From: Pseudoclavibacter caeni
GTDB lineage: Bacteria; Actinomycetota; Actinomycetes; Actinomycetales; Microbacteriaceae
Reading direction: 5' to 3'
Assembly (NCBI RefSeq): GCF_008831125.1
Contig: NZ_WBKA01000001.1
Location: forward strand, 434,001 to 498,000
Length of the DNA: 64,000 bases
Position numbers and translations under genes: made by a program. Position 1 is the stretch's first letter. Every line of letters begins with the position of its first letter. Below the pieces are notes generated by a model that saw only the letters and a list, made by a program, of their open reading frames with translations, was not told the origin of the DNA and searched no databases. Shown piece after piece: positions 1 to 64,000 of this stretch.

Positions 1-1620
1 CTCACCCTGCTCGCCCGCGATCTCGCCGCGGCGCTGACCCTGCTTCTCCTGGCCCGGTCCGCACGCTGCGTGCGCATGGCAGGGGCCGAGCCGATCGCGC
101 ACAGGCCCCTCGCCCCCGAGCTCGCCGCGCTGACCGCCGGTCTCTGGACGCTCGCCGCCCTCGCCGTCTCGGCGCTGGCCGCCGTCGCGGCGATGTGGGC
201 CGGCGCCGAGGGAACGTTCAGCGAGGCCTGGTGGCGCACGCTCGCCGCCACCCCGACGGTCGCAGGCGTGGACGGGATGGCCGCGTTCGCGCTCTCGCCG
301 CAGAGCTGGGCGCTCGTGGCCCCCGCATCAGTCGCCCTGCTCGGCGCACTCCCAGGCCAGTGGACGGCGCGCGCGCTGCTGCCCGTCGCCGTGCTCGGCC
401 TGATCGGGCAGGCGGGTGTCGTCTCTCCGCAGGGCGCCCCGCGCACGATCGCCGCGGCGGAACTGCTGCGCATCCTCGTGGTCGTCGTGATCGTCGCGCT
501 GCTGGCCCGCACCCGCGGCCCGCGGCAGCGGACGGCTCCATCGTCGGATGCCGGCGGGCAGGCGGAGTGGGACGCGGGCCAGGACGCAGCTGCCGGCGGG
601 CAGGCGGAGCGGGACGCGGGCCAGGACGCAGCACAGGGGCCGCGGCAGGACGTGCACCTGGAGGTGCCGGCGGACGAGCAGCCGAGCGCGGGGAGGGCCA
701 CATGGCAGCCCGCCCTGCCGGCCGTCCTCGGGGCGCTGCTCGGTGTGGTCACGGTGTGCGGGTGGACGTGCGTCGCCGGCGCCGCCGCCTTCACCGTCGC
801 CGGCGCCGAGCGGATGCGGGACATCGCCCTCACCCCGGCCGAGCTGCTCACCGGGCGGCCACTGCCCGACGGGCTGGCCGGCTCGGCCTGGCTGACCGCG
901 CTGACCCCGGATCCGCTCGGGCTGGCCGCGGCCGTCGTGCTGATCCTCCTCGCGCTGCGCACGCTCCGGCGGTCGCGGGCCGCTGGAGCGTCCGGGGCGT
1001 CGGGGCGTGGCGCCGGAGCCGCTGGGCGAGCCGCCGGGATGTCCGGGCTGATCGCCGGCCTGCTGCTGGCCTGGGCGGCCTGCGGCGGCGCGGGCGCCCT
1101 CGCCCCGGTGCTGGCGAGTGCCGCCACGGTGCGGTTCGCACTCATCGCACTGGCCGTGCCCGCGCTCGCCGCCCCGCTGCTCGGCGAGCTGTGCGGGGCG
1201 GCTCCCGACGTTCCGGGCCACCCGACCGCGCGCGCCTGGGGCTGGACGCTGGGTCTGGTCGTGCTCGGCGCGCTCGTCGCGTTCACCCCGCTGCGGGATG
1301 CAGCGGTCGGCGTCGCCGGCGTCGACCTCGCCGTCACCGTGGCCGGTCTGACCCTCGGCCTCGGCGCGATGACGACGCTGGTCGCGCTGCCCGAGGGACG
1401 ACGCCTGCCTCTGCTGGCCCTGCTCGCCGTGGTCGCCGCCGCCGCGGCGTGGCATGCGGTGGCCGGCGGGACGGGGCTGCTCGCGGCCGGCTGGTACGGT
1501 GCCTTGGGGCGGGTCGACGGGCCGACGCCGCTCGACGACCAGCATCGCGGCGCGCTCGTCGCCCTGGCGATCGCGCTCGCGGCGCTCGTCGTCACGGCCC
1601 GGACGAGGAGGAGACGGTGA
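1..1620 (+). CDS. Multi-pass membrane protein, CopD/CtaG-like (5' end outside window)
   Basis: The reading frame is open from the first base, so the start lies outside the window; the first in-frame ATG seen is at 70, but membrane-type sequence already precedes it. Hydrophobic segments fill most of the protein and are split by a charged Gln/Glu/Asp-rich linker (about 550-690) that holds a duplicated 14-residue unit. The C-terminal part, with a short Asp-Asp-Gln-His stretch before the last helix, recalls actinobacterial copper-resistance CopD/cytochrome oxidase assembly CtaG fusions, but no metal-binding motif is clear enough to prove this. The stop overlaps the GTG start of the following helicase (GTGA), so the two are probably translated together. 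Family call is inference; a generic integral membrane protein is the safe reading. Confidence 0.6.
   Translation, partial: LTLLARDLAAALTLLLLARSARCVRMAGAEPIAHRPLAPELAALTAGLWTLAALAVSALAAVAAMWAGAEGTFSEAWWRTLAATPTVAGVDGMAAFALSPQSWALVAPASVALLGALPGQWTARALLPVAVLGLIGQAGVVSPQGAPRTIAAAELLRILVVVVIVALLARTRGPRQRTAPSSDAGGQAEWDAGQDAAAGGQAERDAGQDAAQGPRQDVHLEVPADEQPSAGRATWQPALPAVLGALLGVVTVCGWTCVAGAAAFTVAGAERMRDIALTPAELLTGRPLPDGLAGSAWLTALTPDPLGLAAAVVLILLALRTLRRSRAAGASGASGRGAGAAGRAAGMSGLIAGLLLAWAACGGAGALAPVLASAATVRFALIALAVPALAAPLLGELCGAAPDVPGHPTARAWGWTLGLVVLGALVAFTPLRDAAVGVAGVDLAVTVAGLTLGLGAMTTLVALPEGRRLPLLALLAVVAAAAAWHAVAGGTGLLAAGWYGALGRVDGPTPLDDQHRGALVALAIALAALVVTARTRRRR
550..633 (+). repeat. Two tandem 42-bp coding repeats
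   Basis: Units 550-591 and 592-633 differ at only two positions by eye. They encode 14-residue copies starting AGGQAE and ending GQDAA, in the hydrophilic linker of the membrane protein. One copy has Trp where the other has Arg. Confidence 0.9.
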
Positions 1621-2978
1621 CGGACAGCACCGCAGCGACGGAGGGCGTCGAGACGGACGCGAGCTCGCGGCATCCCTCGGCCGCGGCGTCCGCCGGGGGC
1701 ATCACCCTCACCGGCGAGCAGCAGGCGGTGCTCGAGGCCGCCGAGCGCGGGCAGAGCGTATTCGTCACCGGGCGCGCCGGCACCGGCAAGTCGACGCTGC
1801 TGGCCCGGCTCGTGCGCGAGATGCCCGGCAAGGTCGTGGTGTGCGCGCCCACCGGGGTCGCGGCGCTCAACGTGGGCGGCCAGACGATCCACTCGCTGTT
1901 CGGGCTGCGGGTGGGGGTGCAGGACGTCACCCGGATCAGCCGCACGATGAGCCGCGAGACGCGCGAGGTGCTCGCCGCCGTCGACACCGTGATCGTCGAC
2001 GAGGTCTCCATGGTCTCCGCCGATCTGCTCGACGCGATGGACCGCAGCCTGCGGGTGGCGAAGCGGCGGTCGCGCGCCCCGTTCGGCGGAGCGCAGCTGA
2101 TCATGTTCGGCGATCCCTACCAGCTCGCGCCCGTGCCGCCGCGCACCCCCGACGAGCGCGCGTTCTACACCCACCGCTACCAGAGCCAGTGGTTCTTCGA
2201 CGCACAGGTGTGGCAGGAGGCGCAGGTGAGCGTCTACGAACTGACGAACATCCACCGGCAGCGGCACGACGGGTTCAAGCAACTGCTCGACGCGGTGCGC
2301 GAGGGGCGCGTGCCCGACCACTGGATCGCCCGCCTCAACCAGATCGGCCACCGCCAGCCGCCCGCCGACGAGCCGATCATCACCCTCGCGACGACGAACC
2401 GCACGGTCGACCGGCGTAACGCCGAGGAGCTCGCCCGACTGCCCGGACGCTCCAGCGTCGCACGGGCGGACATCGAGGGCGAGTTCGGCAGCGCGTTCCC
2501 CGCCGACCCGGAGCTCGAGCTGAAGCCCGACGCGCAGGTGATGTTCCTGCGCAACGACCCGGACGGCCGGTGGGTCAACGGGTCGATCGGCACCGTCGTC
2601 GCCATCCGCCCGGACAAGGTGATCGTCGAGCTCGACGGCTCCGACGTGGAGGTCGAGCCGGTGGTGTGGGAGCGGTACGCGTACACCTTCGACGACGAGA
2701 CCCAGACGATCGAGCAGGAGCAGGTGGGGGAGTTCACCCAGTTCCCGCTGCGGCTGGCCTGGGCGGTCACGATCCACAAGTCGCAGGGGCAGACCTACGA
2801 CCGGGCGGTCATCGACCTGGGCGCCCGTGCGTTCAGCCCCGGCCAGGTGTACGTCGCCCTGAGCCGGCTGACGAGCCTCGACGGGCTGTACCTGACCCGC
2901 CCCGTGCGGCAGCGGGACATCATCGTCGACGCCCGCGTGCAGGAGTTCATGCGCACCGCGTCGTCGCCGATGTTCTGA
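1617..2978 (+). CDS. PIF1/RecD-like ATP-dependent DNA helicase
   Basis: A 453-residue superfamily 1 helicase. Walker A GRAGTGKST lies near residue 52, the Walker B-like VIVDEVSM near 125, and the C-terminal TIHKSQGQTYDRAVID motif, typical of the UvrD_C_2 domain of PIF1/RecD proteins, near 385. The start is taken as GTG at 1617, overlapping the upstream stop and preceded by a GAGGAGGAG ribosome-binding sequence; the frame is open far upstream but only as G+C-driven noise. The family unwinds DNA in repair and recombination or acts on RNA-DNA hybrids. This short form lacks the RecD N-terminal domain and is not beside recB/recC, so a PIF1-like role is more likely than exonuclease V. Coupling to the membrane gene seems positional rather than functional. 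Confidence 0.88.
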   Translation: MTDSTAATEGVETDASSRHPSAAASAGGITLTGEQQAVLEAAERGQSVFVTGRAGTGKSTLLARLVREMPGKVVVCAPTGVAALNVGGQTIHSLFGLRVGVQDVTRISRTMSRETREVLAAVDTVIVDEVSMVSADLLDAMDRSLRVAKRRSRAPFGGAQLIMFGDPYQLAPVPPRTPDERAFYTHRYQSQWFFDAQVWQEAQVSVYELTNIHRQRHDGFKQLLDAVREGRVPDHWIARLNQIGHRQPPADEPIITLATTNRTVDRRNAEELARLPGRSSVARADIEGEFGSAFPADPELELKPDAQVMFLRNDPDGRWVNGSIGTVVAIRPDKVIVELDGSDVEVEPVVWERYAYTFDDETQTIEQEQVGEFTQFPLRLAWAVTIHKSQGQTYDRAVIDLGARAFSPGQVYVALSRLTSLDGLYLTRPVRQRDIIVDARVQEFMRTASSPMF

Positions 2979-3091
2979 CGCCACCGCTCCGGGAAGGCAC
3001 GAGCGCGGCACCGCAGGTGCCCCGGGGCGTGCGATCCGGTGTGCGGACCCGTCGCACCCGCTGGCATGCGGACGCGACGGGCCCGCCCCGC

Positions 3092-5188
3092 TCAGGCGAG
3101 GTCGAGGCGGCGGATGACAGCCTGCTCGGCCTGGTCGTCGGCGTGCGCGAACAGCGTGGCCAGGCTCACCACGGTGAACCCCGCCGCGCGCAGGTCGCGC
3201 AGCAGCCCCGGCATCATCGCCTTCGTCGGCTCGTGCACGTCGTGCATGAGCACGATCGACCCGGTGCTCGCCTCGCGCAGGATCTTGTCGTGCACGACCC
3301 GCTGGCCGGGCTCCTCCCAGTCGAGCGAGTCGACATCCCAGACCACCAGCGGGTGCGGCGAGGCCTGGACGACCGTGTCGTCGTAGAACCCGTAGGGCGG
3401 GCGCACGAACCGGGGACGCACCCCACAGACCCGCTCGACCATGTCGTCCGTGCGGGTGATCTGGTCGCGCACCTGGGCCGCCGTCAGATCGGTCAGCGCC
3501 GGGTGATCCCACGAGTGGTCGCACACGGTGTGCCCGCCGGCGATCTCGTCGCGCACGCGCTGCGGGTACTGCTCGGCATGCTGACCCTCGACCATGAACG
3601 AGCCATGCACGCCGGCCGCGGCGAAGGCGGCGAGGATCTCCGCGGTGTACTCGCCCGGGCCGTCGTCGAAGGTGACTGCCGCCGCGGGCACGAGGTCGCA
3701 CGGCACCGGCCATGCGTACGCGGTCGGCCGCACCGGCCCGTCCTCGGTCGGCACGGTCACCTCGTCGGCGGTGCGCGTCGGCACCGCGGACGTCGTGGTC
3801 GTCCCCGCCACGAGGGTCGCCGACCGGGCGGCCTCCTCCGCGCTCGCCCCGGCCGCGTCGGCGGGCGTGGTCCCGGCGGCCCGGGCGCGGGCGGACGCGG
3901 GCAGGGCGTCCCCGGTGGTGAAGGTCGCCTGGGTGCCGGCGGCCTGCGCGTCCGAGGCCGCCGCGCGAGCCGGGCCCGCCCACGGCGTCTCCGCCATCGC
4001 TGCCGCGCGCACCGTGCTGCCGAGGTCGGTCCAGGCGGAGTCGTCGAGGGCGACGCGGATGCAGAGCAGGCCGGGCGTGCGCAGGCCGTCGGCCCAGGCA
4101 TGGCGCTGTGCGTCGTCGATCCGGTCGGCGGTCACGGCCAGCCGCACGACGAGCTGGCCGGCCGGGTCGACCGAGACGTCGTCGAGCAGCGTGCCGGCGT
4201 CGAGGGCGTCCTGCAGCGGGTCGTAGGCCGGGGCGTCCCGGCGCGACGTGCCGATGTCGGCGGGTGCGACGGAGCCGAGCAGCGTGCGCAGGCGGGCGAT
4301 CGCCGTGTCGCGTCCGGCCGCGGTGAGCAGGCTGTCGCCGGCGCCACAGGTGCCCGTGGCGATGTCGACGAACACGCTCTGGCGCTGCTCGAACAGCGAC
4401 CGGTGCGCGCCGTCGATCGTCGCCGCGCGCGAGGCGCGCAGCTGCACCCCGAGCACGGTGCCCGCCGCGAGCGTCGTGTCGCAGGCGATGGCGATCAGGT
4501 GCCCGTGTTCCTGCGGGGCCGGGAACTCCGCCCGGTCGGCAAGCAGCGTGTCAATGTCACCGCGGGTCGAGCCGGCGAGGCCGGACGTGTCGAGCACGCT
4601 GCCGGCGAACAGGCCGACCGTCTCGGCCGCGTCCGCCCGGTCGGGGGAACCGTTCGCGCGCATCGCGTCCGCGGCGTCGACCGCGTCGGCGGGAGCGACG
4701 TACGAGCCGTCGGCAGCATGGCCGGGCACCGGTGTGGCCACGGGGGTGAACACGCCGGCGTTCGCGTACTTGTTCGCGCAGTCGGCCACCGCCTGGCGCA
4801 CCCACGCCTCGACCCGGCCGTTGAAGGCGTCCTGCCCGGTGAGCACCGGCCAGCGGCCGCCCAGCGACAGCGAGGGATGCAGCGAGAACGCCCGCTGCAC
4901 GCCGAGCCCGGTCACCGGCCGGTCGAGCACGGGCACGGTGTCGCCGAACCCCGCCTCGGCCACGGGGGCGAGCGAGGCGTCGGCGGTCCCGGCGATCGCG
5001 GTGAACCCCCGCGCGGCGGCGGTGCGGTCGCGGGCCGCGGTGACCGCCCCGGCGCCGATCACCCCCGCGACGACGAGCAGGCCGAGGAACGTGCGGCGGG
5101 GCAGGCTGCGGGCGGGGGAGTCAGGTGAGCCGGCGGGGTCCGCCCCGGTGCCCGTCGTGGGGCTGGAATCGGGATCGCTCGTGGTCAT
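3092..5188 (-). CDS. Exported polysaccharide deacetylase (CE4, NodB domain)
   Basis: A 698-residue protein with a C-terminal carbohydrate esterase 4 domain: TFDDGP near residue 505, HSWDHP near 558, RPPYG near 595, DVDSLDW and LMHD near 646, in the order expected for metal-dependent deacetylases of peptidoglycan or other GlcNAc polymers. The N-terminus has RRTFLGLL at 31-38 before a hydrophobic segment, which fits a twin-arginine signal or a membrane anchor. The roughly 450 residues between are a poorly conserved extracellular region resembling that of the second deacetylase at 12138. The start at 5188 has an AGAAGGGG ribosome-binding sequence. It stands alone, divergent from the DUF6541 gene, so a cell-envelope role is likely; the exact substrate is unknown. 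Confidence 0.87.
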   Translation of the reverse strand: MTTSDPDSSPTTGTGADPAGSPDSPARSLPRRTFLGLLVVAGVIGAGAVTAARDRTAAARGFTAIAGTADASLAPVAEAGFGDTVPVLDRPVTGLGVQRAFSLHPSLSLGGRWPVLTGQDAFNGRVEAWVRQAVADCANKYANAGVFTPVATPVPGHAADGSYVAPADAVDAADAMRANGSPDRADAAETVGLFAGSVLDTSGLAGSTRGDIDTLLADRAEFPAPQEHGHLIAIACDTTLAAGTVLGVQLRASRAATIDGAHRSLFEQRQSVFVDIATGTCGAGDSLLTAAGRDTAIARLRTLLGSVAPADIGTSRRDAPAYDPLQDALDAGTLLDDVSVDPAGQLVVRLAVTADRIDDAQRHAWADGLRTPGLLCIRVALDDSAWTDLGSTVRAAAMAETPWAGPARAAASDAQAAGTQATFTTGDALPASARARAAGTTPADAAGASAEEAARSATLVAGTTTTSAVPTRTADEVTVPTEDGPVRPTAYAWPVPCDLVPAAAVTFDDGPGEYTAEILAAFAAAGVHGSFMVEGQHAEQYPQRVRDEIAGGHTVCDHSWDHPALTDLTAAQVRDQITRTDDMVERVCGVRPRFVRPPYGFYDDTVVQASPHPLVVWDVDSLDWEEPGQRVVHDKILREASTGSIVLMHDVHEPTKAMMPGLLRDLRAAGFTVVSLATLFAHADDQAEQAVIRRLDLA

Positions 5189-5565
5189 GTTCCCCTTCTG
5201 CTCCCTCTCGCATCCGGCGGCCGGCCGGTGCCGGCTCGCGCCCGGTGGCCGGCGCGTCGACAGGCGGCGGTGGCCGACCGGTGCGGACGCCGCCGGAGAC
5301 CCCGGAGCGCTGTGACGGCACTGTGCGTCATCACCTGGTGCTGCATCCAGCGTATCGCTCGGGGCACAATGGGGACGATGCGCACAGGCGACGCTCAGCC
5401 GGGGCTCGCGTCCGGCGACGTCTCGCGCTCGTGCGGCCCGGATGAGCTGTGCGGCTCGGATGAGTCGGGCGGCCGAGGCCACGCGAACACCGCGGTCAGA
5501 CGGCTCGAGCGGTCTCCGCGCGGCCGTCGCCATGACCCAGGCGGAAGCCGATCGGAAGGGAGCGG
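5189..5565. other. Divergent intergenic region, 377 bp
   Basis: This lies between the leftward deacetylase and the rightward DUF6541 gene. On the plus strand CACAAT (5365-5370) is followed seven bases later by an ATG at 5378, the pattern of a leaderless start, but the frame it opens is low-complexity and runs into the next gene in a different frame. On the minus strand TACGCT (5354-5349) could be the -10 of the deacetylase. Neither has a convincing -35. No gene is called here. Confidence 0.45.
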
Positions 5566-7728
5566 ATGGACCTCACCCAGGCCCAGGGATGGGCGAGCCT
5601 GGTCCCGGCGATCGCGGTGGCCCTGCTCCTGCTGCTCGTGCCCGGTGCGACCCTCTCCCGCGCGCTCGGCCTGCGGGGCATGCACGCTCTCGGGCCGGCA
5701 CCGGCGATCTCCACGAGCGTCATCGCCATCAGCGCGGTCGTTACCCCGTGGCTGGGGATGCGGTGGTCCATCTGGTGCGTCGCGCTCGGCTGGGCGGTCG
5801 CCCTCGCGCTCACCCTGCTGCTGCGCTGGCCGGTGGATCGCTCGGTGCGCCGGCGGGCGGCGGCGGACGCCGCGCCGTCGCAGGCTTCCACACCCGAGCC
5901 CGGCGCGTCCACGTCCTCGGGTGCCGTCGCGCCCACGCACACCCCGGTTTCGGCGTCCGCCGCAGCCGCCGCGCGCGACCGCACCGGCCTGCTGACCGGC
6001 GTCGTCGCCCTCGCGATCGCGGCCCTGCTGCTCGGCAGCACGTTCCTGCGGCTCGTGCCGGACAGCGAGTACATCATGCAGCTGTTCGACAACGTGTTCC
6101 ACCTGAACGCGGTGCGCGCGATCCTCGACAGCGGCGACGGCTCCTCGCTCACGCTGTGGGGCATCACGAACAAGCCGGACAACACCTCGTTCTACCCGGC
6201 CGCCTGGCATGACCTCGTCGCCCTCGTCGCACAGATCGCGGGCATCGGCGTGCCGCAGGCGGTCAACGTCCTCGCCCTCGTCGTCATCGCCATGGTGTGG
6301 CCGCTCGGGGTGATCTGGCTCGGCCAGGTCATCGGCGGGCCGAACGCGCGGGCGAGCCTCGCGGCCGGGCTGCTCTCCGCGTGCTTCCCCGCGTTCCCCT
6401 GGCTGTTCCTGCACTGGGGGCCGCTGTACCCGAACCTGCTCGGCAACTCCCTGATCGCCGCGCTGCTCGCCGTCACCGTGCTCGCGTTCGACCGGCGACC
6501 GCGCACCTGGCGGATGCGACTGACCGCGCTGCCCGCGGCGCTGCTGATCGCTCCCGGGATCGCGCTCGGGCATCCCAACGCGCTGCTCGCCGCGACCGGG
6601 CTGGGCCTCATGGTCGTGCTCACCACTGCCGTGCCGCAGCTGTGCGCCCTCCGGCGGGCCGCGCGGCGCGGCGCGGCACCCTCCGGCGTGCTCGCGGGCA
6701 CGATCGTGTCCCGACTCGGCACTCGCCGGGCCTGGACCCTCGTCGGCACCATCACCGTGATCACCGTCGGCCTGTGGGGGCTCGCGCGCACCGGGCTCGC
6801 CGTCGCACCCTGGCAGGCCGACGAGGGCCTCTGGGAGTCGGCGTGGGATCTCGTCACGAACGGCCCGGTCGACCGACCCCGGGCATGGGCGGTGAGCGTG
6901 CTCGCCGCGGTCGGCGCGATCGTCACCGTGCACCGTCGCCGCTGGTGGCCGCTGGCGGTGTTCGGCCTCGTCGCCGTGCTGTACCTCGTGGTCTCGGACG
7001 TGCCGGTCGCCTGGCTGCGCGACGCGCTCACCGGCGGGTTCTACCGCGACCCGAAGCGCATCGCCGGCCTCACCGTCCTTGGCTACCTGCCGCTGGCAGC
7101 CATCGGCCTGCAGACCCTGTGGACGCTGCTGCTCACCGGGACGCGGCGGCTGGGCCGGCGGGCGGCTGCGCGATCGGGCCGGGCCGGCCGGATGGCGAGG
7201 CGGACGCTGGGGAGGATCCTCGCGCTCGCGCTCGCGGCCGCGATCGTGGTGCCGATCCGGATCGGGCCGATCGACCAGGTGATCGCGTGGGCCCAGCGCG
7301 ACTACGTGATCGCCGACACCTCGAAGCTGCTCGACCGCGATGAGCGCGACGTGCTCGCCCACCTGCACGACTACGTGCCCGCGGACCAGACCCTGCTCGT
7401 CGACCCCGGCAACGGCGGGGCGCTCGCGTACGCGTTCGAGAACTACCGGGTGACGCGCGTGCACATCCTCAGCGGGGTGTCGGACGATCTGCACGTGCTC
7501 GACTGGCATCTGAGCGACCCGGCGTGGATGGATCAGACCTGCCCGATCGTGCGCGCGCACGATCTGCACTACACCCTCGACTTCGGCGCGGCACTCGTCG
7601 ACTCCGTGTACAAGCCGGGGTTGAGCGGGATCCCCGCCGAGGTCGGCACGACGGTCTACCAGCAGGGCGAGGCCCGGCTCGTCGAGCTCACGGGCTGCTG
7701 GGACGGGGAGGACGACGGGGAGGACTGA
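5566..7728 (+). CDS. DUF6541-type polytopic membrane protein
   Basis: A 720-residue protein starting MDLTQAQGW with about a dozen or more hydrophobic segments in the first 560 residues and a soluble C-terminal part of about 150 residues rich in Asp, Tyr and His. The opening helix and a large outer loop after residue 165 (DSEYIMQLFDNVFHLNAVRAI, then FYPAAWHDLVAL) match the architecture of actinobacterial DUF6541 proteins, which look like GT-C glycosyltransferases using polyprenyl-phosphate sugars; that function is inferred, not established. GGAAGGGAG lies just before the ATG. The neighbour is a divergent polysaccharide deacetylase, which supports a cell-envelope glycan role. Confidence 0.75.
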   Translation: MDLTQAQGWASLVPAIAVALLLLLVPGATLSRALGLRGMHALGPAPAISTSVIAISAVVTPWLGMRWSIWCVALGWAVALALTLLLRWPVDRSVRRRAAADAAPSQASTPEPGASTSSGAVAPTHTPVSASAAAAARDRTGLLTGVVALAIAALLLGSTFLRLVPDSEYIMQLFDNVFHLNAVRAILDSGDGSSLTLWGITNKPDNTSFYPAAWHDLVALVAQIAGIGVPQAVNVLALVVIAMVWPLGVIWLGQVIGGPNARASLAAGLLSACFPAFPWLFLHWGPLYPNLLGNSLIAALLAVTVLAFDRRPRTWRMRLTALPAALLIAPGIALGHPNALLAATGLGLMVVLTTAVPQLCALRRAARRGAAPSGVLAGTIVSRLGTRRAWTLVGTITVITVGLWGLARTGLAVAPWQADEGLWESAWDLVTNGPVDRPRAWAVSVLAAVGAIVTVHRRRWWPLAVFGLVAVLYLVVSDVPVAWLRDALTGGFYRDPKRIAGLTVLGYLPLAAIGLQTLWTLLLTGTRRLGRRAAARSGRAGRMARRTLGRILALALAAAIVVPIRIGPIDQVIAWAQRDYVIADTSKLLDRDERDVLAHLHDYVPADQTLLVDPGNGGALAYAFENYRVTRVHILSGVSDDLHVLDWHLSDPAWMDQTCPIVRAHDLHYTLDFGAALVDSVYKPGLSGIPAEVGTTVYQQGEARLVELTGCWDGEDDGED

Positions 7729-7810
7729 GCGGGCCGCGGTGTGCGAGCGGGGGCCGGGTCAGGAGGATTGCACATCTGACCGCCGGTGGGGGTGGCGACG
7801 ATCTTCGCGG

Positions 7811-7884
7811 TGGAGCGGCCGACGGGAATCGAACCCGCGTATCAGGCTTGGGAAGCGTGCGCTCTGCCATTGAGCTACGGCCGC
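7811..7884 (-). tRNA. tRNA-Gly (anticodon CCC)
   Basis: The minus strand folds as a full cloverleaf with acceptor stem GCGGCCG/CGGCCGC, discriminator U and encoded CCA. The anticodon loop is TTCCCAA, giving anticodon CCC for the GGG codon. The T-arm carries TTCGATT. The anticodon stem CACGC/GCCTG has a C-C mismatch in its middle pair (29-41), which is unusual but should not stop folding. Confidence 0.93.
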
Positions 7885-8040
7885 GTGGCGTGAAGCCGAC
7901 AGTCATGGTACCAGATCGCGGCCGGGTGGTGAGGGTTCGGTCTCGCGTGGGGCCGTGCCCCATCCGCGGGCTTGGACTCGCGTCGGGAGTTCTGCAGGAG
8001 GGCGGGAACCGGCCGTTCCAGCGCGGGTCGCCTCGGCGGT

Positions 8041-8181
8041 CAGCCACGAATGCGCCACCCCGTGATCGGGCAGCCATGAATGTGCCAGATCGTGGCACTC
8101 TCGTGGTCGTCCGCGGAGTGGGTAGCGCGTTCGTGGCTGTCGCTTCCCGCTGTCGTGCCCAGGGCGACGCATTCGTGGCTG
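8041..8181. repeat. Four copies of a 13-bp element, two in each orientation
   Basis: CAGCCACGAATGC at 8041-8053 and CAGCCATGAATGT at 8071-8083 point forward; GCGTTCGTGGCTG at 8127-8139 and GCATTCGTGGCTG at 8169-8181 point backward. The outer pair (8041 and 8169) are exact reverse complements. The set could form nested stems or be paired protein sites. It sits between tRNA-Gly and metF in an otherwise non-coding gap of about 400 bp. Confidence 0.8.
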
Positions 8182-8190
8182 TCGCGGCCG

Positions 8191-8250
8191 TCACATGAGG
8201 TCGCACGAGGCCATGCGGCGTCACACGAGGTCATACAAGGTCACACAGGC
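8191..8250 (+). repeat. Six 10-bp direct repeats, consensus TCACACGAGG
   Basis: Reading in steps of ten gives TCACATGAGG, TCGCACGAGG, CCATGCGGCG, TCACACGAGG, TCATACAAGG and TCACACAGGC. The third unit is degenerate, the rest differ by one to three bases. The period is about one helical turn, so a protein binding each copy would sit on one face of the DNA. The array ends 34 bp before the -10 box of metF and may be its operator. Confidence 0.75.
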
Positions 8251-8283
8251 CGCCGGGGGATGTCCGTCCGGCCCCGTCCTCAC

Positions 8284-8289
8284 TAGGAT
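8284..8289 (+). promoter_or_regulatory. -10 box of metF-metE
   Basis: TAGGAT lies ten bases before the ATG at 8300, so the transcript would begin within a few bases of the start codon. No good -35 is seen; the preceding 10-bp repeat array ends at 8250, where an activator could sit. Confidence 0.6.
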
Positions 8290-8299
8290 GAGAGCGATC

Positions 8300-9667
8300 A
8301 TGCATTCCTCCGCCCGGCCTCCCATGCCCGCTCGCGACGAGCGGCGATCCGCCGTGCCCGGCGGTGCGACGCCGGCCGTGTCTGTCGGGAGCACTGTCGC
8401 GCCCACAGGGAGCGACGGCGTGCCCGCCGCGCCCGCTGGGAGCGGGGTGTCCGCAGCGGTCCCGTCCGCCGGGAGCGCCGCAGCAGCCGGGTTCGACGAG
8501 CCCGACGAGCGGCGGTTCAGCGCGAGCCGGTTCGACGAGCTCGACGAGGCGGTCTTCGACGACGCCGACGATCCGGGCGCCGTGGCCGACCTCGACGGCG
8601 AGCTGCGCGCCCTGCGCGCCGAGCATCGCGCCCGGCGTCTGCGCGAGCGGCATGCGGACGCGGTGCCCCTGCCCTCTGTGGCCGCGCCGACCCGGTCGAT
8701 CGAGGTGTTCCCCGCCCGCAGCCTGCGGCAGTTGCGCCGCAACGTCGCCTCGGTGCGCACGATGCTGGGGCTCGGCACGGACTTCGTCACGGTCACCTAC
8801 GGGGCCGCGGGCAGTCGGCAGGCCGGCACCAAGGAGCTCGTCGGCTGGCTCGTCGAGGCCGGGGTGCCCACCTACGCGCACCTGACCTGCCAGGCCACCG
8901 ACCTGGCCGCGCTCGACGCGACGATCGACGAGCTGCTCGCCCTCGGTGTGACCGGGGTGCTCGCCCTGCGTGGCGACCCTGTGGCGGACGGTGGCGGGCT
9001 GGTGCTGCCGCATGCGACGGATCTCATCGCCCGGGTCCGCCAGCGCGCCGAGCGGGCCGGACGCGCCCCCGATGACCCGCTGCGCATCGCCGTCGCGGTG
9101 TTCCCGACCGGGCACCCGGACAGCCGCGATCTCGTCGAGGACGCCGAGAACGTCGCCCGGAAGCAGGACGCCGGCGCGGACTTCGCGATCACCCAGAACT
9201 TCTTCGACGCGGCCGACTACGAGCGGTTCATGACGCTCGTCGACCGCACCGGGGCGACCCTGCCGGTCGTGCCCGGCCTCACCCCGACCCCGTCGGTGCG
9301 TCGTCTGGAGCGCATCGCGGAGCTGTCCGACCTCACCCCGCCGCCGGCGCTTGCCGCGGCGCTGGCCGAGGCGCCGGACGACGAGACCCGCCGCGACATC
9401 GCGGTGCGCACGACAGCTGAGCTGGCCGAACGGCTGGCGCATGCCGGAGCCCCGGGCATACAGCTGTTCACCATGAACGACGCGACGACCGCCGTGCGCA
9501 TCCTGCGGATGCTCGACGACGTGCTCGACCGTCACCACCCCGACCGCACCCCCGGCCACCAGGCCACCGGTGCAGAAAGCACATCATGGCAGATCGACAC
9601 ACAGGGGCCGGCCTCGAAGGCGGCACCATCCTCGGCTACCCGCGCATCGGGCGGCGCCGCCAGCTGA
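8300..9667 (+). CDS. metF: Methylenetetrahydrofolate reductase
   Basis: Reduces 5,10-methylenetetrahydrofolate to 5-methyltetrahydrofolate, the methyl donor for the adjoining MetE. The TIM-barrel core starts only near residue 130 (IEVFP with the catalytic-type Glu), then DFVTVTYGAAGS and LALRGDPV near 223. The first 130 residues are Ala/Gly/Pro/Ser-rich and then acidic, an extension not usual for MetF, which is normally about 290-300 residues. ATG 8300 follows a TAGGAT box; ATG 8288, in frame, is an alternative. The last 27 codons overlap metE in another frame, and this C-terminal tail is poorly conserved. Pairing with metE as a methionine synthesis operon is clear. Confidence 0.87.
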   Translation: MHSSARPPMPARDERRSAVPGGATPAVSVGSTVAPTGSDGVPAAPAGSGVSAAVPSAGSAAAAGFDEPDERRFSASRFDELDEAVFDDADDPGAVADLDGELRALRAEHRARRLRERHADAVPLPSVAAPTRSIEVFPARSLRQLRRNVASVRTMLGLGTDFVTVTYGAAGSRQAGTKELVGWLVEAGVPTYAHLTCQATDLAALDATIDELLALGVTGVLALRGDPVADGGGLVLPHATDLIARVRQRAERAGRAPDDPLRIAVAVFPTGHPDSRDLVEDAENVARKQDAGADFAITQNFFDAADYERFMTLVDRTGATLPVVPGLTPTPSVRRLERIAELSDLTPPPALAAALAEAPDDETRRDIAVRTTAELAERLAHAGAPGIQLFTMNDATTAVRILRMLDDVLDRHHPDRTPGHQATGAESTSWQIDTQGPASKAAPSSATRASGGAAS

Positions 9668-11928
9668 AGCGAGCCCTCGAGGGCCACTGGGCCGGCCGCA
9701 TCGACGCAGACACCCTCGCCCAGGCGGCCGCGGACATCCGCGCCAGCACCTGGAACCGGCTGCACGACCTCGGCCTCGAGGCGCACGACGCCGCGATCCC
9801 GAGCGACTTCTCATACTACGACCAGGTGCTCGACGCGGCCGTGCTCGTCGGCGCGATCCCGGAGCGTTTCGCACAGTGGCGGGACGACGCCGGCCGACTG
9901 AGCCTCGACGGCTACTTCGCGATGGCCCGCGGCGTCGACCGCGTGGCCCCGCTCGAGATGACCAAGTGGTTCGACACGAACTACCACTACCTTGTGCCGG
10001 AGATCGGCCCGGACACCGAGTTCCGGCTGAGCGGTGACCAGCCCGCGCTGCTGTTCGCCGAGGGCCTCTCGCACGGGTTCGTCACCCGCCCGGTCATCGT
10101 CGGCCCGGTCACCCTGCTCGCCCTGTCGAAGCCCGCCGAGGGCGCCCCGGAGGGCTTCGAGCCACTCGACCGCCTCGACGACCTGCTGCCGGTGTACGCC
10201 GAGGTGCTCGCCGGGCTCGCCGCTCTCGATGCCCCGTGGGTGCAGCTGGACGAGTCCGCCCTGGTCAGCGAGCTCGTGCCCGTCGACCGGGCGCGTCTCC
10301 TCGTCGCGGCCCGCCACGCCTACCAGGTGCTCGGCGAGCTGGCCGAGCGTCCGCAGATCCTCGCGCAGGCGTCCTACGCGGCGCTGGATGACGCACTGCC
10401 GGCGCTCGCCGAGACGCCGATCGAGGGCGTCGCGATCGACCTCGTGCGCGGGGACGTCCCCACGGCGGACGCCCCCGGCGTCGCCGGCCTGCGCGACAAG
10501 CTCGTCGTCGCGGGCGTCGTCGACGGCCACAACATCTGGCGGGCCGACCTCGACGCCGCGCTCGAGCGGCTCGAGGCGCTGCGTCCGCTCGCCGGCCGGG
10601 TGGTGCCGTCCAGCTCGACGTCCCTGTTCCACGTGCCGCACACCCTCGACGACGAGACCAGCCTCGACCCGGAGCTGCGCGGCTGGCTCGCGTTCGCCGA
10701 CGAGAAGGTCGCCGAGATCGTCGCCCTCGCCCGCGCCTATGACGGCGACCGGGAAGGCGTGATCGACGCGTTCGAGGCTGCCCGGGCCGCCTCGGCGAGC
10801 CGTCGCGCGCACGCCGGCGTGCACCGTCCGGAGGTCGCGAAGCGGCTGGCGGGGCTGACGCCCGCGGACTTCGCCCGTGCGCCGTACGCCGAGCGCGCCG
10901 CGGTGCAGGCCGACGAGCTGCACCTGCCGCTGCTGCCGACCACGACGATCGGGTCGTTCCCGCAGACGCCGGAGATCCGGCGCACACGTGCCCGCCACAA
11001 CCGAGGCGAGATCGACGAGGCGACCTACCGCGAGGAGATCCGCGGGCACATCCGCGATGTCATCGAGCTGCAGGAACGCATCGGGCTCGACGTGCTCGTG
11101 CACGGCGAGGCGGAGCGCAACGACATGGTGCAGTACTTCGCCGAGCACCTCGAGGGCTTCGCGGTGACCGAGAACGGCTGGGTGCAGTCGTACGGGTCGC
11201 GGTGCACGCGCCCGAGCATCCTCTGGGGTGACGTGGTGCGCCCGGAGCCGTTCACGGTCGAGTGGATCCGCTATGCGCAGTCGCTCACAGAGAAGCCGGT
11301 CAAGGGGATGCTCACCGGTCCGGTGACGATCCTCGCCTGGTCGTTCGTCCGCGACGACCAGCCCCGGCGTGACACGGCCGACCAGGTCGCCCTCGCACTG
11401 CGGGACGAGATCTCCGATCTCGAGGCGGCCGGCATCGACATCGTGCAGGTCGACGAGCCCGCCATCCGCGAGCTGCTGCCGCTGAAGCGCCGCGACCACG
11501 CCGACTACCTCGACTGGTCGGTGTCGGCGTTCCGGCTGGCGACCTCCGGGGCGCGCACGCGCACGCAGATCCACACGCACCTGTGCTACTCGGAGTTCGG
11601 GCAGATCATCGACGCCGTCGACGGCCTTGACGCCGACGTCACCTCGGTGGAGGCAGAGCGGTCGAGGATGGACATCGTCCGCGACATCCGCGCCGCCGGG
11701 TTCGCGCGCGGCATCGGACCGGGCGTGTACGACATCCACTCGCCCCGCGTGCCTGCCGAGGACGACGTGGAGCAGCTGCTGGACATCGCGCTCGACTCGA
11801 TCCCGGCCTCGCAGCTGTGGGTGAATCCCGACTGCGGGCTGAAGACCCGCCGCTACGAGGAGGTCGTGCCGGCCTTGACCCACATGGTCGAGGCCGCCCG
11901 CGGCGAGCGGGCCCGGCTGGACGCCTGA
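9586..11928 (+). CDS. metE: Cobalamin-independent methionine synthase
   Basis: Transfers the methyl group of 5-methyltetrahydropteroyl-polyglutamate to homocysteine. Length, 780 residues, is normal. The N-terminal ILGYPRIGRRRQLKRALEGHW-type sequence and C-terminal TTTIGSFPQT mark the two barrels. The zinc ligands are all present: His665 and Cys667 (in IHTHLCYSEFG), Glu689 and Cys750 (NPDCGLKTR). The start ATG 9586 lies inside metF; no later start precedes the conserved ILGYPR, so the 82-base overlap is real and implies translational coupling. A stem-loop terminator follows at 11944. I see no cobalamin or SAM riboswitch ahead of the pair. Confidence 0.97.
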   Translation: MADRHTGAGLEGGTILGYPRIGRRRQLKRALEGHWAGRIDADTLAQAAADIRASTWNRLHDLGLEAHDAAIPSDFSYYDQVLDAAVLVGAIPERFAQWRDDAGRLSLDGYFAMARGVDRVAPLEMTKWFDTNYHYLVPEIGPDTEFRLSGDQPALLFAEGLSHGFVTRPVIVGPVTLLALSKPAEGAPEGFEPLDRLDDLLPVYAEVLAGLAALDAPWVQLDESALVSELVPVDRARLLVAARHAYQVLGELAERPQILAQASYAALDDALPALAETPIEGVAIDLVRGDVPTADAPGVAGLRDKLVVAGVVDGHNIWRADLDAALERLEALRPLAGRVVPSSSTSLFHVPHTLDDETSLDPELRGWLAFADEKVAEIVALARAYDGDREGVIDAFEAARAASASRRAHAGVHRPEVAKRLAGLTPADFARAPYAERAAVQADELHLPLLPTTTIGSFPQTPEIRRTRARHNRGEIDEATYREEIRGHIRDVIELQERIGLDVLVHGEAERNDMVQYFAEHLEGFAVTENGWVQSYGSRCTRPSILWGDVVRPEPFTVEWIRYAQSLTEKPVKGMLTGPVTILAWSFVRDDQPRRDTADQVALALRDEISDLEAAGIDIVQVDEPAIRELLPLKRRDHADYLDWSVSAFRLATSGARTRTQIHTHLCYSEFGQIIDAVDGLDADVTSVEAERSRMDIVRDIRAAGFARGIGPGVYDIHSPRVPAEDDVEQLLDIALDSIPASQLWVNPDCGLKTRRYEEVVPALTHMVEAARGERARLDA

Positions 11929-11943
11929 GGCAGACCAGGCGGT

Positions 11944-11982
11944 GACGGGGCCTGTCGGGATCCTCTCCCGGCGGGCCCCGTC
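11944..11982 (+). terminator. Stem-loop terminator after metE
   Basis: GACGGGGCC at 11944 pairs with GGCCCCGTC ending 11982, with a further inner stem TCGGGA/TCCCGG. No U-tract follows, which is common in high-GC actinobacteria. Confidence 0.7.
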
Positions 11983-12137
11983 CGTCGTTCCGGGGCCGGT
12001 GCCCGCGGAGCACTGAGCCCGGCCCACGACACGCTCACACCTCCGCCCGTAATCCGCCCCGCCGGTGTCGGTGGGCGCGCCTACACTGAGAGGCAGTGCG
12101 CGCGGCGGGGGGCGTGCCCTGTCCCACGGGAGTCCTG

Positions 12138-13766
12138 GTGTTCGCTGAACCGTTCACGGCGATTGGCCGTGTCATCGTCCTGACCGTGTGTGGGCTCGTG
12201 CTCGGCGGCTGCTCGATCCCTGACGTGGTCGACGGTTCCGACGCCCGGGCCGAGGTGCACGATCTCGCCGCGGTGATCACCATGGGGACGCTGCCGGCCC
12301 CGCTCGTCCCGGACGCCGTCGGGCTCACCGGCCAGCGCATCCTCAATCCCGACACGCACACCGGCGGGCGCTTCGGGTACCTGCCCGCCTCGGACGCGTT
12401 CGGCGAGCACGTCGACGCGTTCGTGCGCGACGCGATTCAGCGGCAGGTGAACGCCGTCGGCGTGGCCTATGAACCGAACGCGACGAGGGAGCCGGCTGGG
12501 CTCGAGGACCGCGCCTGCCAGCAGGGCACCACTACCGTCGCCGCCGCGCTGGCCTCCGGCGACGGGCTGGACCTCACTTGCGACGTCATCGCGGCGTCCG
12601 GGTCCATCGCGGGGGAGCGGGTGCGGGCCGTGCAGGGCACCGCGGCCGCCGTCGCGGACGACCGCACGATCACCGTCTACGGCAGCACCGCCGACGGATC
12701 CGCCACGACCGGCGACGGACTGTTCGACGACAGTCGGCGCGAAGAGATCGCACAGGCGGTCGACGAGGCGGCCGACCGGCTCGGTCTGGGCGACCTGCTC
12801 GGTGGCTCCGTGGATGACGGCACGAGCGGTGACGGCACGGAGGACGGTGGCGCGAGCGACGCCGACGGCGAGACATCCGGGGACGATGCCGACGCGTCCG
12901 CCGCGGACACGCGGCTGAGCCTGCTGCTGCAGGGCACCACGATCGCCGCGGACGGCTCGGCCGCCATCCCCGTGCCGAGCGCGCTGCTGCCGGCGGGGCA
13001 CGCCCCAGTCGTGCTCGCCATCCCCGCCGATGCCCTCGACGGGCTGCTCGGCGACCTCGGCCGGCAGGTGCGCGACGCCGTGGTCGGCCAGACGCCGTTC
13101 GACGCCGGCACGGCCGTGCCCGTGGGACGGCAGCACGTCGACTGCGAGCTCGTCTCGTGTATCGCGATCACCTTCGACGACGGGCCGAACGACCAGCAGA
13201 CCCCGCAGATCCTCGACATCCTCGCGCAGAAGCAGGCGACCGCGACGTACTTCCTGCTCGGCAGGCAGGTGCAGGCGTTTCCGGACCAGGCGCGACGGAT
13301 CGCCGAGGCCGGGCACCAGATCGGCAGTCACAGCTGGGATCATCCCCAGCTGACGAAGCTGTCGGACGATGACGTGCGCTCGCAGCTGCAGCGCTCGCTG
13401 GACGAGATCGAGCAGGTCACCGGCAGTCGGCCCACGATCTACCGGCCGCCGTACGGCGACGTGGACGACCGGGTGCGGGGCCTCGCCGGCATCCCGGCCG
13501 TGCTCTGGGACGTCGACACGCGCGACTGGTCGAAGCCGGGGGAGGACCAGGAGTACCGGACGGCGACGGAGAATGCCCACACCGGCGCGATCGTGCTCTT
13601 TCATGACCGGCTCGACGGCACGGTGCACCAGCTGCCGGCGATCATCGACGACTACCGGGCGCGGGGCATGACCCTCGTCACCGTCGGGCAGCTGTTCGGC
13701 GACGCGCTCGCCGGGAACAGCGAGTTCATGGACCACCGGGCCACGGCGATCGAGCCGCAGGGGTGA
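12138..13766 (+). CDS. Lipoprotein polysaccharide deacetylase (CE4, NodB domain)
   Basis: A 542-residue paralogue of the deacetylase at 3092. The signal peptide ends in a lipobox VLGGC with Cys25, so the mature protein is lipid-anchored outside the membrane. An extracellular region of about 310 residues, including an acidic Asp/Gly/Ser-rich stretch near 230-255, precedes the catalytic domain: TFDDGP near 346, HSWDHP near 397, RPPYG near 435, DVDTRDW and LFHD near 487. GTG 12138 is chosen because GGGAG lies just upstream and it gives a compact signal peptide; an upstream GTG at 12096 is possible. The family removes acetyl groups from peptidoglycan or related glycans. It appears monocistronic. 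Confidence 0.88.
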   Translation: MFAEPFTAIGRVIVLTVCGLVLGGCSIPDVVDGSDARAEVHDLAAVITMGTLPAPLVPDAVGLTGQRILNPDTHTGGRFGYLPASDAFGEHVDAFVRDAIQRQVNAVGVAYEPNATREPAGLEDRACQQGTTTVAAALASGDGLDLTCDVIAASGSIAGERVRAVQGTAAAVADDRTITVYGSTADGSATTGDGLFDDSRREEIAQAVDEAADRLGLGDLLGGSVDDGTSGDGTEDGGASDADGETSGDDADASAADTRLSLLLQGTTIAADGSAAIPVPSALLPAGHAPVVLAIPADALDGLLGDLGRQVRDAVVGQTPFDAGTAVPVGRQHVDCELVSCIAITFDDGPNDQQTPQILDILAQKQATATYFLLGRQVQAFPDQARRIAEAGHQIGSHSWDHPQLTKLSDDDVRSQLQRSLDEIEQVTGSRPTIYRPPYGDVDDRVRGLAGIPAVLWDVDTRDWSKPGEDQEYRTATENAHTGAIVLFHDRLDGTVHQLPAIIDDYRARGMTLVTVGQLFGDALAGNSEFMDHRATAIEPQG

Positions 13767-13929
13767 GCCGGGGCGGGACAGTCGATGTGGCGTGGACACC
13801 TGCCGGTCTTATCGACGAGGACGAAATACCCCTGTGCGCCGTAGCCAGGTCACACCATGGAGAGGCAGGCAGGCCTGTGTCTCGGTTCGTTCACAGTGGG
13901 GCGTATGCGGGGGCGACATTGGCGGAACG

Positions 13930-14018
13930 GTGAAGCACCAGCTTGCACGGGGAGCACCAGCGCCATCATCGCCACTTACAAGGACAAAACGGCTCATCCC
14001 CGCTCGCGCGGGGAGCAC
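13930..14018 (-). CRISPR. Remnant Type I-E CRISPR array: two repeats, one spacer
   Basis: A 28-bp repeat at 13991-14018, with the inverted core CCCCGCTCGCGCGGGG, has the sequence class of actinobacterial Type I-E repeats. Exactly 61 bp to the left, 13930-13957 keeps 3'-half identity (ending CACGGGGAGCAC) but is degenerate in the other half. The 33-bp spacer is 13958-13990. By comparison with the E. coli repeat, the array reads on the minus strand, so the degenerate copy is the trailer-end repeat, and the leader and all newer spacers are missing. The intact repeat abuts a cas7e fragment with no leader between. Confidence 0.85.
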
Positions 14019-14222
14019 CCCGGGGAAGGCCGCCGTCAGGAGGCGCTGACCCGGCTCGCCGACGAGGCTCTGAACATCGACGAGGTGTACGGGACCGAGC
14101 CACAGGCCTCGTACGTCATGACCATCGCCCCGCTCAGCGCACCGGACGAGCTCGGTGAGCACGTCACGCTGCCCCAGCTGCTCGAGCGACTGCGGGGCGA
14201 GCTCAGCGGCCAGCAGGCGTGA
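14019..14222 (+). pseudogene. cas7e 3' fragment
   Basis: The frame from 14019 to the stop at 14222 encodes 67 residues that look like the C-terminus of Cas7e (CasC), the backbone subunit of Type I-E Cascade: helix RQEALTRLADEAL, then a loop and VTLPQLLERLRGEL. The preceding codons in the same frame are CRISPR repeat and spacer, so the gene has lost about its first 80 percent by a deletion ending at the repeat edge. The stop overlaps an in-frame GTG that leads into cas5e, as expected for the cas operon. It has no start of its own. Confidence 0.75.
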
Positions 14223-14230
14223 GGCCACGC

Positions 14231-15013
14231 ATGTCAGTCACACACTCGCTGGTGCTGTACCTCGCCGCACCGATGCAGTCCTGGGGCGTTGGCAGCCGCT
14301 TCCGCTCACGGGAGACCGAGCCCATGCCGACGAAGTCGGGCATCGTCGGACTGCTCGCCAACGCGTTGGGACGCGGTCGGCGGGATCCGGTCGACGACCT
14401 CGCCACGCTGGAGCTCGCAGTGCGGCAGGAACAGCCGGGGACGCTCCTGCAGGACTACCAGACGGCACGTGACCTCGACGGCGGCGGAAAGACGCGCCTG
14501 AGCACCCGACACTACCTCGTCGACGCCCGGTTCCTCGTCGCCATCGGCGGAGAGCAGCACGCGCTGGAGTCACTCGCCGAGGCGCTGCGGCGGCCGGCCC
14601 GGCCGCTGTATCTCGGGCGTCGATCGTGTCCGGCCAACTGGGACCTCCTCGACGAGCATGAGCACGACGGCGTCGCCGGAGGTCATGCCGTGCGGCCGGG
14701 CGATCCCCGGACCGTGCTCGAGCAGGCCGCCTGGCGAGCGGCCTCCCGAGTACGGCAGACCCTGCCGAAGACGGTGAGGCTGCCCCTGCTCGTCGACGCG
14801 AGGCGAGGGGAGACCGGTGACATCCTGCACGATGCCCCGCTCTCCTTTGATCCTCAGCATCGCGACTACCGAGACCGTGCGGTGACCAGACTGGCCGTGA
14901 CGATGGACAACCCCGAGGGCCGATCCGATCGGGACGAGGAATCCGACGCCGACGCGATCGCTGACGAGGGTCTGGTGACGGACCCGTTCCTCGAGGAGGT
15001 GCGGAACGCATGA
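14231..15013 (+). CDS. cas5e: Type I-E Cascade subunit Cas5e
   Basis: A 260-residue Cas5 with the diagnostic N-terminus LVLYLAAPMQSWG and the SRFRSRETEPMPTKSGIVGLLANALG stretch that shapes the RAMP fold (quoted here in parts: SRETEPMPTKSG, then VGLLANALG). In Cascade it caps the 5' handle of crRNA. ATG 14231 gives the standard MSVTHSL start; an in-frame GTG at 14219 overlapping the cas7e stop is possible. The frame is complete and the residues look intact, but cas3, cse1, cse2, most of cas7e, cas1 and cas2 are absent, so it cannot make a working interference complex here. The stop overlaps the cas6e start by four bases. Confidence 0.9.
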   Translation: MSVTHSLVLYLAAPMQSWGVGSRFRSRETEPMPTKSGIVGLLANALGRGRRDPVDDLATLELAVRQEQPGTLLQDYQTARDLDGGGKTRLSTRHYLVDARFLVAIGGEQHALESLAEALRRPARPLYLGRRSCPANWDLLDEHEHDGVAGGHAVRPGDPRTVLEQAAWRAASRVRQTLPKTVRLPLLVDARRGETGDILHDAPLSFDPQHRDYRDRAVTRLAVTMDNPEGRSDRDEESDADAIADEGLVTDPFLEEVRNA

Positions 15014-15672
15014 CCTGGTTCTCCCGTGTGCTCATCAACCCCAACCTGCGCCAGGGGCGCCGGCTGATCACCAACGCCCACGTCATGCATGCCGCGGTGC
15101 TCGCCTGCTTCCCACCCGACGTGGCGGCGAACGGGCGAGTCCTGTGGCGGCTGGACGAGCAGCACCCGCGCTACACGCTGTACATCGTCAGCCCGGCACG
15201 GCCTGACCTGCGTCCGCTGTCCGAACAGGCCGGGTGGTCCACCGAGCCCGGTCAGATCCTGGACTACGGGCCACTGCTGGACCGGGTCGAGCTCGGCACC
15301 ACCTGGCGGTTCCGCCTGCGAGCCAACCCGGTGCGGTCCGTCTCCGCCGGACGGGGACGACGCGGCCGGATCGTCCCGCACGTCACTCCGGAGCAGCAGC
15401 TCGGCTGGCTCGCCGAGCGTGCCGGGCGCCACGGGTTCGCCCTCGTCGAGCGGGATGGCACGAGCCTCACCGCCGTCACCGGCCGGGCTGACCGGCACTT
15501 CGTCAAGAACGACCGGCACACGGGCGGACGCCGTGCGGTCACGCTGCGCGAGGCCCAGTTCGATGGCGTGCTCGAATGCACTGACCGGCAGCTGCTGCGG
15601 CAGACGCTGACCCAGGGCATCGGTCGTGGCAAGGCCTACGGGTGCGGCCTGCTCACCATCGCCCGGGTATGA
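15010..15672 (+). CDS. cas6e: Type I-E CRISPR RNA endonuclease Cas6e
   Basis: A 220-residue Cas6e (CasE), which cuts pre-crRNA at the repeat hairpin. The N-terminal LINPNLRQGRR and the NAHVMHAAV helix with a likely catalytic His, and the C-terminal glycine-rich GIGRGKAYGCGLLTIA loop, are family marks. Size is normal. ATGA overlap with cas5e shows the old operon. No cas1 or cas2 follows; 150 bp of non-coding sequence leads to a glycosyltransferase gene instead. The protein may still process crRNAs from another locus if one exists outside this window. Confidence 0.9.
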   Translation: MTWFSRVLINPNLRQGRRLITNAHVMHAAVLACFPPDVAANGRVLWRLDEQHPRYTLYIVSPARPDLRPLSEQAGWSTEPGQILDYGPLLDRVELGTTWRFRLRANPVRSVSAGRGRRGRIVPHVTPEQQLGWLAERAGRHGFALVERDGTSLTAVTGRADRHFVKNDRHTGGRRAVTLREAQFDGVLECTDRQLLRQTLTQGIGRGKAYGCGLLTIARV

Positions 15673-15821
15673 GTCGAGGCCCGGTCACATGCGGGGCGGA
15701 GCCGGGCGGGCGGCGTCCGCGCGCCGTGCCGCGCCGTGCCGCGCCGGCCGCCCCGCGCTCGCACCGGATGGTCCGCGCCCCGCGCAGGCCGTTCCCGGTC
15801 GGCATGCGCGAGAATGGCCGG

Positions 15822-17291
15822 GTGACTCCGACCGCCCCGCGCCCGCTGCCCGCTCCCGACGCTGCCGTGCTGCCCCGCCGTCGACTGCGTGAGCGGCGTC
15901 CGCCGACCGGCGAACGTTCCGGGCGCACCCCGCGTTCCGGGCGCACCCGCCGCGCGGGCCTGCGGGTGTGGTCGAGCCCGATCGCGTTGACCGCGGTGTT
16001 CCTCGCCGTGCACGTGTGGCTCGGGGCGAAGGGGATCACCCAGTACGGGCGCCCGTTCGGCGATGTGACGAGCGTCTACCACTGGTGGTCGTACCAGGCG
16101 CTCGCCGAGGGGCACTGGTACGGCATTCTCGAGACCTGGGTGTACCCGGCGGTCGCCCTGGCGCCGATGGCGGCGACCCTCGTCATCGCGACGGTGCTCG
16201 GCGTCACCTACACGGTGGCGTGGCTGATCCTCGTCACCGCGCTCGACCTTCTCGCGCTCGCCGTGCTGACGGACGGCCTGCGCGATACCGCCCGCATCCG
16301 CGTCGCCTGGCTGTGGCCGGCCGCGCTCCTCGCCCTCGGCGCCGTCTCGCTCGGCCGCATCGATACGGTCGCCCTCGCACTCGTCGTCATGGCGCTCGCC
16401 CTGCTCGACCGACACCCGGCCGTCGCGGGGCTGCTGCTCGCCCTCGGCGCCTGGATCAAGGTGTGGCCCGCCGCCGTGCTGCTCGCGGCCCTCGCGGTGC
16501 ACGGACGCGAGCGGCGGATGCGGCGCGGGCTCGTCCTCCCCGGCGTGTGGCTGACCGCCGGGCTTGCCGTGCTCGCGGCGGCGGCGTCCGCGATCGCCGG
16601 CCGTGGGCTCTCCGGCCTCGCCGTGCTCTTCGGGTTCATCGGCGGGCAGGCCTCGCGCAACCTGCAGGTCGAGGCCGTCGCCGCGACCCCCGGCCTGTGG
16701 GCGGCGCATGCGGGGCATGGCGCCGTCGTCTACAACGATGAGATCTACACGAACGAGCTGATCAGCGCCTCCTCGCCGGCCGTCGCCGCCGTGGTCACCG
16801 TCCTGATGGCGGTCGTCGCGGCGGCGATCGCGGCGCTCGCGTGGCGGGCCGCGCGTCCGGCGTCGCATCCCGCCCCCGTCGCCGCCCGACAGAGAGACCC
16901 TGCCCGGAGGGAGGATCGCGCCCGCACGGCCGTCCTGCTCGCCTGGACGGTGCTCGCGCTGGTCGTCACGTTCATCGTGTGCAACAAGGTCGGCTCGCCC
17001 CAGTTCGAGGGGTGGCTCATCGCCCCGGCGCTGCTGCTCGCCGGTGCCCGCCCGCCGCGCTGGTGGGCGCCGGTGGGACTCATCGGCGTGGTCCTCGGGC
17101 TCACTCAGACGATCTACCCGTCGCTGTACGGCTGGCTGCTCGGGCTCGCCCCGTGGATGCTGTGGGTCATCACCGCGCGCAACGCACTGCTCGTCGTGCT
17201 GCTCGGCTGGTCGATCGTCGCGATCGCCGGGCTGGCGTGCCGGCCCGCTCACACCGCCGCGCTGCGGGGCCGGAGCGGCGCGTCTGCGTAG
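15822..17291 (+). CDS. GT87-type polyprenyl-phosphate mannosyltransferase-like membrane protein
   Basis: A 489-residue protein with a basic N-terminus and about ten hydrophobic segments. The luminal loop after the first helix (YGRPFGDVTSVYHWWSYQAL) places acidic residues as in GT-C/GT87 (DUF2029) enzymes, which transfer mannose or arabinose from polyprenyl phosphate to envelope glycans. GAIKVWP-type sequence (LGAWIKVWPAAVLL) is also typical of DUF2029. GTG 15822 lies six bases after GAGAAT, a possible -10; ATG 15804 in frame is an alternative. The substrate cannot be read from the sequence. Confidence 0.8.
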   Translation: MTPTAPRPLPAPDAAVLPRRRLRERRPPTGERSGRTPRSGRTRRAGLRVWSSPIALTAVFLAVHVWLGAKGITQYGRPFGDVTSVYHWWSYQALAEGHWYGILETWVYPAVALAPMAATLVIATVLGVTYTVAWLILVTALDLLALAVLTDGLRDTARIRVAWLWPAALLALGAVSLGRIDTVALALVVMALALLDRHPAVAGLLLALGAWIKVWPAAVLLAALAVHGRERRMRRGLVLPGVWLTAGLAVLAAAASAIAGRGLSGLAVLFGFIGGQASRNLQVEAVAATPGLWAAHAGHGAVVYNDEIYTNELISASSPAVAAVVTVLMAVVAAAIAALAWRAARPASHPAPVAARQRDPARREDRARTAVLLAWTVLALVVTFIVCNKVGSPQFEGWLIAPALLLAGARPPRWWAPVGLIGVVLGLTQTIYPSLYGWLLGLAPWMLWVITARNALLVVLLGWSIVAIAGLACRPAHTAALRGRSGASA

Positions 17292-17294
17292 GAT
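17289..17294 (+). promoter_or_regulatory. -10 box of the SDR-ung pair
   Basis: TAGGAT, whose first three bases are the stop codon of the preceding glycosyltransferase, lies seven bases before ATG 17302. This predicts a leaderless transcript. Confidence 0.6.
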
Positions 17295-17301
17295 GCCCTG
17301 T

Positions 17302-18240
17302 ATGACTGCTACGAATCCAGCACCGACGGTCACGCCCGTCACCCTCGACGAGGCGTCTGCCACGACGGGCGGCCCCCGCAGCGGAGAGGTCGCCGTGCAC
17401 ACCGTGCTCGTCACCGGCGCCAGCAGCGGCATCGGACGCGCCACGGCCGTCCTGCTGCGCGAGCACGGCTGGCGGGTCATCGCCGTCGCCCGCCGCGAGG
17501 AACGACTCGCCGAGCTCGCCGAGCAGACCGGGGTGATCCCGTTCGCCGCCGACCTCACCGACGAGGCCGAGGTCGCCGACCTCGTCGAGTTCGTCGCCGA
17601 GCAGGGGCGGCTGGACGCTCTGGTGAACGTCACCGGCGGCGCCATCGGCGTCGACCCGATCGAGACCGGCGCCCTCGACGACTGGCTGCGGATGTACGAG
17701 ATCAACACCCTCGCGACCCTGCGGATCACCCAGGGGCTGCTGCCCGCCCTGCGCCGCACCGCCGCCGTGCACGGCTCGGCCAGTATCCTCACCGTCACCT
17801 CCACCGCCGGGCTCATCGTCTACGAGGGCGGCGCCGGGTACACGGCCGCCAAACACGCCGAGCAGGCGCTCGTCGACACGCTCCGGCTCGAGCTCAACGG
17901 CGAGCCGATCCGCGTGATGGCCGTCGCGCCCGGCCTCGTGCACACCGCCGAGTTCTCGCTCAACCGGCTGCACGGCGATCAGCGCCGGGCCGACGACGTG
18001 TACGCGGGCGTCGATCACCCGCTCACCGCGGAGGACGTCGCCCAGGTCATCGTGCAGTCGCTGGAGCTGCCGCCGCATGTGAACCTCGACCTCGTCGTCG
18101 TGCGCCCGGTCGCCCAGGCGGCCCAGCACAAGCTGCACCACGGCCCGCTGCGGGTGCGGGGCGTCGCGGGCGACGACCGGCATCCCGCGGACGCGGCCGG
18201 TCGCCTCGCGGTGGATGGCGCGGCCGGCACGGCAGAATGA
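17302..18240 (+). CDS. Short-chain dehydrogenase/reductase
   Basis: A 312-residue classical SDR. The cofactor loop TGASSGIG is near residue 38-45, an Asp-rich AADLTD near 85, the catalytic Ser in TSTAG, and Tyr180 and Lys184 in YTAAK. The pattern around VNVTGGA replaces the usual NNAG. Fold and coenzyme use are clear; the closest general type is the NADP-dependent serine/3-hydroxy acid dehydrogenase (YdfG) group, but the substrate is not known. A 40-residue Ala/Thr-rich N-terminus and a long C-terminal tail flank the domain. The stop overlaps the ung start (ATGA). Confidence 0.88.
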
Positions 18241-18923
18241 CCGCCCCGCACCCGGTCGCCGACTTGGTCGACGCCTCGTGGGCGCCCGTGCTCGCCCCCG
18301 AGACCGAGCGGATCGCGAACATCGGCCGGTTCCTGCGCGCCGAGGTCGCCGAGGGGCGCCACTACGCGCCGGGTGGACCGAACGTGTTCCGCGCGTTCCG
18401 GCAGCCGATGGACCACGTGCGCGTGCTCATCGTCGGGCAGGATCCCTACCCGACCCCCCGGCACGCGATGGGGCTGTCGTTCTCAGTGCGCCCCGAGGTG
18501 CGACCGATCCCGAAGTCGCTGCAGAACATCTTCCGCGAGCTGCACGACGACGTGGGCGCGCCGACGCCGGCGAACGGCGACCTGCGCCCATGGGAGGAGC
18601 AGGGCGTGATGCTGCTCAACAGGGTGCTCACCTGCGAGCTCGGCCACCCCGCCTCGCACCGGGGGATCGGCTGGGAAGCCGTCACCGAGCGCGCCATCCG
18701 TGCTCTCGGTGCGCGTGAGGAGCCACTGGTCGCCATCCTGTGGGGCCGTGACGCCCGGGCCACGAAGCCGATGCTGCCGAACGCGCATGTGATCGAGTCG
18801 CCGCACCCGAGCCCGCTCTCCGCGCATCGCGGGTTCTTCGGCTCGCACCCGTTCAGCCGTGCGAGCGCCTGGCTGGAGGAGCGCACAGGCCGCGGCGTCG
18901 ACTGGACGCTGCCCGCGGCTTGA
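18237..18923 (+). CDS. ung: Uracil-DNA glycosylase, family 1
   Basis: Removes uracil from DNA as the first step of base excision repair. The water-activating loop GQDPYP is at 67-72 with catalytic Asp69, and the Leu-intercalation loop HPSPLS starts at His190, followed by GFFGSHPFS. Length, 228 residues, is normal. It overlaps the SDR gene by four bases. A dCTP deaminase that makes dUMP lies 10 kb away, but there is no operon link. Confidence 0.96.
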
Positions 18924-18948
18924 CGGGGCGCGTCCCGCCCCGACGAAT

Positions 18949-18974
18949 GTTACGAAGTGCGTCTGACCGTTACG
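18949..18974 (+). promoter_or_regulatory. Direct repeat GTTACG, 20 bp apart, before cysK
   Basis: GTTACG occurs at 18949-18954 and again at 18969-18974, exactly two helical turns apart and just upstream of the -35 of cysK. It is a candidate regulator site for cysteine synthesis. Confidence 0.4.
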
Positions 18975-18981
18975 GGTGGTG

Positions 18982-19011
18982 TTGACAGGACGCGCTAGTG
19001 TGCACTCTGAT
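18982..19011 (+). promoter_or_regulatory. cysK promoter
   Basis: A perfect -35 TTGACA (18982-18987) is followed after 18 bases by TCTGAT (19006-19011). The -10 is weak, which fits regulated expression. A normal leader of about 45 bases follows. Confidence 0.55.
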
Positions 19012-19061
19012 GCGCCGGCCGGCCGGCCGGCGCCGACCACGGACCAGACGGAGGCCTCCAG

Positions 19062-20009
<948 letters not shown>

Positions 20010-20034
20010 CGCGGGGCCCGACCGGGGTGTCGAC

Positions 20035-20040
20035 TAGAGT
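20035..20040 (+). promoter_or_regulatory. -10 box of cysE
   Basis: TAGAGT lies seven bases before GTG 20048. cysE may have its own leaderless transcript besides read-through from cysK. Confidence 0.5.
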
Positions 20041-20047
20041 CGGTGGG

Positions 20048-20629
20048 GTGTTCAGCAGGATCCGAGAGGACGTCGACAACGCGCGCCGGCATGACCCGGC
20101 GGCGCGTTCCGCCATCGGGGTGTTCCTGCTGTACTCGGGCGTGCACGCGGTGTGGAACCACCGAGTCGCCCACTGGCTGTGGATGCATGGCCACCGGGGC
20201 ACCGCGCGATTCCTCTCACAGGCGTCGCGGCACCTCACCGGTGTCGAGATCCATCCCGGCGCGACGATCGGGCGCCGCTTCTTCATCGACCACGGGATGG
20301 GGGTGGTCATCGGTGAGACCACCGAGATCGGCGACGACGTGATGATCTACCATGGCGTCACCCTCGGCGGCACGAGCCTCGAGGCCGAGAAACGGCACCC
20401 AACGATCGGCGACCACGTGCTCATCGGCGCGGGAGCGAAGGTGCTCGGGCCGGTCACCGTCGGCGCGTACTCGGCGATCGGCGCGAACGCCGTGGTGGTG
20501 AAGGACGCGCCCGAGCACTCGCTGCTCGTCGGCATCCCCGCCCGGCCCCGGCCCCGCCGTCCGGAGCGACCCGCCGACCCGGAGCCGGAGGACCTCACCG
20601 AGTACCAGGACCCGGCGCTGCTCATCTGA
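20048..20629 (+). CDS. cysE: Serine O-acetyltransferase
   Basis: Acetylates serine with acetyl-CoA to feed CysK. A 193-residue short form: an alpha-helical N-terminal part (about 1-65) and a left-handed hexapeptide-repeat barrel with [34 protein letters not shown]-type turns (catalytic His in DHG and YHG). GTG 20048 matches the conserved start VFSRIREDV and follows a -10-like box. The C-terminal tail is Pro/Glu-rich and ends Ile, as needed for the CysE-CysK contact in many bacteria. Confidence 0.96.
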
Positions 20630-20684
20630 GCCGTCGGCCGCGTGGCGCTCGGACTGACGCCGGGCCCGCATCCCGCCGCGCCGG

Positions 20685-20690
20685 TAGACT
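20685..20690 (+). promoter_or_regulatory. -10 box of the DegT-type gene
   Basis: TAGACT is seven bases before ATG 20698, predicting a leaderless mRNA. Confidence 0.6.
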
Positions 20691-20697
20691 CGGTGGC

Positions 20698-21891
20698 ATG
20701 GGAATCGAGGCTGATGATGCGCGCGTGCGCGAGGCGCTGGCCGCGCACAGTGGCACGGAGGCCGGGCAGTGGCATCTCGTGTCCAAGGCACGGCACGGCA
20801 TGCAGGTGCTGTTCGAGACGCTGCGCTCCGCACGGGGCGAGGGCGAGGTGCTCACCCAGGGACTGACCTGCTGCACGGCCGTCGACCCGATCATCGCCGC
20901 CGGGCTCGTCCCCGCCTACGGCGCGGTCTCGCCGCGCTCGCTCGCCCTCGACCCGGAGGCACTGACGGCCTCCGACCGCACGCGGGCGATCGTCCTGCAG
21001 CACACCTTCGGGCTCGTCGACGACGCCGGCGCGGCCGGGCTGCGGGCGCGGGCCGATCGCGTCGGCGCGCTGCTCGTGGAGGACAGCGCCCACTGCGTCG
21101 GCCGGCTGGCGCGCGACGCGGGTGGGCGGCCGCTCGCCGACGTGTCCGTCCACTCCTTCGGCATCGAGAAGATCCTGCCGACCCGGTTCGGCGGCGCGGT
21201 GTGGATCGCGCCGGGTCTGGCCGACACCCCGCTGGGCACCCGGCTGGTCTCCGCACTGGACGGCCTGCCTCAGGCGGGACATCGTGCCGACCTGCTCGTG
21301 CGCGGCTATCGCACCGAGCTGCGCGTGCTCACCCACCTGCCGGCCCCGGTCGCCCGGCCGCTGCGCCGGATGCTGACCGACGCCGGGCTGTTCGAGCCGG
21401 CGGTGGCCGACGTCGAGCGGCGCGGCGGGGTCAGCCGTCGACCGATGCGGCCCTCCGCGCTCGTGCTGCGCCAGGTCGCGGCGGGGCTCGCCGGGCTCGA
21501 CGCCAACGAGCGGCTGCGCCGGCGCACGGTGACCGTCTACCGGCGGGAGCTGGGGCGGGTGCCGGGCGTCGAGCTGCCCGAGCTGGTGCGCGAGGATCCG
21601 GTGCAGCCGCTGCTGCGCCTGCCGCTGCTCGTCGCCGACACGGCACGGGCCCGGCGACTCATCGCCGAGCTGCGGGACGCCGGCCTCTACGCCACGGACT
21701 GGTACCGGCCCGCGCTGTACCCCGGGGTGACCGATCCGACCGCGTACCGCTACGACCCCGCCGCGCCGCAGAACCGGCCCGGGGAGCGGATCATCGCCCG
21801 CATCCTGAACCTGCCGACCGACGTCGGGCCGAATCGCGCCCGGGCCGCGGTCGAGGTCATCGCCCGCTCCGCGGCGACGCCGGGCGACTGA
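20698..21891 (+). CDS. DegT/DnrJ/EryC1-family PLP-dependent aminotransferase
   Basis: A 397-residue fold-type I PLP enzyme. The cofactor Asp lies in LVEDSAHCVG and the Schiff-base Lys is Lys158 in FGIEKILPTRFGGA, close to the SFHxTK site of DegT aminotransferases. These usually aminate a keto-sugar, but a few act on other substrates. No sugar biosynthesis genes are near; the next genes are an ATP-grasp ligase and a FemAB transferase, so a role in supplying or modifying a peptidoglycan side-chain amino donor is possible. That role is inference. The gene has its own -10 box and is not overlapped by cysE. Confidence 0.82.
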   Translation: MGIEADDARVREALAAHSGTEAGQWHLVSKARHGMQVLFETLRSARGEGEVLTQGLTCCTAVDPIIAAGLVPAYGAVSPRSLALDPEALTASDRTRAIVLQHTFGLVDDAGAAGLRARADRVGALLVEDSAHCVGRLARDAGGRPLADVSVHSFGIEKILPTRFGGAVWIAPGLADTPLGTRLVSALDGLPQAGHRADLLVRGYRTELRVLTHLPAPVARPLRRMLTDAGLFEPAVADVERRGGVSRRPMRPSALVLRQVAAGLAGLDANERLRRRTVTVYRRELGRVPGVELPELVREDPVQPLLRLPLLVADTARARRLIAELRDAGLYATDWYRPALYPGVTDPTAYRYDPAAPQNRPGERIIARILNLPTDVGPNRARAAVEVIARSAATPGD

Positions 21892-21910
21892 GCCGGGCCT
21901 CGCGCGCGGG

Positions 21911-21916
21911 TAGAAT
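21911..21916 (+). promoter_or_regulatory. -10 box of the ATP-grasp gene
   Basis: TAGAAT is seven bases before ATG 21924, so this gene too should give a leaderless mRNA separate from the gene before it. Confidence 0.6.
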
Positions 21917-21923
21917 CGTGCGC

Positions 21924-23177
21924 ATGACCGCAGCCCCCGCCTTCACTCCTGTCATCCTCGGGTCGGACATCTGCACCTACGCGATGGCGCGGGAGTTCGA
22001 CGAGGCGTATGGCGTGCGCAGCATCATCGCCTCGACCGCTGAGACCGGCGCCATCGCCCACTCCCGGATCGTCGAGCACGTGACCTTCACCGACGACCGC
22101 GACGAGCGGGCCCTCGTCGCCCAGCTGGGCCGGCTGGCCGACCGGCACGCGGGCGAGCGGCTGCTGCTGCTGGCCAACACCGACTGGCGCATCCGCACGC
22201 TCGCCGTCCACCGCGAGGAGCTGGAGGCACACGGGTACATCGTGCCGGTGCCGCCGCTCGAGGTCATCGACCTGGTGGCCGACAAGGTCGCGTTCGCCCG
22301 CCGCGCCGAGGAGCTCGGCCTCGCAGTGCCCCGCACCACGGTGGTCGACTTTGCCGGGGCAGACCGGCCCGACTGGCGGCCGACGCCTCCGCCCGACGAC
22401 CTCGGCTGGCCGGTCATCGCGAAGCCGGCCGTCAGCGCCGACTACGAGAACCTCGCGTTCGAGGGGCGGAAGAAGGTCTACCGCATCGGCGACCGGCAGG
22501 AGCTGGACGACCTGTGGCGACGGCTGCGCGAGGCGGGGTTCCGTGGCACGTTCGTCGTGCAGGAGATGATCCCCGGCGACGACACCGCCATGTACTCGAT
22601 CACCGCCTACGTCGACCGCGGCGGGCGGACGACGCTGCTGAGCTCCGCGCACGTGCTGCTGGAGGAACATCACCCGGCCACGCTCGGCAACCCGTGCGCC
22701 ATGATCACGGAGCGTCATGACGAGATCCTTGAGCCGGCCCGCCGGTTCCTGGAGGCCGTGGGCTACCGCGGGTTCGCGAACTTCGACGTGAAGCGGGATC
22801 CGCGGGACGGCCGCTGGCTGTTCCTCGAGGTGAACCCCCGCATCGGCCGCAACCAGTTCTACGTGCACGCTGCCGGCGTCAACCCGATGACCGTGCTGGT
22901 CGCCGACCAGATCGAGCACCGCCAGGCGCCGCTGCAGGTCGCCGCCGCGGAGCGGCTGTACTCGATCATCCCGCACCGGCTGCTGCTGCGCTATCTGGTC
23001 GACCCGGCGCTGCGCGCACAGGTCGTCCGCCTCCAGCGCGGGGGACGGCGGGTGCACCCGCTGCGCAACGCCCGGGATCGCTCCCCGGCCCGCACGCGCT
23101 ACATCCTGCTGGCCATGGCGAACCAGTACCGCAAGTTCGGCGCCTACTACCCGCGACCCTCGTCCGACGGGTTCTGA
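21924..23177 (+). CDS. ATP-grasp carboxylate-amine ligase (D-aspartate ligase-like)
   Basis: A 417-residue ATP-grasp enzyme: an N-terminal Rossmann-like part with ILGSDICTYAMAREFDEAYG, the ATP-binding segment around WPVIAKPAVSADYE, the glycine-poor loop EGRKKVYRI, QEMIPGDD, and the metal/ATP ligands in FDVKRDPRDGRWLFLEVNPRIGR (read in two parts, FANFDVKRD and FLEVNPRIGR). It resembles the predicted ATP-grasp group (COG3919-like) that includes D-aspartate ligase, which activates an amino acid and joins it to the Lys side chain of the cell-wall precursor. The FemAB gene converging on it fits a bridge-building role. The actual amino acid is not known. The C-terminal tail is basic with YRKFGAYYPRP. 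Confidence 0.8.
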   Translation: MTAAPAFTPVILGSDICTYAMAREFDEAYGVRSIIASTAETGAIAHSRIVEHVTFTDDRDERALVAQLGRLADRHAGERLLLLANTDWRIRTLAVHREELEAHGYIVPVPPLEVIDLVADKVAFARRAEELGLAVPRTTVVDFAGADRPDWRPTPPPDDLGWPVIAKPAVSADYENLAFEGRKKVYRIGDRQELDDLWRRLREAGFRGTFVVQEMIPGDDTAMYSITAYVDRGGRTTLLSSAHVLLEEHHPATLGNPCAMITERHDEILEPARRFLEAVGYRGFANFDVKRDPRDGRWLFLEVNPRIGRNQFYVHAAGVNPMTVLVADQIEHRQAPLQVAAAERLYSIIPHRLLLRYLVDPALRAQVVRLQRGGRRVHPLRNARDRSPARTRYILLAMANQYRKFGAYYPRPSSDGF

Positions 23178-23264
23178 CTGGCCCACTCCGGCCCGGCCGA
23201 GGTCGGACCGGTCGGTCTCGGCCCCGTCAGGGCCGCTTGGCCAGCGTCCAGCCGGGGCGGCGGG

Positions 23265-24290
23265 TCAGCGGTGCAGCAGGCCGGCGACCCGCCGCATGGC
23301 GCCCTGCGCGGCGGGGAGCGCGCGCACCCACGCCCGGTACCGCCACATGGAGAACGGCACGTCGACGCCGGCGTGCAGCAGGTCCTCGTGGCTGGCGAAC
23401 CCCATCTTGAACGTCGAGATGCCGTCGTTCAGCAGCCCGTTGAGGTCGTAGCGCACCACGCCGCGCCGCTGCAGGTCGAGGATCGCCGTCCACTTCAGCC
23501 CGTAGTTCGCGCGCAGCCGCTGGCCGGTCTCGTCGACGCCGCCGTAGAGCTCGAACGAGGTGGTCGCGCTCGCCGCCGGCCAGAGGAAGGCGATCGGCCG
23601 CCCCTCGTGGAACGCCGCGTAGATCGGGGAGGCCTCGCCGAGCTCGCGCTGCACGGTGCGGTAGTACGCGCGGTCGTGCAGGGGGAACCCGGCGCGCTGC
23701 GCGGTCAGGTCGTAGAGGTCGAGGCACTGCTCGAGCTCGGCGTCCGAGACGATCCGCCGGTACTCGATCGGCTCGCGCAGCGACTTGCGGATGTACTGCC
23801 GGGTCTTCTTCGCCATCGCGTGCATGAGCTCGTCCGGCGTCTGCCGCAGGTCGAGGATGAGGGTGCGCGGGATCAGGACGTGCCCCTGCTGCGGGCGCCC
23901 GCCGCCGACGCGGAAGGGGACGTCCGCGTCGACGTCCGGCTCGAAGGTGATGCCGACGCCGCCGACGTGCTCGCTCGTCCAGCGGGTGACCGCCGAGGCG
24001 ATGTCACCGAGCCGCTCCTGCGGGCCGAACGGCCCGCGCGGCACGTAGGCGAGCCGGCGGAAGGGGAGGGGCAGCCGCCGCACGAGCACCTGGGCGCCGC
24101 CGATAGCGACCCCCTGGTCATCGGTGACGACGAGGTGCCGTGGCGTCCAGCGTCCGCCGTGCGCCTTCGCCGCGCCCCAGCCCCACAGCTGCAGCGGGTG
24201 GCCGGCGTGGTCGTCCACGAGACGATCCCAGGCGGCGCGATCGGTCAGCTCGGACACACGAAGGCCGGCGGAGGCGGAGGAGGAAGTCAT
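23265..24290 (-). CDS. FemAB-type aminoacyltransferase (peptidoglycan bridge)
   Basis: A 341-residue member of the FemABX family with two GNAT-like domains. Family signs include the LRVSELTDRAAWD start, LQLWGWGAAKA, KKTRQYIRKSLRE with its basic cluster near residue 180, and the GGVDETGQRLRANYGLKW and YDLNGLLNDGISTFKMGF stretches (quoted in parts: RLRANYGLKW, NDGISTFKMGF). These enzymes transfer amino acids from aminoacyl-tRNA to the lipid II stem peptide. There is no coiled-coil insert, so it is the short, FemX-like form. ATG 24290 lies seven bases after TATGAT. It ends 87 bases from the ATP-grasp gene's stop, convergently. Confidence 0.88.
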   Translation of the reverse strand: MTSSSASAGLRVSELTDRAAWDRLVDDHAGHPLQLWGWGAAKAHGGRWTPRHLVVTDDQGVAIGGAQVLVRRLPLPFRRLAYVPRGPFGPQERLGDIASAVTRWTSEHVGGVGITFEPDVDADVPFRVGGGRPQQGHVLIPRTLILDLRQTPDELMHAMAKKTRQYIRKSLREPIEYRRIVSDAELEQCLDLYDLTAQRAGFPLHDRAYYRTVQRELGEASPIYAAFHEGRPIAFLWPAASATTSFELYGGVDETGQRLRANYGLKWTAILDLQRRGVVRYDLNGLLNDGISTFKMGFASHEDLLHAGVDVPFSMWRYRAWVRALPAAQGAMRRVAGLLHR

Positions 24291-24297
24291 GCTCTGC

Positions 24298-24303
24298 ATC
24301 ATA
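24298..24303 (-). promoter_or_regulatory. -10 box of the FemAB gene
   Basis: TATGAT on the minus strand, seven bases before ATG 24290; one of the best -10 matches in the window. Confidence 0.65.
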
Positions 24304-24407
24304 GATCAGCCGGCGGACGGCCTCCGGAGCCCTCCGACAGTGGCATGTCGGCGGGCCCGTGCACCCCGGCGCAGGGGGCGGCGCGACGACGCCGGGCGAG
24401 GTCGTGG

Positions 24408-25058
24408 TCAGCGGGGGTCGACGATGTCGATCGAGGTGGCCTCCTCGGGGCGCTGCACCGGGATCACCTCGGTGATCGGCTGCCGCGGGATCGGCGCGGT
24501 CGTGCGCTTCGGGATGCGGTCGCGCAGGTAGGTGATCTCCGTGTAGCCGTGCGGGGCGGGCTTGCCGTCCGGGCCGAGGTTGACGAAGACGATCTTGTCG
24601 ATGGTGAGGATCGTCTTGCGTGTGATCATGTTGCGCACCATGCAGCTCATGGTCAGCGAGGTGCGGCCGAAGTGCGTGGCCACGAGGCCCATCTCGATCA
24701 GGTCACCCTGCCAGGCGCTCGAGACGAAGTTGATCTCGGAGTAGAACTTCGTCACGCACCGCTCGTTGCCGAGCTGCACGATCGCGTAGATCGCGGCCTC
24801 CTCGTCGATCCACTTCAGCAGCGAGCCGCCGAAGAGGGTGCCGTTCGCGTTGAGATCCTCGGGCCGCACCCACTTGCGGCTGTAGAAGTTCATGTGCCGG
24901 CGGTTGCCGAGCGGGCGGTCCTCGTACTGGTCGGCGCTCTCCGCGGTGAACGCCCTCCCCGTGCCCTGCTCCTGCTGCTCGTCGGTCTGCTGGTCGGTCG
25001 TCTGCTCGTCGGCGGGTCGCCCCGTGGCGTCGCCATGCCCCATCGCCTGTGCGCTCAT
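24408..25058 (-). CDS. Hotdog-fold acyl-CoA thioesterase
   Basis: A 216-residue protein with a Gln/Asp-rich N-terminal 35 residues and one hotdog domain: NANGTLFGGSLLKWIDEEAA carries the Asn and Asp positions of the BACH/YciA acyl-CoA hydrolases (short form NGTLFGG and WIDEEA). It would release free acids from acyl-CoA in the cytosol. The start, ATG 25058, follows TACAAT by eight bases. Divergent from the enoyl-CoA hydratase-family gene, with 122 bp between, so both may belong to the same branch of acyl-CoA metabolism. Chain-length preference is unknown. Confidence 0.88.
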   Translation of the reverse strand: MSAQAMGHGDATGRPADEQTTDQQTDEQQEQGTGRAFTAESADQYEDRPLGNRRHMNFYSRKWVRPEDLNANGTLFGGSLLKWIDEEAAIYAIVQLGNERCVTKFYSEINFVSSAWQGDLIEMGLVATHFGRTSLTMSCMVRNMITRKTILTIDKIVFVNLGPDGKPAPHGYTEITYLRDRIPKRTTAPIPRQPITEVIPVQRPEEATSIDIVDPR

Positions 25059-25066
25059 GCCCACAG

Positions 25067-25072
25067 ATTGTA
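25067..25072 (-). promoter_or_regulatory. -10 box of the thioesterase gene
   Basis: TACAAT on the minus strand, eight bases before ATG 25058. Confidence 0.6.
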
Positions 25073-25180
25073 GCGGCATCCGCGGCCGACAGCCCGGGCG
25101 CGCGTCGGCGGGTGCGCGCGGACATATATCATCACGGCCGGGCATGCCATCCCGGTGGTGCATCTGGTTTGATCGTCGTC

Positions 25181-26227
25181 ATGAGCACCGCATCGACCTC
25201 CGAGACCCAGCACGTCGCCTGGCGCACGGTCGGTCGTGTCGCCGAGCTCACCCTCGATCGGGAGCGCGCGATCAACGCGGTCACCCTCGACATGGTCACG
25301 ACGATCCACTCGCTGCTCGACGACTGGGCCGAGGACGACCGCGTCGAGTCGATCGTGCTGCGCGGCGCCGGCCTGCGGGGTTTCAGCGCCGGCGCCGACA
25401 TCCGCTGGCTCGCCCAGGCGTCCGCGTTCGCCCGCTACGACTTCTTCGACGCCGAGTACGCCCTCGATCTCGCGATCGCCCGGCATCCGAAGCCGATCGT
25501 CGCGTTCATGGACGGCATCACCATGGGCGCCGGCGTCGGTCTCACCGCTCACAGCGCGTTCCCCGTGGTCACCGAGCGCTCGCGGGTCGCGATGCCCGAG
25601 GTGCGCATCGGGCTGATGCCCGACGTCGGGGCGAACTTCCTGCTCGCCCGCGCCCCGGGGCGGCTCGGCCACCTGCTCGCGTACACCGCCGGCGAGATGA
25701 CCGGGCAGGACGCGATCGCGGTCGGGCTGGCCAGGCACTTCGTGCCGAGTGACTGGCTCGACCAGATCGTCGACGGTCTCGCCGGCGGGGTCGGCTCGGG
25801 AGAGGCGGGGCGTCGTGCCGTGCGGGCGGTCATCGCCGACGCGGAGGTGGAGCCGCCCCTTTCCCGGCTGGTCGAGCATCAGGCGATGATCGATCAGGAT
25901 CTGGCCGACCCCGACCCGCAGGCGGTCATCGACGCGCTGCGCGACCGCGGCATCGCCGAGGCCGACGAGCTGGCCGACACGATCGCGGGCATGTGCCCGT
26001 TCAGCCTCGCCGTCGAACGGCATGCGCTGGATCTCGCCGTCGGCCAGACGCTCGAGCAGGTGTTCGACACCGACCTGCGGGTCTGCTCGGCGCTCACCGC
26101 CCGGCCTGACTTCCGCGAGGGCGTGCGCGCCCAGGTGATCGACAAAGACCGCAGTCCCGTCTGGAACCCCGCGCGGCTGTCCGAGGTCGACCCGGACGAC
26201 GTGCGGCGGGTGTTCGGCGCGGCCTGA
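25181..26227 (+). CDS. 3-hydroxyisobutyryl-CoA hydrolase-like crotonase-family enzyme
   Basis: A 348-residue crotonase-fold protein. GFSAGADIRWL and GITMGAGVGLTAHS form the oxyanion-hole loops, and MPEVRIGLMPDVGANFLLAR carries the Glu and Asp seen in 3-hydroxyisobutyryl-CoA hydrolases (short marks MPEVRIGL and PDVGANF). The C-terminal 130 residues, longer than a simple enoyl-CoA hydratase, also fit that group. The expected reaction is a step of valine breakdown. TTTGAT seven bases before ATG 25181 may be the -10. No other valine degradation genes are in the window. Confidence 0.85.
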   Translation: MSTASTSETQHVAWRTVGRVAELTLDRERAINAVTLDMVTTIHSLLDDWAEDDRVESIVLRGAGLRGFSAGADIRWLAQASAFARYDFFDAEYALDLAIARHPKPIVAFMDGITMGAGVGLTAHSAFPVVTERSRVAMPEVRIGLMPDVGANFLLARAPGRLGHLLAYTAGEMTGQDAIAVGLARHFVPSDWLDQIVDGLAGGVGSGEAGRRAVRAVIADAEVEPPLSRLVEHQAMIDQDLADPDPQAVIDALRDRGIAEADELADTIAGMCPFSLAVERHALDLAVGQTLEQVFDTDLRVCSALTARPDFREGVRAQVIDKDRSPVWNPARLSEVDPDDVRRVFGAA

Positions 26228-26403
26228 TCGGTCGCATCCTGCGGCGCCGATCCTGCCCGCGGGACCGGGCGGCACACCCAGCGGCCCGCGCCGACGTGGC
26301 GAGCCGGGCGCACAGCGCCGCTCATCCCGTCCACGAGATCGGATGCCGCCCACCGCCGCGTGCCCGGTTGCCCCGTGGGGCCGGTGCTGCGACGATGGTC
26401 GGC

Positions 26404-29229
26404 ATGCCCAAACCTTCGTCATCTGCACCGATCGTGCGGGCGACCGAGGTGCGGGTGACGCATCCCGGCGCGCCGCACCCGGCCCCCGACGGCGCCACGC
26501 TCGACCTGCACCTCGGCGAGGTGACCCTGCTGCTCGGCCCCTCCGGCGCTGGCAAGTCAACGCTCGCGCTCACCCTCGACGGGCTCGTGCCGTTGCAGTC
26601 GGACGCCGAGCTGACCGGCGAGGTCGTCGTCGCCGGCCGCCGCACGGTCGACGCGACCGTCGCCGAGCTCGCCCGCACGGTCGCGATGGTGTTCCAGGAC
26701 GCGGACGCGCAGCTGGTCACCGCGACCGTGTTCGACGAGGTGTGCTTCGGCGTCGAGAACCTGTGCCTGTCGCGCGCCGAGGTGCTCGCCCGCGCCGAGC
26801 GGGCCCTGCGCCGGGTCGGGCTGTGGGGGCGGCGGCTCGATGACCCGGCCGACCTCTCCGGCGGAGGCCGCCAGCGGCTCGCGATCGCCGGCGCGCTCGC
26901 GCTCGGGTCGCCCGTCATCGTGCTCGACGAACCGACCGCCAACCTCGACCCGCGGGGGGTCGTCGACGTCTACCGGCTGATCGGCGAGCTGGCCCGGGAA
27001 CGCACGCACGCCATCCTGCTCGTCGAGCACGACCTGGACGACGCGATGGACGTCGTCGACCGGGTCGTCGTGCTCGACCGGCGCGGTCGGGTGCGACTCG
27101 ACGGGCCCGCCCGGTGCACGCTCGTCGATCATGCGGACGAGGTGGCCGCCCTCGGCGTGTGGCTGCCGGCGAGCCTGCGCGCGGGCCGGCTGCTCGGCCT
27201 GGACCCGCTGCCGCTGACCCCCGCCGAGCTGCGCCGGGCACTGACCGGGCTGCGGCCGGTGCCGGTCGGGGACGGCGGGGACGCCGGGGCACGAGAGGCC
27301 GGTGCGGAGGAGAACGTCGTGGCGGCCGGGCGTGGTGCGACAGACGGGGCGTGTGACACGGCCGGGAGCGAGGTCTCGACCCCGGCGGAGGGGCCGGACG
27401 TGACGGTGGTGGCCGCCTCCCGCCGACCGACCTCGCCGGCCCCCGCACGGTCCGATGCGGGCTTTGCCGCGCGCATCCGCCACCTGACCGTGCACGCGCC
27501 GGGCCGCGGCGGCCGCGTGCTGCTCGACGATGTGTCGCTCGACGTGCCGCGGGGCGCGTTCCTCGCGGTGGTCGGCCGCAACGGCGCGGGCAAGAGCACT
27601 CTGCTGCACCGGCTGGCCGGCGTCGTGGCCCCGCCGCCGGGCGTGGTCGCCGTGCGGGACGTAGCGGGCGCCTGGGTCGACCCCGCGCGGGTGAGCTCGC
27701 GCCGGCTGGCCGCCGCGGTCGGGTTCGTCTTCCAGAACCCGGAGCACCAGTTCATCACCGAGTCCGTCGCCGAGGAGATCGCCCACGGCCTGCGCCTGCA
27801 GGGGCGCCCCGACGAGGAGATCGCCGCACGGGTCGACGCGCTGCTCGACCGGCTGGACCTCGCCGAGCTGCGCGACACACATCCCTACCTGCTCAGCGGT
27901 GGGCAGAAGCGGCGGCTCTCCGTGGGCACCGCGCTCGTGACCGGCGCGCCGCTGCTGTGCCTGGACGAGCCCACCTACGGGCAGGATCAGGCCCGCGCCC
28001 AGGAGCTCGTCGCGCTGCTCGAACGACTCGTCGCCGAGGGCACCACGGTCGTCATCGTCACCCATGACATGCAGCTCGTCGCCGAGAGCGCCACCCACGT
28101 CGCCGTCGTCGACGACGGGCGGGTCGTCGCGTGCGGGCCGGCGGCGGATGTGCTGGCCGGCCCCGCCCCGCGCGCCGCGGGCCTGCTGCCGCCCCCGTTC
28201 GCCCGCGCGGTCGAGGAGCTGCCGGGCTGGGCCGGCGTGGCCCGGCTCGGCCAGCTGCGCGGCATGCGGCTCGAGCGGGTGCCCGAGGGCGGCAGTGCGG
28301 AGGTCTCGGGGCGGGGGTCTGCGGCGGCCGACCCCTCGGAGACCGCCCACGGTCCCGACCCCTCCCGCCGTTCTGAGCACGGCCGACGTGCCACGCCGCG
28401 GCCGAGCCGGGTGAGTGTGTTCGACCCGCTCGTGCCCGCATCCCGACGCCCGCGCCGGGCGCCGCTGGCCCGGCTCAACCCGGTGGCGAAGCTGCTCGCG
28501 GTGCTGCCATTGCTCGTCGTGGTGATCGCGCTGCCCTCGATGGGCGCCGTGGCCGGGGTGGGTGCCCTCGCGCTCGCGGTGGTCGTGGCGGGCTCCGGGG
28601 CGGGGTGGCGTCGGCTCTCGGCGATCGTGGCGGGCATCCTCGTCGGCACGCTCGTGTTCAGCGTGAGCGTGGGGGTGTGGGTCGACCCGGGGCGGGTCAC
28701 CGATCATCGGCCATTGTTCACGATCGACGGATGGACGTTCACCGTGGGCGCCTGGCTCAGCGGGCTCGGGGTCACGCTGCGGGTCGCGGCCCTCGCCGCG
28801 CTGGGGCTCGTCCCCGGGCTCACCGCGACGGGGCCGGACACCATCCGGGCCCTCGTCGCCCGCGCACACGTGCCCTACCGACTCGGGTACACCACGCTCG
28901 CCGCCTACCGGTTCGTGCCGCGGTTCGGGCATGAGCTCGAGCAGATCCGCCGCGCCCACCGTGTGCGCGGGGTCTCCGCCGGTCGCGGCCCGCTCGCCGC
29001 CCTGCGCCGCGGCCTGGGGTACGCGCTGCCGCTGCTCGCCGGGGGCCTCCGGCACGCCGAGCGGGTGGCGCTGTCGATGGACGCCCGCGCGTTCGGGGCC
29101 GCGCCCACCCGCACCGAGCGCTACGACATCCCGTGGCGGGCGCGGGACGGCTGGTTCGTCGCCCTGTTCTGGCTCGCCGCCGCAGCGGCCGCGATCTGGG
29201 GCGGGATGCTGTGGCCGGCCGCGGCGTGA
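26404..29229 (+). CDS. ECF transporter energy-coupling module, EcfA-EcfA'-EcfT fusion
   Basis: A single 941-residue chain holding the whole energizing part of an energy-coupling factor transporter. First ABC ATPase about residues 10-240 with Walker A GPSGAGKST, signature LSGGGRQRL and Walker B VIVLDEPTA. A Gly/Glu-rich linker of about 100 residues. Second ATPase about 355-590 with GRNGAGKST, LSGGQKRRLS and LLCLDEPT. A second linker. Then an EcfT membrane domain from about 680 with four to six helices and the Ala-Arg coupling motifs (FGHELEQIRRAHRVRG). Double ATPases are known in YkoD-type proteins; joining EcfT as well is unusual. No substrate-binding S component lies next to it, so it may serve several S proteins encoded elsewhere. 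ATG 26404 is seven bases after GACGAT. Confidence 0.92.
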   Translation: MPKPSSSAPIVRATEVRVTHPGAPHPAPDGATLDLHLGEVTLLLGPSGAGKSTLALTLDGLVPLQSDAELTGEVVVAGRRTVDATVAELARTVAMVFQDADAQLVTATVFDEVCFGVENLCLSRAEVLARAERALRRVGLWGRRLDDPADLSGGGRQRLAIAGALALGSPVIVLDEPTANLDPRGVVDVYRLIGELARERTHAILLVEHDLDDAMDVVDRVVVLDRRGRVRLDGPARCTLVDHADEVAALGVWLPASLRAGRLLGLDPLPLTPAELRRALTGLRPVPVGDGGDAGAREAGAEENVVAAGRGATDGACDTAGSEVSTPAEGPDVTVVAASRRPTSPAPARSDAGFAARIRHLTVHAPGRGGRVLLDDVSLDVPRGAFLAVVGRNGAGKSTLLHRLAGVVAPPPGVVAVRDVAGAWVDPARVSSRRLAAAVGFVFQNPEHQFITESVAEEIAHGLRLQGRPDEEIAARVDALLDRLDLAELRDTHPYLLSGGQKRRLSVGTALVTGAPLLCLDEPTYGQDQARAQELVALLERLVAEGTTVVIVTHDMQLVAESATHVAVVDDGRVVACGPAADVLAGPAPRAAGLLPPPFARAVEELPGWAGVARLGQLRGMRLERVPEGGSAEVSGRGSAAADPSETAHGPDPSRRSEHGRRATPRPSRVSVFDPLVPASRRPRRAPLARLNPVAKLLAVLPLLVVVIALPSMGAVAGVGALALAVVVAGSGAGWRRLSAIVAGILVGTLVFSVSVGVWVDPGRVTDHRPLFTIDGWTFTVGAWLSGLGVTLRVAALAALGLVPGLTATGPDTIRALVARAHVPYRLGYTTLAAYRFVPRFGHELEQIRRAHRVRGVSAGRGPLAALRRGLGYALPLLAGGLRHAERVALSMDARAFGAAPTRTERYDIPWRARDGWFVALFWLAAAAAAIWGGMLWPAAA

Positions 29230-29247
29230 GCGGCCGCGCCCGCCGGC

Positions 29248-29253
29248 TAGACT
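29248..29253 (+). promoter_or_regulatory. -10 box of dcd
   Basis: TAGACT, six bases before ATG 29260; leaderless pattern. Confidence 0.6.
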
Positions 29254-29259
29254 GGCCGC

Positions 29260-29865
29260 ATGCTGCTCTCCGACCGTGACATCCGGCGTGAGCTCGCCGC
29301 CGGGCGCATCCGCATCGACCCGAGCGAGGACATGCTCGTGCAGCCGGCGAGCGTTGACATCCGGCTCGACCGGTACTTCCGCCTGTTCGACAACCACAAG
29401 TACCCGGTGATCGACCCGGCTGAGGAACAGGCCGAGCTGACCCGGCTCATCGCGGTCGATCCGGACGAGCCGTTCGTGCTGCATCCCGGCGAGTTCGTGC
29501 TCGGCGCGACGTTCGAGCGGGTCACGCTGCCGGACGACATCGCCGCCCGACTCGAGGGCAAGAGCTCGCTCGGCCGGCTCGGCCTGCTTACCCACTCCAC
29601 CGCCGGATTCGTCGACCCAGGATTCACCGGGCATGTGACCCTGGAGCTGTCGAACATGGCCACGCTGCCGATCAAACTGTGGCCGGGCATGCGCGTCGGC
29701 CAGCTGTGCTTCTTCCAGCTCTCCAGCGAGGTCGAGCACCCCTACGGCTCGAAGGCGTACGGGTCGCACTACCAGGGCCAGCGGGGGCCGACCGCGTCGC
29801 GGTCATGGATGAACTTCTCACGCATCGACGTGAGCGTCAGCGACGAGGGCGCGATCGGCGGCTGA
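29260..29865 (+). CDS. dcd: dCTP deaminase
   Basis: A 201-residue trimeric dUTPase-fold enzyme that deaminates dCTP. Marks are [21 protein letters not shown] (nucleotide binding and catalytic region), [13 protein letters not shown] with the catalytic Glu just after (LELSN), and [11 protein letters not shown] closing the site. It is very close to mycobacterial-type Dcd, which is bifunctional and makes dUMP directly; whether this one is cannot be decided by eye. A leaderless start is predicted. Confidence 0.96.
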
Positions 29866-29896
29866 CCGGGCCGCCGCGGCGTGCGACAATGAGTGC

Positions 29897-30163
29897 ATGC
29901 CTGAGAACTACGCCAGCGAAGAGGCCATCGAGGCCGCCCTGCAGAAGTACAAGCAGGTGCTCTGGACCGCCATCGACGCCGGACAGACCGTCGACGAGGC
30001 CATCGAGGCGGGCCTCGAGGCGATGGAGGACAACGACACCTTCCAGAACCTCCTCGCCGACGACCCGGACGACCTGATCCGCTCCATCGACGCCGAGCTC
30101 ACGCACGACGCCGAGAGCGACGAGGGCGACGAGGCCGACGCCACGCTCGACGACATGGCCTGA
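29897..30163 (+). CDS. Small acidic protein of unknown function
   Basis: An 88-residue protein, very rich in Asp and Glu, predicted to be mostly helical in the first 60 residues (AIEAALQKYKQVLWTAIDAG) with an acidic, disordered tail. No family recognised. ATG 29897 lies six bases after GACAAT. It sits 31 bases after dcd and ends a few bases from the convergent MFS gene. Codon use matches its neighbours, and the frame looks genuine. Confidence 0.75.
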   Translation: MPENYASEEAIEAALQKYKQVLWTAIDAGQTVDEAIEAGLEAMEDNDTFQNLLADDPDDLIRSIDAELTHDAESDEGDEADATLDDMA

Positions 30164-30168
30164 GCCCG

Positions 30169-31521
30169 TCAGCGGGGCAGCGGCATCCGTCGCGGGCGCA
30201 GGTCGAGGCCGAATGACACGGCCATGATCGCCATCCCCGCGAGGGTCAGCCACACGCCCAGGTGCAGTGTCGCCAGGTACCCGGCGCCGGATGCGACCAC
30301 GAGCCCGCCGAGGAACGCGCCCAGTGAGTTGGCCAGGTTGAACGCCGCGTGATGGCTCGCCGCGGCGATCGTCTCGCTGCCCGGCGCCACCTGCATCAGC
30401 CGGGCCTGCGCGGCGGGCCCCAGCATCGACGAGCCCACGCCCATCAGCAGCACGAACGCGAACAGCATCACCGTCGCGCCGGCCCAGCGCACGCCGAGGA
30501 CGAGCGGGCCGATGATCATCAGCACGAGCATGAGCGCGAACGACGCGAGGATCGTGCCGAACAGCGAGCGGTCACCGAAGCGTCCGCCCAGCGCGTTGCC
30601 GATCGTCATGCCGATGCCGGTGACGACCAGCACGAGTGGCACCAGTGCCTCGGGGGCGCCCACGACGTCCGTCGCGATCGGCGAGATGTAGCTGTAGAAC
30701 GCGAACCAGCCGCCGAAGCCGATCGCGCCCATGGCGATCGTCAGCCACACCTGCGGGCGGCGGAAGGCGCGGAACTCGGTGGCGATGCTGGCGTCGGGGT
30801 CGCCGGCCTCGCCGGGCACGAACAGCGCCACGGCGACGAGAGTGAGGGCGAAGATCGCGGCGACGACGAGGTAGGCAGACCGCCAGCTGGTCAGCTGGCC
30901 GATCCAGGTGCCGAAGGGCACGCCGATGACGTTCGCGACGGTGAGCCCGCCGAGCACGAACGCGCCGCCGCGGGACTGCGCGCCCACACCGATGAGTCGG
31001 GCGGCGACGATGGACGCGACCCCGAAGTACACGCCGTGCGGCAGGCCGGCGAGGAACCGCATCATCATCACCCCGCCGAACACGGGCGCGAGCGCCACCC
31101 CGAGGTTCGCCACGGCGAGCCACACGAGCACCGTGAGCAGCAGCCGCCGCTTCGCCCAGCGGGCGGTGAACGCGGTGACGAGCGGGGCGCCGACCACGAC
31201 GCCGGCGGCGTACGCCGAGATGAGGTGGCCGGCCTGCGCGTTGGCGGCCTCGGGGTCGGTCGCGGCGAGGTCGGGCAGCAGCCCCTGCGCGAGCTGCGGC
31301 AGGATGCCCATCGTCACGAACTCCGTCATGCCGATGCCGAAGCCGCCGAGCGCGAGCGACAGCAGGGCGATGCGGCGGTGGGCGGTCGAGGTGGCCGGTC
31401 GCCGCGGGGTCGCGGATGCCGGCGCGGGCTGGGACGCGGTCGTCGGCGAGTCCGGGACGGCGGACGGGGTCGCGGGCTCCGCGGGGGCGTCTTCATCGGG
31501 GGAGGGGGTGTGAAGGTGCAC
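30169..31521 (-). CDS. MFS transporter, AraJ/drug exporter type
   Basis: A 450-residue major facilitator with a 48-residue Pro/Ala/Ser-rich cytoplasmic N-terminus and 12 hydrophobic segments. Helix 1 contains GGFGIGMTEFVTMGILP, typical of DHA1-group exporters such as AraJ and chloramphenicol-resistance-like pumps, and helix 5 PFGTWIGQLTSWR. The start is GTG 31521, six bases after TAGACT on the minus strand. Substrate unknown; drug or sugar efflux are both seen in this group. Inverted copies of GGATTCAG upstream may be an operator. Confidence 0.88.
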   Translation of the reverse strand: MHLHTPSPDEDAPAEPATPSAVPDSPTTASQPAPASATPRRPATSTAHRRIALLSLALGGFGIGMTEFVTMGILPQLAQGLLPDLAATDPEAANAQAGHLISAYAAGVVVGAPLVTAFTARWAKRRLLLTVLVWLAVANLGVALAPVFGGVMMMRFLAGLPHGVYFGVASIVAARLIGVGAQSRGGAFVLGGLTVANVIGVPFGTWIGQLTSWRSAYLVVAAIFALTLVAVALFVPGEAGDPDASIATEFRAFRRPQVWLTIAMGAIGFGGWFAFYSYISPIATDVVGAPEALVPLVLVVTGIGMTIGNALGGRFGDRSLFGTILASFALMLVLMIIGPLVLGVRWAGATVMLFAFVLLMGVGSSMLGPAAQARLMQVAPGSETIAAASHHAAFNLANSLGAFLGGLVVASGAGYLATLHLGVWLTLAGMAIMAVSFGLDLRPRRMPLPR

Positions 31522-31527
31522 GCGGAA

Positions 31528-31533
31528 AGTCTA
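31528..31533 (-). promoter_or_regulatory. -10 box of the MFS gene
   Basis: TAGACT on the minus strand, six bases before GTG 31521; leaderless pattern. Confidence 0.6.
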
Positions 31534-31636
31534 GGCAGCGGCGCGCGCGGACACGCCGGGCGGGTCGGCGCCGGTGCCGGGCGGTGGTGCGGGCCCCTGG
31601 TGGCGGTGTGGGTCCCCGGCGGTGGGGCTGCGTTCG

Positions 31637-31710
31637 CGGATTCAGCGTTGTGACGGGGATTCAGTGGTCTGGGTCGGTCTGGTGCTGAGCAGGTGGATCT
31701 GCTGAATCCG
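31637..31710. repeat. CGGATTCAGC inverted pair with a third half-copy
   Basis: CGGATTCAGC at 31637-31646, GGATTCAG at 31657-31664 in the same direction, and GCTGAATCCG at 31701-31710, the exact reverse complement of the first. The set lies about 100-190 bp upstream of the MFS start and might bind a regulator. Confidence 0.5.
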
Positions 31711-31822
31711 TGACGCGGGCGGTGTGGTGGGACGCGTCCCGGTGCTTGTCCGGGCGGCGGGTGACCGTGGGGTCCGTGTCGCCTCGTCTCATGCCACGGG
31801 ACAGTCTCAGAGCGTCTGGAAC

Positions 31823-31865
31823 GCAGAAGAGGAGAACCCGGCATCGCCGGGTTCTCCTCTTCTGC
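31823..31865 (-). terminator. 20-bp perfect stem-loop after mqo
   Basis: Arms 31823-31842 and 31846-31865 are exact reverse complements around a 3-base loop. It lies 67 bp beyond the mqo stop in the direction of mqo transcription. No T-run follows on either strand. Confidence 0.8.
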
Positions 31866-31931
31866 TGGTCCCGGTCACCCGCCGTCAGTGCGAGCCTCTC
31901 CCGAGGTGCGCCTCACGCCGGGCCGAGCGCC

Positions 31932-33416
31932 TCACTTCGCGAGGCCGAGCGCCTCCGAAGTGGCCTCGAAAGTCTTCTTGGCGAGCGCCGGGTCGTCGGC
32001 GAGCTTCGTGCCGAAGGTGGGCACGAGGGTCTTGACGGCCTTGGCCCACTTGCCCTCGAACTGCTCGGGGAAGGCGCGGTCGAGCAGGTTGAGCATGATC
32101 GGCACGGCGGTCGAGGCGCCCGGGGAGGCGCCGAGCAGGCCGGCGATCGAGCCGTCGGAGGAGGCGACGACCTCGGTGCCGAACTGCAGCGTGCCGCCCT
32201 TGCCCTTCTTCTTGATGACCTGCACACGCTGGCCGGCGACGATGAGCTCCCACTCCTCGGGCCTCGCCTCGGGGTAGTACTCGCGCAGCGCCGCGATGCG
32301 CTTCTTGTGGTCGAGGGTGAGCTGGCTGACCAGGTACTTCTCGAGGTCGAAGTTCGTCACGCCGACGTTGAGCAGCGGCAGCAGGTTGCCCGGGCGGATC
32401 GACGTGAACAGGTCGGTCCACCGGCCGTTCTTGAGGAACTTCGGCGACCAGCCCGCGTACGGGCCGAACATGAGGTGCTGCTCGCCGCCCACGTAGCGGG
32501 TGTCGAGGTGCGGCACCGACATCGGCGGGGCGCCGACGGCGGCCTTGCCGTAGACCTTCGCCTGGTGCTTCTTGGCGACGCCGGTGCGCTTGGCGCGCAG
32601 GAACTGCCCGCTGATCGGGAAGCCGCCGAAGCCGGCGATCTCGGGGATGCCGCTCTTCTGCAGCAGGTGCAGGGCGCCGCCGCCGGCGCCGATGAACACG
32701 AACGGGGCGGTGTACGCCTCGGTGCTGCCGTTGCCGCGGTCGCGGACGGTGACCGTCCAGCGTCCGTCGTCGCCGCGCTTCACGTCGCGCACCTCGGCGT
32801 TGTAGGTGATCTCGGTGCCGCGCTCGGAGGCGAACTTCAGCAGCGCCTTGGTCAGAGCGCCGAAGTCGACGTCGGTGCCCGCGTTATTGTGCGTGGCGGC
32901 GATCGTCTGGCTCTCGTCGCGGCCGTCGATGAGCAGCGGCGCCCACTCGCGGATGGTGTCGCGGTCGGTGCTGAACTCCATGCCCTGGAACAAGGGGTTG
33001 TCCTTCAGCGCCTCGTAGCGGGCCTTCAGGAACGCGCTGTTGGGATCGCCGGTGACGAAGCTCATGTGCGGCACGGTGTGGATGAACGCGGTGGGGTCGA
33101 GGTGCCCCTCGGTCGCCAGGTGCGCCCAGAACTGCCGGGAGAGCTGGAACTGCTCGTTGACGTTGAGTGCCTTGGTGATGTTGACCGTGCCGTCGGGGCC
33201 CTGCGGGGTGTAGTTCAGCTCGCAGAGGGCGGAGTGGCCGGTGCCGGCGTTGTGCCAGGGGTCGGAGCTCTCGCGACCGGCGCCGGGGAGGCGCTCGAAC
33301 ACCTCGATCGTCCAGTCCGGCTCGAGGATCTTCAGGAACGTCGCGAGCGTCGCGCTCATGATGCCCGCGCCGACGAGGATCACGTCGCGGTCATTGCGGG
33401 AAAGTGGTGTAGTCAC
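31932..33416 (-). CDS. mqo: Malate:quinone oxidoreductase
   Basis: FAD-dependent, peripheral membrane enzyme that oxidises malate to oxaloacetate and feeds electrons to the quinone pool. Length 494 residues, normal. N-terminal FAD loop [19 protein letters not shown] (motif GAGIMS), then [15 protein letters not shown] and [10 protein letters not shown], all characteristic of Mqo. GTG 33416 is chosen: GGAGA lies eight bases before and it puts the FAD loop about ten residues from the start. A TATGAT box lies 78 bases upstream. The gene stands alone. Confidence 0.96.
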
Positions 33417-33493
33417 TGACGGGTCTCCAGTCTCACTTCGGCCTTGGCCGGCGTCCCTGCCGGCGCGCATCGGCTGTACCGCTGCTCCGACTC

Positions 33494-33499
33494 ATCATA
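33494..33499 (-). promoter_or_regulatory. -10 box of mqo
   Basis: TATGAT on the minus strand about 78 bases before the GTG start, giving a normal leader with a ribosome-binding site. No clear -35. Confidence 0.5.
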
Positions 33500-33524
33500 G
33501 TCCGCCCCGCCGACGTCATCTGAC

Positions 33525-33559
33525 GCCCGAGCGCGCCCCGGACGCGGGCGCGCTCGGGC
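33525..33559 (-). terminator. 14-bp stem-loop after asd
   Basis: Arms 33525-33538 and 33546-33559 (starting GCCCGAGCG and ending CGCTCGGGC) pair perfectly around seven bases. It lies 118 bp past the asd stop and just upstream of the mqo -10, so it probably separates the two units. Confidence 0.65.
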
Positions 33560-33676
33560 GCTGGAAGCGGACGGGTCATCCTCTCGCTCGCGGGTGCGGG
33601 TGGCTCGATCGCGTGTCGTCGGTCGGGCAGGGGCATCCCAGCTTCCCGTGGGCGCCGCGAGCGCCGGCCGCGGGCC

Positions 33677-36397
<2,721 letters not shown>

Positions 36398-36593
36398 TCA
36401 GTCGCACCGGTCGCCCCGTGGCGTTCGCGTCCTCGCGCGGCACGCCCGGGCGCGGGCCGTGCCTTTCAGTCTAGCGGGCCGGGTGGCGGGTGGACGCCGG
36501 TGGGCGCGTCCGGCCGGTGCATCCGGGATGCGCGGAGCAGACGGCTCGGCGTGAGGGGAGGACGTCTCGGAAGGGGCGGTGGCGCGTGGCGGG

Positions 36594-37187
36594 TCAGATG
36601 GCGCGGCGGCCCTCGAAGGCCCGGCCGAGGGTGACCTCGTCGGCGTATTCGAGGTCGCCGCCGACGGGCAGGCCGGAGGCGAGGCGGGTGACCTTCACGT
36701 CGAGGTAGCCGAGCTGGCGGGCGAGGTAGGTGGCCGTCGCCTCTCCCTCGAGGTTGGGGTCGGTGGCGATGATGATCTCCTTGACGGTGCCGTCGGCGAG
36801 GCGGGGCATGAGACTCGTGATGCGCAGCTGCTCGGGGCCGATGCCGTCGATGGGGCTGATCGCGCCGCCAAGCACGTGGTAGAGGCCGTGGTACTCGTGG
36901 GTGCGCTCGATGGCGGCGACGTCCTTGGGCTCCTCGACGACGCAGATGACCGACCGGTCGCGGCGGGGGTCGGTGCACACGCTGCACTGCTCCTGCTCGG
37001 TGAGGTTGCCGCACACACTGCAGAAGTGGACGTGCTCGCGCACGGCGGCGAGGATGGTCGCCAGGCGGGATGGGTCGTAGTGCTCGTCCTGCACGATGAA
37101 GAACGCGATGCGCTGGGCGGACTTCGGCCCGATGCCGGGCAGCCGGCCGAGCTCGTCGATGAGATCCTGGATCAGCCCCTCGTACAT
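36594..37187 (-). CDS. recR: Recombination mediator protein RecR
   Basis: A 197-residue RecR, which acts with RecF and RecO to load RecA at gaps. It has the N-terminal helix-hairpin-helix [12 protein letters not shown], a four-Cys zinc site (CSVCGN and CSVC), and the Toprim domain from about residue 80 ([18 protein letters not shown]). It is 160 bp downstream of dnaX, the common arrangement. Confidence 0.97.
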
Positions 37188-37347
37188 GTGCTCCTCGTCG
37201 TTCTCGTCGCTATCGTGGTGCCTGTCTGCCGCAGGGCGGCCGGTCGGCCCGTGCGTGCCGGCCTGCCGGTGGGTGCTGGCCGGGCGGGTGCCTGCCGGCG
37301 GATGCGGGGCCGGCCATGCGCCGGTCGACGCCGCCGGCCAGCGCCGC

Positions 37348-39858
37348 TCACTGCCCGTCGATGGGTTTCGCGTGCAGCATCTCGCGCAGCACGGCCTCGC
37401 CGTACCGGGCGTGGTGCTGTGGGGTCACGGAGGCGGGCGCATCGTCGTCCGGCTCGGCCGGCGCGGCGGATGCGGGAGTCGCCGGCCCCGCGGGTGCGGC
37501 GGGTGCTGCAGGCTCGGGCGCCACTGGTGTGGGCGCTGCAGGGTCGGTGGGCGTGGTCGCGGCTGGCGTGCCGGAACCCGTGGGCCGTCTGGAGCTCGGG
37601 GCCGCGTTCCGGGAGGCCGGCCCCGCGGATGCAGCCGGTGCGCCACAGCCGGCGGGTCGCGGCGCGTAGCCGGCGGCGTCCGGGTTGTCACCGTAGTCGT
37701 CCGGCTCGGGCGGCAGCTCTTCCGGCCAGGGTGCCGGTGCCGGGGCGGGGCTCTGGGAGCGCTGAGGCCGGGTGGTCGACGAGGCCGATTTCGACGTGCG
37801 CCGGGCGGTGTGCGCCGTCGAGGCGGGAGCGGCCGGCGTCGCGGCCGTCGTCCCCGCAGCGGGGGCGGGAGCCTGAGAGATGGGGGCGGGAGCCTGCGCA
37901 GCAGGAGTGGGCGCCTGCGATGCCGGGGTCTGCGGCGTGGTGGTCGGCCGCTGCGGGGCCCGGCCTGGGGCGTGGGCACGGAACCGCATCCGCACGCCGA
38001 ACACCTGCTGCAGCGCCTCGCGCACCCCGTCGGCCGCGGCATGGGAGGTCGCTCCGCGGCTGCTGCGGAAGTTCTCGGCATCGGTGGCCGAGGCGAAGCT
38101 CAGGGTGAGGATGTCGCCATCGAGAGCCTGGGGCCGTGCGTTCGTCGCGACGATCCACGCCCGACGGTTGTGCTGTGCGAGGGCGGCGAGCACCTGATCC
38201 CATCCGGCCTGGACCTGGGCGATCGTCAGCGGGGTCGCCGAGACCGGGCCTGCCGCGGCCGGGGCGGTGGCGGCCTGGGCCGCCGGTGTCGATGTCGGCG
38301 TGGGCTGAGCCATCGGAGCGGCTGGCCTGGTGGCCGGCTGCGCGGGTGCCGTCGCATCGGCTGGCTCTGTCGAAGCCGATGTCGATGCGGGGGCCGCTGT
38401 GGCGGCCGCGGGTGCGGAGGGTGCGGCCCCTGCTGGCGGGGGCGCGGACGGTGCGGGGCGAGCGGGAGCACCGGATGCAGAGGTGGCCGGTGCGGACGAG
38501 GCGGGTGCGGGTGTGCCGGGCCCGGCCGGTCCGGCCGCGCTCGAGGGAGGCAGGGCCGCGCTCGCGGCCGTCGGCGCGACAGCGGCCGGCCGGGCGGGCG
38601 CTCCACCGGCCGGGGCCGACCCCGTGCTCACCGCGGGCTGCGCCGGCGCCGCGGCACGGACGGGGGTGGGGCTGCCGGACGGGGCGGTGGGTGCGTCCAC
38701 CCCGATGCGCCGTTCGAGGCGCTCGATGCGGCTGAGCGCACCGGTCTCGGCCGTGTCGGCCGCAGGCACGAGCAGCCGGGCGCACATGAGCTCCAGCTGC
38801 ATGCGAGGACTCGTGGTGCCGCCCATCGTGTCGAGCGTGTCGCTGACGGTGTCGGCGGCGCGGGAGAGATCGGCCGGGCCGAAGTCGCGTGCCTGCCGAC
38901 GCAGCGTGTCGAGTTCGTCCTGCGCCGTGCCTCGCAGGATCGCCGGCGCCTGGTCGGGGGCGGCCTTGACGACGATGAGGTCGCGCAGCCGCTCGAGCAC
39001 GTCCTCGGCGAACCGCCTGGGATCCTGCCCGGTCTGGATGACTCGGTCGACGCTCGTGAACAGTCGCTGCGCGTCGCGGGCGGAGATCGCGTCGGCGACC
39101 TCGGCGAGCAGGTCGGAAGGCGTGTAGCCGAGCAGGCCGATCGTGCGCGCGTACGAGATGGTGGCGTCCTCGCTGCCGGCGATCAGCTGGTCGAGCACCG
39201 AGAGCGTGTCACGCACAGAGCCCCCGCCCGCGCGCACGGCCAGCGGCAGCACGCCCGGCTCGGCGGTGACCTGCTCGCGCGCCAGGATGCTCTCGAGGAA
39301 CGGCAGCATCGTGGCCGGTGGCACGAGCCGGAAGGGATAGTGGTGCGTGCGCGAGCGGATCGTGCCGATGACCTTCTCGGGCTCGGTCGTCGCGAAGATG
39401 AACTTCACGTGCTCCGGGGGCTCCTCGACGAGCTTCAGCAGCGCGTTGAAGCCCGCGGCCGTGACCATGTGCGCCTCGTCGATGATGAAGATCTTGTAGC
39501 GGTCGCGCGCCGGGGCGAACACCGCGCGCTCGCGCAGGTCGCGGGCGTCGTCCACGCCGCCGTGGCTGGCCGCGTCGATCTCGATCACGTCGAGCGAGCC
39601 GGGCCCGCCGGTGGCCAGGTCGCGGCAGCTCGGGCACTCGCCGCAGGGAGTGTCCGTCGGCCCCTGCGCGCAGTTGAGGCACCGGGCGAGGATGCGCGCC
39701 GAGGTCGTCTTGCCGCACCCGCGCGGTCCGGAGAAAAGGTACGCGTGGCCGACCCGGTCATGGCGCAGGGCGGTCATCAGCGGCGCCGTCACCTGCTCCT
39801 GACCGATCAGGTCGGCGAAGGTGTCCGGGCGATAGCGTCGATACAGTGCGGTGACCAC
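37348..39858 (-). CDS. dnaX: DNA polymerase III subunit gamma/tau
   Basis: Clamp-loader ATPase. Walker A GPRGCGKT at 44-51, the zinc-binding cysteines in ARCLNCAQG and [15 protein letters not shown], and the sensor region through about residue 365. The rest, from about 420 to 660 and again near the C-terminus, is a very long Ala/Pro/Thr-rich linker around a conserved stretch ([17 protein letters not shown]) that matches tau domain V. The total of 836 residues is long but normal for high-GC actinobacteria. The start is GTG 39858, six bases after TACGCT, giving [11 protein letters not shown]. Confidence 0.95.
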
Positions 39859-39864
39859 GTGAAC

Positions 39865-39870
39865 AGCGTA
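39865..39870 (-). promoter_or_regulatory. -10 box of dnaX
   Basis: TACGCT on the minus strand, six bases before GTG 39858; leaderless pattern. Confidence 0.5.
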
Positions 39871-40109
39871 CCCGCCGGGGCCGACATCGAACGGGCCCGG
39901 TATGCCCTGTGAGCGAACGCGCGCGGGCGGGGATGGCGTGGAGAGTCTGGTCGGTCGCAGAGGCGTGGCCGGGGCGCGGAACACGGCGCGTGCCCAGAGG
40001 CGGCCGGCATGGCGGGCAGGTCTCGAGACGGGGTGCGTGCCCGGAGAAGGACGGGGCGGCCGGCAGGCTTTCGAGGCGGAGCGCGTCGGCGGACTCGGGG
40101 CATGAAAGC

Positions 40110-40197
40110 GGCCCCTCGCGCACCCGGCAGAGCCCGGTTACCCTTGCTGCGTCTCCGCCCTGGGGGAGTTGGCCTGGATGCTGTCGCACGAGGGGCC
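40110..40197 (-). ncRNA. ffs: Signal recognition particle RNA, small bacterial type
   Basis: On the minus strand the ends GGCCCCTCG and CGAGGGGCC pair to close a long hairpin. Near the apex CCAGGGCGGAGACGCAGCAAGG gives the conserved domain IV, with the asymmetric loop (CAGG against AGCA) and a GGAG tetraloop where Ffh binds. Length about 88 bases. Its place between dnaX and tRNA-Ser is the usual one in actinobacteria. A TACACT box lies seven bases upstream. Confidence 0.87.
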
Positions 40198-40204
40198 GAA
40201 AGAC

Positions 40205-40210
40205 AGTGTA
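40205..40210 (-). promoter_or_regulatory. -10 box of the SRP RNA
   Basis: TACACT on the minus strand, seven bases before the first base of the RNA, the right distance for initiation at the predicted 5' end. Confidence 0.65.
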
Positions 40211-40332
40211 GCAGGGCGGGTAGGAGCCGTGCCGCCGGTCGACGTGCACGAGGCGGCGTCGTCAGGTAGACTGCACGAGTTGCCGCGTGCCGGGTTCGTT
40301 GTCTCCACATCGATCGGCGGGCGGGACGACCT

Positions 40333-40417
40333 GGAGGATTCGCCTAGTGGCCTATGGCGCACGCTTGGAAAGCGTGTTGGGTGAAAGCCCTCGGGGGTTC
40401 GAATCCCCCATCCTCCG
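40333..40417 (+). tRNA. tRNA-Ser (anticodon GGA)
   Basis: Acceptor stem GGAGGAT/ATCCTCC, a long variable arm (TTGGGTGAAAGCCCTC), T-loop TTCGAAT and anticodon loop TTGGAAA give a class II serine tRNA for UCC/UCU. CCA is not encoded. No direct repeat of its 3' end or integrase was seen nearby. Confidence 0.96.
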
Positions 40418-40551
40418 CACTGTGCTCCAGAGGCGTGTCGCGGGGCCCATCCCTCGGGCATCGCCGAGGTGTCACACATGGCCGGGCCTGATCGCACGGT
40501 GCTGGAAGCGCTTCAGGATCGATGACGCGCCCGGTGAGTCAGGGAGCTGTG

Positions 40552-43302
40552 ATGGACTATGCAGGAAGCCGTCCCACCGGTCGCGCAGTGCGTGAACGGG
40601 TGCTCGACCGACTCGATCGCTCCGCCCCGCTCACCATCATCGAGGGTCTGCCGGGCGTCGGCAAACAGGCCTTGATCCGACAGCGTGCCGAGCAGCTCCG
40701 CGCGCGACGTGGTGCCGATGCCCGTCGCGTCGTGTGCATCGAATTCCCTCAGACCCCAGTTGGTGACGCCCAGGCCCTCGCCCTGGCTGCAGAGCAGTTC
40801 GCCGAGCAGGTCGGGCAGGATCTCGCCCAGCATGCCCGGGAGGATCCCAGAATCGATCACCTTCTTCGAGGGCGTGCTGATCTCGCTCGTTTCGAACGGG
40901 ACCTCCCCACCCTGTTGCACGACTGGGCCGGGACACAGATCTGTCTCGTCGCTTACGAGTGGCAGGCCTCGCCGACACTGGATCGCATCATCATCGCCAT
41001 GGTGCGCAGCGGAGTCGACGTGCTCTGCTCACTGCTCGACGCGTCAGGACTTCGTGCGACCGCGTCCGTCGCTCGCCTGAGCCTGACCGTGATCGGTGAT
41101 GGCGAGCTCGTCTTCCGCGATGAGGAGATCGGGATGCTCGCCGCATACTTCGGGATGCGCCCCACTGCTGAGCTGATCGGTCGTGTGCACGAGCTCACGG
41201 CAGGACATCCGCTCGCCACGGCGATGACGCTGCTGCGCGTCGCCGGAATCGAGCGGATGATCTCGGATGGCGACGACGTGCGGGTGGTGATTGGCGGGGT
41301 CGAGCGCGACTGGGCTCATGCCGTGGACCTGCAGACGCCCGCGCCAGAGACCAGGGCACATCTTCGCGAGGTGAGCGCCGCCCAGGTGGGTCGAGCTCAG
41401 CTTGTCTCTGCTGTCGGCCTGATGCGGTATGCGACGGTGGGGTTCCTCGAGCTGCTGCGCGCGCCTCAGGGCGAGAGTCCGTTCCTGCGGGTCATGGCCG
41501 GGCTGATCGCGGTGCCCTCGGCCGATCTCGACGCGCTTGAGGAGGTCCTGCCAGGTGCGCTGCATGCCGTCGACCGGTTGCGGGCAGCCGGATACGTCCG
41601 TCTCGAGTACCGGCCCAGCACCGGTGGACTCTTCCACTGGCACGAGGGAATGCGGACGGTCATCCCCGAGTGGTCGCGCAGTCTGCCGCATCGGAACGCG
41701 GACACCGCCGCGGAGTTCGTCACTCGACTGGTGGGATGGTATGGCGAGCACGGACGGCCAGAGGCCGCGGTCGCCCTGTTGCAGGACGTGGGGGGACCAG
41801 CGGAGCTCGAGACGTTCGTCACCGCGCATTTCACCGACATGATCTGGACGCGTCGGGTGCACGGCTTCGCCCCGATGCTCGCACTGTCGGACGAGCGGCG
41901 TGCCGAGCTGCCCATGTGCACCATCCTGGCTGCGCTGGAATCCTACCGGACGATTCGGGAGGACCCCGGACTCACGCGTCGCGCGATGCTGGTGTTCCCG
42001 ATCCTGGAAGATCGCATGCGGAACGGGACCCCTCCGGAGCGGCTGCGCAGCGCCTTGGGCATCGTCGTCGGCTGCGCCGCGCTCGACCTCTGGGAATCGC
42101 ATGGCGAGGCGGTCGACATCGTCGCACGTGCCACAGCCGAAGCCCTGCACAGAGGGCTGTGCACTGGAGGCGAGGCCGGTCGCACCGACCTCATCGTGGG
42201 AACGATCGCGATCATCCGAGGGGATCTCACGCTCGCGCGCACGCTGCTGCTGCGAGCACTCGCGGAAGGGACGGACGAACAGGGGCGTCTGGTCGCCCGG
42301 CTTGGGATCAGCGTGCTGGAGGGCTACTTCGCCCAGCAACTGCTGCCGGACGATGCACGTCTCCCCGATGTATCGGAGACGGAGATGATGCTCGCCGGTG
42401 ATGACCTCTCGGCTTGGGGATCGGTGGCCGAGCTCGCAGCACTCGCCAGATCATGGAACGCTGTGTGGCACGGTGACTATCGCACCGGGCTCGACGTGAT
42501 CAGACATCTCGTGCTCGGGCAAGACCGGGTGATCGTGCAGCCGTTCGTCTCCTGGAGCTACAGTCTCCAGCTGCTGCTGGCCGGACAGGCGGACGAGGCG
42601 CTGGGCGTCTGGTCTGAGGTGGCCCGTCGGAAAGGTGAGAAGGCCCCTGTCCCGGGCCGGCATCTGCTCGGACACGTTCTCGCGGCGCTCGCTGCGGGGC
42701 GCCCGGGCGAGGCCGTGGACCTGATCGAGCCTCACAAAGACGACCTGGCCGATCCGCTGGTGCGGCTCGCTCGTGCGGTCGTGGATTCCGGCACCGGCCG
42801 TCCAGTGTCGACGGACGAGCTCGTCGAGGGGACGAGCTTGTCGCTCGTGCCGCGTGCCCGGACGCTGCTGCAGACGCTCACAGCGCTGCAGCGTCTGCAG
42901 GCCGATGACGCTGACGGCGCGGTGGCCCTGCTCAACGGAGTCGAGGCGACGTCCTCCTCCGGCGACATCGAGTTCGCGCTGCGCTTCGCCTCGCGCAGGG
43001 ACGTCGTCGAAGCCGTGGACCGGATCGGCTCCCGGCTGTCCGACACCCTGCGGATCATGCTCTCTGACGCGGTGGAGGTACCTCATGTGCTGACGTCTCC
43101 CATCCCGCTCGCCCGACTGACCCAGACGGAGCGTCAGGTGCTCGTTCTGGTGGCAGAGGGCCTGACGAATCGGGACATCGCCGAGCGGATGTACCTCTCT
43201 GTCAACACGGTCAAGACCCATCTGACAGGGGTGTACCGAAAGCTGCGTGTCAACGGGCGTCATGCCGCCGCCGAGGCGGCCCGCAACGCCGGTCTCGTGT
43301 GA
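40552..43302 (+). CDS. Large LuxR-family regulator with N-terminal P-loop domain
   Basis: A 916-residue protein of the MalT/LAL type: an N-terminal nucleotide-binding-like domain, a long helical TPR-like middle, and a C-terminal LuxR helix-turn-helix from about 855 (TQTERQVLVLVAEGLTN, NRDIAERMYLS, VNTVKTHL). The P-loop reads GLPGVGKQA, with Gln where Thr or Ser should hold magnesium, and the expected Walker B Asp is replaced (CLVAYEWQAS), so ATP hydrolysis may be lost. ATG 40552 has AGGGAG five bases before; ATG 40522 is possible. G+C looks lower than in neighbouring genes. Target genes are unknown; it directly follows tRNA-Ser and converges on recQ. Confidence 0.88.
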   Translation: MDYAGSRPTGRAVRERVLDRLDRSAPLTIIEGLPGVGKQALIRQRAEQLRARRGADARRVVCIEFPQTPVGDAQALALAAEQFAEQVGQDLAQHAREDPRIDHLLRGRADLARFERDLPTLLHDWAGTQICLVAYEWQASPTLDRIIIAMVRSGVDVLCSLLDASGLRATASVARLSLTVIGDGELVFRDEEIGMLAAYFGMRPTAELIGRVHELTAGHPLATAMTLLRVAGIERMISDGDDVRVVIGGVERDWAHAVDLQTPAPETRAHLREVSAAQVGRAQLVSAVGLMRYATVGFLELLRAPQGESPFLRVMAGLIAVPSADLDALEEVLPGALHAVDRLRAAGYVRLEYRPSTGGLFHWHEGMRTVIPEWSRSLPHRNADTAAEFVTRLVGWYGEHGRPEAAVALLQDVGGPAELETFVTAHFTDMIWTRRVHGFAPMLALSDERRAELPMCTILAALESYRTIREDPGLTRRAMLVFPILEDRMRNGTPPERLRSALGIVVGCAALDLWESHGEAVDIVARATAEALHRGLCTGGEAGRTDLIVGTIAIIRGDLTLARTLLLRALAEGTDEQGRLVARLGISVLEGYFAQQLLPDDARLPDVSETEMMLAGDDLSAWGSVAELAALARSWNAVWHGDYRTGLDVIRHLVLGQDRVIVQPFVSWSYSLQLLLAGQADEALGVWSEVARRKGEKAPVPGRHLLGHVLAALAAGRPGEAVDLIEPHKDDLADPLVRLARAVVDSGTGRPVSTDELVEGTSLSLVPRARTLLQTLTALQRLQADDADGAVALLNGVEATSSSGDIEFALRFASRRDVVEAVDRIGSRLSDTLRIMLSDAVEVPHVLTSPIPLARLTQTERQVLVLVAEGLTNRDIAERMYLSVNTVKTHLTGVYRKLRVNGRHAAAEAARNAGLV

Positions 43303-43314
43303 GCCGCCTCATCG

Positions 43315-45363
43315 TCAGAAGTCTGCGACGATCTCCAGCACCGCCTCGCCATACGCCTCGAGCTTCGCGCGGCCCACGCCGCTGACCTCGGCCAGCTCGG
43401 CCGTCGAGTGCGGCTGCGACCGGGTGATGCCCCGCAGTGTCGCGTCGTTGAACACGATGTACGCGGGCACGCCCTGTTCCTTCGCCTGTGCGGTGCGCCA
43501 CGACCGCAGGCGCTGGTACAGCGGCTCCAGCGCCTCGGGCAGCGGCTCGGCATCCTGCGCGCCGCGGCGGCCGGTGGGGTGACGGGACGCCCCGCCCGCC
43601 CGGCCGATCACGTCGCGGCGCAGCTCCAGCGTCCGCTCGCCGCGCAGCACAGGCACCGCCGCCTCAGTGATCGTGAGCACCGCGTACCGGTCGCTCGCGA
43701 TGCGCAGGTAGCCCAGTGCGAGCAGCTGGCGGATCACCGCCCGCCACTGGGCCGTGGAGAGCTCGCCGCCGATGCCGAACGTCGAGAGCGTGTCATGGCC
43801 CTGCTGGCGCACCCGGTCGGTCTCGTGGCCGAGCAGGATGTCGATCAGGTGCCCCGCTCCGTACCGCTGGTGGCGGTCGCGCTCGAGGCGCACGATCGTC
43901 GACATGAGCTTCTGCGCCGGTATCGTCGCGTCGAAGCGCTCCGGCGGGTCGAGGCAGGTGTCGCAGTTGCCGCACGGCTCGCTCACCTCGCCGAAGTGGG
44001 CGAGCAGCCGAACCCGCCGGCAGTCGAGCGTCTCGCACAGGGCGAGCATCGCGTCCAGCTGCCGGCGCTGCACCTCGCGGTGGGCGGCGTCCCCGGCCCC
44101 GCGCTCGATCATCTGGCGGCGGCGGACGACATCCTCCAGCCCGTATGCCATCCACGCGGTCGCGGGCAGGCCGTCGCGTCCCGCCCGCCCGGTCTCCTGG
44201 TAGTACCCCTCGATGCTCGCCGGCAGGTCGAGATGCGCGACGAACCGCACGTCGGGTTTGTCGATGCCCATGCCGAACGCGATCGTGGCGACCATCACGA
44301 GGCCGTCCTCGCGCAGGAACCGGGCCTGGTTGCACTGGCGGGTCTCGGCCGGCAGCCCCGCGTGGTACGGCAGTGCGGGGATGCCGTGGTCGTTCAGCGC
44401 GGCCGCGGTGCGCTCGACCCCGGCCCGCGACAGACAGTAGACGATGCCGGCGTCGGGACGAGGGGCGGTGGTGCTGGTGTCTGCGGGGTGCATGTGCTCG
44501 GCGGTGATGAACGACACCAGCTGCTCGATCGGCCGGTGCTTCTCGACGATGCGGTACTGGATGTTCGGCCGGTCGAAGCTCGAGACGAACCGCCGCGCGC
44601 CCTGCAGGCCCAGCCGCTGGACGATCTCCTCGCGCGTCTGCACGGTCGCCGTCGCGGTGAGCGCGATGCGCGGCACCCCGGGCCACCGCTCGTGCAGGGC
44701 GCCCAGCCGCAGATAGTCGGGGCGGAAGTCGTGCCCCCACTGTGACACGCAGTGCGCCTCGTCGATCGCGAACAGCGCGAGCCCGGGGCCGGTCGCGACA
44801 CGACCGAGCAGGTCGAGCGTCTCGGTGTGGGCGAGGCGCTCCGGGGCGAGGTAGAGCAGCTTCAGCCGGCCGGCCAGCGCCTCCTGCATGATCATGCGCT
44901 GCTCGTCCGGGGGCAGCGACGAGTTGAGCGCCGCCGCGGGCACCCCGTTCGCGGTGAGGGCCGCGACCTGATCCTGCATCAGCGCGATGAGCGGCGAGAC
45001 CACGACGGCCACCCCCGGCCGCAGCAGGGCGGGCACCTGGTAGCAGATCGACTTGCCGCCGCCGGTGGGCATGAGCACGAGCGCGTCGTCGCCGGCGGCG
45101 ACATGGGTGACGATCGCGGCCTGGTCGCCGCGGAAGTCGGGGTACCCGAACACGTCGTGCAGCACGCTCCTGGCCCGGGCGAGGAGAGCGGGGTCGGGGG
45201 TGGGGGCTGTGGGCGCGGAGTGCGGCGCTGTGGCGGTGGGCGCTGGGGCGGGGGGCTGTGCTGTGGTGGGTGCGGGTGGTGTCATGGGGGTGCTGCCCTG
45301 CGCCATCGCGTCCTCGTGCCCCGGTGTCGGTGCGGTGGCGTCATACGGGGTGGGGCGGGGCAT
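43315..45363 (-). CDS. recQ: ATP-dependent DNA helicase RecQ
   Basis: A 682-residue 3'-5' helicase. After a 60-residue Pro/Ala/Thr-rich N-terminus come Walker A MPTGGGKS near residue 99, [14 protein letters not shown], the RecQ zinc site (CGNCDTC and partners), a winged helix and an HRDC domain at the C-terminus ([12 protein letters not shown]). The gene order and full domain set fit a RecQ of E. coli type. ATG 45363 lies six bases after TAGCAT. It converges on the LuxR gene with 12 bases between. Confidence 0.95.
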
Positions 45364-45369
45364 GCGGCC

Positions 45370-45375
45370 ATGCTA
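45370..45375 (-). promoter_or_regulatory. -10 box of recQ
   Basis: TAGCAT on the minus strand, six bases before ATG 45363; leaderless pattern. Confidence 0.55.
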
Positions 45376-45758
45376 CGCGCCGGGGCTGACATCGCTGTCG
45401 AGACGGTCTCCTCTGCGGGGTCGGTCGACCTCCCCGGGGAGAAGGAGGGGGCGGTCGTCCGGGGCGAACGGCCTTGGGCGGCCGATTGCCATGCGGGACC
45501 GGGGACAACGCGGACGCGGTATCCAACCTCCTGCACCGCGGCGCTCGACCTCCTGCACTCGGGCGTCCGGTTCCCAGGTGGCAGGGAGGAGCGGCGCCGT
45601 GTGGGCAGGAATGCCGCTGGGCACGATGACGTGCGCACGAACGCAGCCGGCTGGCTCCATGAGTGCACGAACGCCCGAACCGTCGATCGAGATCGCGAAG
45701 ATGCTCGTTCCCGACGACACCAATGCGCGGATGCTTCGGGCGGTGCCGGCCGCATCCG

Positions 45759-45764
45759 TAGGAT
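45759..45764 (+). promoter_or_regulatory. -10 box of the pseudouridine synthase gene
   Basis: TAGGAT, six bases before GTG 45771; leaderless pattern. Confidence 0.6.
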
Positions 45765-45770
45765 GGCCGG

Positions 45771-46928
45771 GTGACCAGCGTCCCCGACCGACCCCAGGGT
45801 GCGACCGTGCCGGCCGGGTGCGGCGTCCGCCGCGTGGTGACCCCGCCGCCGTGCCACCGTCCCGACCACCGCGACCCGGCCACTCTCGCCGCATGGGTCG
45901 CCGGACGGTTCCCCGCGCACGCGGCCCGGATGCTCGCCGAGGGACGCTGCCGCCACGACGACGGCACACCGGTCGGCCCTGCCGAGCCGTATCGTCCGCG
46001 GACGGCGCTGTGGATCGTGCGCGACCTGCCCGCGGAGCCGCACGTGCCGGGTGCGCTGCACGTCGTCCACCGTGACGAGCGGCTCGTGGTCGTGGACAAG
46101 CCGCCGTTCCTCGCGACGATTCCGCGTGGCTCGCACGTGCGCGAGACCCTGGTCGCCCGGCTGCGCGACGAGCTGGGCCTGCCCGAGCTGCAGCCGGTGC
46201 ACCGCCTCGACCGGCTCACCAGCGGGCTCGTCGTCTGCACGACCGAGCGGCGGTGGCGCGGGGCATACCAGATGCTGTTCCAGCGCCGTGACGTGCGCAA
46301 ACGGTACCTCGCGCTCGTGCTGGCGGCGGACGCCGCGGCCGCTCCCGCCGATGCGGCGCGCGACCGCCTGCGCACCCGGCTGCTCGCGGGCGAGGAAATC
46401 GAGGTGTGCTCCCGCATCCGGAAGCGGCACGGCGTCTGGCAGGCGGAGGAGGTGCCGGGCGACCCGAACGCGATCACCCGGATGCGGCGCGTCGACCGGC
46501 CTGATGCGGTGCCCGCTCGCGGCAGGTCGGCGGATGCGACGGGCGCGGATGCGGCTGCCGAGGCACTGTCGTCGGGGCGCTCGGCTTCGATGCTGACGGG
46601 CTCGGCGGAGGACACGGCGGTCGAGGGCCTGCCGGGCGTGGCGTCCACCGCGGGGCGTGCCCTGATCGCGCTCGAGCCGCACACCGGGCGCACCCATCAG
46701 CTGCGGGTGCACCTGGCGTCGCTCGGGCTGCCCATCGCGGGCGATCCGCTGTATCCGACGGTGCGGGAGGCCTGGCCGGGGGGCCCGCCGGCGGACGACC
46801 CGGCTCATCCGCTGCAGCTGCTCGCCGTCGCTGTGGCGCTCCGTGATCCGGTCGACGGTCGGCTGCGTCGGTTCACCGCGCGACGGACGCTGCCGGTCGC
46901 GCCGGCTCAGCCGCGCGCCGGGTTATAG
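45771..46928 (+). CDS. RluA-family pseudouridine synthase
   Basis: A 385-residue RNA pseudouridine synthase. The catalytic Asp147 lies in HRLDRLTSG; KPPFLATIPRG and TGRTHQLRVHLA are the flanking family motifs. The first 75 residues may form an S4-like part. A 70-residue Ala/Ser/Thr-rich insert near 235-300 interrupts the catalytic fold, which is unusual. The nearest type is the 23S/tRNA RluA-RluC-D group, and the target base is not known. Its last 22 bases overlap the convergent deaminase gene. Confidence 0.9.
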   Translation: MTSVPDRPQGATVPAGCGVRRVVTPPPCHRPDHRDPATLAAWVAGRFPAHAARMLAEGRCRHDDGTPVGPAEPYRPRTALWIVRDLPAEPHVPGALHVVHRDERLVVVDKPPFLATIPRGSHVRETLVARLRDELGLPELQPVHRLDRLTSGLVVCTTERRWRGAYQMLFQRRDVRKRYLALVLAADAAAAPADAARDRLRTRLLAGEEIEVCSRIRKRHGVWQAEEVPGDPNAITRMRRVDRPDAVPARGRSADATGADAAAEALSSGRSASMLTGSAEDTAVEGLPGVASTAGRALIALEPHTGRTHQLRVHLASLGLPIAGDPLYPTVREAWPGGPPADDPAHPLQLLAVAVALRDPVDGRLRRFTARRTLPVAPAQPRAGL

Positions 46929-47494
46929 ACGAGCGGGTCGCTCGCCCGGTAGCGGCGGAAGACCTCGATCGCCTCGGGCTTCGCCTGGTCGTCGAGCACC
47001 TCGATGCCGCGCTGGTGCATCTGCTCGGCCCAGTCGTCGCGCATCGGGCCCTCGTTGAAGCCGGTGTACTCGGTGATCTCGTCGCCGGATCCGGCGATCG
47101 CGAGCACACGCACACCCGCCCAGATCGTGGCGCCGTAGCACATCGCGCAGGGGCGCCAGTTGACGTCGAGCTCGATCTCGCCGGCGCTGAGATCCCAGCT
47201 GGCCAGGGCGGTCTGCGCGAGCGAGAGCGCCGTGACCTCGGCGTGGGCGCTCGACAGATTCGACGAGAGCACGAGGTTCACGCCGGCGGAGACGAGCCGC
47301 TCCTCGGCGAGGTCGTAGACGAGCGCGGCGAACGGACCGCCGGAGCCCTCGCGGAAGTTGCGCTCGGCGAGCACGTTCGTCAGGGTGATCCGGTTGGCGC
47401 GCTCGGTGAGCGGCGGGGCGAAGGCGGCGACCTCCTCGGCCACCCAGGCGGGCAGGTCGGCGCCGAAGTGATCGGGCAGCACGGGCTGACTCAT
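46907..47494 (-). CDS. Nucleoside deaminase (cytidine/deoxycytidylate deaminase fold)
   Basis: A 195-residue zinc-dependent deaminase. Zinc ligands and proton shuttle are His84-Ala-Glu86 and PCAMC with Cys116 and Cys119. Size and the long C-terminal helix (AEQMHQRGIEVL) fit guanine deaminase or tRNA-deaminase-like relatives; the active-site signature NWRPCAMCYGATIWAG recalls the guanine deaminase GuaD group, but this is not certain. ATG 47494 has a strong GGAGAAGGAGA ahead; an in-frame ATG at 47638 would add 48 Pro/Arg-rich residues. If it is a guanine deaminase it would link to the allantoinase 5 kb away. Confidence 0.82.
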   Translation of the reverse strand: MSQPVLPDHFGADLPAWVAEEVAAFAPPLTERANRITLTNVLAERNFREGSGGPFAALVYDLAEERLVSAGVNLVLSSNLSSAHAEVTALSLAQTALASWDLSAGEIELDVNWRPCAMCYGATIWAGVRVLAIAGSGDEITEYTGFNEGPMRDDWAEQMHQRGIEVLDDQAKPEAIEVFRRYRASDPLVYNPARG

Positions 47495-47657
47495 GGGGTC
47501 TCCTTCTCCAGTCTCCGCAGGGCTCGGTGGCAGGGCCCAGCGGTCCTCCACCCGGGGCGGACGGGCCTCGGGACGCTCGGGGCCGGATCCGGTCGGACGC
47601 GTGCCCCGGGCTGTGGCGGTGTCGGGCTGTTCACCCATGGCTTCACCGTCGAGGCGC

Positions 47658-47663
47658 AGTCTA
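47658..47663 (-). promoter_or_regulatory. -10 box of the deaminase gene
   Basis: TAGACT on the minus strand, about 165 bases before the ATG at 47494. It faces away from the dnaK promoter. Confidence 0.45.
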
Positions 47664-47725
47664 CGGATGCGGTGTCACGGCCGTGTTACGTCGAGATGCC
47701 ACGTCCGACTGCGGGCTGATTTGAA

Positions 47726-47746
47726 CCTGAGCCGAGTCGACTCAGG
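47726..47746. promoter_or_regulatory. HAIR-like HspR operator 1
   Basis: CCTGAGC, seven bases, ACTCAGG matches the HspR site CTTGAGT-N7-ACTCAAG with two changes that keep symmetry. The palindrome extends outward (GAA and TTC) to 47723-47749. It lies just upstream of the -35 of dnaK. Confidence 0.8.
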
Positions 47747-47760
47747 TTCGTCGGAATAGT

Positions 47761-47786
47761 TTGACACCTCTCCGCCGTTGTGTAAT

Positions 47787-47788
<2 letters not shown>
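47761..47788 (+). promoter_or_regulatory. dnaK operon promoter
   Basis: -35 TTGACA (47761-47766), a 16-base gap and -10 TAATCC (47783-47788) form a sigma-70-type promoter between and partly under the two HspR sites. Confidence 0.7.
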
Positions 47789-49753
<1,965 letters not shown>

Positions 49754-49762
49754 AGGCGGTCG

Positions 49763-50449
49763 ATGATGGCTGACACCACGGGATCGGCTCCACAGGACGA
49801 GCCGCGGGACGAGGACGCGCAGACGCCCGAGACCGCGCAGGGCGCCTCGGAGCAGTCCGCGGACACGTCGTCGGCCGCGTCGACTGCGGGGACCGCGGAG
49901 GGCGCCACGGCGTCCTCCGCCCCCGCCGGAGACGACGGCGCCGACGCGGGTGCGGACGCCGCGACCGGCGAGACCGGCGAGACGGCCGCGGACGAGACGT
50001 CACCGGATGCCGAGGAAAGCGGGGAGTCCTCACGCGAGGACAAGCTGCTCGACGAGCTGCAGCGGCTCGCCGCCGAGTACAAGAACTACCGGCAGCGCAC
50101 CGAGGCCCAGCGCGAGCGTGACCACGCGCTCGCGGTGGGTGATGCGGCCAAGCGGCTCTTCCCGGTCTTCGATGATCTGGACCGCGCCGAGCAGGCCGGC
50201 GACCTCGCCGAGGGCAGCGCGTTCGCGACCATCGCGAGCAAGCTGCGCGGCGTCGGGGAGGGGCTTGGCCTCGAGCGCTTCGGCGCGAAGGGCGAGCCGT
50301 TCGACCCGAACCTGCACGAGGCGGTGCTGCAGCAGCACAGCCCCGACGTGCACGAGCTCGTCATCGGCGAGGTCGTGCAGCCCGGGTATCGCATCGGTGA
50401 CACCCTGCTGCGCGCGGCCAAGGTGGTCGTGCTCGCACCGGCCGAGTGA
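49763..50449 (+). CDS. grpE: Nucleotide exchange factor GrpE
   Basis: A 228-residue GrpE. An 85-residue Asp/Glu/Ala/Thr-rich disordered N-terminus is followed by the coiled coil (LLDELQRLAAEYKNYRQRT) and the beta-wing head (HEAVLQQHSPDVHE, VVQPGYRIGDTLLRAAKVVV). It releases ADP from DnaK. ATG 49763 is nine bases after dnaK's stop; ATG 49766 is equally possible. Confidence 0.96.
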   Translation: MMADTTGSAPQDEPRDEDAQTPETAQGASEQSADTSSAASTAGTAEGATASSAPAGDDGADAGADAATGETGETAADETSPDAEESGESSREDKLLDELQRLAAEYKNYRQRTEAQRERDHALAVGDAAKRLFPVFDDLDRAEQAGDLAEGSAFATIASKLRGVGEGLGLERFGAKGEPFDPNLHEAVLQQHSPDVHELVIGEVVQPGYRIGDTLLRAAKVVVLAPAE

Positions 50450-50465
50450 TCGCACGGCTGATGCG

Positions 50466-50514
50466 GATGCGCGTCGGGCGCGGGTGCGGAGACGCCCCGC
50501 GCCCGACGCGCATC
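50466..50514 (+). terminator. 19-bp perfect stem-loop between grpE and dnaJ
   Basis: Arms 50466-50484 and 50496-50514 (outer bases GATGCGCG and CGCGCATC) pair fully around 11 bases. It sits inside the chaperone operon, so it may act as an attenuator or RNA-processing site setting the dnaK-grpE to dnaJ-hspR ratio rather than a full stop. dnaJ has its own strong ribosome-binding site after it. Confidence 0.6.
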
Positions 50515-50572
50515 ATCGGGCCCGTGACCGGGCCCGCAGAGGAGCGATCAGTGACAGAAGGAGGCGACCTGC

Positions 50573-51580
50573 ATGGCGAGTCAGGACTGGCTTGACAAGG
50601 ATTTCTACGCCGTGCTCGGGGTGTCGAAGGACATCTCGGACGCCGATCTGAAGAAGACGTACCGGAAGCTGGCCAGGAAGTATCACCCTGACGCCAACCC
50701 GGGTGACCAGGCGGCGGAGACGAGGTTCAAGGAGATCAGCGAGGCGTACTCGGTGCTCTCTGATCCGAAGCAGCGCAAGGAGTACGACGCGATCCGCGCG
50801 ATGGGCGGCGGCGCGCGCTTCACCGCGGGCGGCGCAGGCCAGGGCGCGGGCGGGTTCGAGGACCTGTTCGGCGGCCTGTTCGGCGGCGGGCAGCCCGGAG
50901 GGCAGCGCATCCGCTTCCAGACCGGCGGGCCCGGCCAGGGCGCGGGCGCGTATCAGGACCTGTTCGGCGGCCTGTTCGGCGGCGGGCAGCCCGGCGGCGG
51001 GTTCGGCGGGTTCCAGCCCGGCCCGGAGCGCGGGCGCGACGTCAAGGCCGAGGCGCGGCTGACGTTCGCCCAGGCGGTGCACGGGGCGACGGTGTCGCTC
51101 GCGTCGCCGCAGGGGCGCATGGTCAAGACGAAGATCCCCGCGGGCGTGCGCGACGGCCAGCGCATCCGGCTGCGCGGCAAGGGCGAGCCCGGGCGCGCCG
51201 GCGGCCCCGCCGGCGACCTGCTCGTCACCGTGCACGTGGCGGAGCATCCCGTGTTCCGCCGCGAGGGCGACGACCTGCGCATCGAGCTGCCGGTGACCTT
51301 CGCGGAGGCCGCGCTCGGCGCGACGGTCGAGGTGCCCACCTACGGCGGCGATCCGGTGAAGGTGCGCATCCGGCCGGGCACGCCGTCCGGCCGCGTGCTG
51401 CGCGTGAAGGGCCACGGCGTGCACACGCGCCGGCACACCGGCGACCTGCTCGCCGAGGTGCAGATCGTGGTGCCGCAGAAGCTCAGCGCGGCGCAGCGGA
51501 AGGCCCTGGACGCGTTCGTCGCCGCAGGCGACGACGTCGACCCGCGTGCCGGGCTGGTCGCCGACGCGAAGCGGGAGTGA
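50573..51580 (+). CDS. dnaJ: DnaJ-family co-chaperone without zinc finger
   Basis: A 335-residue J-protein with the J domain (about 10-75, HPD in YHPDANPG), a Gly/Phe-rich region with a 32-residue unit present twice, and the two C-terminal peptide-binding domains (from about 155). The Cys-rich zinc domain of classical DnaJ is absent, as in CbpA and the actinobacterial operon-type DnaJ1. It stimulates DnaK ATPase. AGAAGGAGG is ideally placed before the ATG. hspR follows after 15 bases. Confidence 0.95.
50837..50997 (+). repeat. 96-bp-offset duplication in the Gly/Phe region of dnaJ
   Basis: About 65 bases from 50837 recur from 50933 nearly unchanged. Both encode GQGAG, then [14 protein letters not shown]. 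The unit is 32 codons, so the frame is kept. Confidence 0.85.
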
Positions 51581-51595
51581 CGGAGAGGTGGTGAC

Positions 51596-52015
51596 ATGAT
51601 GGCAGACGCGACACAGCGGCTGTTCAGCATCTCCACGGCAGCGCAGCTGGCCGGCATGCACCCTCAGACGCTGCGGCAGTACGACCGGATCGGGCTCGTG
51701 CGGCCGCAGCGCACCGCCGGGCGCTCGCGCCGCTACTCGCTGCGCGACGTCGTCCAGCTGCGCGAGGTGCAGCGGCTGTCCAACGAGGGCGTGAGCCTCG
51801 AGGGCATCCGCCGCATCCTCGACCTGGAGAATCAGGTGCACCGGCTGCAGCAGCGTGTGGGCGAGCTGGAGACCGCGCTCGCCGATGCGCTCATCTACCG
51901 GCCCGGTGCCCGCACCTTCGCCGCCGGCGTGGCCGGCGAGGTCGTCACCCTCGACCAGGGGCGGCGGCGCGTGCTCACGGGCGGCGAGATCGTCGTCTGG
52001 CGGCCGGGGCCTTGA
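51596..52015 (+). CDS. hspR: Heat-shock repressor HspR (MerR family)
   Basis: A 139-residue MerR-type protein: LFSISTAAQLAGMHPQTLRQYDRIGLVRP is the winged-helix DNA-binding start (motif HPQTLRQYDRIGL), then a coiled coil (ENQVHRLQQRVGELE) and a tail. HspR binds HAIR inverted repeats, two of which lie before dnaK, and closes the autoregulatory loop dnaK-grpE-dnaJ-hspR. Start 51596; ATG 51599 is the alternative. GGAGAGGTGG precedes. Confidence 0.95.
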   Translation: MMADATQRLFSISTAAQLAGMHPQTLRQYDRIGLVRPQRTAGRSRRYSLRDVVQLREVQRLSNEGVSLEGIRRILDLENQVHRLQQRVGELETALADALIYRPGARTFAAGVAGEVVTLDQGRRRVLTGGEIVVWRPGP

Positions 52016-52195
52016 CCGGGCCTCTCGGGCAGGACTCGCCTGGGTTCGCGTCAGGACTCGCGGCGGTGTGGCGCGGAGCTCACGGCGGGGCTCGCGGCAG
52101 AGCTCGTGTCAGGGCGGCGCGGAGCCCACGGCGAGGCGGCACGGACGGTAACGCGGCGGAAACATGTGGGCAACCCCCGAGCAAGGGATAAGTCA

Positions 52196-52201
52196 TAGCT
52201 T
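52196..52201 (+). promoter_or_regulatory. -10 box of the allantoinase gene
   Basis: TAGCTT, seven bases before ATG 52209. The region from 52016 to here shows only short imperfect repeats of GGCGCGGAGC. Confidence 0.45.
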
Positions 52202-52208
52202 TACCTGC

Positions 52209-53639
52209 ATGAGCTCCACACCGCGTCAACCGGATCAGACCCCGTCACGACAGAGCCGCCCGCCGCGCACCGTCGCCGCGGAGCTCGCCCTCGTCGACGG
52301 CGTGTTGCAGCCGGCGATCGTCACCCTCGACCGGGGGCGCATCGTCGCCGTGGCCGCGCGGCCCCTCTCGGCCGCCGACCGCCGCGACGCCGACCTCTTG
52401 GTCGCCGCCCCGCGGGTGCTGCTGCCCGCGCTCGTCGACACGCACGTGCACGTCAACGAGCCCGGGCGCACCGAGTGGGAGGGCTTCGACACCGCGACGG
52501 CCGCGGCCGCGGCCGGGGGCGTGGGCACGATCCTCGACATGCCGCTCAACTCGATCCCCGTCACGACCACGGTGCGGGCGCTGCAGGTCAAGCGTGCCGT
52601 CGCCGTCTCCCAGACGCATGTGAACGTCGGGTTCTGGGGCGGGGCGGTGCCGGACAACCTCGGCGCCGGCCAGCTGGCCCGGCTGTGGGAGGCCGGCGTG
52701 TACGGGTTCAAATGCTTCACCTCGCCGTCGGGCGTCGACGAGTTCCCCGCTCTCGACGACGACCAGCTGCTGCGCGCGGCGGCCGAGACCGCCGAGCTCG
52801 ACGCCCCGCTCATCGTGCACGCCGAGGACCCGGACCTGCTCGCGCCGCAGCGCGCCGAGAGCACCGTCTACGCGGACTTCCTCGCCTCCCGGCCGGATGC
52901 GGCGGAGACCTCCGCGGTCACCCGCGTCATCGACGCGGCCCGGCGCACCGGCGCCCGGGTCCACATCCTGCACGTCTCGAGCGCCCGCCTGCTGCCGCTC
53001 ATCGCGCAGGCCCGAGGGGAGGGGGTGCGGATCACCGCCGAGACCTGCCCACACTACCTCACCCTCGCCGCCGAGGAGATCCCGGACGGGGCGACCCAGT
53101 ACAAGTGCTGCCCGCCGATCCGCGACGAGCGCAACCGCGAGGCCCTCTGGCAGGGGCTCCTCGACGGCACGATCGACTGCGTGGTGAGCGATCACTCGCC
53201 GGCCACCGCCCGCCTCAAGCTCGGCGCGGACGGGGACTGGGCCCGGGCCTGGGGCGGCATCGCCTCGCTGCAGACCGGGCTGGCCGCCATGTGGACGAGC
53301 GCACGCGGCATGGGGATCCCGCTGGAGCGGGTGGCGGCATGGATGGGCGAGGCGCCGGCGCGACTGTTCGGGCTGGCCGGGCGGGGCGTGATCGCCGTCG
53401 GCGCCGCGGCGGATCTCGCCGTGTTCGATCCCGAGGCGGAGCTCCCGGTGGACGCCGCCGAGATGCAGTACCGCAACCCGGTCACCGCCTGGGACGGGCG
53501 GACGCTCACCGGTCAGGTCGATGCCACGATCGTCGGCGGACGGCTGGTGTGGACCGCCGAGGGCGGGGTCGATCGCGGTGTCATCCGCCCGCTGCTGCGA
53601 CGCGGCGCCGGAGTTCACACAGTCGAGTCGTGCGCGTAA
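52209..53639 (+). CDS. allB: Allantoinase
   Basis: Hydrolyses allantoin to allantoate in purine breakdown, releasing nitrogen. A 476-residue cyclic amidohydrolase with metal ligands in [18 protein letters not shown] (HVH), the carboxylated Lys in [11 protein letters not shown], His in IVHAED and ILHVSS, and Asp in VSDHSP; these together are the AllB pattern rather than dihydropyrimidinase. The start follows a -10-like box by seven bases. A flavin enzyme follows 112 bp later, in the same direction. Confidence 0.94.
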
Positions 53640-53665
53640 CCATGGTGAAACGCCCCCGGACCACA

Positions 53666-53687
53666 CTGTTCACTGATCACTTAACAG
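53666..53687. promoter_or_regulatory. 22-bp palindromic operator before the flavin enzyme gene
   Basis: CTGTT and AACAG flank a centre TGATCA with matched Ts and As between, 8 of 11 base pairs symmetric. It lies 64 bp before ATG 53752 in an A/T-rich patch that stands out locally. A dimeric repressor such as a GntR-type or the XRE-cupin protein encoded at 55335 could bind it. Confidence 0.6.
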
Positions 53688-53751
53688 GTCGCCGCGGTCG
53701 CGTCGACGGTCAGGCGTGGCCCGGTCGGCCACGGGCTCGAGGAGGGTGCAG

Positions 53752-55224
53752 ATGACGGACCAGGCAGCACGGCAGCGGCTCGAGGATCTCACCGAGCGGG
53801 TGCGTCGCGAGATCGAGCTGACCGGATACGCGGAGCGGGACTGGATCCCGCATCGGGGCGACGACCTCGACGTGCTCATCGTGGGCGCCGGTCAGGCCGG
53901 GCTCGCACTGAGCTTCGCGCTGCGCCGGCTGGACGTGACCCGGCAGCTCGTCGTCGACGCCGCGCCCGCCGGCCGCGTCGGCCCCTGGAACACGTACGCG
54001 CGGATGCACACGCTGCGCACCCCGAAGCGGCTGCGCTGGGCGGATCAGGGCGTGCCGTCGCTCACGCCCCGAGCCTGGTACGAGGCCCGGTTCGGGCCGG
54101 ACCGCTGGGACGAGCTGACCTTCATCCCCCGACTCGACTGGAACGACTACCTGGAGTGGTACCGCACCACGTTGCGGCTGCCGGTCGAGCACGAAACCCG
54201 GGTGATCGCCGTGCACCGGCCGACGACGCCGGACGGGCCGTTCGCCGTCGAGCTCGAGCACGACGGCGGCACCCGCACCGTCCTCACCCGGCGGATCGTC
54301 TTCGCCACCGGGCTCGAGGGCGCCGGAGACAGGAACGTGCCGCAGGGGCTCTTCGGCCACCTGCCCCGCCGGCTGTGGGCGCACACCGACGACGACATCG
54401 ACTTCGCCGCGCTGCGCGGCCGTCGCGTGGGCGTGCTCGGCGGCGGGGCCAGCGGGTTCGACAACGCCGGCTGCGCCCTCGAGGCCGGAGCCGCCGAGGT
54501 GCGCTCGTACATGCGCCGACCGCGGATGCCCGTCGCCAACCCCCTGCGCTGGATGGAGTTCGCCGGCTTCCTCGAGCACTACGCGGACTGGGACGACGCG
54601 CACAAGTGGTCGTTCACCAAGCGCGTGCTCGACGTGGACCAGCCCGCGACGCAGACCTCGCTGTGGCGGTGCTTCGCTCATGACAACTTCTCGCTGTCGT
54701 TCTCGTCGCCCTGGCGGTCCACGCGCGTGGACGGCGACGGGGTCATCGTCGACGTGAACGGGACGGAGGAGCGCTTCGACTTCCTCATCGCGGCCACGGG
54801 CGTGAGCGTTGATCTCGCCCTGCGCCCGGAGCTGGCCGAGTTCGTCGACGACATCGCACTGTGGGAGGAGCGCTACACCCCGCCCGCGGGCGAGGAGGCG
54901 CCGGCACTCGGCCGCTACCCCTACCTCACGGACGGGTTCGCCTTCCAGCCGAAGGCAGGGCACGACGCCCCCTGGCTGGGCCGACTCTTCCACTTCGCGC
55001 AGGGCGCGCGGGTGACGATGGGGATCACCGGCCACCAGCTCTCCGGCCTGCCCGCCGGTGTCGACCGGCTGGTCTGGCATCTCACCCGTGACGTGTTCGT
55101 CGAGAACGACGACCAGGTGCTCGCGGACTTCTTCGCCTATGACGTGCCGGAGCTGACGAACCTCGGCCCACAGCCGGCGGGCACGCCGCCCCGGCAGACG
55201 AGCCCGCGCACCCCGGACCGCTGA
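53752..55224 (+). CDS. Flavin-containing monooxygenase-like oxidoreductase
   Basis: A 490-residue FAD/NAD(P)-binding protein. The FAD site is IVGAGQAGLALS near residue 44 and the NADP site VLGGGASGFDNAG near 228. Between them GLFGHLPRRLWAHT resembles the FMO/Baeyer-Villiger fingerprint (FxGxxxH) but with extra residues. Such enzymes oxygenate N-, S- or keto-substrates with NADPH. ATG 53752 has GAGGAGGG ahead. Its place between allantoinase and an amidase/ABC operon suggests it opens a nitrogenous compound, which is inference. Confidence 0.8.
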   Translation: MTDQAARQRLEDLTERVRREIELTGYAERDWIPHRGDDLDVLIVGAGQAGLALSFALRRLDVTRQLVVDAAPAGRVGPWNTYARMHTLRTPKRLRWADQGVPSLTPRAWYEARFGPDRWDELTFIPRLDWNDYLEWYRTTLRLPVEHETRVIAVHRPTTPDGPFAVELEHDGGTRTVLTRRIVFATGLEGAGDRNVPQGLFGHLPRRLWAHTDDDIDFAALRGRRVGVLGGGASGFDNAGCALEAGAAEVRSYMRRPRMPVANPLRWMEFAGFLEHYADWDDAHKWSFTKRVLDVDQPATQTSLWRCFAHDNFSLSFSSPWRSTRVDGDGVIVDVNGTEERFDFLIAATGVSVDLALRPELAEFVDDIALWEERYTPPAGEEAPALGRYPYLTDGFAFQPKAGHDAPWLGRLFHFAQGARVTMGITGHQLSGLPAGVDRLVWHLTRDVFVENDDQVLADFFAYDVPELTNLGPQPAGTPPRQTSPRTPDR

Positions 55225-55334
55225 CGTCCGGCGCGGCCGCCGTCCTCGGCGCCGGGCCAGCAGGCCGACGACAGGGATGCCGATGGGTGCGGACCCGGCT
55301 GACGTCGGCCCTGCGGGAGGTGGCGCTGATGCCC

Positions 55335-55973
55335 TCAGTGCACGGTCAGCCACAGGATGACGGCCGGCTGCGCAGAGCGGTTCGCGATGCGATGCGGGCG
55401 GGTCGCCGGATGCGAGATCGCGTCGCCCTCGCCCAGCGGGTAGGCGGTGCCGTCGTCGTACTCGACCGTGACCGCGCCGGCGAGCATGTGCCCGCTCTCG
55501 AACCCCGGGTGTCGCAGGAACTCGCCGGGCGGGCTCGACGCCGACCCCGGCGGGTAGGTCGAGCGGAACAGTTCCAGCGACGGCATCGGCCGCGGGGTCA
55601 GCCGCTCGTAGACGACCCCGGTGGAGAGCACGATCGGCTCGATCTCCCCGGCGCGGGCGACGCTCACCTCGCCGAGCCCGGGGGTCTGGACGTCCTCCGG
55701 GCCGGAGCCCTCGCCGCCGAAGGCGAACGCGAGCGGCAGGTCGAGCGCCGCCATGATCGTCACGAGCCGATTCACCGAGGGCAGCATCCGACCGTTCTCG
55801 ATCTGTGACAGGGCGCTCGCGCTGATGCCGAGCCGCGCGGCGAGATCCCGCAGCGAGACGCCGCGCTCGTGCCGCAGCATCCGCAGCCGCGGGCCGATCT
55901 CGGTGGTGATCGGCTCGTCGTCGCGCCCGGCCCCCTCGGGGAACGGGCTGGTGGCGGTGTCCCTGGTCGTCAT
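55335..55973 (-). CDS. XRE-cupin transcriptional regulator
   Basis: A 212-residue regulator with an XRE helix-turn-helix (about 27-80: LRMLRHERGVSLRDLAARLG, ISASALSQIENG) and a C-terminal cupin (about 120-212: HPGFESGHMLAG, GEGDAISHP, PHRIANRS). Such proteins sense a small metabolite in the cupin and control their own operon. It is the last gene of the leftward amidase/ABC operon and overlaps the amidase by four bases (ATGA). Likely targets are its operon and the palindrome at 53666. Confidence 0.9.
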   Translation of the reverse strand: MTTRDTATSPFPEGAGRDDEPITTEIGPRLRMLRHERGVSLRDLAARLGISASALSQIENGRMLPSVNRLVTIMAALDLPLAFAFGGEGSGPEDVQTPGLGEVSVARAGEIEPIVLSTGVVYERLTPRPMPSLELFRSTYPPGSASSPPGEFLRHPGFESGHMLAGAVTVEYDDGTAYPLGEGDAISHPATRPHRIANRSAQPAVILWLTVH

Positions 55974-57259
55974 CGTCCTCCCCCGGCCGGGGCGAGCGGG
56001 GACAGGGTACGGGCTGCCCACGCGATGAGCGTGCGGTCGGATCGCCGTGGCCCGATCGCGCACAGGCCCAGGGGCAGCCCCGAGGCGGTGAGCACGGGGG
56101 CGGAGATCGCCGGGCGGCCGGACACCCCGGCCAGCGCGGTGAGTCGCATCGTGCCCCGGCGCACCCGGTCGATCGTCGCGGGATCCGCGTCGCGGCGCGG
56201 GGCCGACCCGGAGGCGCTGGGCAGCAGCAGGGGACGGTCGCCGGCGAGCCCGTCCACCAGCACGCGGAACCGCTCGACCTCGTCGCGCGCCGCGTCCGCC
56301 TCGGCCCGGGTGACCCGGGAGGCGACCTCGAAGCGGCCGCGGACCGCCGGGCCGAGCGCCGACCAGTGCTCGGCGACCCACACGCCGTGCTCCCGCCAGG
56401 CCTGCCAGCCCTGGAGCGCGGTGAACGCGCGCTGGACGTCGGCCAGGCCATCCACGCGCACGCGCTCCACCGGGGCGTCGAGGCGTCGCGTCAAGGCGGC
56501 CATGGCGCGGTTCCAGTCGGACAGGGCGTCCGGTGCGACGAGCTCCTCGAGCCCGTCGAGGGCGATCGGGGAGGCTGCCACGGGCGCGTCCGCGTCGGGA
56601 GCGAGCACCGCGGCCACGCGGGCGAGGACGTCCGGGTCGCGGGTGAGCCAGCCCACCGTGTCGAATCGCTCGGCGAGCCCGAGCAGACCGGTGCGGTCGA
56701 CGAGCCCGTGCGTGGTGCGCACGCCCCACAGCCCCTGGTACGAGGCGGGCACCCGGATCGAGCCGCCGGTGTCAGTGCCGAGTCCGATGTCGGCCTGGCC
56801 GAGGGCCACGGCCGCGGCGCTGCCGGAGGAGGAGCCGCCGCTGATCCGGTCGGGCGCGGCCGGGTTCGGCGGGGTGCCGTAGTGGTCGTTGCACCCGGCG
56901 ATCGAGTAGGCGAACTCGTCGGTCTGGGCGATGCCGCGCACGGCCGCGCCGGCGTCGAGCAGGCGTCGCACCGCGACGGCGTGGCGAGGCTGCACGGCCG
57001 CCTCGGCCAGCCAGGCGGGGTTGCCGGCGCCGATCCGCTGCCCCGCCACGGCGTAGAGATCCTTCACAGCCACGGTGAGCCCCGCGAGGGGACCCATGGC
57101 GGTGCCGCGGACGAGCGGGTCGCCCAGGACGCGCCAGACTCGCGGATCCGGCGCCAGTCGGTCCGCAGACCGTCGGGCCGCGGCCGGTCCGGTCTGGGCC
57201 GCGGCCGGTCCGGACGGTGCGGCCGCACCAGATCGGGGGTCCGGGTGTCGCGCGCTCAC
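55970..57259 (-). CDS. Amidase-signature hydrolase (AMI1-like)
   Basis: A 429-residue amidase. The Ser-cisSer-Lys triad is readable: Lys66 in VAVKDLY, the GGSSSGS loop at 141-147, and nucleophile Ser167 in GTDTGGSIRVPA. GPLAGLTVAVKD, DEFAYSIAGCNDHYGTPPNP and FDTVGWLTRDP are close to the indole-acetamide hydrolase AMI1 type, so a small amide is the likely substrate. GTG 57259 overlaps the acetamidase stop. An Ala/Pro-rich 35 residues precede the fold. The compound it acts on is unknown. Confidence 0.9.
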   Translation of the reverse strand: MSARHPDPRSGAAAPSGPAAAQTGPAAARRSADRLAPDPRVWRVLGDPLVRGTAMGPLAGLTVAVKDLYAVAGQRIGAGNPAWLAEAAVQPRHAVAVRRLLDAGAAVRGIAQTDEFAYSIAGCNDHYGTPPNPAAPDRISGGSSSGSAAAVALGQADIGLGTDTGGSIRVPASYQGLWGVRTTHGLVDRTGLLGLAERFDTVGWLTRDPDVLARVAAVLAPDADAPVAASPIALDGLEELVAPDALSDWNRAMAALTRRLDAPVERVRVDGLADVQRAFTALQGWQAWREHGVWVAEHWSALGPAVRGRFEVASRVTRAEADAARDEVERFRVLVDGLAGDRPLLLPSASGSAPRRDADPATIDRVRRGTMRLTALAGVSGRPAISAPVLTASGLPLGLCAIGPRRSDRTLIAWAARTLSPLAPAGGGR

Positions 57260-58470
57260 GGGCGGCTCCCGTCCGGGCGGGCCGGCTGCAGCAGCCGGGC
57301 GGCGCTGTCGTCCAGGTCGTCCAGTCGCAGGCGGATGTGCACGCCCTTGACCAGATCGACCACCTGCGAGATGTTCACGTCCGCCGCCGCGCTCAGATAC
57401 GCGTAGGCGTGCACCTCGTCCATCGCGTAGCGGTGGTGCAGCAGGTCCACGGCCGCGGTCACGCCGTGCTCGACGGCACGGTCCAGGTCACGGTCGAGGC
57501 CCACGGGCAGCAGCAGCCGGTCGGTGACGCCGATCGGAGTGCGCACATCGCCGAACCGGCGCCGGGCCTCGTCGGCGCGGATGACGTCGAGGGTGATCGT
57601 CGCCCGCAGCGACGCCTCGAGCGCGGTGAGCGCGACCTCGCCGTCGCCCTGGGCGAAGTGGGGGTCGCCGATGTAGACGAGGGCGTCATCGACCTGGACG
57701 GGGAGCATGAGCGTCGTCCCCTCGCCGAGCAGCCGGATGTCGAGGTTGCCCCCGTGCGGGCCGGGCGGCACCGAGTGCAGGTGCTCGTCGGTCGCGGTGG
57801 CCACGCCCATGATCCCGAGGAAGGGGTGCAGGGGGAACGAGACGCTTGATGCGGCGTCGCGGCCGTCGAGCGCGGCGCGCGCCTCCGCCTCGTCGAGCGC
57901 GGCCACGGCGATGGCGTCGAGCCCCCCGCGGGGGATGACCCCGCGGGGTCGGCCCGCGTCGTCGACCATGGTCCGGGCGAACACGCTCACTGTGGGCGCC
58001 TGGCGCGGCAGCCGGTCGGGCAGCGCGCCGCGGCCATGCCGGCTGCTGATCACCCCGTATGGGACGCGCGGCTCGAGCCGGTCGACCCGCAGCAGCAGCA
58101 GGTCGCCCGGCCGGGTCCCGGCCACGGCGATCGGGCCGGTGACCACGTGGGGGCCGTCGACGGCCGGGTCATGCGATCCGATCGCGGCGAGGCGGATGCC
58201 GTCCTCGAGCACGGCGTCGTCGGCGACGCCCTGCCGGGTGAAGAAGCGGCGCGGGTCGCGGCCCTGGTCCTCGAGCAGGCCCTCGTGGCTGAGCGTGTCG
58301 ACGACGACGGTGTCGCCGGGGCGCACGGTGAGCACGGGGCGGTCGCCGCGTGCGGGCAGCCGGCCCCATCGCACGTGGTCCGGGGTGGCGCTCAGGTAGG
58401 GCGTCGCGGCGTCGACCGCGGTGTCCGGCTGCAGCACGCGGCCCCAGGGAGGCCTCTCGTCTCGGGTCAT
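57256..58470 (-). CDS. Acetamidase/formamidase family protein
   Basis: A 404-residue FmdA/AmdA-type amide hydrolase: VRPGDTVVVDT, IGSHDPAVDGPHVVTG, LPLHPFLGIMGVA-like (FPLHPFLGIMG), and YIGDPHFAQGDGEV, a family signature, are present; metal-binding His and Asp residues are in place. It frees ammonia from formamide or acetamide. ATGA overlap with the permease gene and GTGA with the amidase show tight coupling. Having two amide hydrolases in one operon suggests two successive cuts of the imported compound. Confidence 0.92.
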   Translation of the reverse strand: MTRDERPPWGRVLQPDTAVDAATPYLSATPDHVRWGRLPARGDRPVLTVRPGDTVVVDTLSHEGLLEDQGRDPRRFFTRQGVADDAVLEDGIRLAAIGSHDPAVDGPHVVTGPIAVAGTRPGDLLLLRVDRLEPRVPYGVISSRHGRGALPDRLPRQAPTVSVFARTMVDDAGRPRGVIPRGGLDAIAVAALDEAEARAALDGRDAASSVSFPLHPFLGIMGVATATDEHLHSVPPGPHGGNLDIRLLGEGTTLMLPVQVDDALVYIGDPHFAQGDGEVALTALEASLRATITLDVIRADEARRRFGDVRTPIGVTDRLLLPVGLDRDLDRAVEHGVTAAVDLLHHRYAMDEVHAYAYLSAAADVNISQVVDLVKGVHIRLRLDDLDDSAARLLQPARPDGSRP

Positions 58471-59330
58471 CGGCGCAGTCCCATCCTCGTGAGCACCACG
58501 TTCTCCGCCAGCTGCACGAGATTGTAGAGGACCAGGGCGATGAGGGTGACGATGACGACCGCCGACCAGAGGGCGGAGAACTGGGCCTGGGTGATGTACT
58601 TGTTGATCATCCCGCCCACGCCGGTGCCGGTGGAGAGCCACTCGGCCAGCAGCGCGCCGGTGATCGCCCCGGGCACCGAGATGCGGGTGGCGGCGAAGAT
58701 CGAGGGCAGCGCGCTCGGCAGGGCGACCTTCCGGATCGCCGTCCAGGTGCCGCCGCCGTACACGCGCACGACGTCGAGCGCCTGGGGGCTGGCGCTGGCG
58801 AGGCCGAACATGATGTTCGCCAGCGCGGGGAAGAGCACCACGATGCCGCCGATGACCGCGACGGAGGCGGGTGAGCCGATGCCCGTGATGAGGATGATCA
58901 CCGGGGCGATCGCCACCAAGGGAACGCTGCGCAGCAGCAGGGCGATCGGCATGACGGCCGTCTGCACGCCGCGGGAGAGTCGGAAGACCACCGCGAGCAC
59001 GAGGGCCGCGACCATGCCCGCGACGAAGCCTGCGACCGTGTCGACGAGCGTCACGCCGACCAGCCCCAGGATGTCGGACAGGTGCGTCGTCGCGTCCTTG
59101 CCGGAGACGAGCCAGGCCCACACGTCTGCCGGACCCTTGGCGACGTAGGGCGAGACCTTCGTGAATGAGATGACGGCCTGCCACAGCACGAGCACGATCA
59201 GCAGGGTGCCCAGCGCGGTGACGAGGGAGCGGCCGAGCGCGCGCAGGGTGGCGCGCACCATCTCACGGCGCAGGTCGCCGCGCACCTCGATGACGGCGTT
59301 GGCGCGGGTGTCGGTGATCATGGCGTTCAT
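58467..59330 (-). CDS. ABC transporter permease (NitT/TauT type), second
   Basis: A 287-residue BPD_transp_1 permease with six helices and the EAA loop (GGTWTAIRKVALPSALPSIFAATR region, short mark KVALPSALP). Helix LLAEWLSTGTGVG is typical for the SsuC/TauC/ThiX group. It begins in the last codon of the other permease (ATGA), so the two form a heterodimer channel. Confidence 0.92.
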   Translation of the reverse strand: MNAMITDTRANAVIEVRGDLRREMVRATLRALGRSLVTALGTLLIVLVLWQAVISFTKVSPYVAKGPADVWAWLVSGKDATTHLSDILGLVGVTLVDTVAGFVAGMVAALVLAVVFRLSRGVQTAVMPIALLLRSVPLVAIAPVIILITGIGSPASVAVIGGIVVLFPALANIMFGLASASPQALDVVRVYGGGTWTAIRKVALPSALPSIFAATRISVPGAITGALLAEWLSTGTGVGGMINKYITQAQFSALWSAVVIVTLIALVLYNLVQLAENVVLTRMGLRR

Positions 59331-60130
59331 GCCTGCGTCCTTCCGGTCGACCAGGGGGTGACGAGGCGGGCGAGGAGTCCGACCAGCGCGTAGCCGACGA
59401 GCGCCGCGAGGGCGCTGAGCAGGAACAGCGCCCAGACCCGCGGGGAGTCCATCTGCACCTGCGAGGTGATCATGAGCGTGCCGACGCTCACGTCGATCTT
59501 GCCCATGTACTCGCCGAGCACGGCGCCCAGGAACGCGGCCGGCACGGCGATGCTCAGCGCGTTGAGGATGCTGGGCAGCGCGGCGATCAGGCGCACCTTG
59601 ACCAGCTGGGTCAGCCGGCTGCCGCCGAGCACGTCGATCACGTCGAGGCTCGCCGGGTCCGCTGCCTTCAGCCCGTGCAGCGCGCCCACGACGGTGGTGA
59701 AGAACACGGACACGGCGGCGAGGAAGACCGCCGTCGCCGAGGGGTCTCCGGCGGTCTTCGCCCCGCCGAGGATGATCACGGCGATCGAGCCGAGTGCGAC
59801 GATCGGGATGCAGTAGCTGATCACGGCCAGCTGCATGAGCACCGTCTCGAAGCGCGGCAGCAGCAGCACCACGGCGGAGAGCAGCAGGGCGATCCCGTTG
59901 CCCCACAGGTAGCCGACGCCGGTCTCCGTGAGCGTCACGGAGAAGTACTTCCAGTACAGGGCGGGGCCGTCGGCGACGATCTGCGCGAGCACCTGGCCGG
60001 GCGTGGGCACGGCGCTGTTCGCGGCGCCCGGGGCGGGCGGGAACACGAGCACGGCGACGAGCCACCACAGCAGGATGACGCCGGCGATACCGGCGGCGCC
60101 GATGATCCAGCGGCGCACGACGGGGCTCAT
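59327..60130 (-). CDS. ABC transporter permease (NitT/TauT type), first
   Basis: A 267-residue permease, six helices, with the coupling loop GGSRLTQLVKVRLIAALPSILNAL (short mark VRLIAALPS). ATG 60130 follows GGGGAGG by seven bases; 79 bp separate it from the ATPase gene. An upstream in-frame ATG at 60190 is less likely. It pairs with the permease at 58467. Confidence 0.92.
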   Translation of the reverse strand: MSPVVRRWIIGAAGIAGVILLWWLVAVLVFPPAPGAANSAVPTPGQVLAQIVADGPALYWKYFSVTLTETGVGYLWGNGIALLLSAVVLLLPRFETVLMQLAVISYCIPIVALGSIAVIILGGAKTAGDPSATAVFLAAVSVFFTTVVGALHGLKAADPASLDVIDVLGGSRLTQLVKVRLIAALPSILNALSIAVPAAFLGAVLGEYMGKIDVSVGTLMITSQVQMDSPRVWALFLLSALAALVGYALVGLLARLVTPWSTGRTQA

Positions 60131-60209
60131 GGCCGGGCCTCCCCGTGGCTGTCGGGTCGGGCGCCGGTCGTCGGATGGGTCCACGGGCATGGTCCTCTTC
60201 TCCTCCCCG

Positions 60210-61031
60210 TCAGTGCCCCGCCGGCTGGTCCCCGCCGCCGAACAGCAGCTCGGAGGCGTGGTCGACGAGGGCGTGGAACTCGTGGGTGCGCATGATCTCC
60301 GGCGTGCGTGGTCGCGGCAGGTCCACGTCGAAGATCTCCTTGACCCGGCCGGGGCGGGGGCTCATCACGGCGACGCGGTCGGCGAGGAAGATCGCCTCGG
60401 TGATGCCGTGGGTGACGAGCAGCGTCGTGGCTGGCTTCTCCGTCCAGATCCGCAGCAGCTCGAGGTTGAGCCGCTGGCGGGTCATGTCGTCGAGCGCGCC
60501 GAACGGCTCGTCGAGCAGCAGCACGGAGGGCTTGAGCACCAGGGAGCGGGCGATCGACACTCGCTGGCGCATGCCGCCGGAGAGCTGGGCGGGCTTGGCG
60601 TTCTCGAAGCCCGTGAGCCCGACCAGGGCGATGAGCTCGTCGATGTAGGCGTCGTCCACCGGGCGGTGCGCGATCTCGAAGGGCAGGCGGATGTTCGAGC
60701 GCACCGAGCGCCACGGCAGCAGTGCGTGATCCTGGAAGGCGATGCCCAGGGCCCCCGCGCGGCGCAGCTCCGCGGGGCTCTTGCCGTCGACCCGGGTGGT
60801 GCCCTCGGTCGGCTCCTCCAGCCCCGCGAGGATGCGCAGGATCGTGGACTTGCCGCAGCCCGAGGGGCCGAGCAGGGCGAGGAAGCTGCCCTGCTCGGTG
60901 TGCAGGTTCGCGTCCTGCAGCGCGGTCACGGTGCGACCGCGGCCGAGGCGGAACTGCTTGCTCAGATGCGAGATCCGGATGCCGGTGCCGGGACGCTGCC
61001 CGGCACCGGCATCCGTCGTCTGGTCGGTCAT
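60210..61031 (-). CDS. ABC transporter ATP-binding protein (NitT/TauT type)
   Basis: A 273-residue ATPase: Walker [10 protein letters not shown], signature [10 protein letters not shown], Walker [13 protein letters not shown] and the [11 protein letters not shown] switch region, the SsuB/TauB/ThiZ pattern. ATG 61031 is chosen; GTG 61040, nearer the binding-protein stop, is possible. It powers the two permeases that follow. Confidence 0.93.
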
Positions 61032-61044
61032 GTGCGACACCCGA

Positions 61045-62115
61045 CTACTTCGTGTAGTCCTTGAGCGAGGGGTTCTCCGAGTAGACCTCGTCGAGCAGGC
61101 TCGTGTCGAACAGCTGGTCCTCGGTCAGATCGATCCCGGCGGCCTTCAGCGAGGCGATCGTCTGCGCCTTCAGATCGTCGCTGATCGTGAACAGCCCGTT
61201 CTGCTCGGTCTCGGGTGTGGAGACGAGCTTCATCTGGGCGTCGTAGCCGGCCTTCGTCTTCGCCTCGGTCTGGCCGGAGTCCTTGCCGTACTTGTTCTGG
61301 ATCAGGTCGAAGCCGGCGTCACGATCGGCGTACGCGTCGTTCCAGCCCTGGATCTCGGCCTTGAGGAACGCCTTGACCATCTCGGGGCGCTCCTGGAGCG
61401 TCTGCTCGGTCACGCTCACGGTCTCGGCGACGAACGGCAGGCCGTTGTCGGCGAACGCGAGGTTGGTGACCTCGTGCCCCTGCTGAGCGACGGTGATCGC
61501 CTCGTTCGTCAGGTAGGCGAAGAAGCCGTCGACCTGGCCCTCGGTCAGCGGCGAGGGATCGAACTGGACCGGGACGATCGTCACCTGGTCCTCCGAGATG
61601 TCATTGGCCTTCAGCAGCGCCTTGAAGACGTTCACGTTGGAGTCCTGGACGCCGATCTTCTTCCCGATCAGGTCCTGCGGCGTCGCGATGTTCGCGCCGT
61701 CCTTCAGCGAGAGGATCGTGAACGGGTTCTTCTGGAACGTGGCGCCGACGATCTTCAGCGGCGCGTCCTGCTCGGCGACGGCGGTGCCGATCGAGGCCGC
61801 GTCGCTCAGCGCGATGTCGGCCTGGCCGCTCAGCAGCTCCGAGGCGCCGGTGGAGGGGCCGGCGGTGAGGTTCACGGTGTCGAACCCGGCGTCGGCGTAG
61901 TAGCCCTTGTCGTCGGCGAAGTACTCGCCCACGAACTCCTCGTTCTTGATCCAGGAGAGCTGGACGTTCACGGTGCCGAGGCTGGCGCTCTCGGAGGCGT
62001 CCGATCCGGTGGAGCCGGACGAGCAGGCGCTCAGCCCCAGCACGGCGGCGCCGGCGACGGCGGCGGCCATCGCGAGGCGGGAGAGCGAGCGGCGGTTTCG
62101 GGTGTGTGTTCTCAT
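61045..62115 (-). CDS. ABC transporter substrate-binding lipoprotein (NMT1/THI5-like)
   Basis: A 356-residue lipoprotein with lipobox LSAC (Cys31). The mature part [20 protein letters not shown], then [17 protein letters not shown], resembles ThiY and pyrimidine or nitrogen-compound receptors of the NMT1/THI5 group. It is the first gene of the seven-gene leftward operon. Together with two amidases and an XRE-cupin regulator, it suggests import of a formamide- or amide-bearing heterocycle or purine/pyrimidine derivative; the ligand is not known. Confidence 0.9.
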
Positions 62116-62161
62116 GACCTGGCCTTCCAGTGTGTCGCGGAGCGCGGCGGCGGAATTGGTG

Positions 62162-62173
62162 AAGCTATCGCTT
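62162..62173. promoter_or_regulatory. 12-bp inverted repeat before the binding-protein gene
   Basis: AAGC-TATC-GCTT, a perfect 4+4+4 palindrome about 50 bp ahead of ATG 62115, inside the locally A/T-richest stretch. Possible operator of the operon; the promoter itself could not be placed with confidence. Confidence 0.35.
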
Positions 62174-62265
62174 ACAACGCGAATGTACGCAGCCCGATCG
62201 CACGAGCGGTTACCGCGGTGTTTCGTCTGCGTAACGGGATCGCCGGGCGCCATCCCCGGGCCGGA

Positions 62266-62517
62266 TCACCCGCCGGCGAAGGGCGGCAGCACGTCCACCG
62301 TCGCGGCGTCGACGACGAGATCGGCCCGGCGCAGCAGTCGTCCGTCGACGAAGCACGCAGACCGACGCGCCGCGTCGGCCGCGCAGGGGACGGCTGCGGC
62401 GACCGCGGCGCGGATGCAGCCGACCGTGGCCGGGGACGACACGGGCAGCACGATCACCTCGGCCCCGGCCGCCTCGCGCAGCCCCGCGAAGAGTCTCACC
62501 CGCAGCGGCATGTTCAC
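62266..62517 (-). CDS. moaD: Molybdopterin synthase small subunit (MoaD/ThiS fold)
   Basis: An 83-residue ubiquitin-like protein ending in PPFAGG, with the C-terminal Gly-Gly that is made a thiocarboxylate for sulfur transfer into molybdopterin. GTG 62517 overlaps the moaA stop (GTGA); ATG 62511 is also possible. The neighbour moaA makes MoaD more likely than ThiS. Confidence 0.88.
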   Translation of the reverse strand: MNMPLRVRLFAGLREAAGAEVIVLPVSSPATVGCIRAAVAAAVPCAADAARRSACFVDGRLLRRADLVVDAATVDVLPPFAGG

Positions 62518-63581
62518 CCTCCGATCGCGCTCATGGGGCGGCGTGGCGGCACGAAGCCGGCCCGATCGATGCCGTGGGCCGCCGGCTTCGCCCACTGGGC
62601 GCCCCGCCACAGCCGCTCCAGCTCGTCGTCGTCGGCACCGTCCCGCAGAGGGCCGAGCAGATCGGTCTCGACGTGGGAGAACAGGCAGGCGCGCACCCGA
62701 CCGTCCGCGGTCAGCCGGGTGCGCGAGCACGCCGCACAGAACGGCGCGGTGACGGATGCGATGATCCCGACCTCGCCGAGCCGGCGGTCGCCCTCGAACA
62801 CGACGTGGGACGCGGCCGGGTCGCTGCCCCGCGGGCGGTCGACCGGCCGGAGGGTGAAGGCCTCGCCGAGCAGCGCGAGCGTCTCGGCGGCGGTGACCAT
62901 CGCGTCCCGCCGCCACCCGTGCCCCGCGTCGAGCGGCATCTGCTCGATGAACCGGGGCGTGATGCCGCGGTCGAGCGCCCAGCGCACGATCGGCACGGCC
63001 TGGTCGGTGTTGACCCCGCGCATGAGCACCGTGTTCACCCGCAGCTCGGGTACCCCGGCGGCGCGGGCGGCCGCGACGCCCGCGAGCGTGCGGGGCAGCA
63101 GCGGGCGGCGGGACACAGCGCGGGCGACGTCCGGATCGAGCGCGTCGAGCGAGACGTTCAGCCGGTCGAGTCCCGCCCGGCGCAGGTCGGCCACCCGCTC
63201 GGCGAGGCTCACCCCGTTCGTCGTCATAGCGATCATCGGCCGCGGACGCAGCCGCGCGATCCGGGCGACGAGGTCGACCAGGCCGGGCCGCAGCAGCGGC
63301 TCGCCGCCGGTCAGCCGCACCTTGCGCACGCCGAGGCGCATGACAGACAGGCGCACGAGGCGGATGACCTCGTCGTCCGTCATCACCTGTCTGCGGGGCA
63401 GCCATGGCACGCCGTCGGCAGGCAGACAGTACGTGCAGCGCAGCCCGCACCGGTCGGTGAGCGACACGCGCAGGTCGGCCGCCCGGCGCCCCAGCCGGTC
63501 GGCGAGCGGCCGCTCCACCGGGGCGCCGTCGGCGATCCGCAGCGGGGCGGCGGGGGACGGGGTGACGGGAACGGCGGACAT
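62514..63581 (-). CDS. moaA: GTP 3',8-cyclase MoaA
   Basis: Radical SAM enzyme that starts molybdopterin synthesis from GTP. The first 4Fe-4S site is Cys45, Cys49 and Cys52 in TDRCGLRCTYC; LTGGEPLLR binds SAM; the second cluster near the C-terminus is in FCAACSRTR with a distal Cys in VRACLFS. It ends SAIGG, with the Gly-Gly tail needed for activity. Length 355. A leaderless start six bases after TAGACT is predicted. It couples to moaD. Confidence 0.96.
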   Translation of the reverse strand: MSAVPVTPSPAAPLRIADGAPVERPLADRLGRRAADLRVSLTDRCGLRCTYCLPADGVPWLPRRQVMTDDEVIRLVRLSVMRLGVRKVRLTGGEPLLRPGLVDLVARIARLRPRPMIAMTTNGVSLAERVADLRRAGLDRLNVSLDALDPDVARAVSRRPLLPRTLAGVAAARAAGVPELRVNTVLMRGVNTDQAVPIVRWALDRGITPRFIEQMPLDAGHGWRRDAMVTAAETLALLGEAFTLRPVDRPRGSDPAASHVVFEGDRRLGEVGIIASVTAPFCAACSRTRLTADGRVRACLFSHVETDLLGPLRDGADDDELERLWRGAQWAKPAAHGIDRAGFVPPRRPMSAIGG

Positions 63582-63587
63582 GCGACG

Positions 63588-63593
63588 AGTCTA
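63588..63593 (-). promoter_or_regulatory. -10 box of moaA
   Basis: TAGACT on the minus strand, six bases before ATG 63581; leaderless pattern. Confidence 0.65.
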
Positions 63594-63739
63594 GGGAGGA
63601 CTGTGGCGCGGCGACCCCGTGCCATGTTTCCGGCTCGTGAAATCTGTCGACTTCCCGGTCGGCAACCGGAGGCGGACGCGTACGCTGCCGCTCATACCCG
63701 TCGCCCGGGCCCGCCACGGACGACAGGAGAGGAGGGACC

Positions 63740-64000
63740 ATGCGCACGTCGACGAGCACCGGGACACCGGGGGCGCCCCGAGCCGATCACCCGGACCAGG
63801 CCGGGACCGGCGCGGTCGCGGAACACCTGCGACGCGCACTGGACGAGTCCGCTGTCTCGGCACCCGCCGACCCGCCCGTCCCTCGATCCGCGTCCGCCCG
63901 TCGGTCCCGCCGACGCGAGCACCGGCTGGCGATGATCGGCCTGTCGCTCGCGGCCGGCTGCGCCGCCGCACTGGGCGGCTGCGCCGACGGCGGCGACCAG
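63740..64000 (+). CDS. Possible lipoprotein, 3' end outside window
   Basis: Only 87 codons are visible, with no stop. ATG 63740 follows a strong GGAGAGGAGGG. The first 65 residues are polar, Ala/Pro/Ser/Arg-rich, then a hydrophobic stretch from about 66 runs into ALGGC (lipobox-like, Cys near 82). An internal ATG at 63932 would give a standard lipoprotein signal instead. Divergent from moaA, so a molybdate-binding protein is one guess, but nothing in the visible part proves it. The leader at 63600-63739 has only a short hairpin. Confidence 0.5.
   Translation, partial: MRTSTSTGTPGAPRADHPDQAGTGAVAEHLRRALDESAVSAPADPPVPRSASARRSRRREHRLAMIGLSLAAGCAAALGGCADGGDQ

Follow-up and report, generated by a model that had tools for sequence, protein, structure and literature searches.

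The loss of CRISPR-Cas systems by deletion is documented in S. epidermidis, where deletions of the whole locus span 66–306 kb and have been attributed to SCCmec excision, to transposons or to homologous regions (PMC3784566). There are also E. coli strains that carry repeats but no cas genes (PMC12736100). Self-targeting by CRISPR systems is discussed as a cause of genome deletions in PMC3630108 and PMC6990116.

The locus described here lies within a window of 64,000 nucleotides (the whole stretch of DNA that was analysed). The contig measures 570 kb, and the genome, of 2.06 Mb, is listed as 100% complete. The locus is very probably the relic of a second type I-E system, left behind by a deletion so recent that, in the main, this alone would explain why Cas5e and Cas6e are still intact. 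The features of the locus are collected in Table 1.

Table 1. Features of the type I-E locus in the window, with positions counted from the first letter of the window.
Feature	Position	Strand	Basis
Terminal CRISPR repeat, degenerate; oldest, trailer end of the array	13929-13957	-	GTGCTCCCCGTGCAAGCTGGTGCTTCACC; first half fits the repeat, hairpin lost
Sole remaining spacer, 33 bp	13958-13990	-	Sequence
Type I-E repeat, intact	13991-14018	-	28-mer identical to the array repeat of L104 and L108; hairpin -15.7 kcal/mol
Probable deletion junction, placed with an uncertainty of a few bases	14018-14019		Repeat end at 14018; Cas7e homology from EGRR, 6 bases on
cas7e 3' fragment, 67 codons and stop	14019-14222	+	Alignment with about 30 Cas7e proteins; tblastn
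cas5e, intact	14231-15013	+	TIGR01868, PF09704; mechanical ORF from GTG 14219
cas6e, intact, conserved His27	15010-15672	+	TIGR01907, PF08798; aligned to T. thermophilus Cse3
Place of cas1-cas2 in the nearest relatives; nothing remains here	15673-15821		Relaxed tblastn; gene order in relatives

Read along the minus strand, the array remnant consists of an intact 28-nt repeat (GTGCTCCCCGCGCGAGCGGGGATGAGCC), the spacer and a decayed repeat. The same 28-mer is the array repeat in the intact I-E systems of two relatives from the same order, where it occurs 100 times (L104) and 94 times (L108), and the repeat in the window is therefore no chance palindrome. The locus has no room for a leader, and one good repeat and one decayed repeat without a hairpin are all that is left of the array. 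As crRNA processing is generally understood for type I-E (Cascade, Cas6e), this spacer could not yield a normal crRNA at this locus, because the repeat downstream of it has no hairpin and the leader is gone. Searches for its target gave no match in IMG/VR and none in phage records, and an Rfam scan of 9–22 kb returned nothing.

Read along the plus strand, the repeat is followed directly by CCC GGG GAA GGC CGC CGT, with which the final 67 codons of a cas7e begin; cas5e and cas6e come next. These codons (14019-14219; segment EGRRQEALTRLADEALNIDEVYG) align with the Cas7e C-terminus of about 30 I-E systems, with up to 46% identity and an E-value of 3e-9 in tblastn. No Pfam or NCBIfam model matched the open reading frame of the fragment, whose identity comes from tblastn and the alignment. 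The alignable part starts at EGRR, two codons beyond the repeat and after a loop that is variable among relatives, and the break can thus be placed only to within a few bases. The original prediction had described a repeat and 33-bp spacer, a repeat edge that passes directly into the end of cas7e, and a deletion joining the two. The identical 28-mer in the two relatives and the Cas7e alignment bear out the anatomy, and the deletion is supported by the other cas5e neighbourhoods examined, all of which have a long cas7e before cas5e wherever this can be judged (L038, a short contig fragment, is not judgeable).

The missing partner genes were sought by profile searches of the whole genome. The Cas7e, Cse1 and Cas1 profiles, as well as cas3_core above its cut-off, matched on one other contig only (C2), which carries a complete I-E system with all eight cas genes, cas3 to cas2, and a divergent upstream array of 214 repeats. 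This agrees with the earlier claim that the genes between the array and the 3' part of cas7 are gone, and it answers the proposed genome search for cas3, cse1, cse2 and other I-E arrays with one complete system of a different lineage. A full cas7e belonging to the window locus was not found elsewhere, and since C2 alone carries these genes and its system is of another lineage, no missing half is hidden in another contig of this assembly. Relaxed tblastn detected no remnant of cas1 or cas2 at the locus, an absence that adds to the original account. The locus thus shows one of the features of a relic, a truncated cas7e joined to unrelated sequence, with partner genes found only in the C2 system.

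The two systems of this genome share their subtype, a divergent upstream array and the stem and loop of the repeat (CCCCGC-GCGA-GCGGGG), and they differ in lineage, in the repeat itself and in completeness. The Cas5e of C2 is 38–43% identical to that of the window. The C2 array (L011:10379-20000 and L012) holds 213 different spacers; its first 53 or so leader-side repeats have the form AGTTCCCC, and almost all of those further on have the form AGCTCCCC, with a single AGTT repeat standing alone at 17213. The pattern is what a single change in the repeat would leave if every later insertion had copied it. An identical sequence stands at both ends of C2 (L011:1-180 and L012:3440-3646), inverted at one end relative to the other. 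In our own reading it resembles the end of a transposase gene, and the intact system may accordingly sit between two inverted IS copies.

Phylogeny places the two systems apart. In a tree of Cas5e and Cas6e from 53 loci, with one genome per species, the window groups with L099, L102, L106 and L072 (support 96/86), all of which come from another family of the same order. The C2 system groups instead with the systems of two congeners (100/100). Judged by these sequence relationships, two I-E systems with different origins were once present in this genome; that of the window was probably acquired horizontally. Its nearest homologues are about 50% identical at the protein level. A search of genome contigs with Cas5e gave one Bifidobacterium match at 40%, and plasmid records gave matches to Cas5e only, all below 60% identity. 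In three congeners, MetE and a GT87-like gene lie 1.5–2.4 kb apart, with unrelated reading frames and no cas genes between them. Such an empty site fits a gain in the lineage of the window, although loss in the congeners is also possible; comparison of the flanks with the congeners for insertion edges gave short matches only.

The nearest relatives also indicate what the ancestral locus looked like. Where examined, they have cas3, cse1, cse2, a full cas7, cas1 and cas2, whereas the window retains just the 67 codons of cas7e, cas5e, cas6e and one repeat-spacer unit. It had been assumed that the array should follow cas2 and that an array upstream of the cas genes departs from the normal order. 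This premise does not hold for this lineage, as two of the four nearest relatives (L099 and L102) have their array upstream, on the cas3 side and in the window's orientation, on the strand opposite to the Cascade genes; in L099, a decayed repeat also marks the far end of the array. In L099, L102 and L106, cas3 lies on the strand opposite to the Cascade genes. The genes cas1-cas2 follow cas6e in most relatives, including the four nearest. The next sister to the window's clade, L051 (G054), has cas1-cas2 upstream in an unusual order: array, cas1, cas2, cas3, cse1, cse2, cas7, cas5, cas6 and a second array.

From this comparison, the ancestor probably had a minus-strand array with its oldest end on the left, then a leader, cas3, cse1, cse2, cas7, cas5 and cas6, in all likelihood with cas1-cas2 as well. 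A single deletion running from a repeat in the array's oldest part to a point 67 codons short of the end of cas7e would have removed some 7.5 kb together with the rest of the array. This figure is a fair estimate of the lost cas part, since by its coordinates L099 has about 7.5 kb between the inner end of its array and the codon that matches the break. A deletion of this extent explains the junction because the arrays of L099 and L102 lie upstream in the same orientation. It may have arisen by illegitimate recombination or through short homology at the repeat, and it is plausible that recombination began there. A candidate short homology at the junction is GAGCAC, and in L102 GAA CAC stands just ahead of GRR, close to the corresponding position. 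The cas1-cas2 pair probably went in a separate, second event, as these genes follow cas6e in the nearest relatives and are absent here; an ancestor with cas1-cas2 upstream, as in L051, would allow a single event. Without Cas3, Cse1, Cse2, most of Cas7, Cas1-Cas2 and a leader, the locus alone could neither interfere nor adapt. Against the deletion reading, it counts that the event is reconstructed from relatives with no more than about 50% protein identity, and that two events are required unless the ancestor resembled L051 in this respect.

Both remaining proteins are full length and score above the curated cut-offs, Cas5e with 139.7 bits against TIGR01868 (cut-off 68.95) and Cas6e with 77.5 bits against TIGR01907 (cut-off 45.2), as expected from the original prediction of complete genes. 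Cas6e keeps H27, which we take to be the catalytic histidine. Over 93 columns of Cas5e and Cas6e with a conservation of 90% or more, the window has 4 departures; the mean in the 52 other loci is 3.4, and 19 of the 52 depart as much or more. In simulations, 8% of the runs with 40 unconstrained substitutions gained no more than two new departures, and 27% acquired no stop. There is thus no excess damage at the conserved sites, which leaves two readings: a recent loss, with fewer than some 40 unconstrained substitutions since, or continuing selection on the genes. Recent loss and retention for another use had both been proposed. The former explains the intact frames equally well, and the latter gained no positive support, although undamaged genes also fit continued selection and count to that extent against the deletion reading. 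The balance tips towards recent decay rather than a new role, because no promoter-like site was seen for cas5e-cas6e and a full I-E set is present on C2; this genome is GC-rich, however, which makes the promoter scan a weak test.

A use in trans would have Cas5e and Cas6e process or bind crRNAs from the C2 array, or join C2 subunits in a mixed Cascade. The intact frames and conserved sites, among them His27, speak for such a role, as do the stem and loop shared by the two repeats. Yet a complete cas5e and cas6e are already present on C2, the proteins of the two systems are only about 40% identical, and the weak scan gave no promoter-like site. Moreover, the compact arrangement of the window was not found at any other locus of the sample; it is particular to this genome there, with which a conserved new use does not fit. 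On balance, a role of this kind is improbable, and the specific form in which an orphan pair is retained to act on the crRNAs of the second system, for example by extra processing of its 214-repeat array or in a mixed Cascade, is a shade more improbable still.

Two further accounts concern the origin of the junction, and both are very improbable. The break falls at the edge of a repeat, the kind of place where misassembly can occur, and an array and a cas operon could have been misjoined there. The missing parts are on no other contig, however, the genome is listed as complete, and the contig continues for 570 kb. The window's repeat variant is also present just once in the genome: a genome-wide pattern search gave a single match on the reverse strand, located in the window, and 213 on the forward strand, of which those listed were all C2 variant repeats. 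Alternatively, one I-E system could have cut the other, and repair of the cut could have left a large deletion. The coexistence of two I-E systems and the published discussion of self-targeting lend this some appeal, but among the matches listed, the C2 spacers had only short, chance-like similarity to the window or to the cas genes of relatives, and none of note in the locus. A true self-target may have been lost with the deletion.

The preferred reading, a relic left by a recent deletion, makes the locus one more example of known CRISPR turnover, an ordinary though cleanly preserved one. Its interest lies in the two I-E lineages that the sequences suggest for one genome and in the possible use of Cas5e and Cas6e by the C2 system. 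It also offers a clean case in which one CRISPR system was lost, a second of the same subtype was kept, and the break lies at a CRISPR repeat. As in the S. epidermidis and E. coli cases, a locus or its cas genes have been lost, sometimes with repeats left behind. Unlike the S. epidermidis deletions, the one proposed here has an end that coincides with a CRISPR repeat, and the site shows no IS element.
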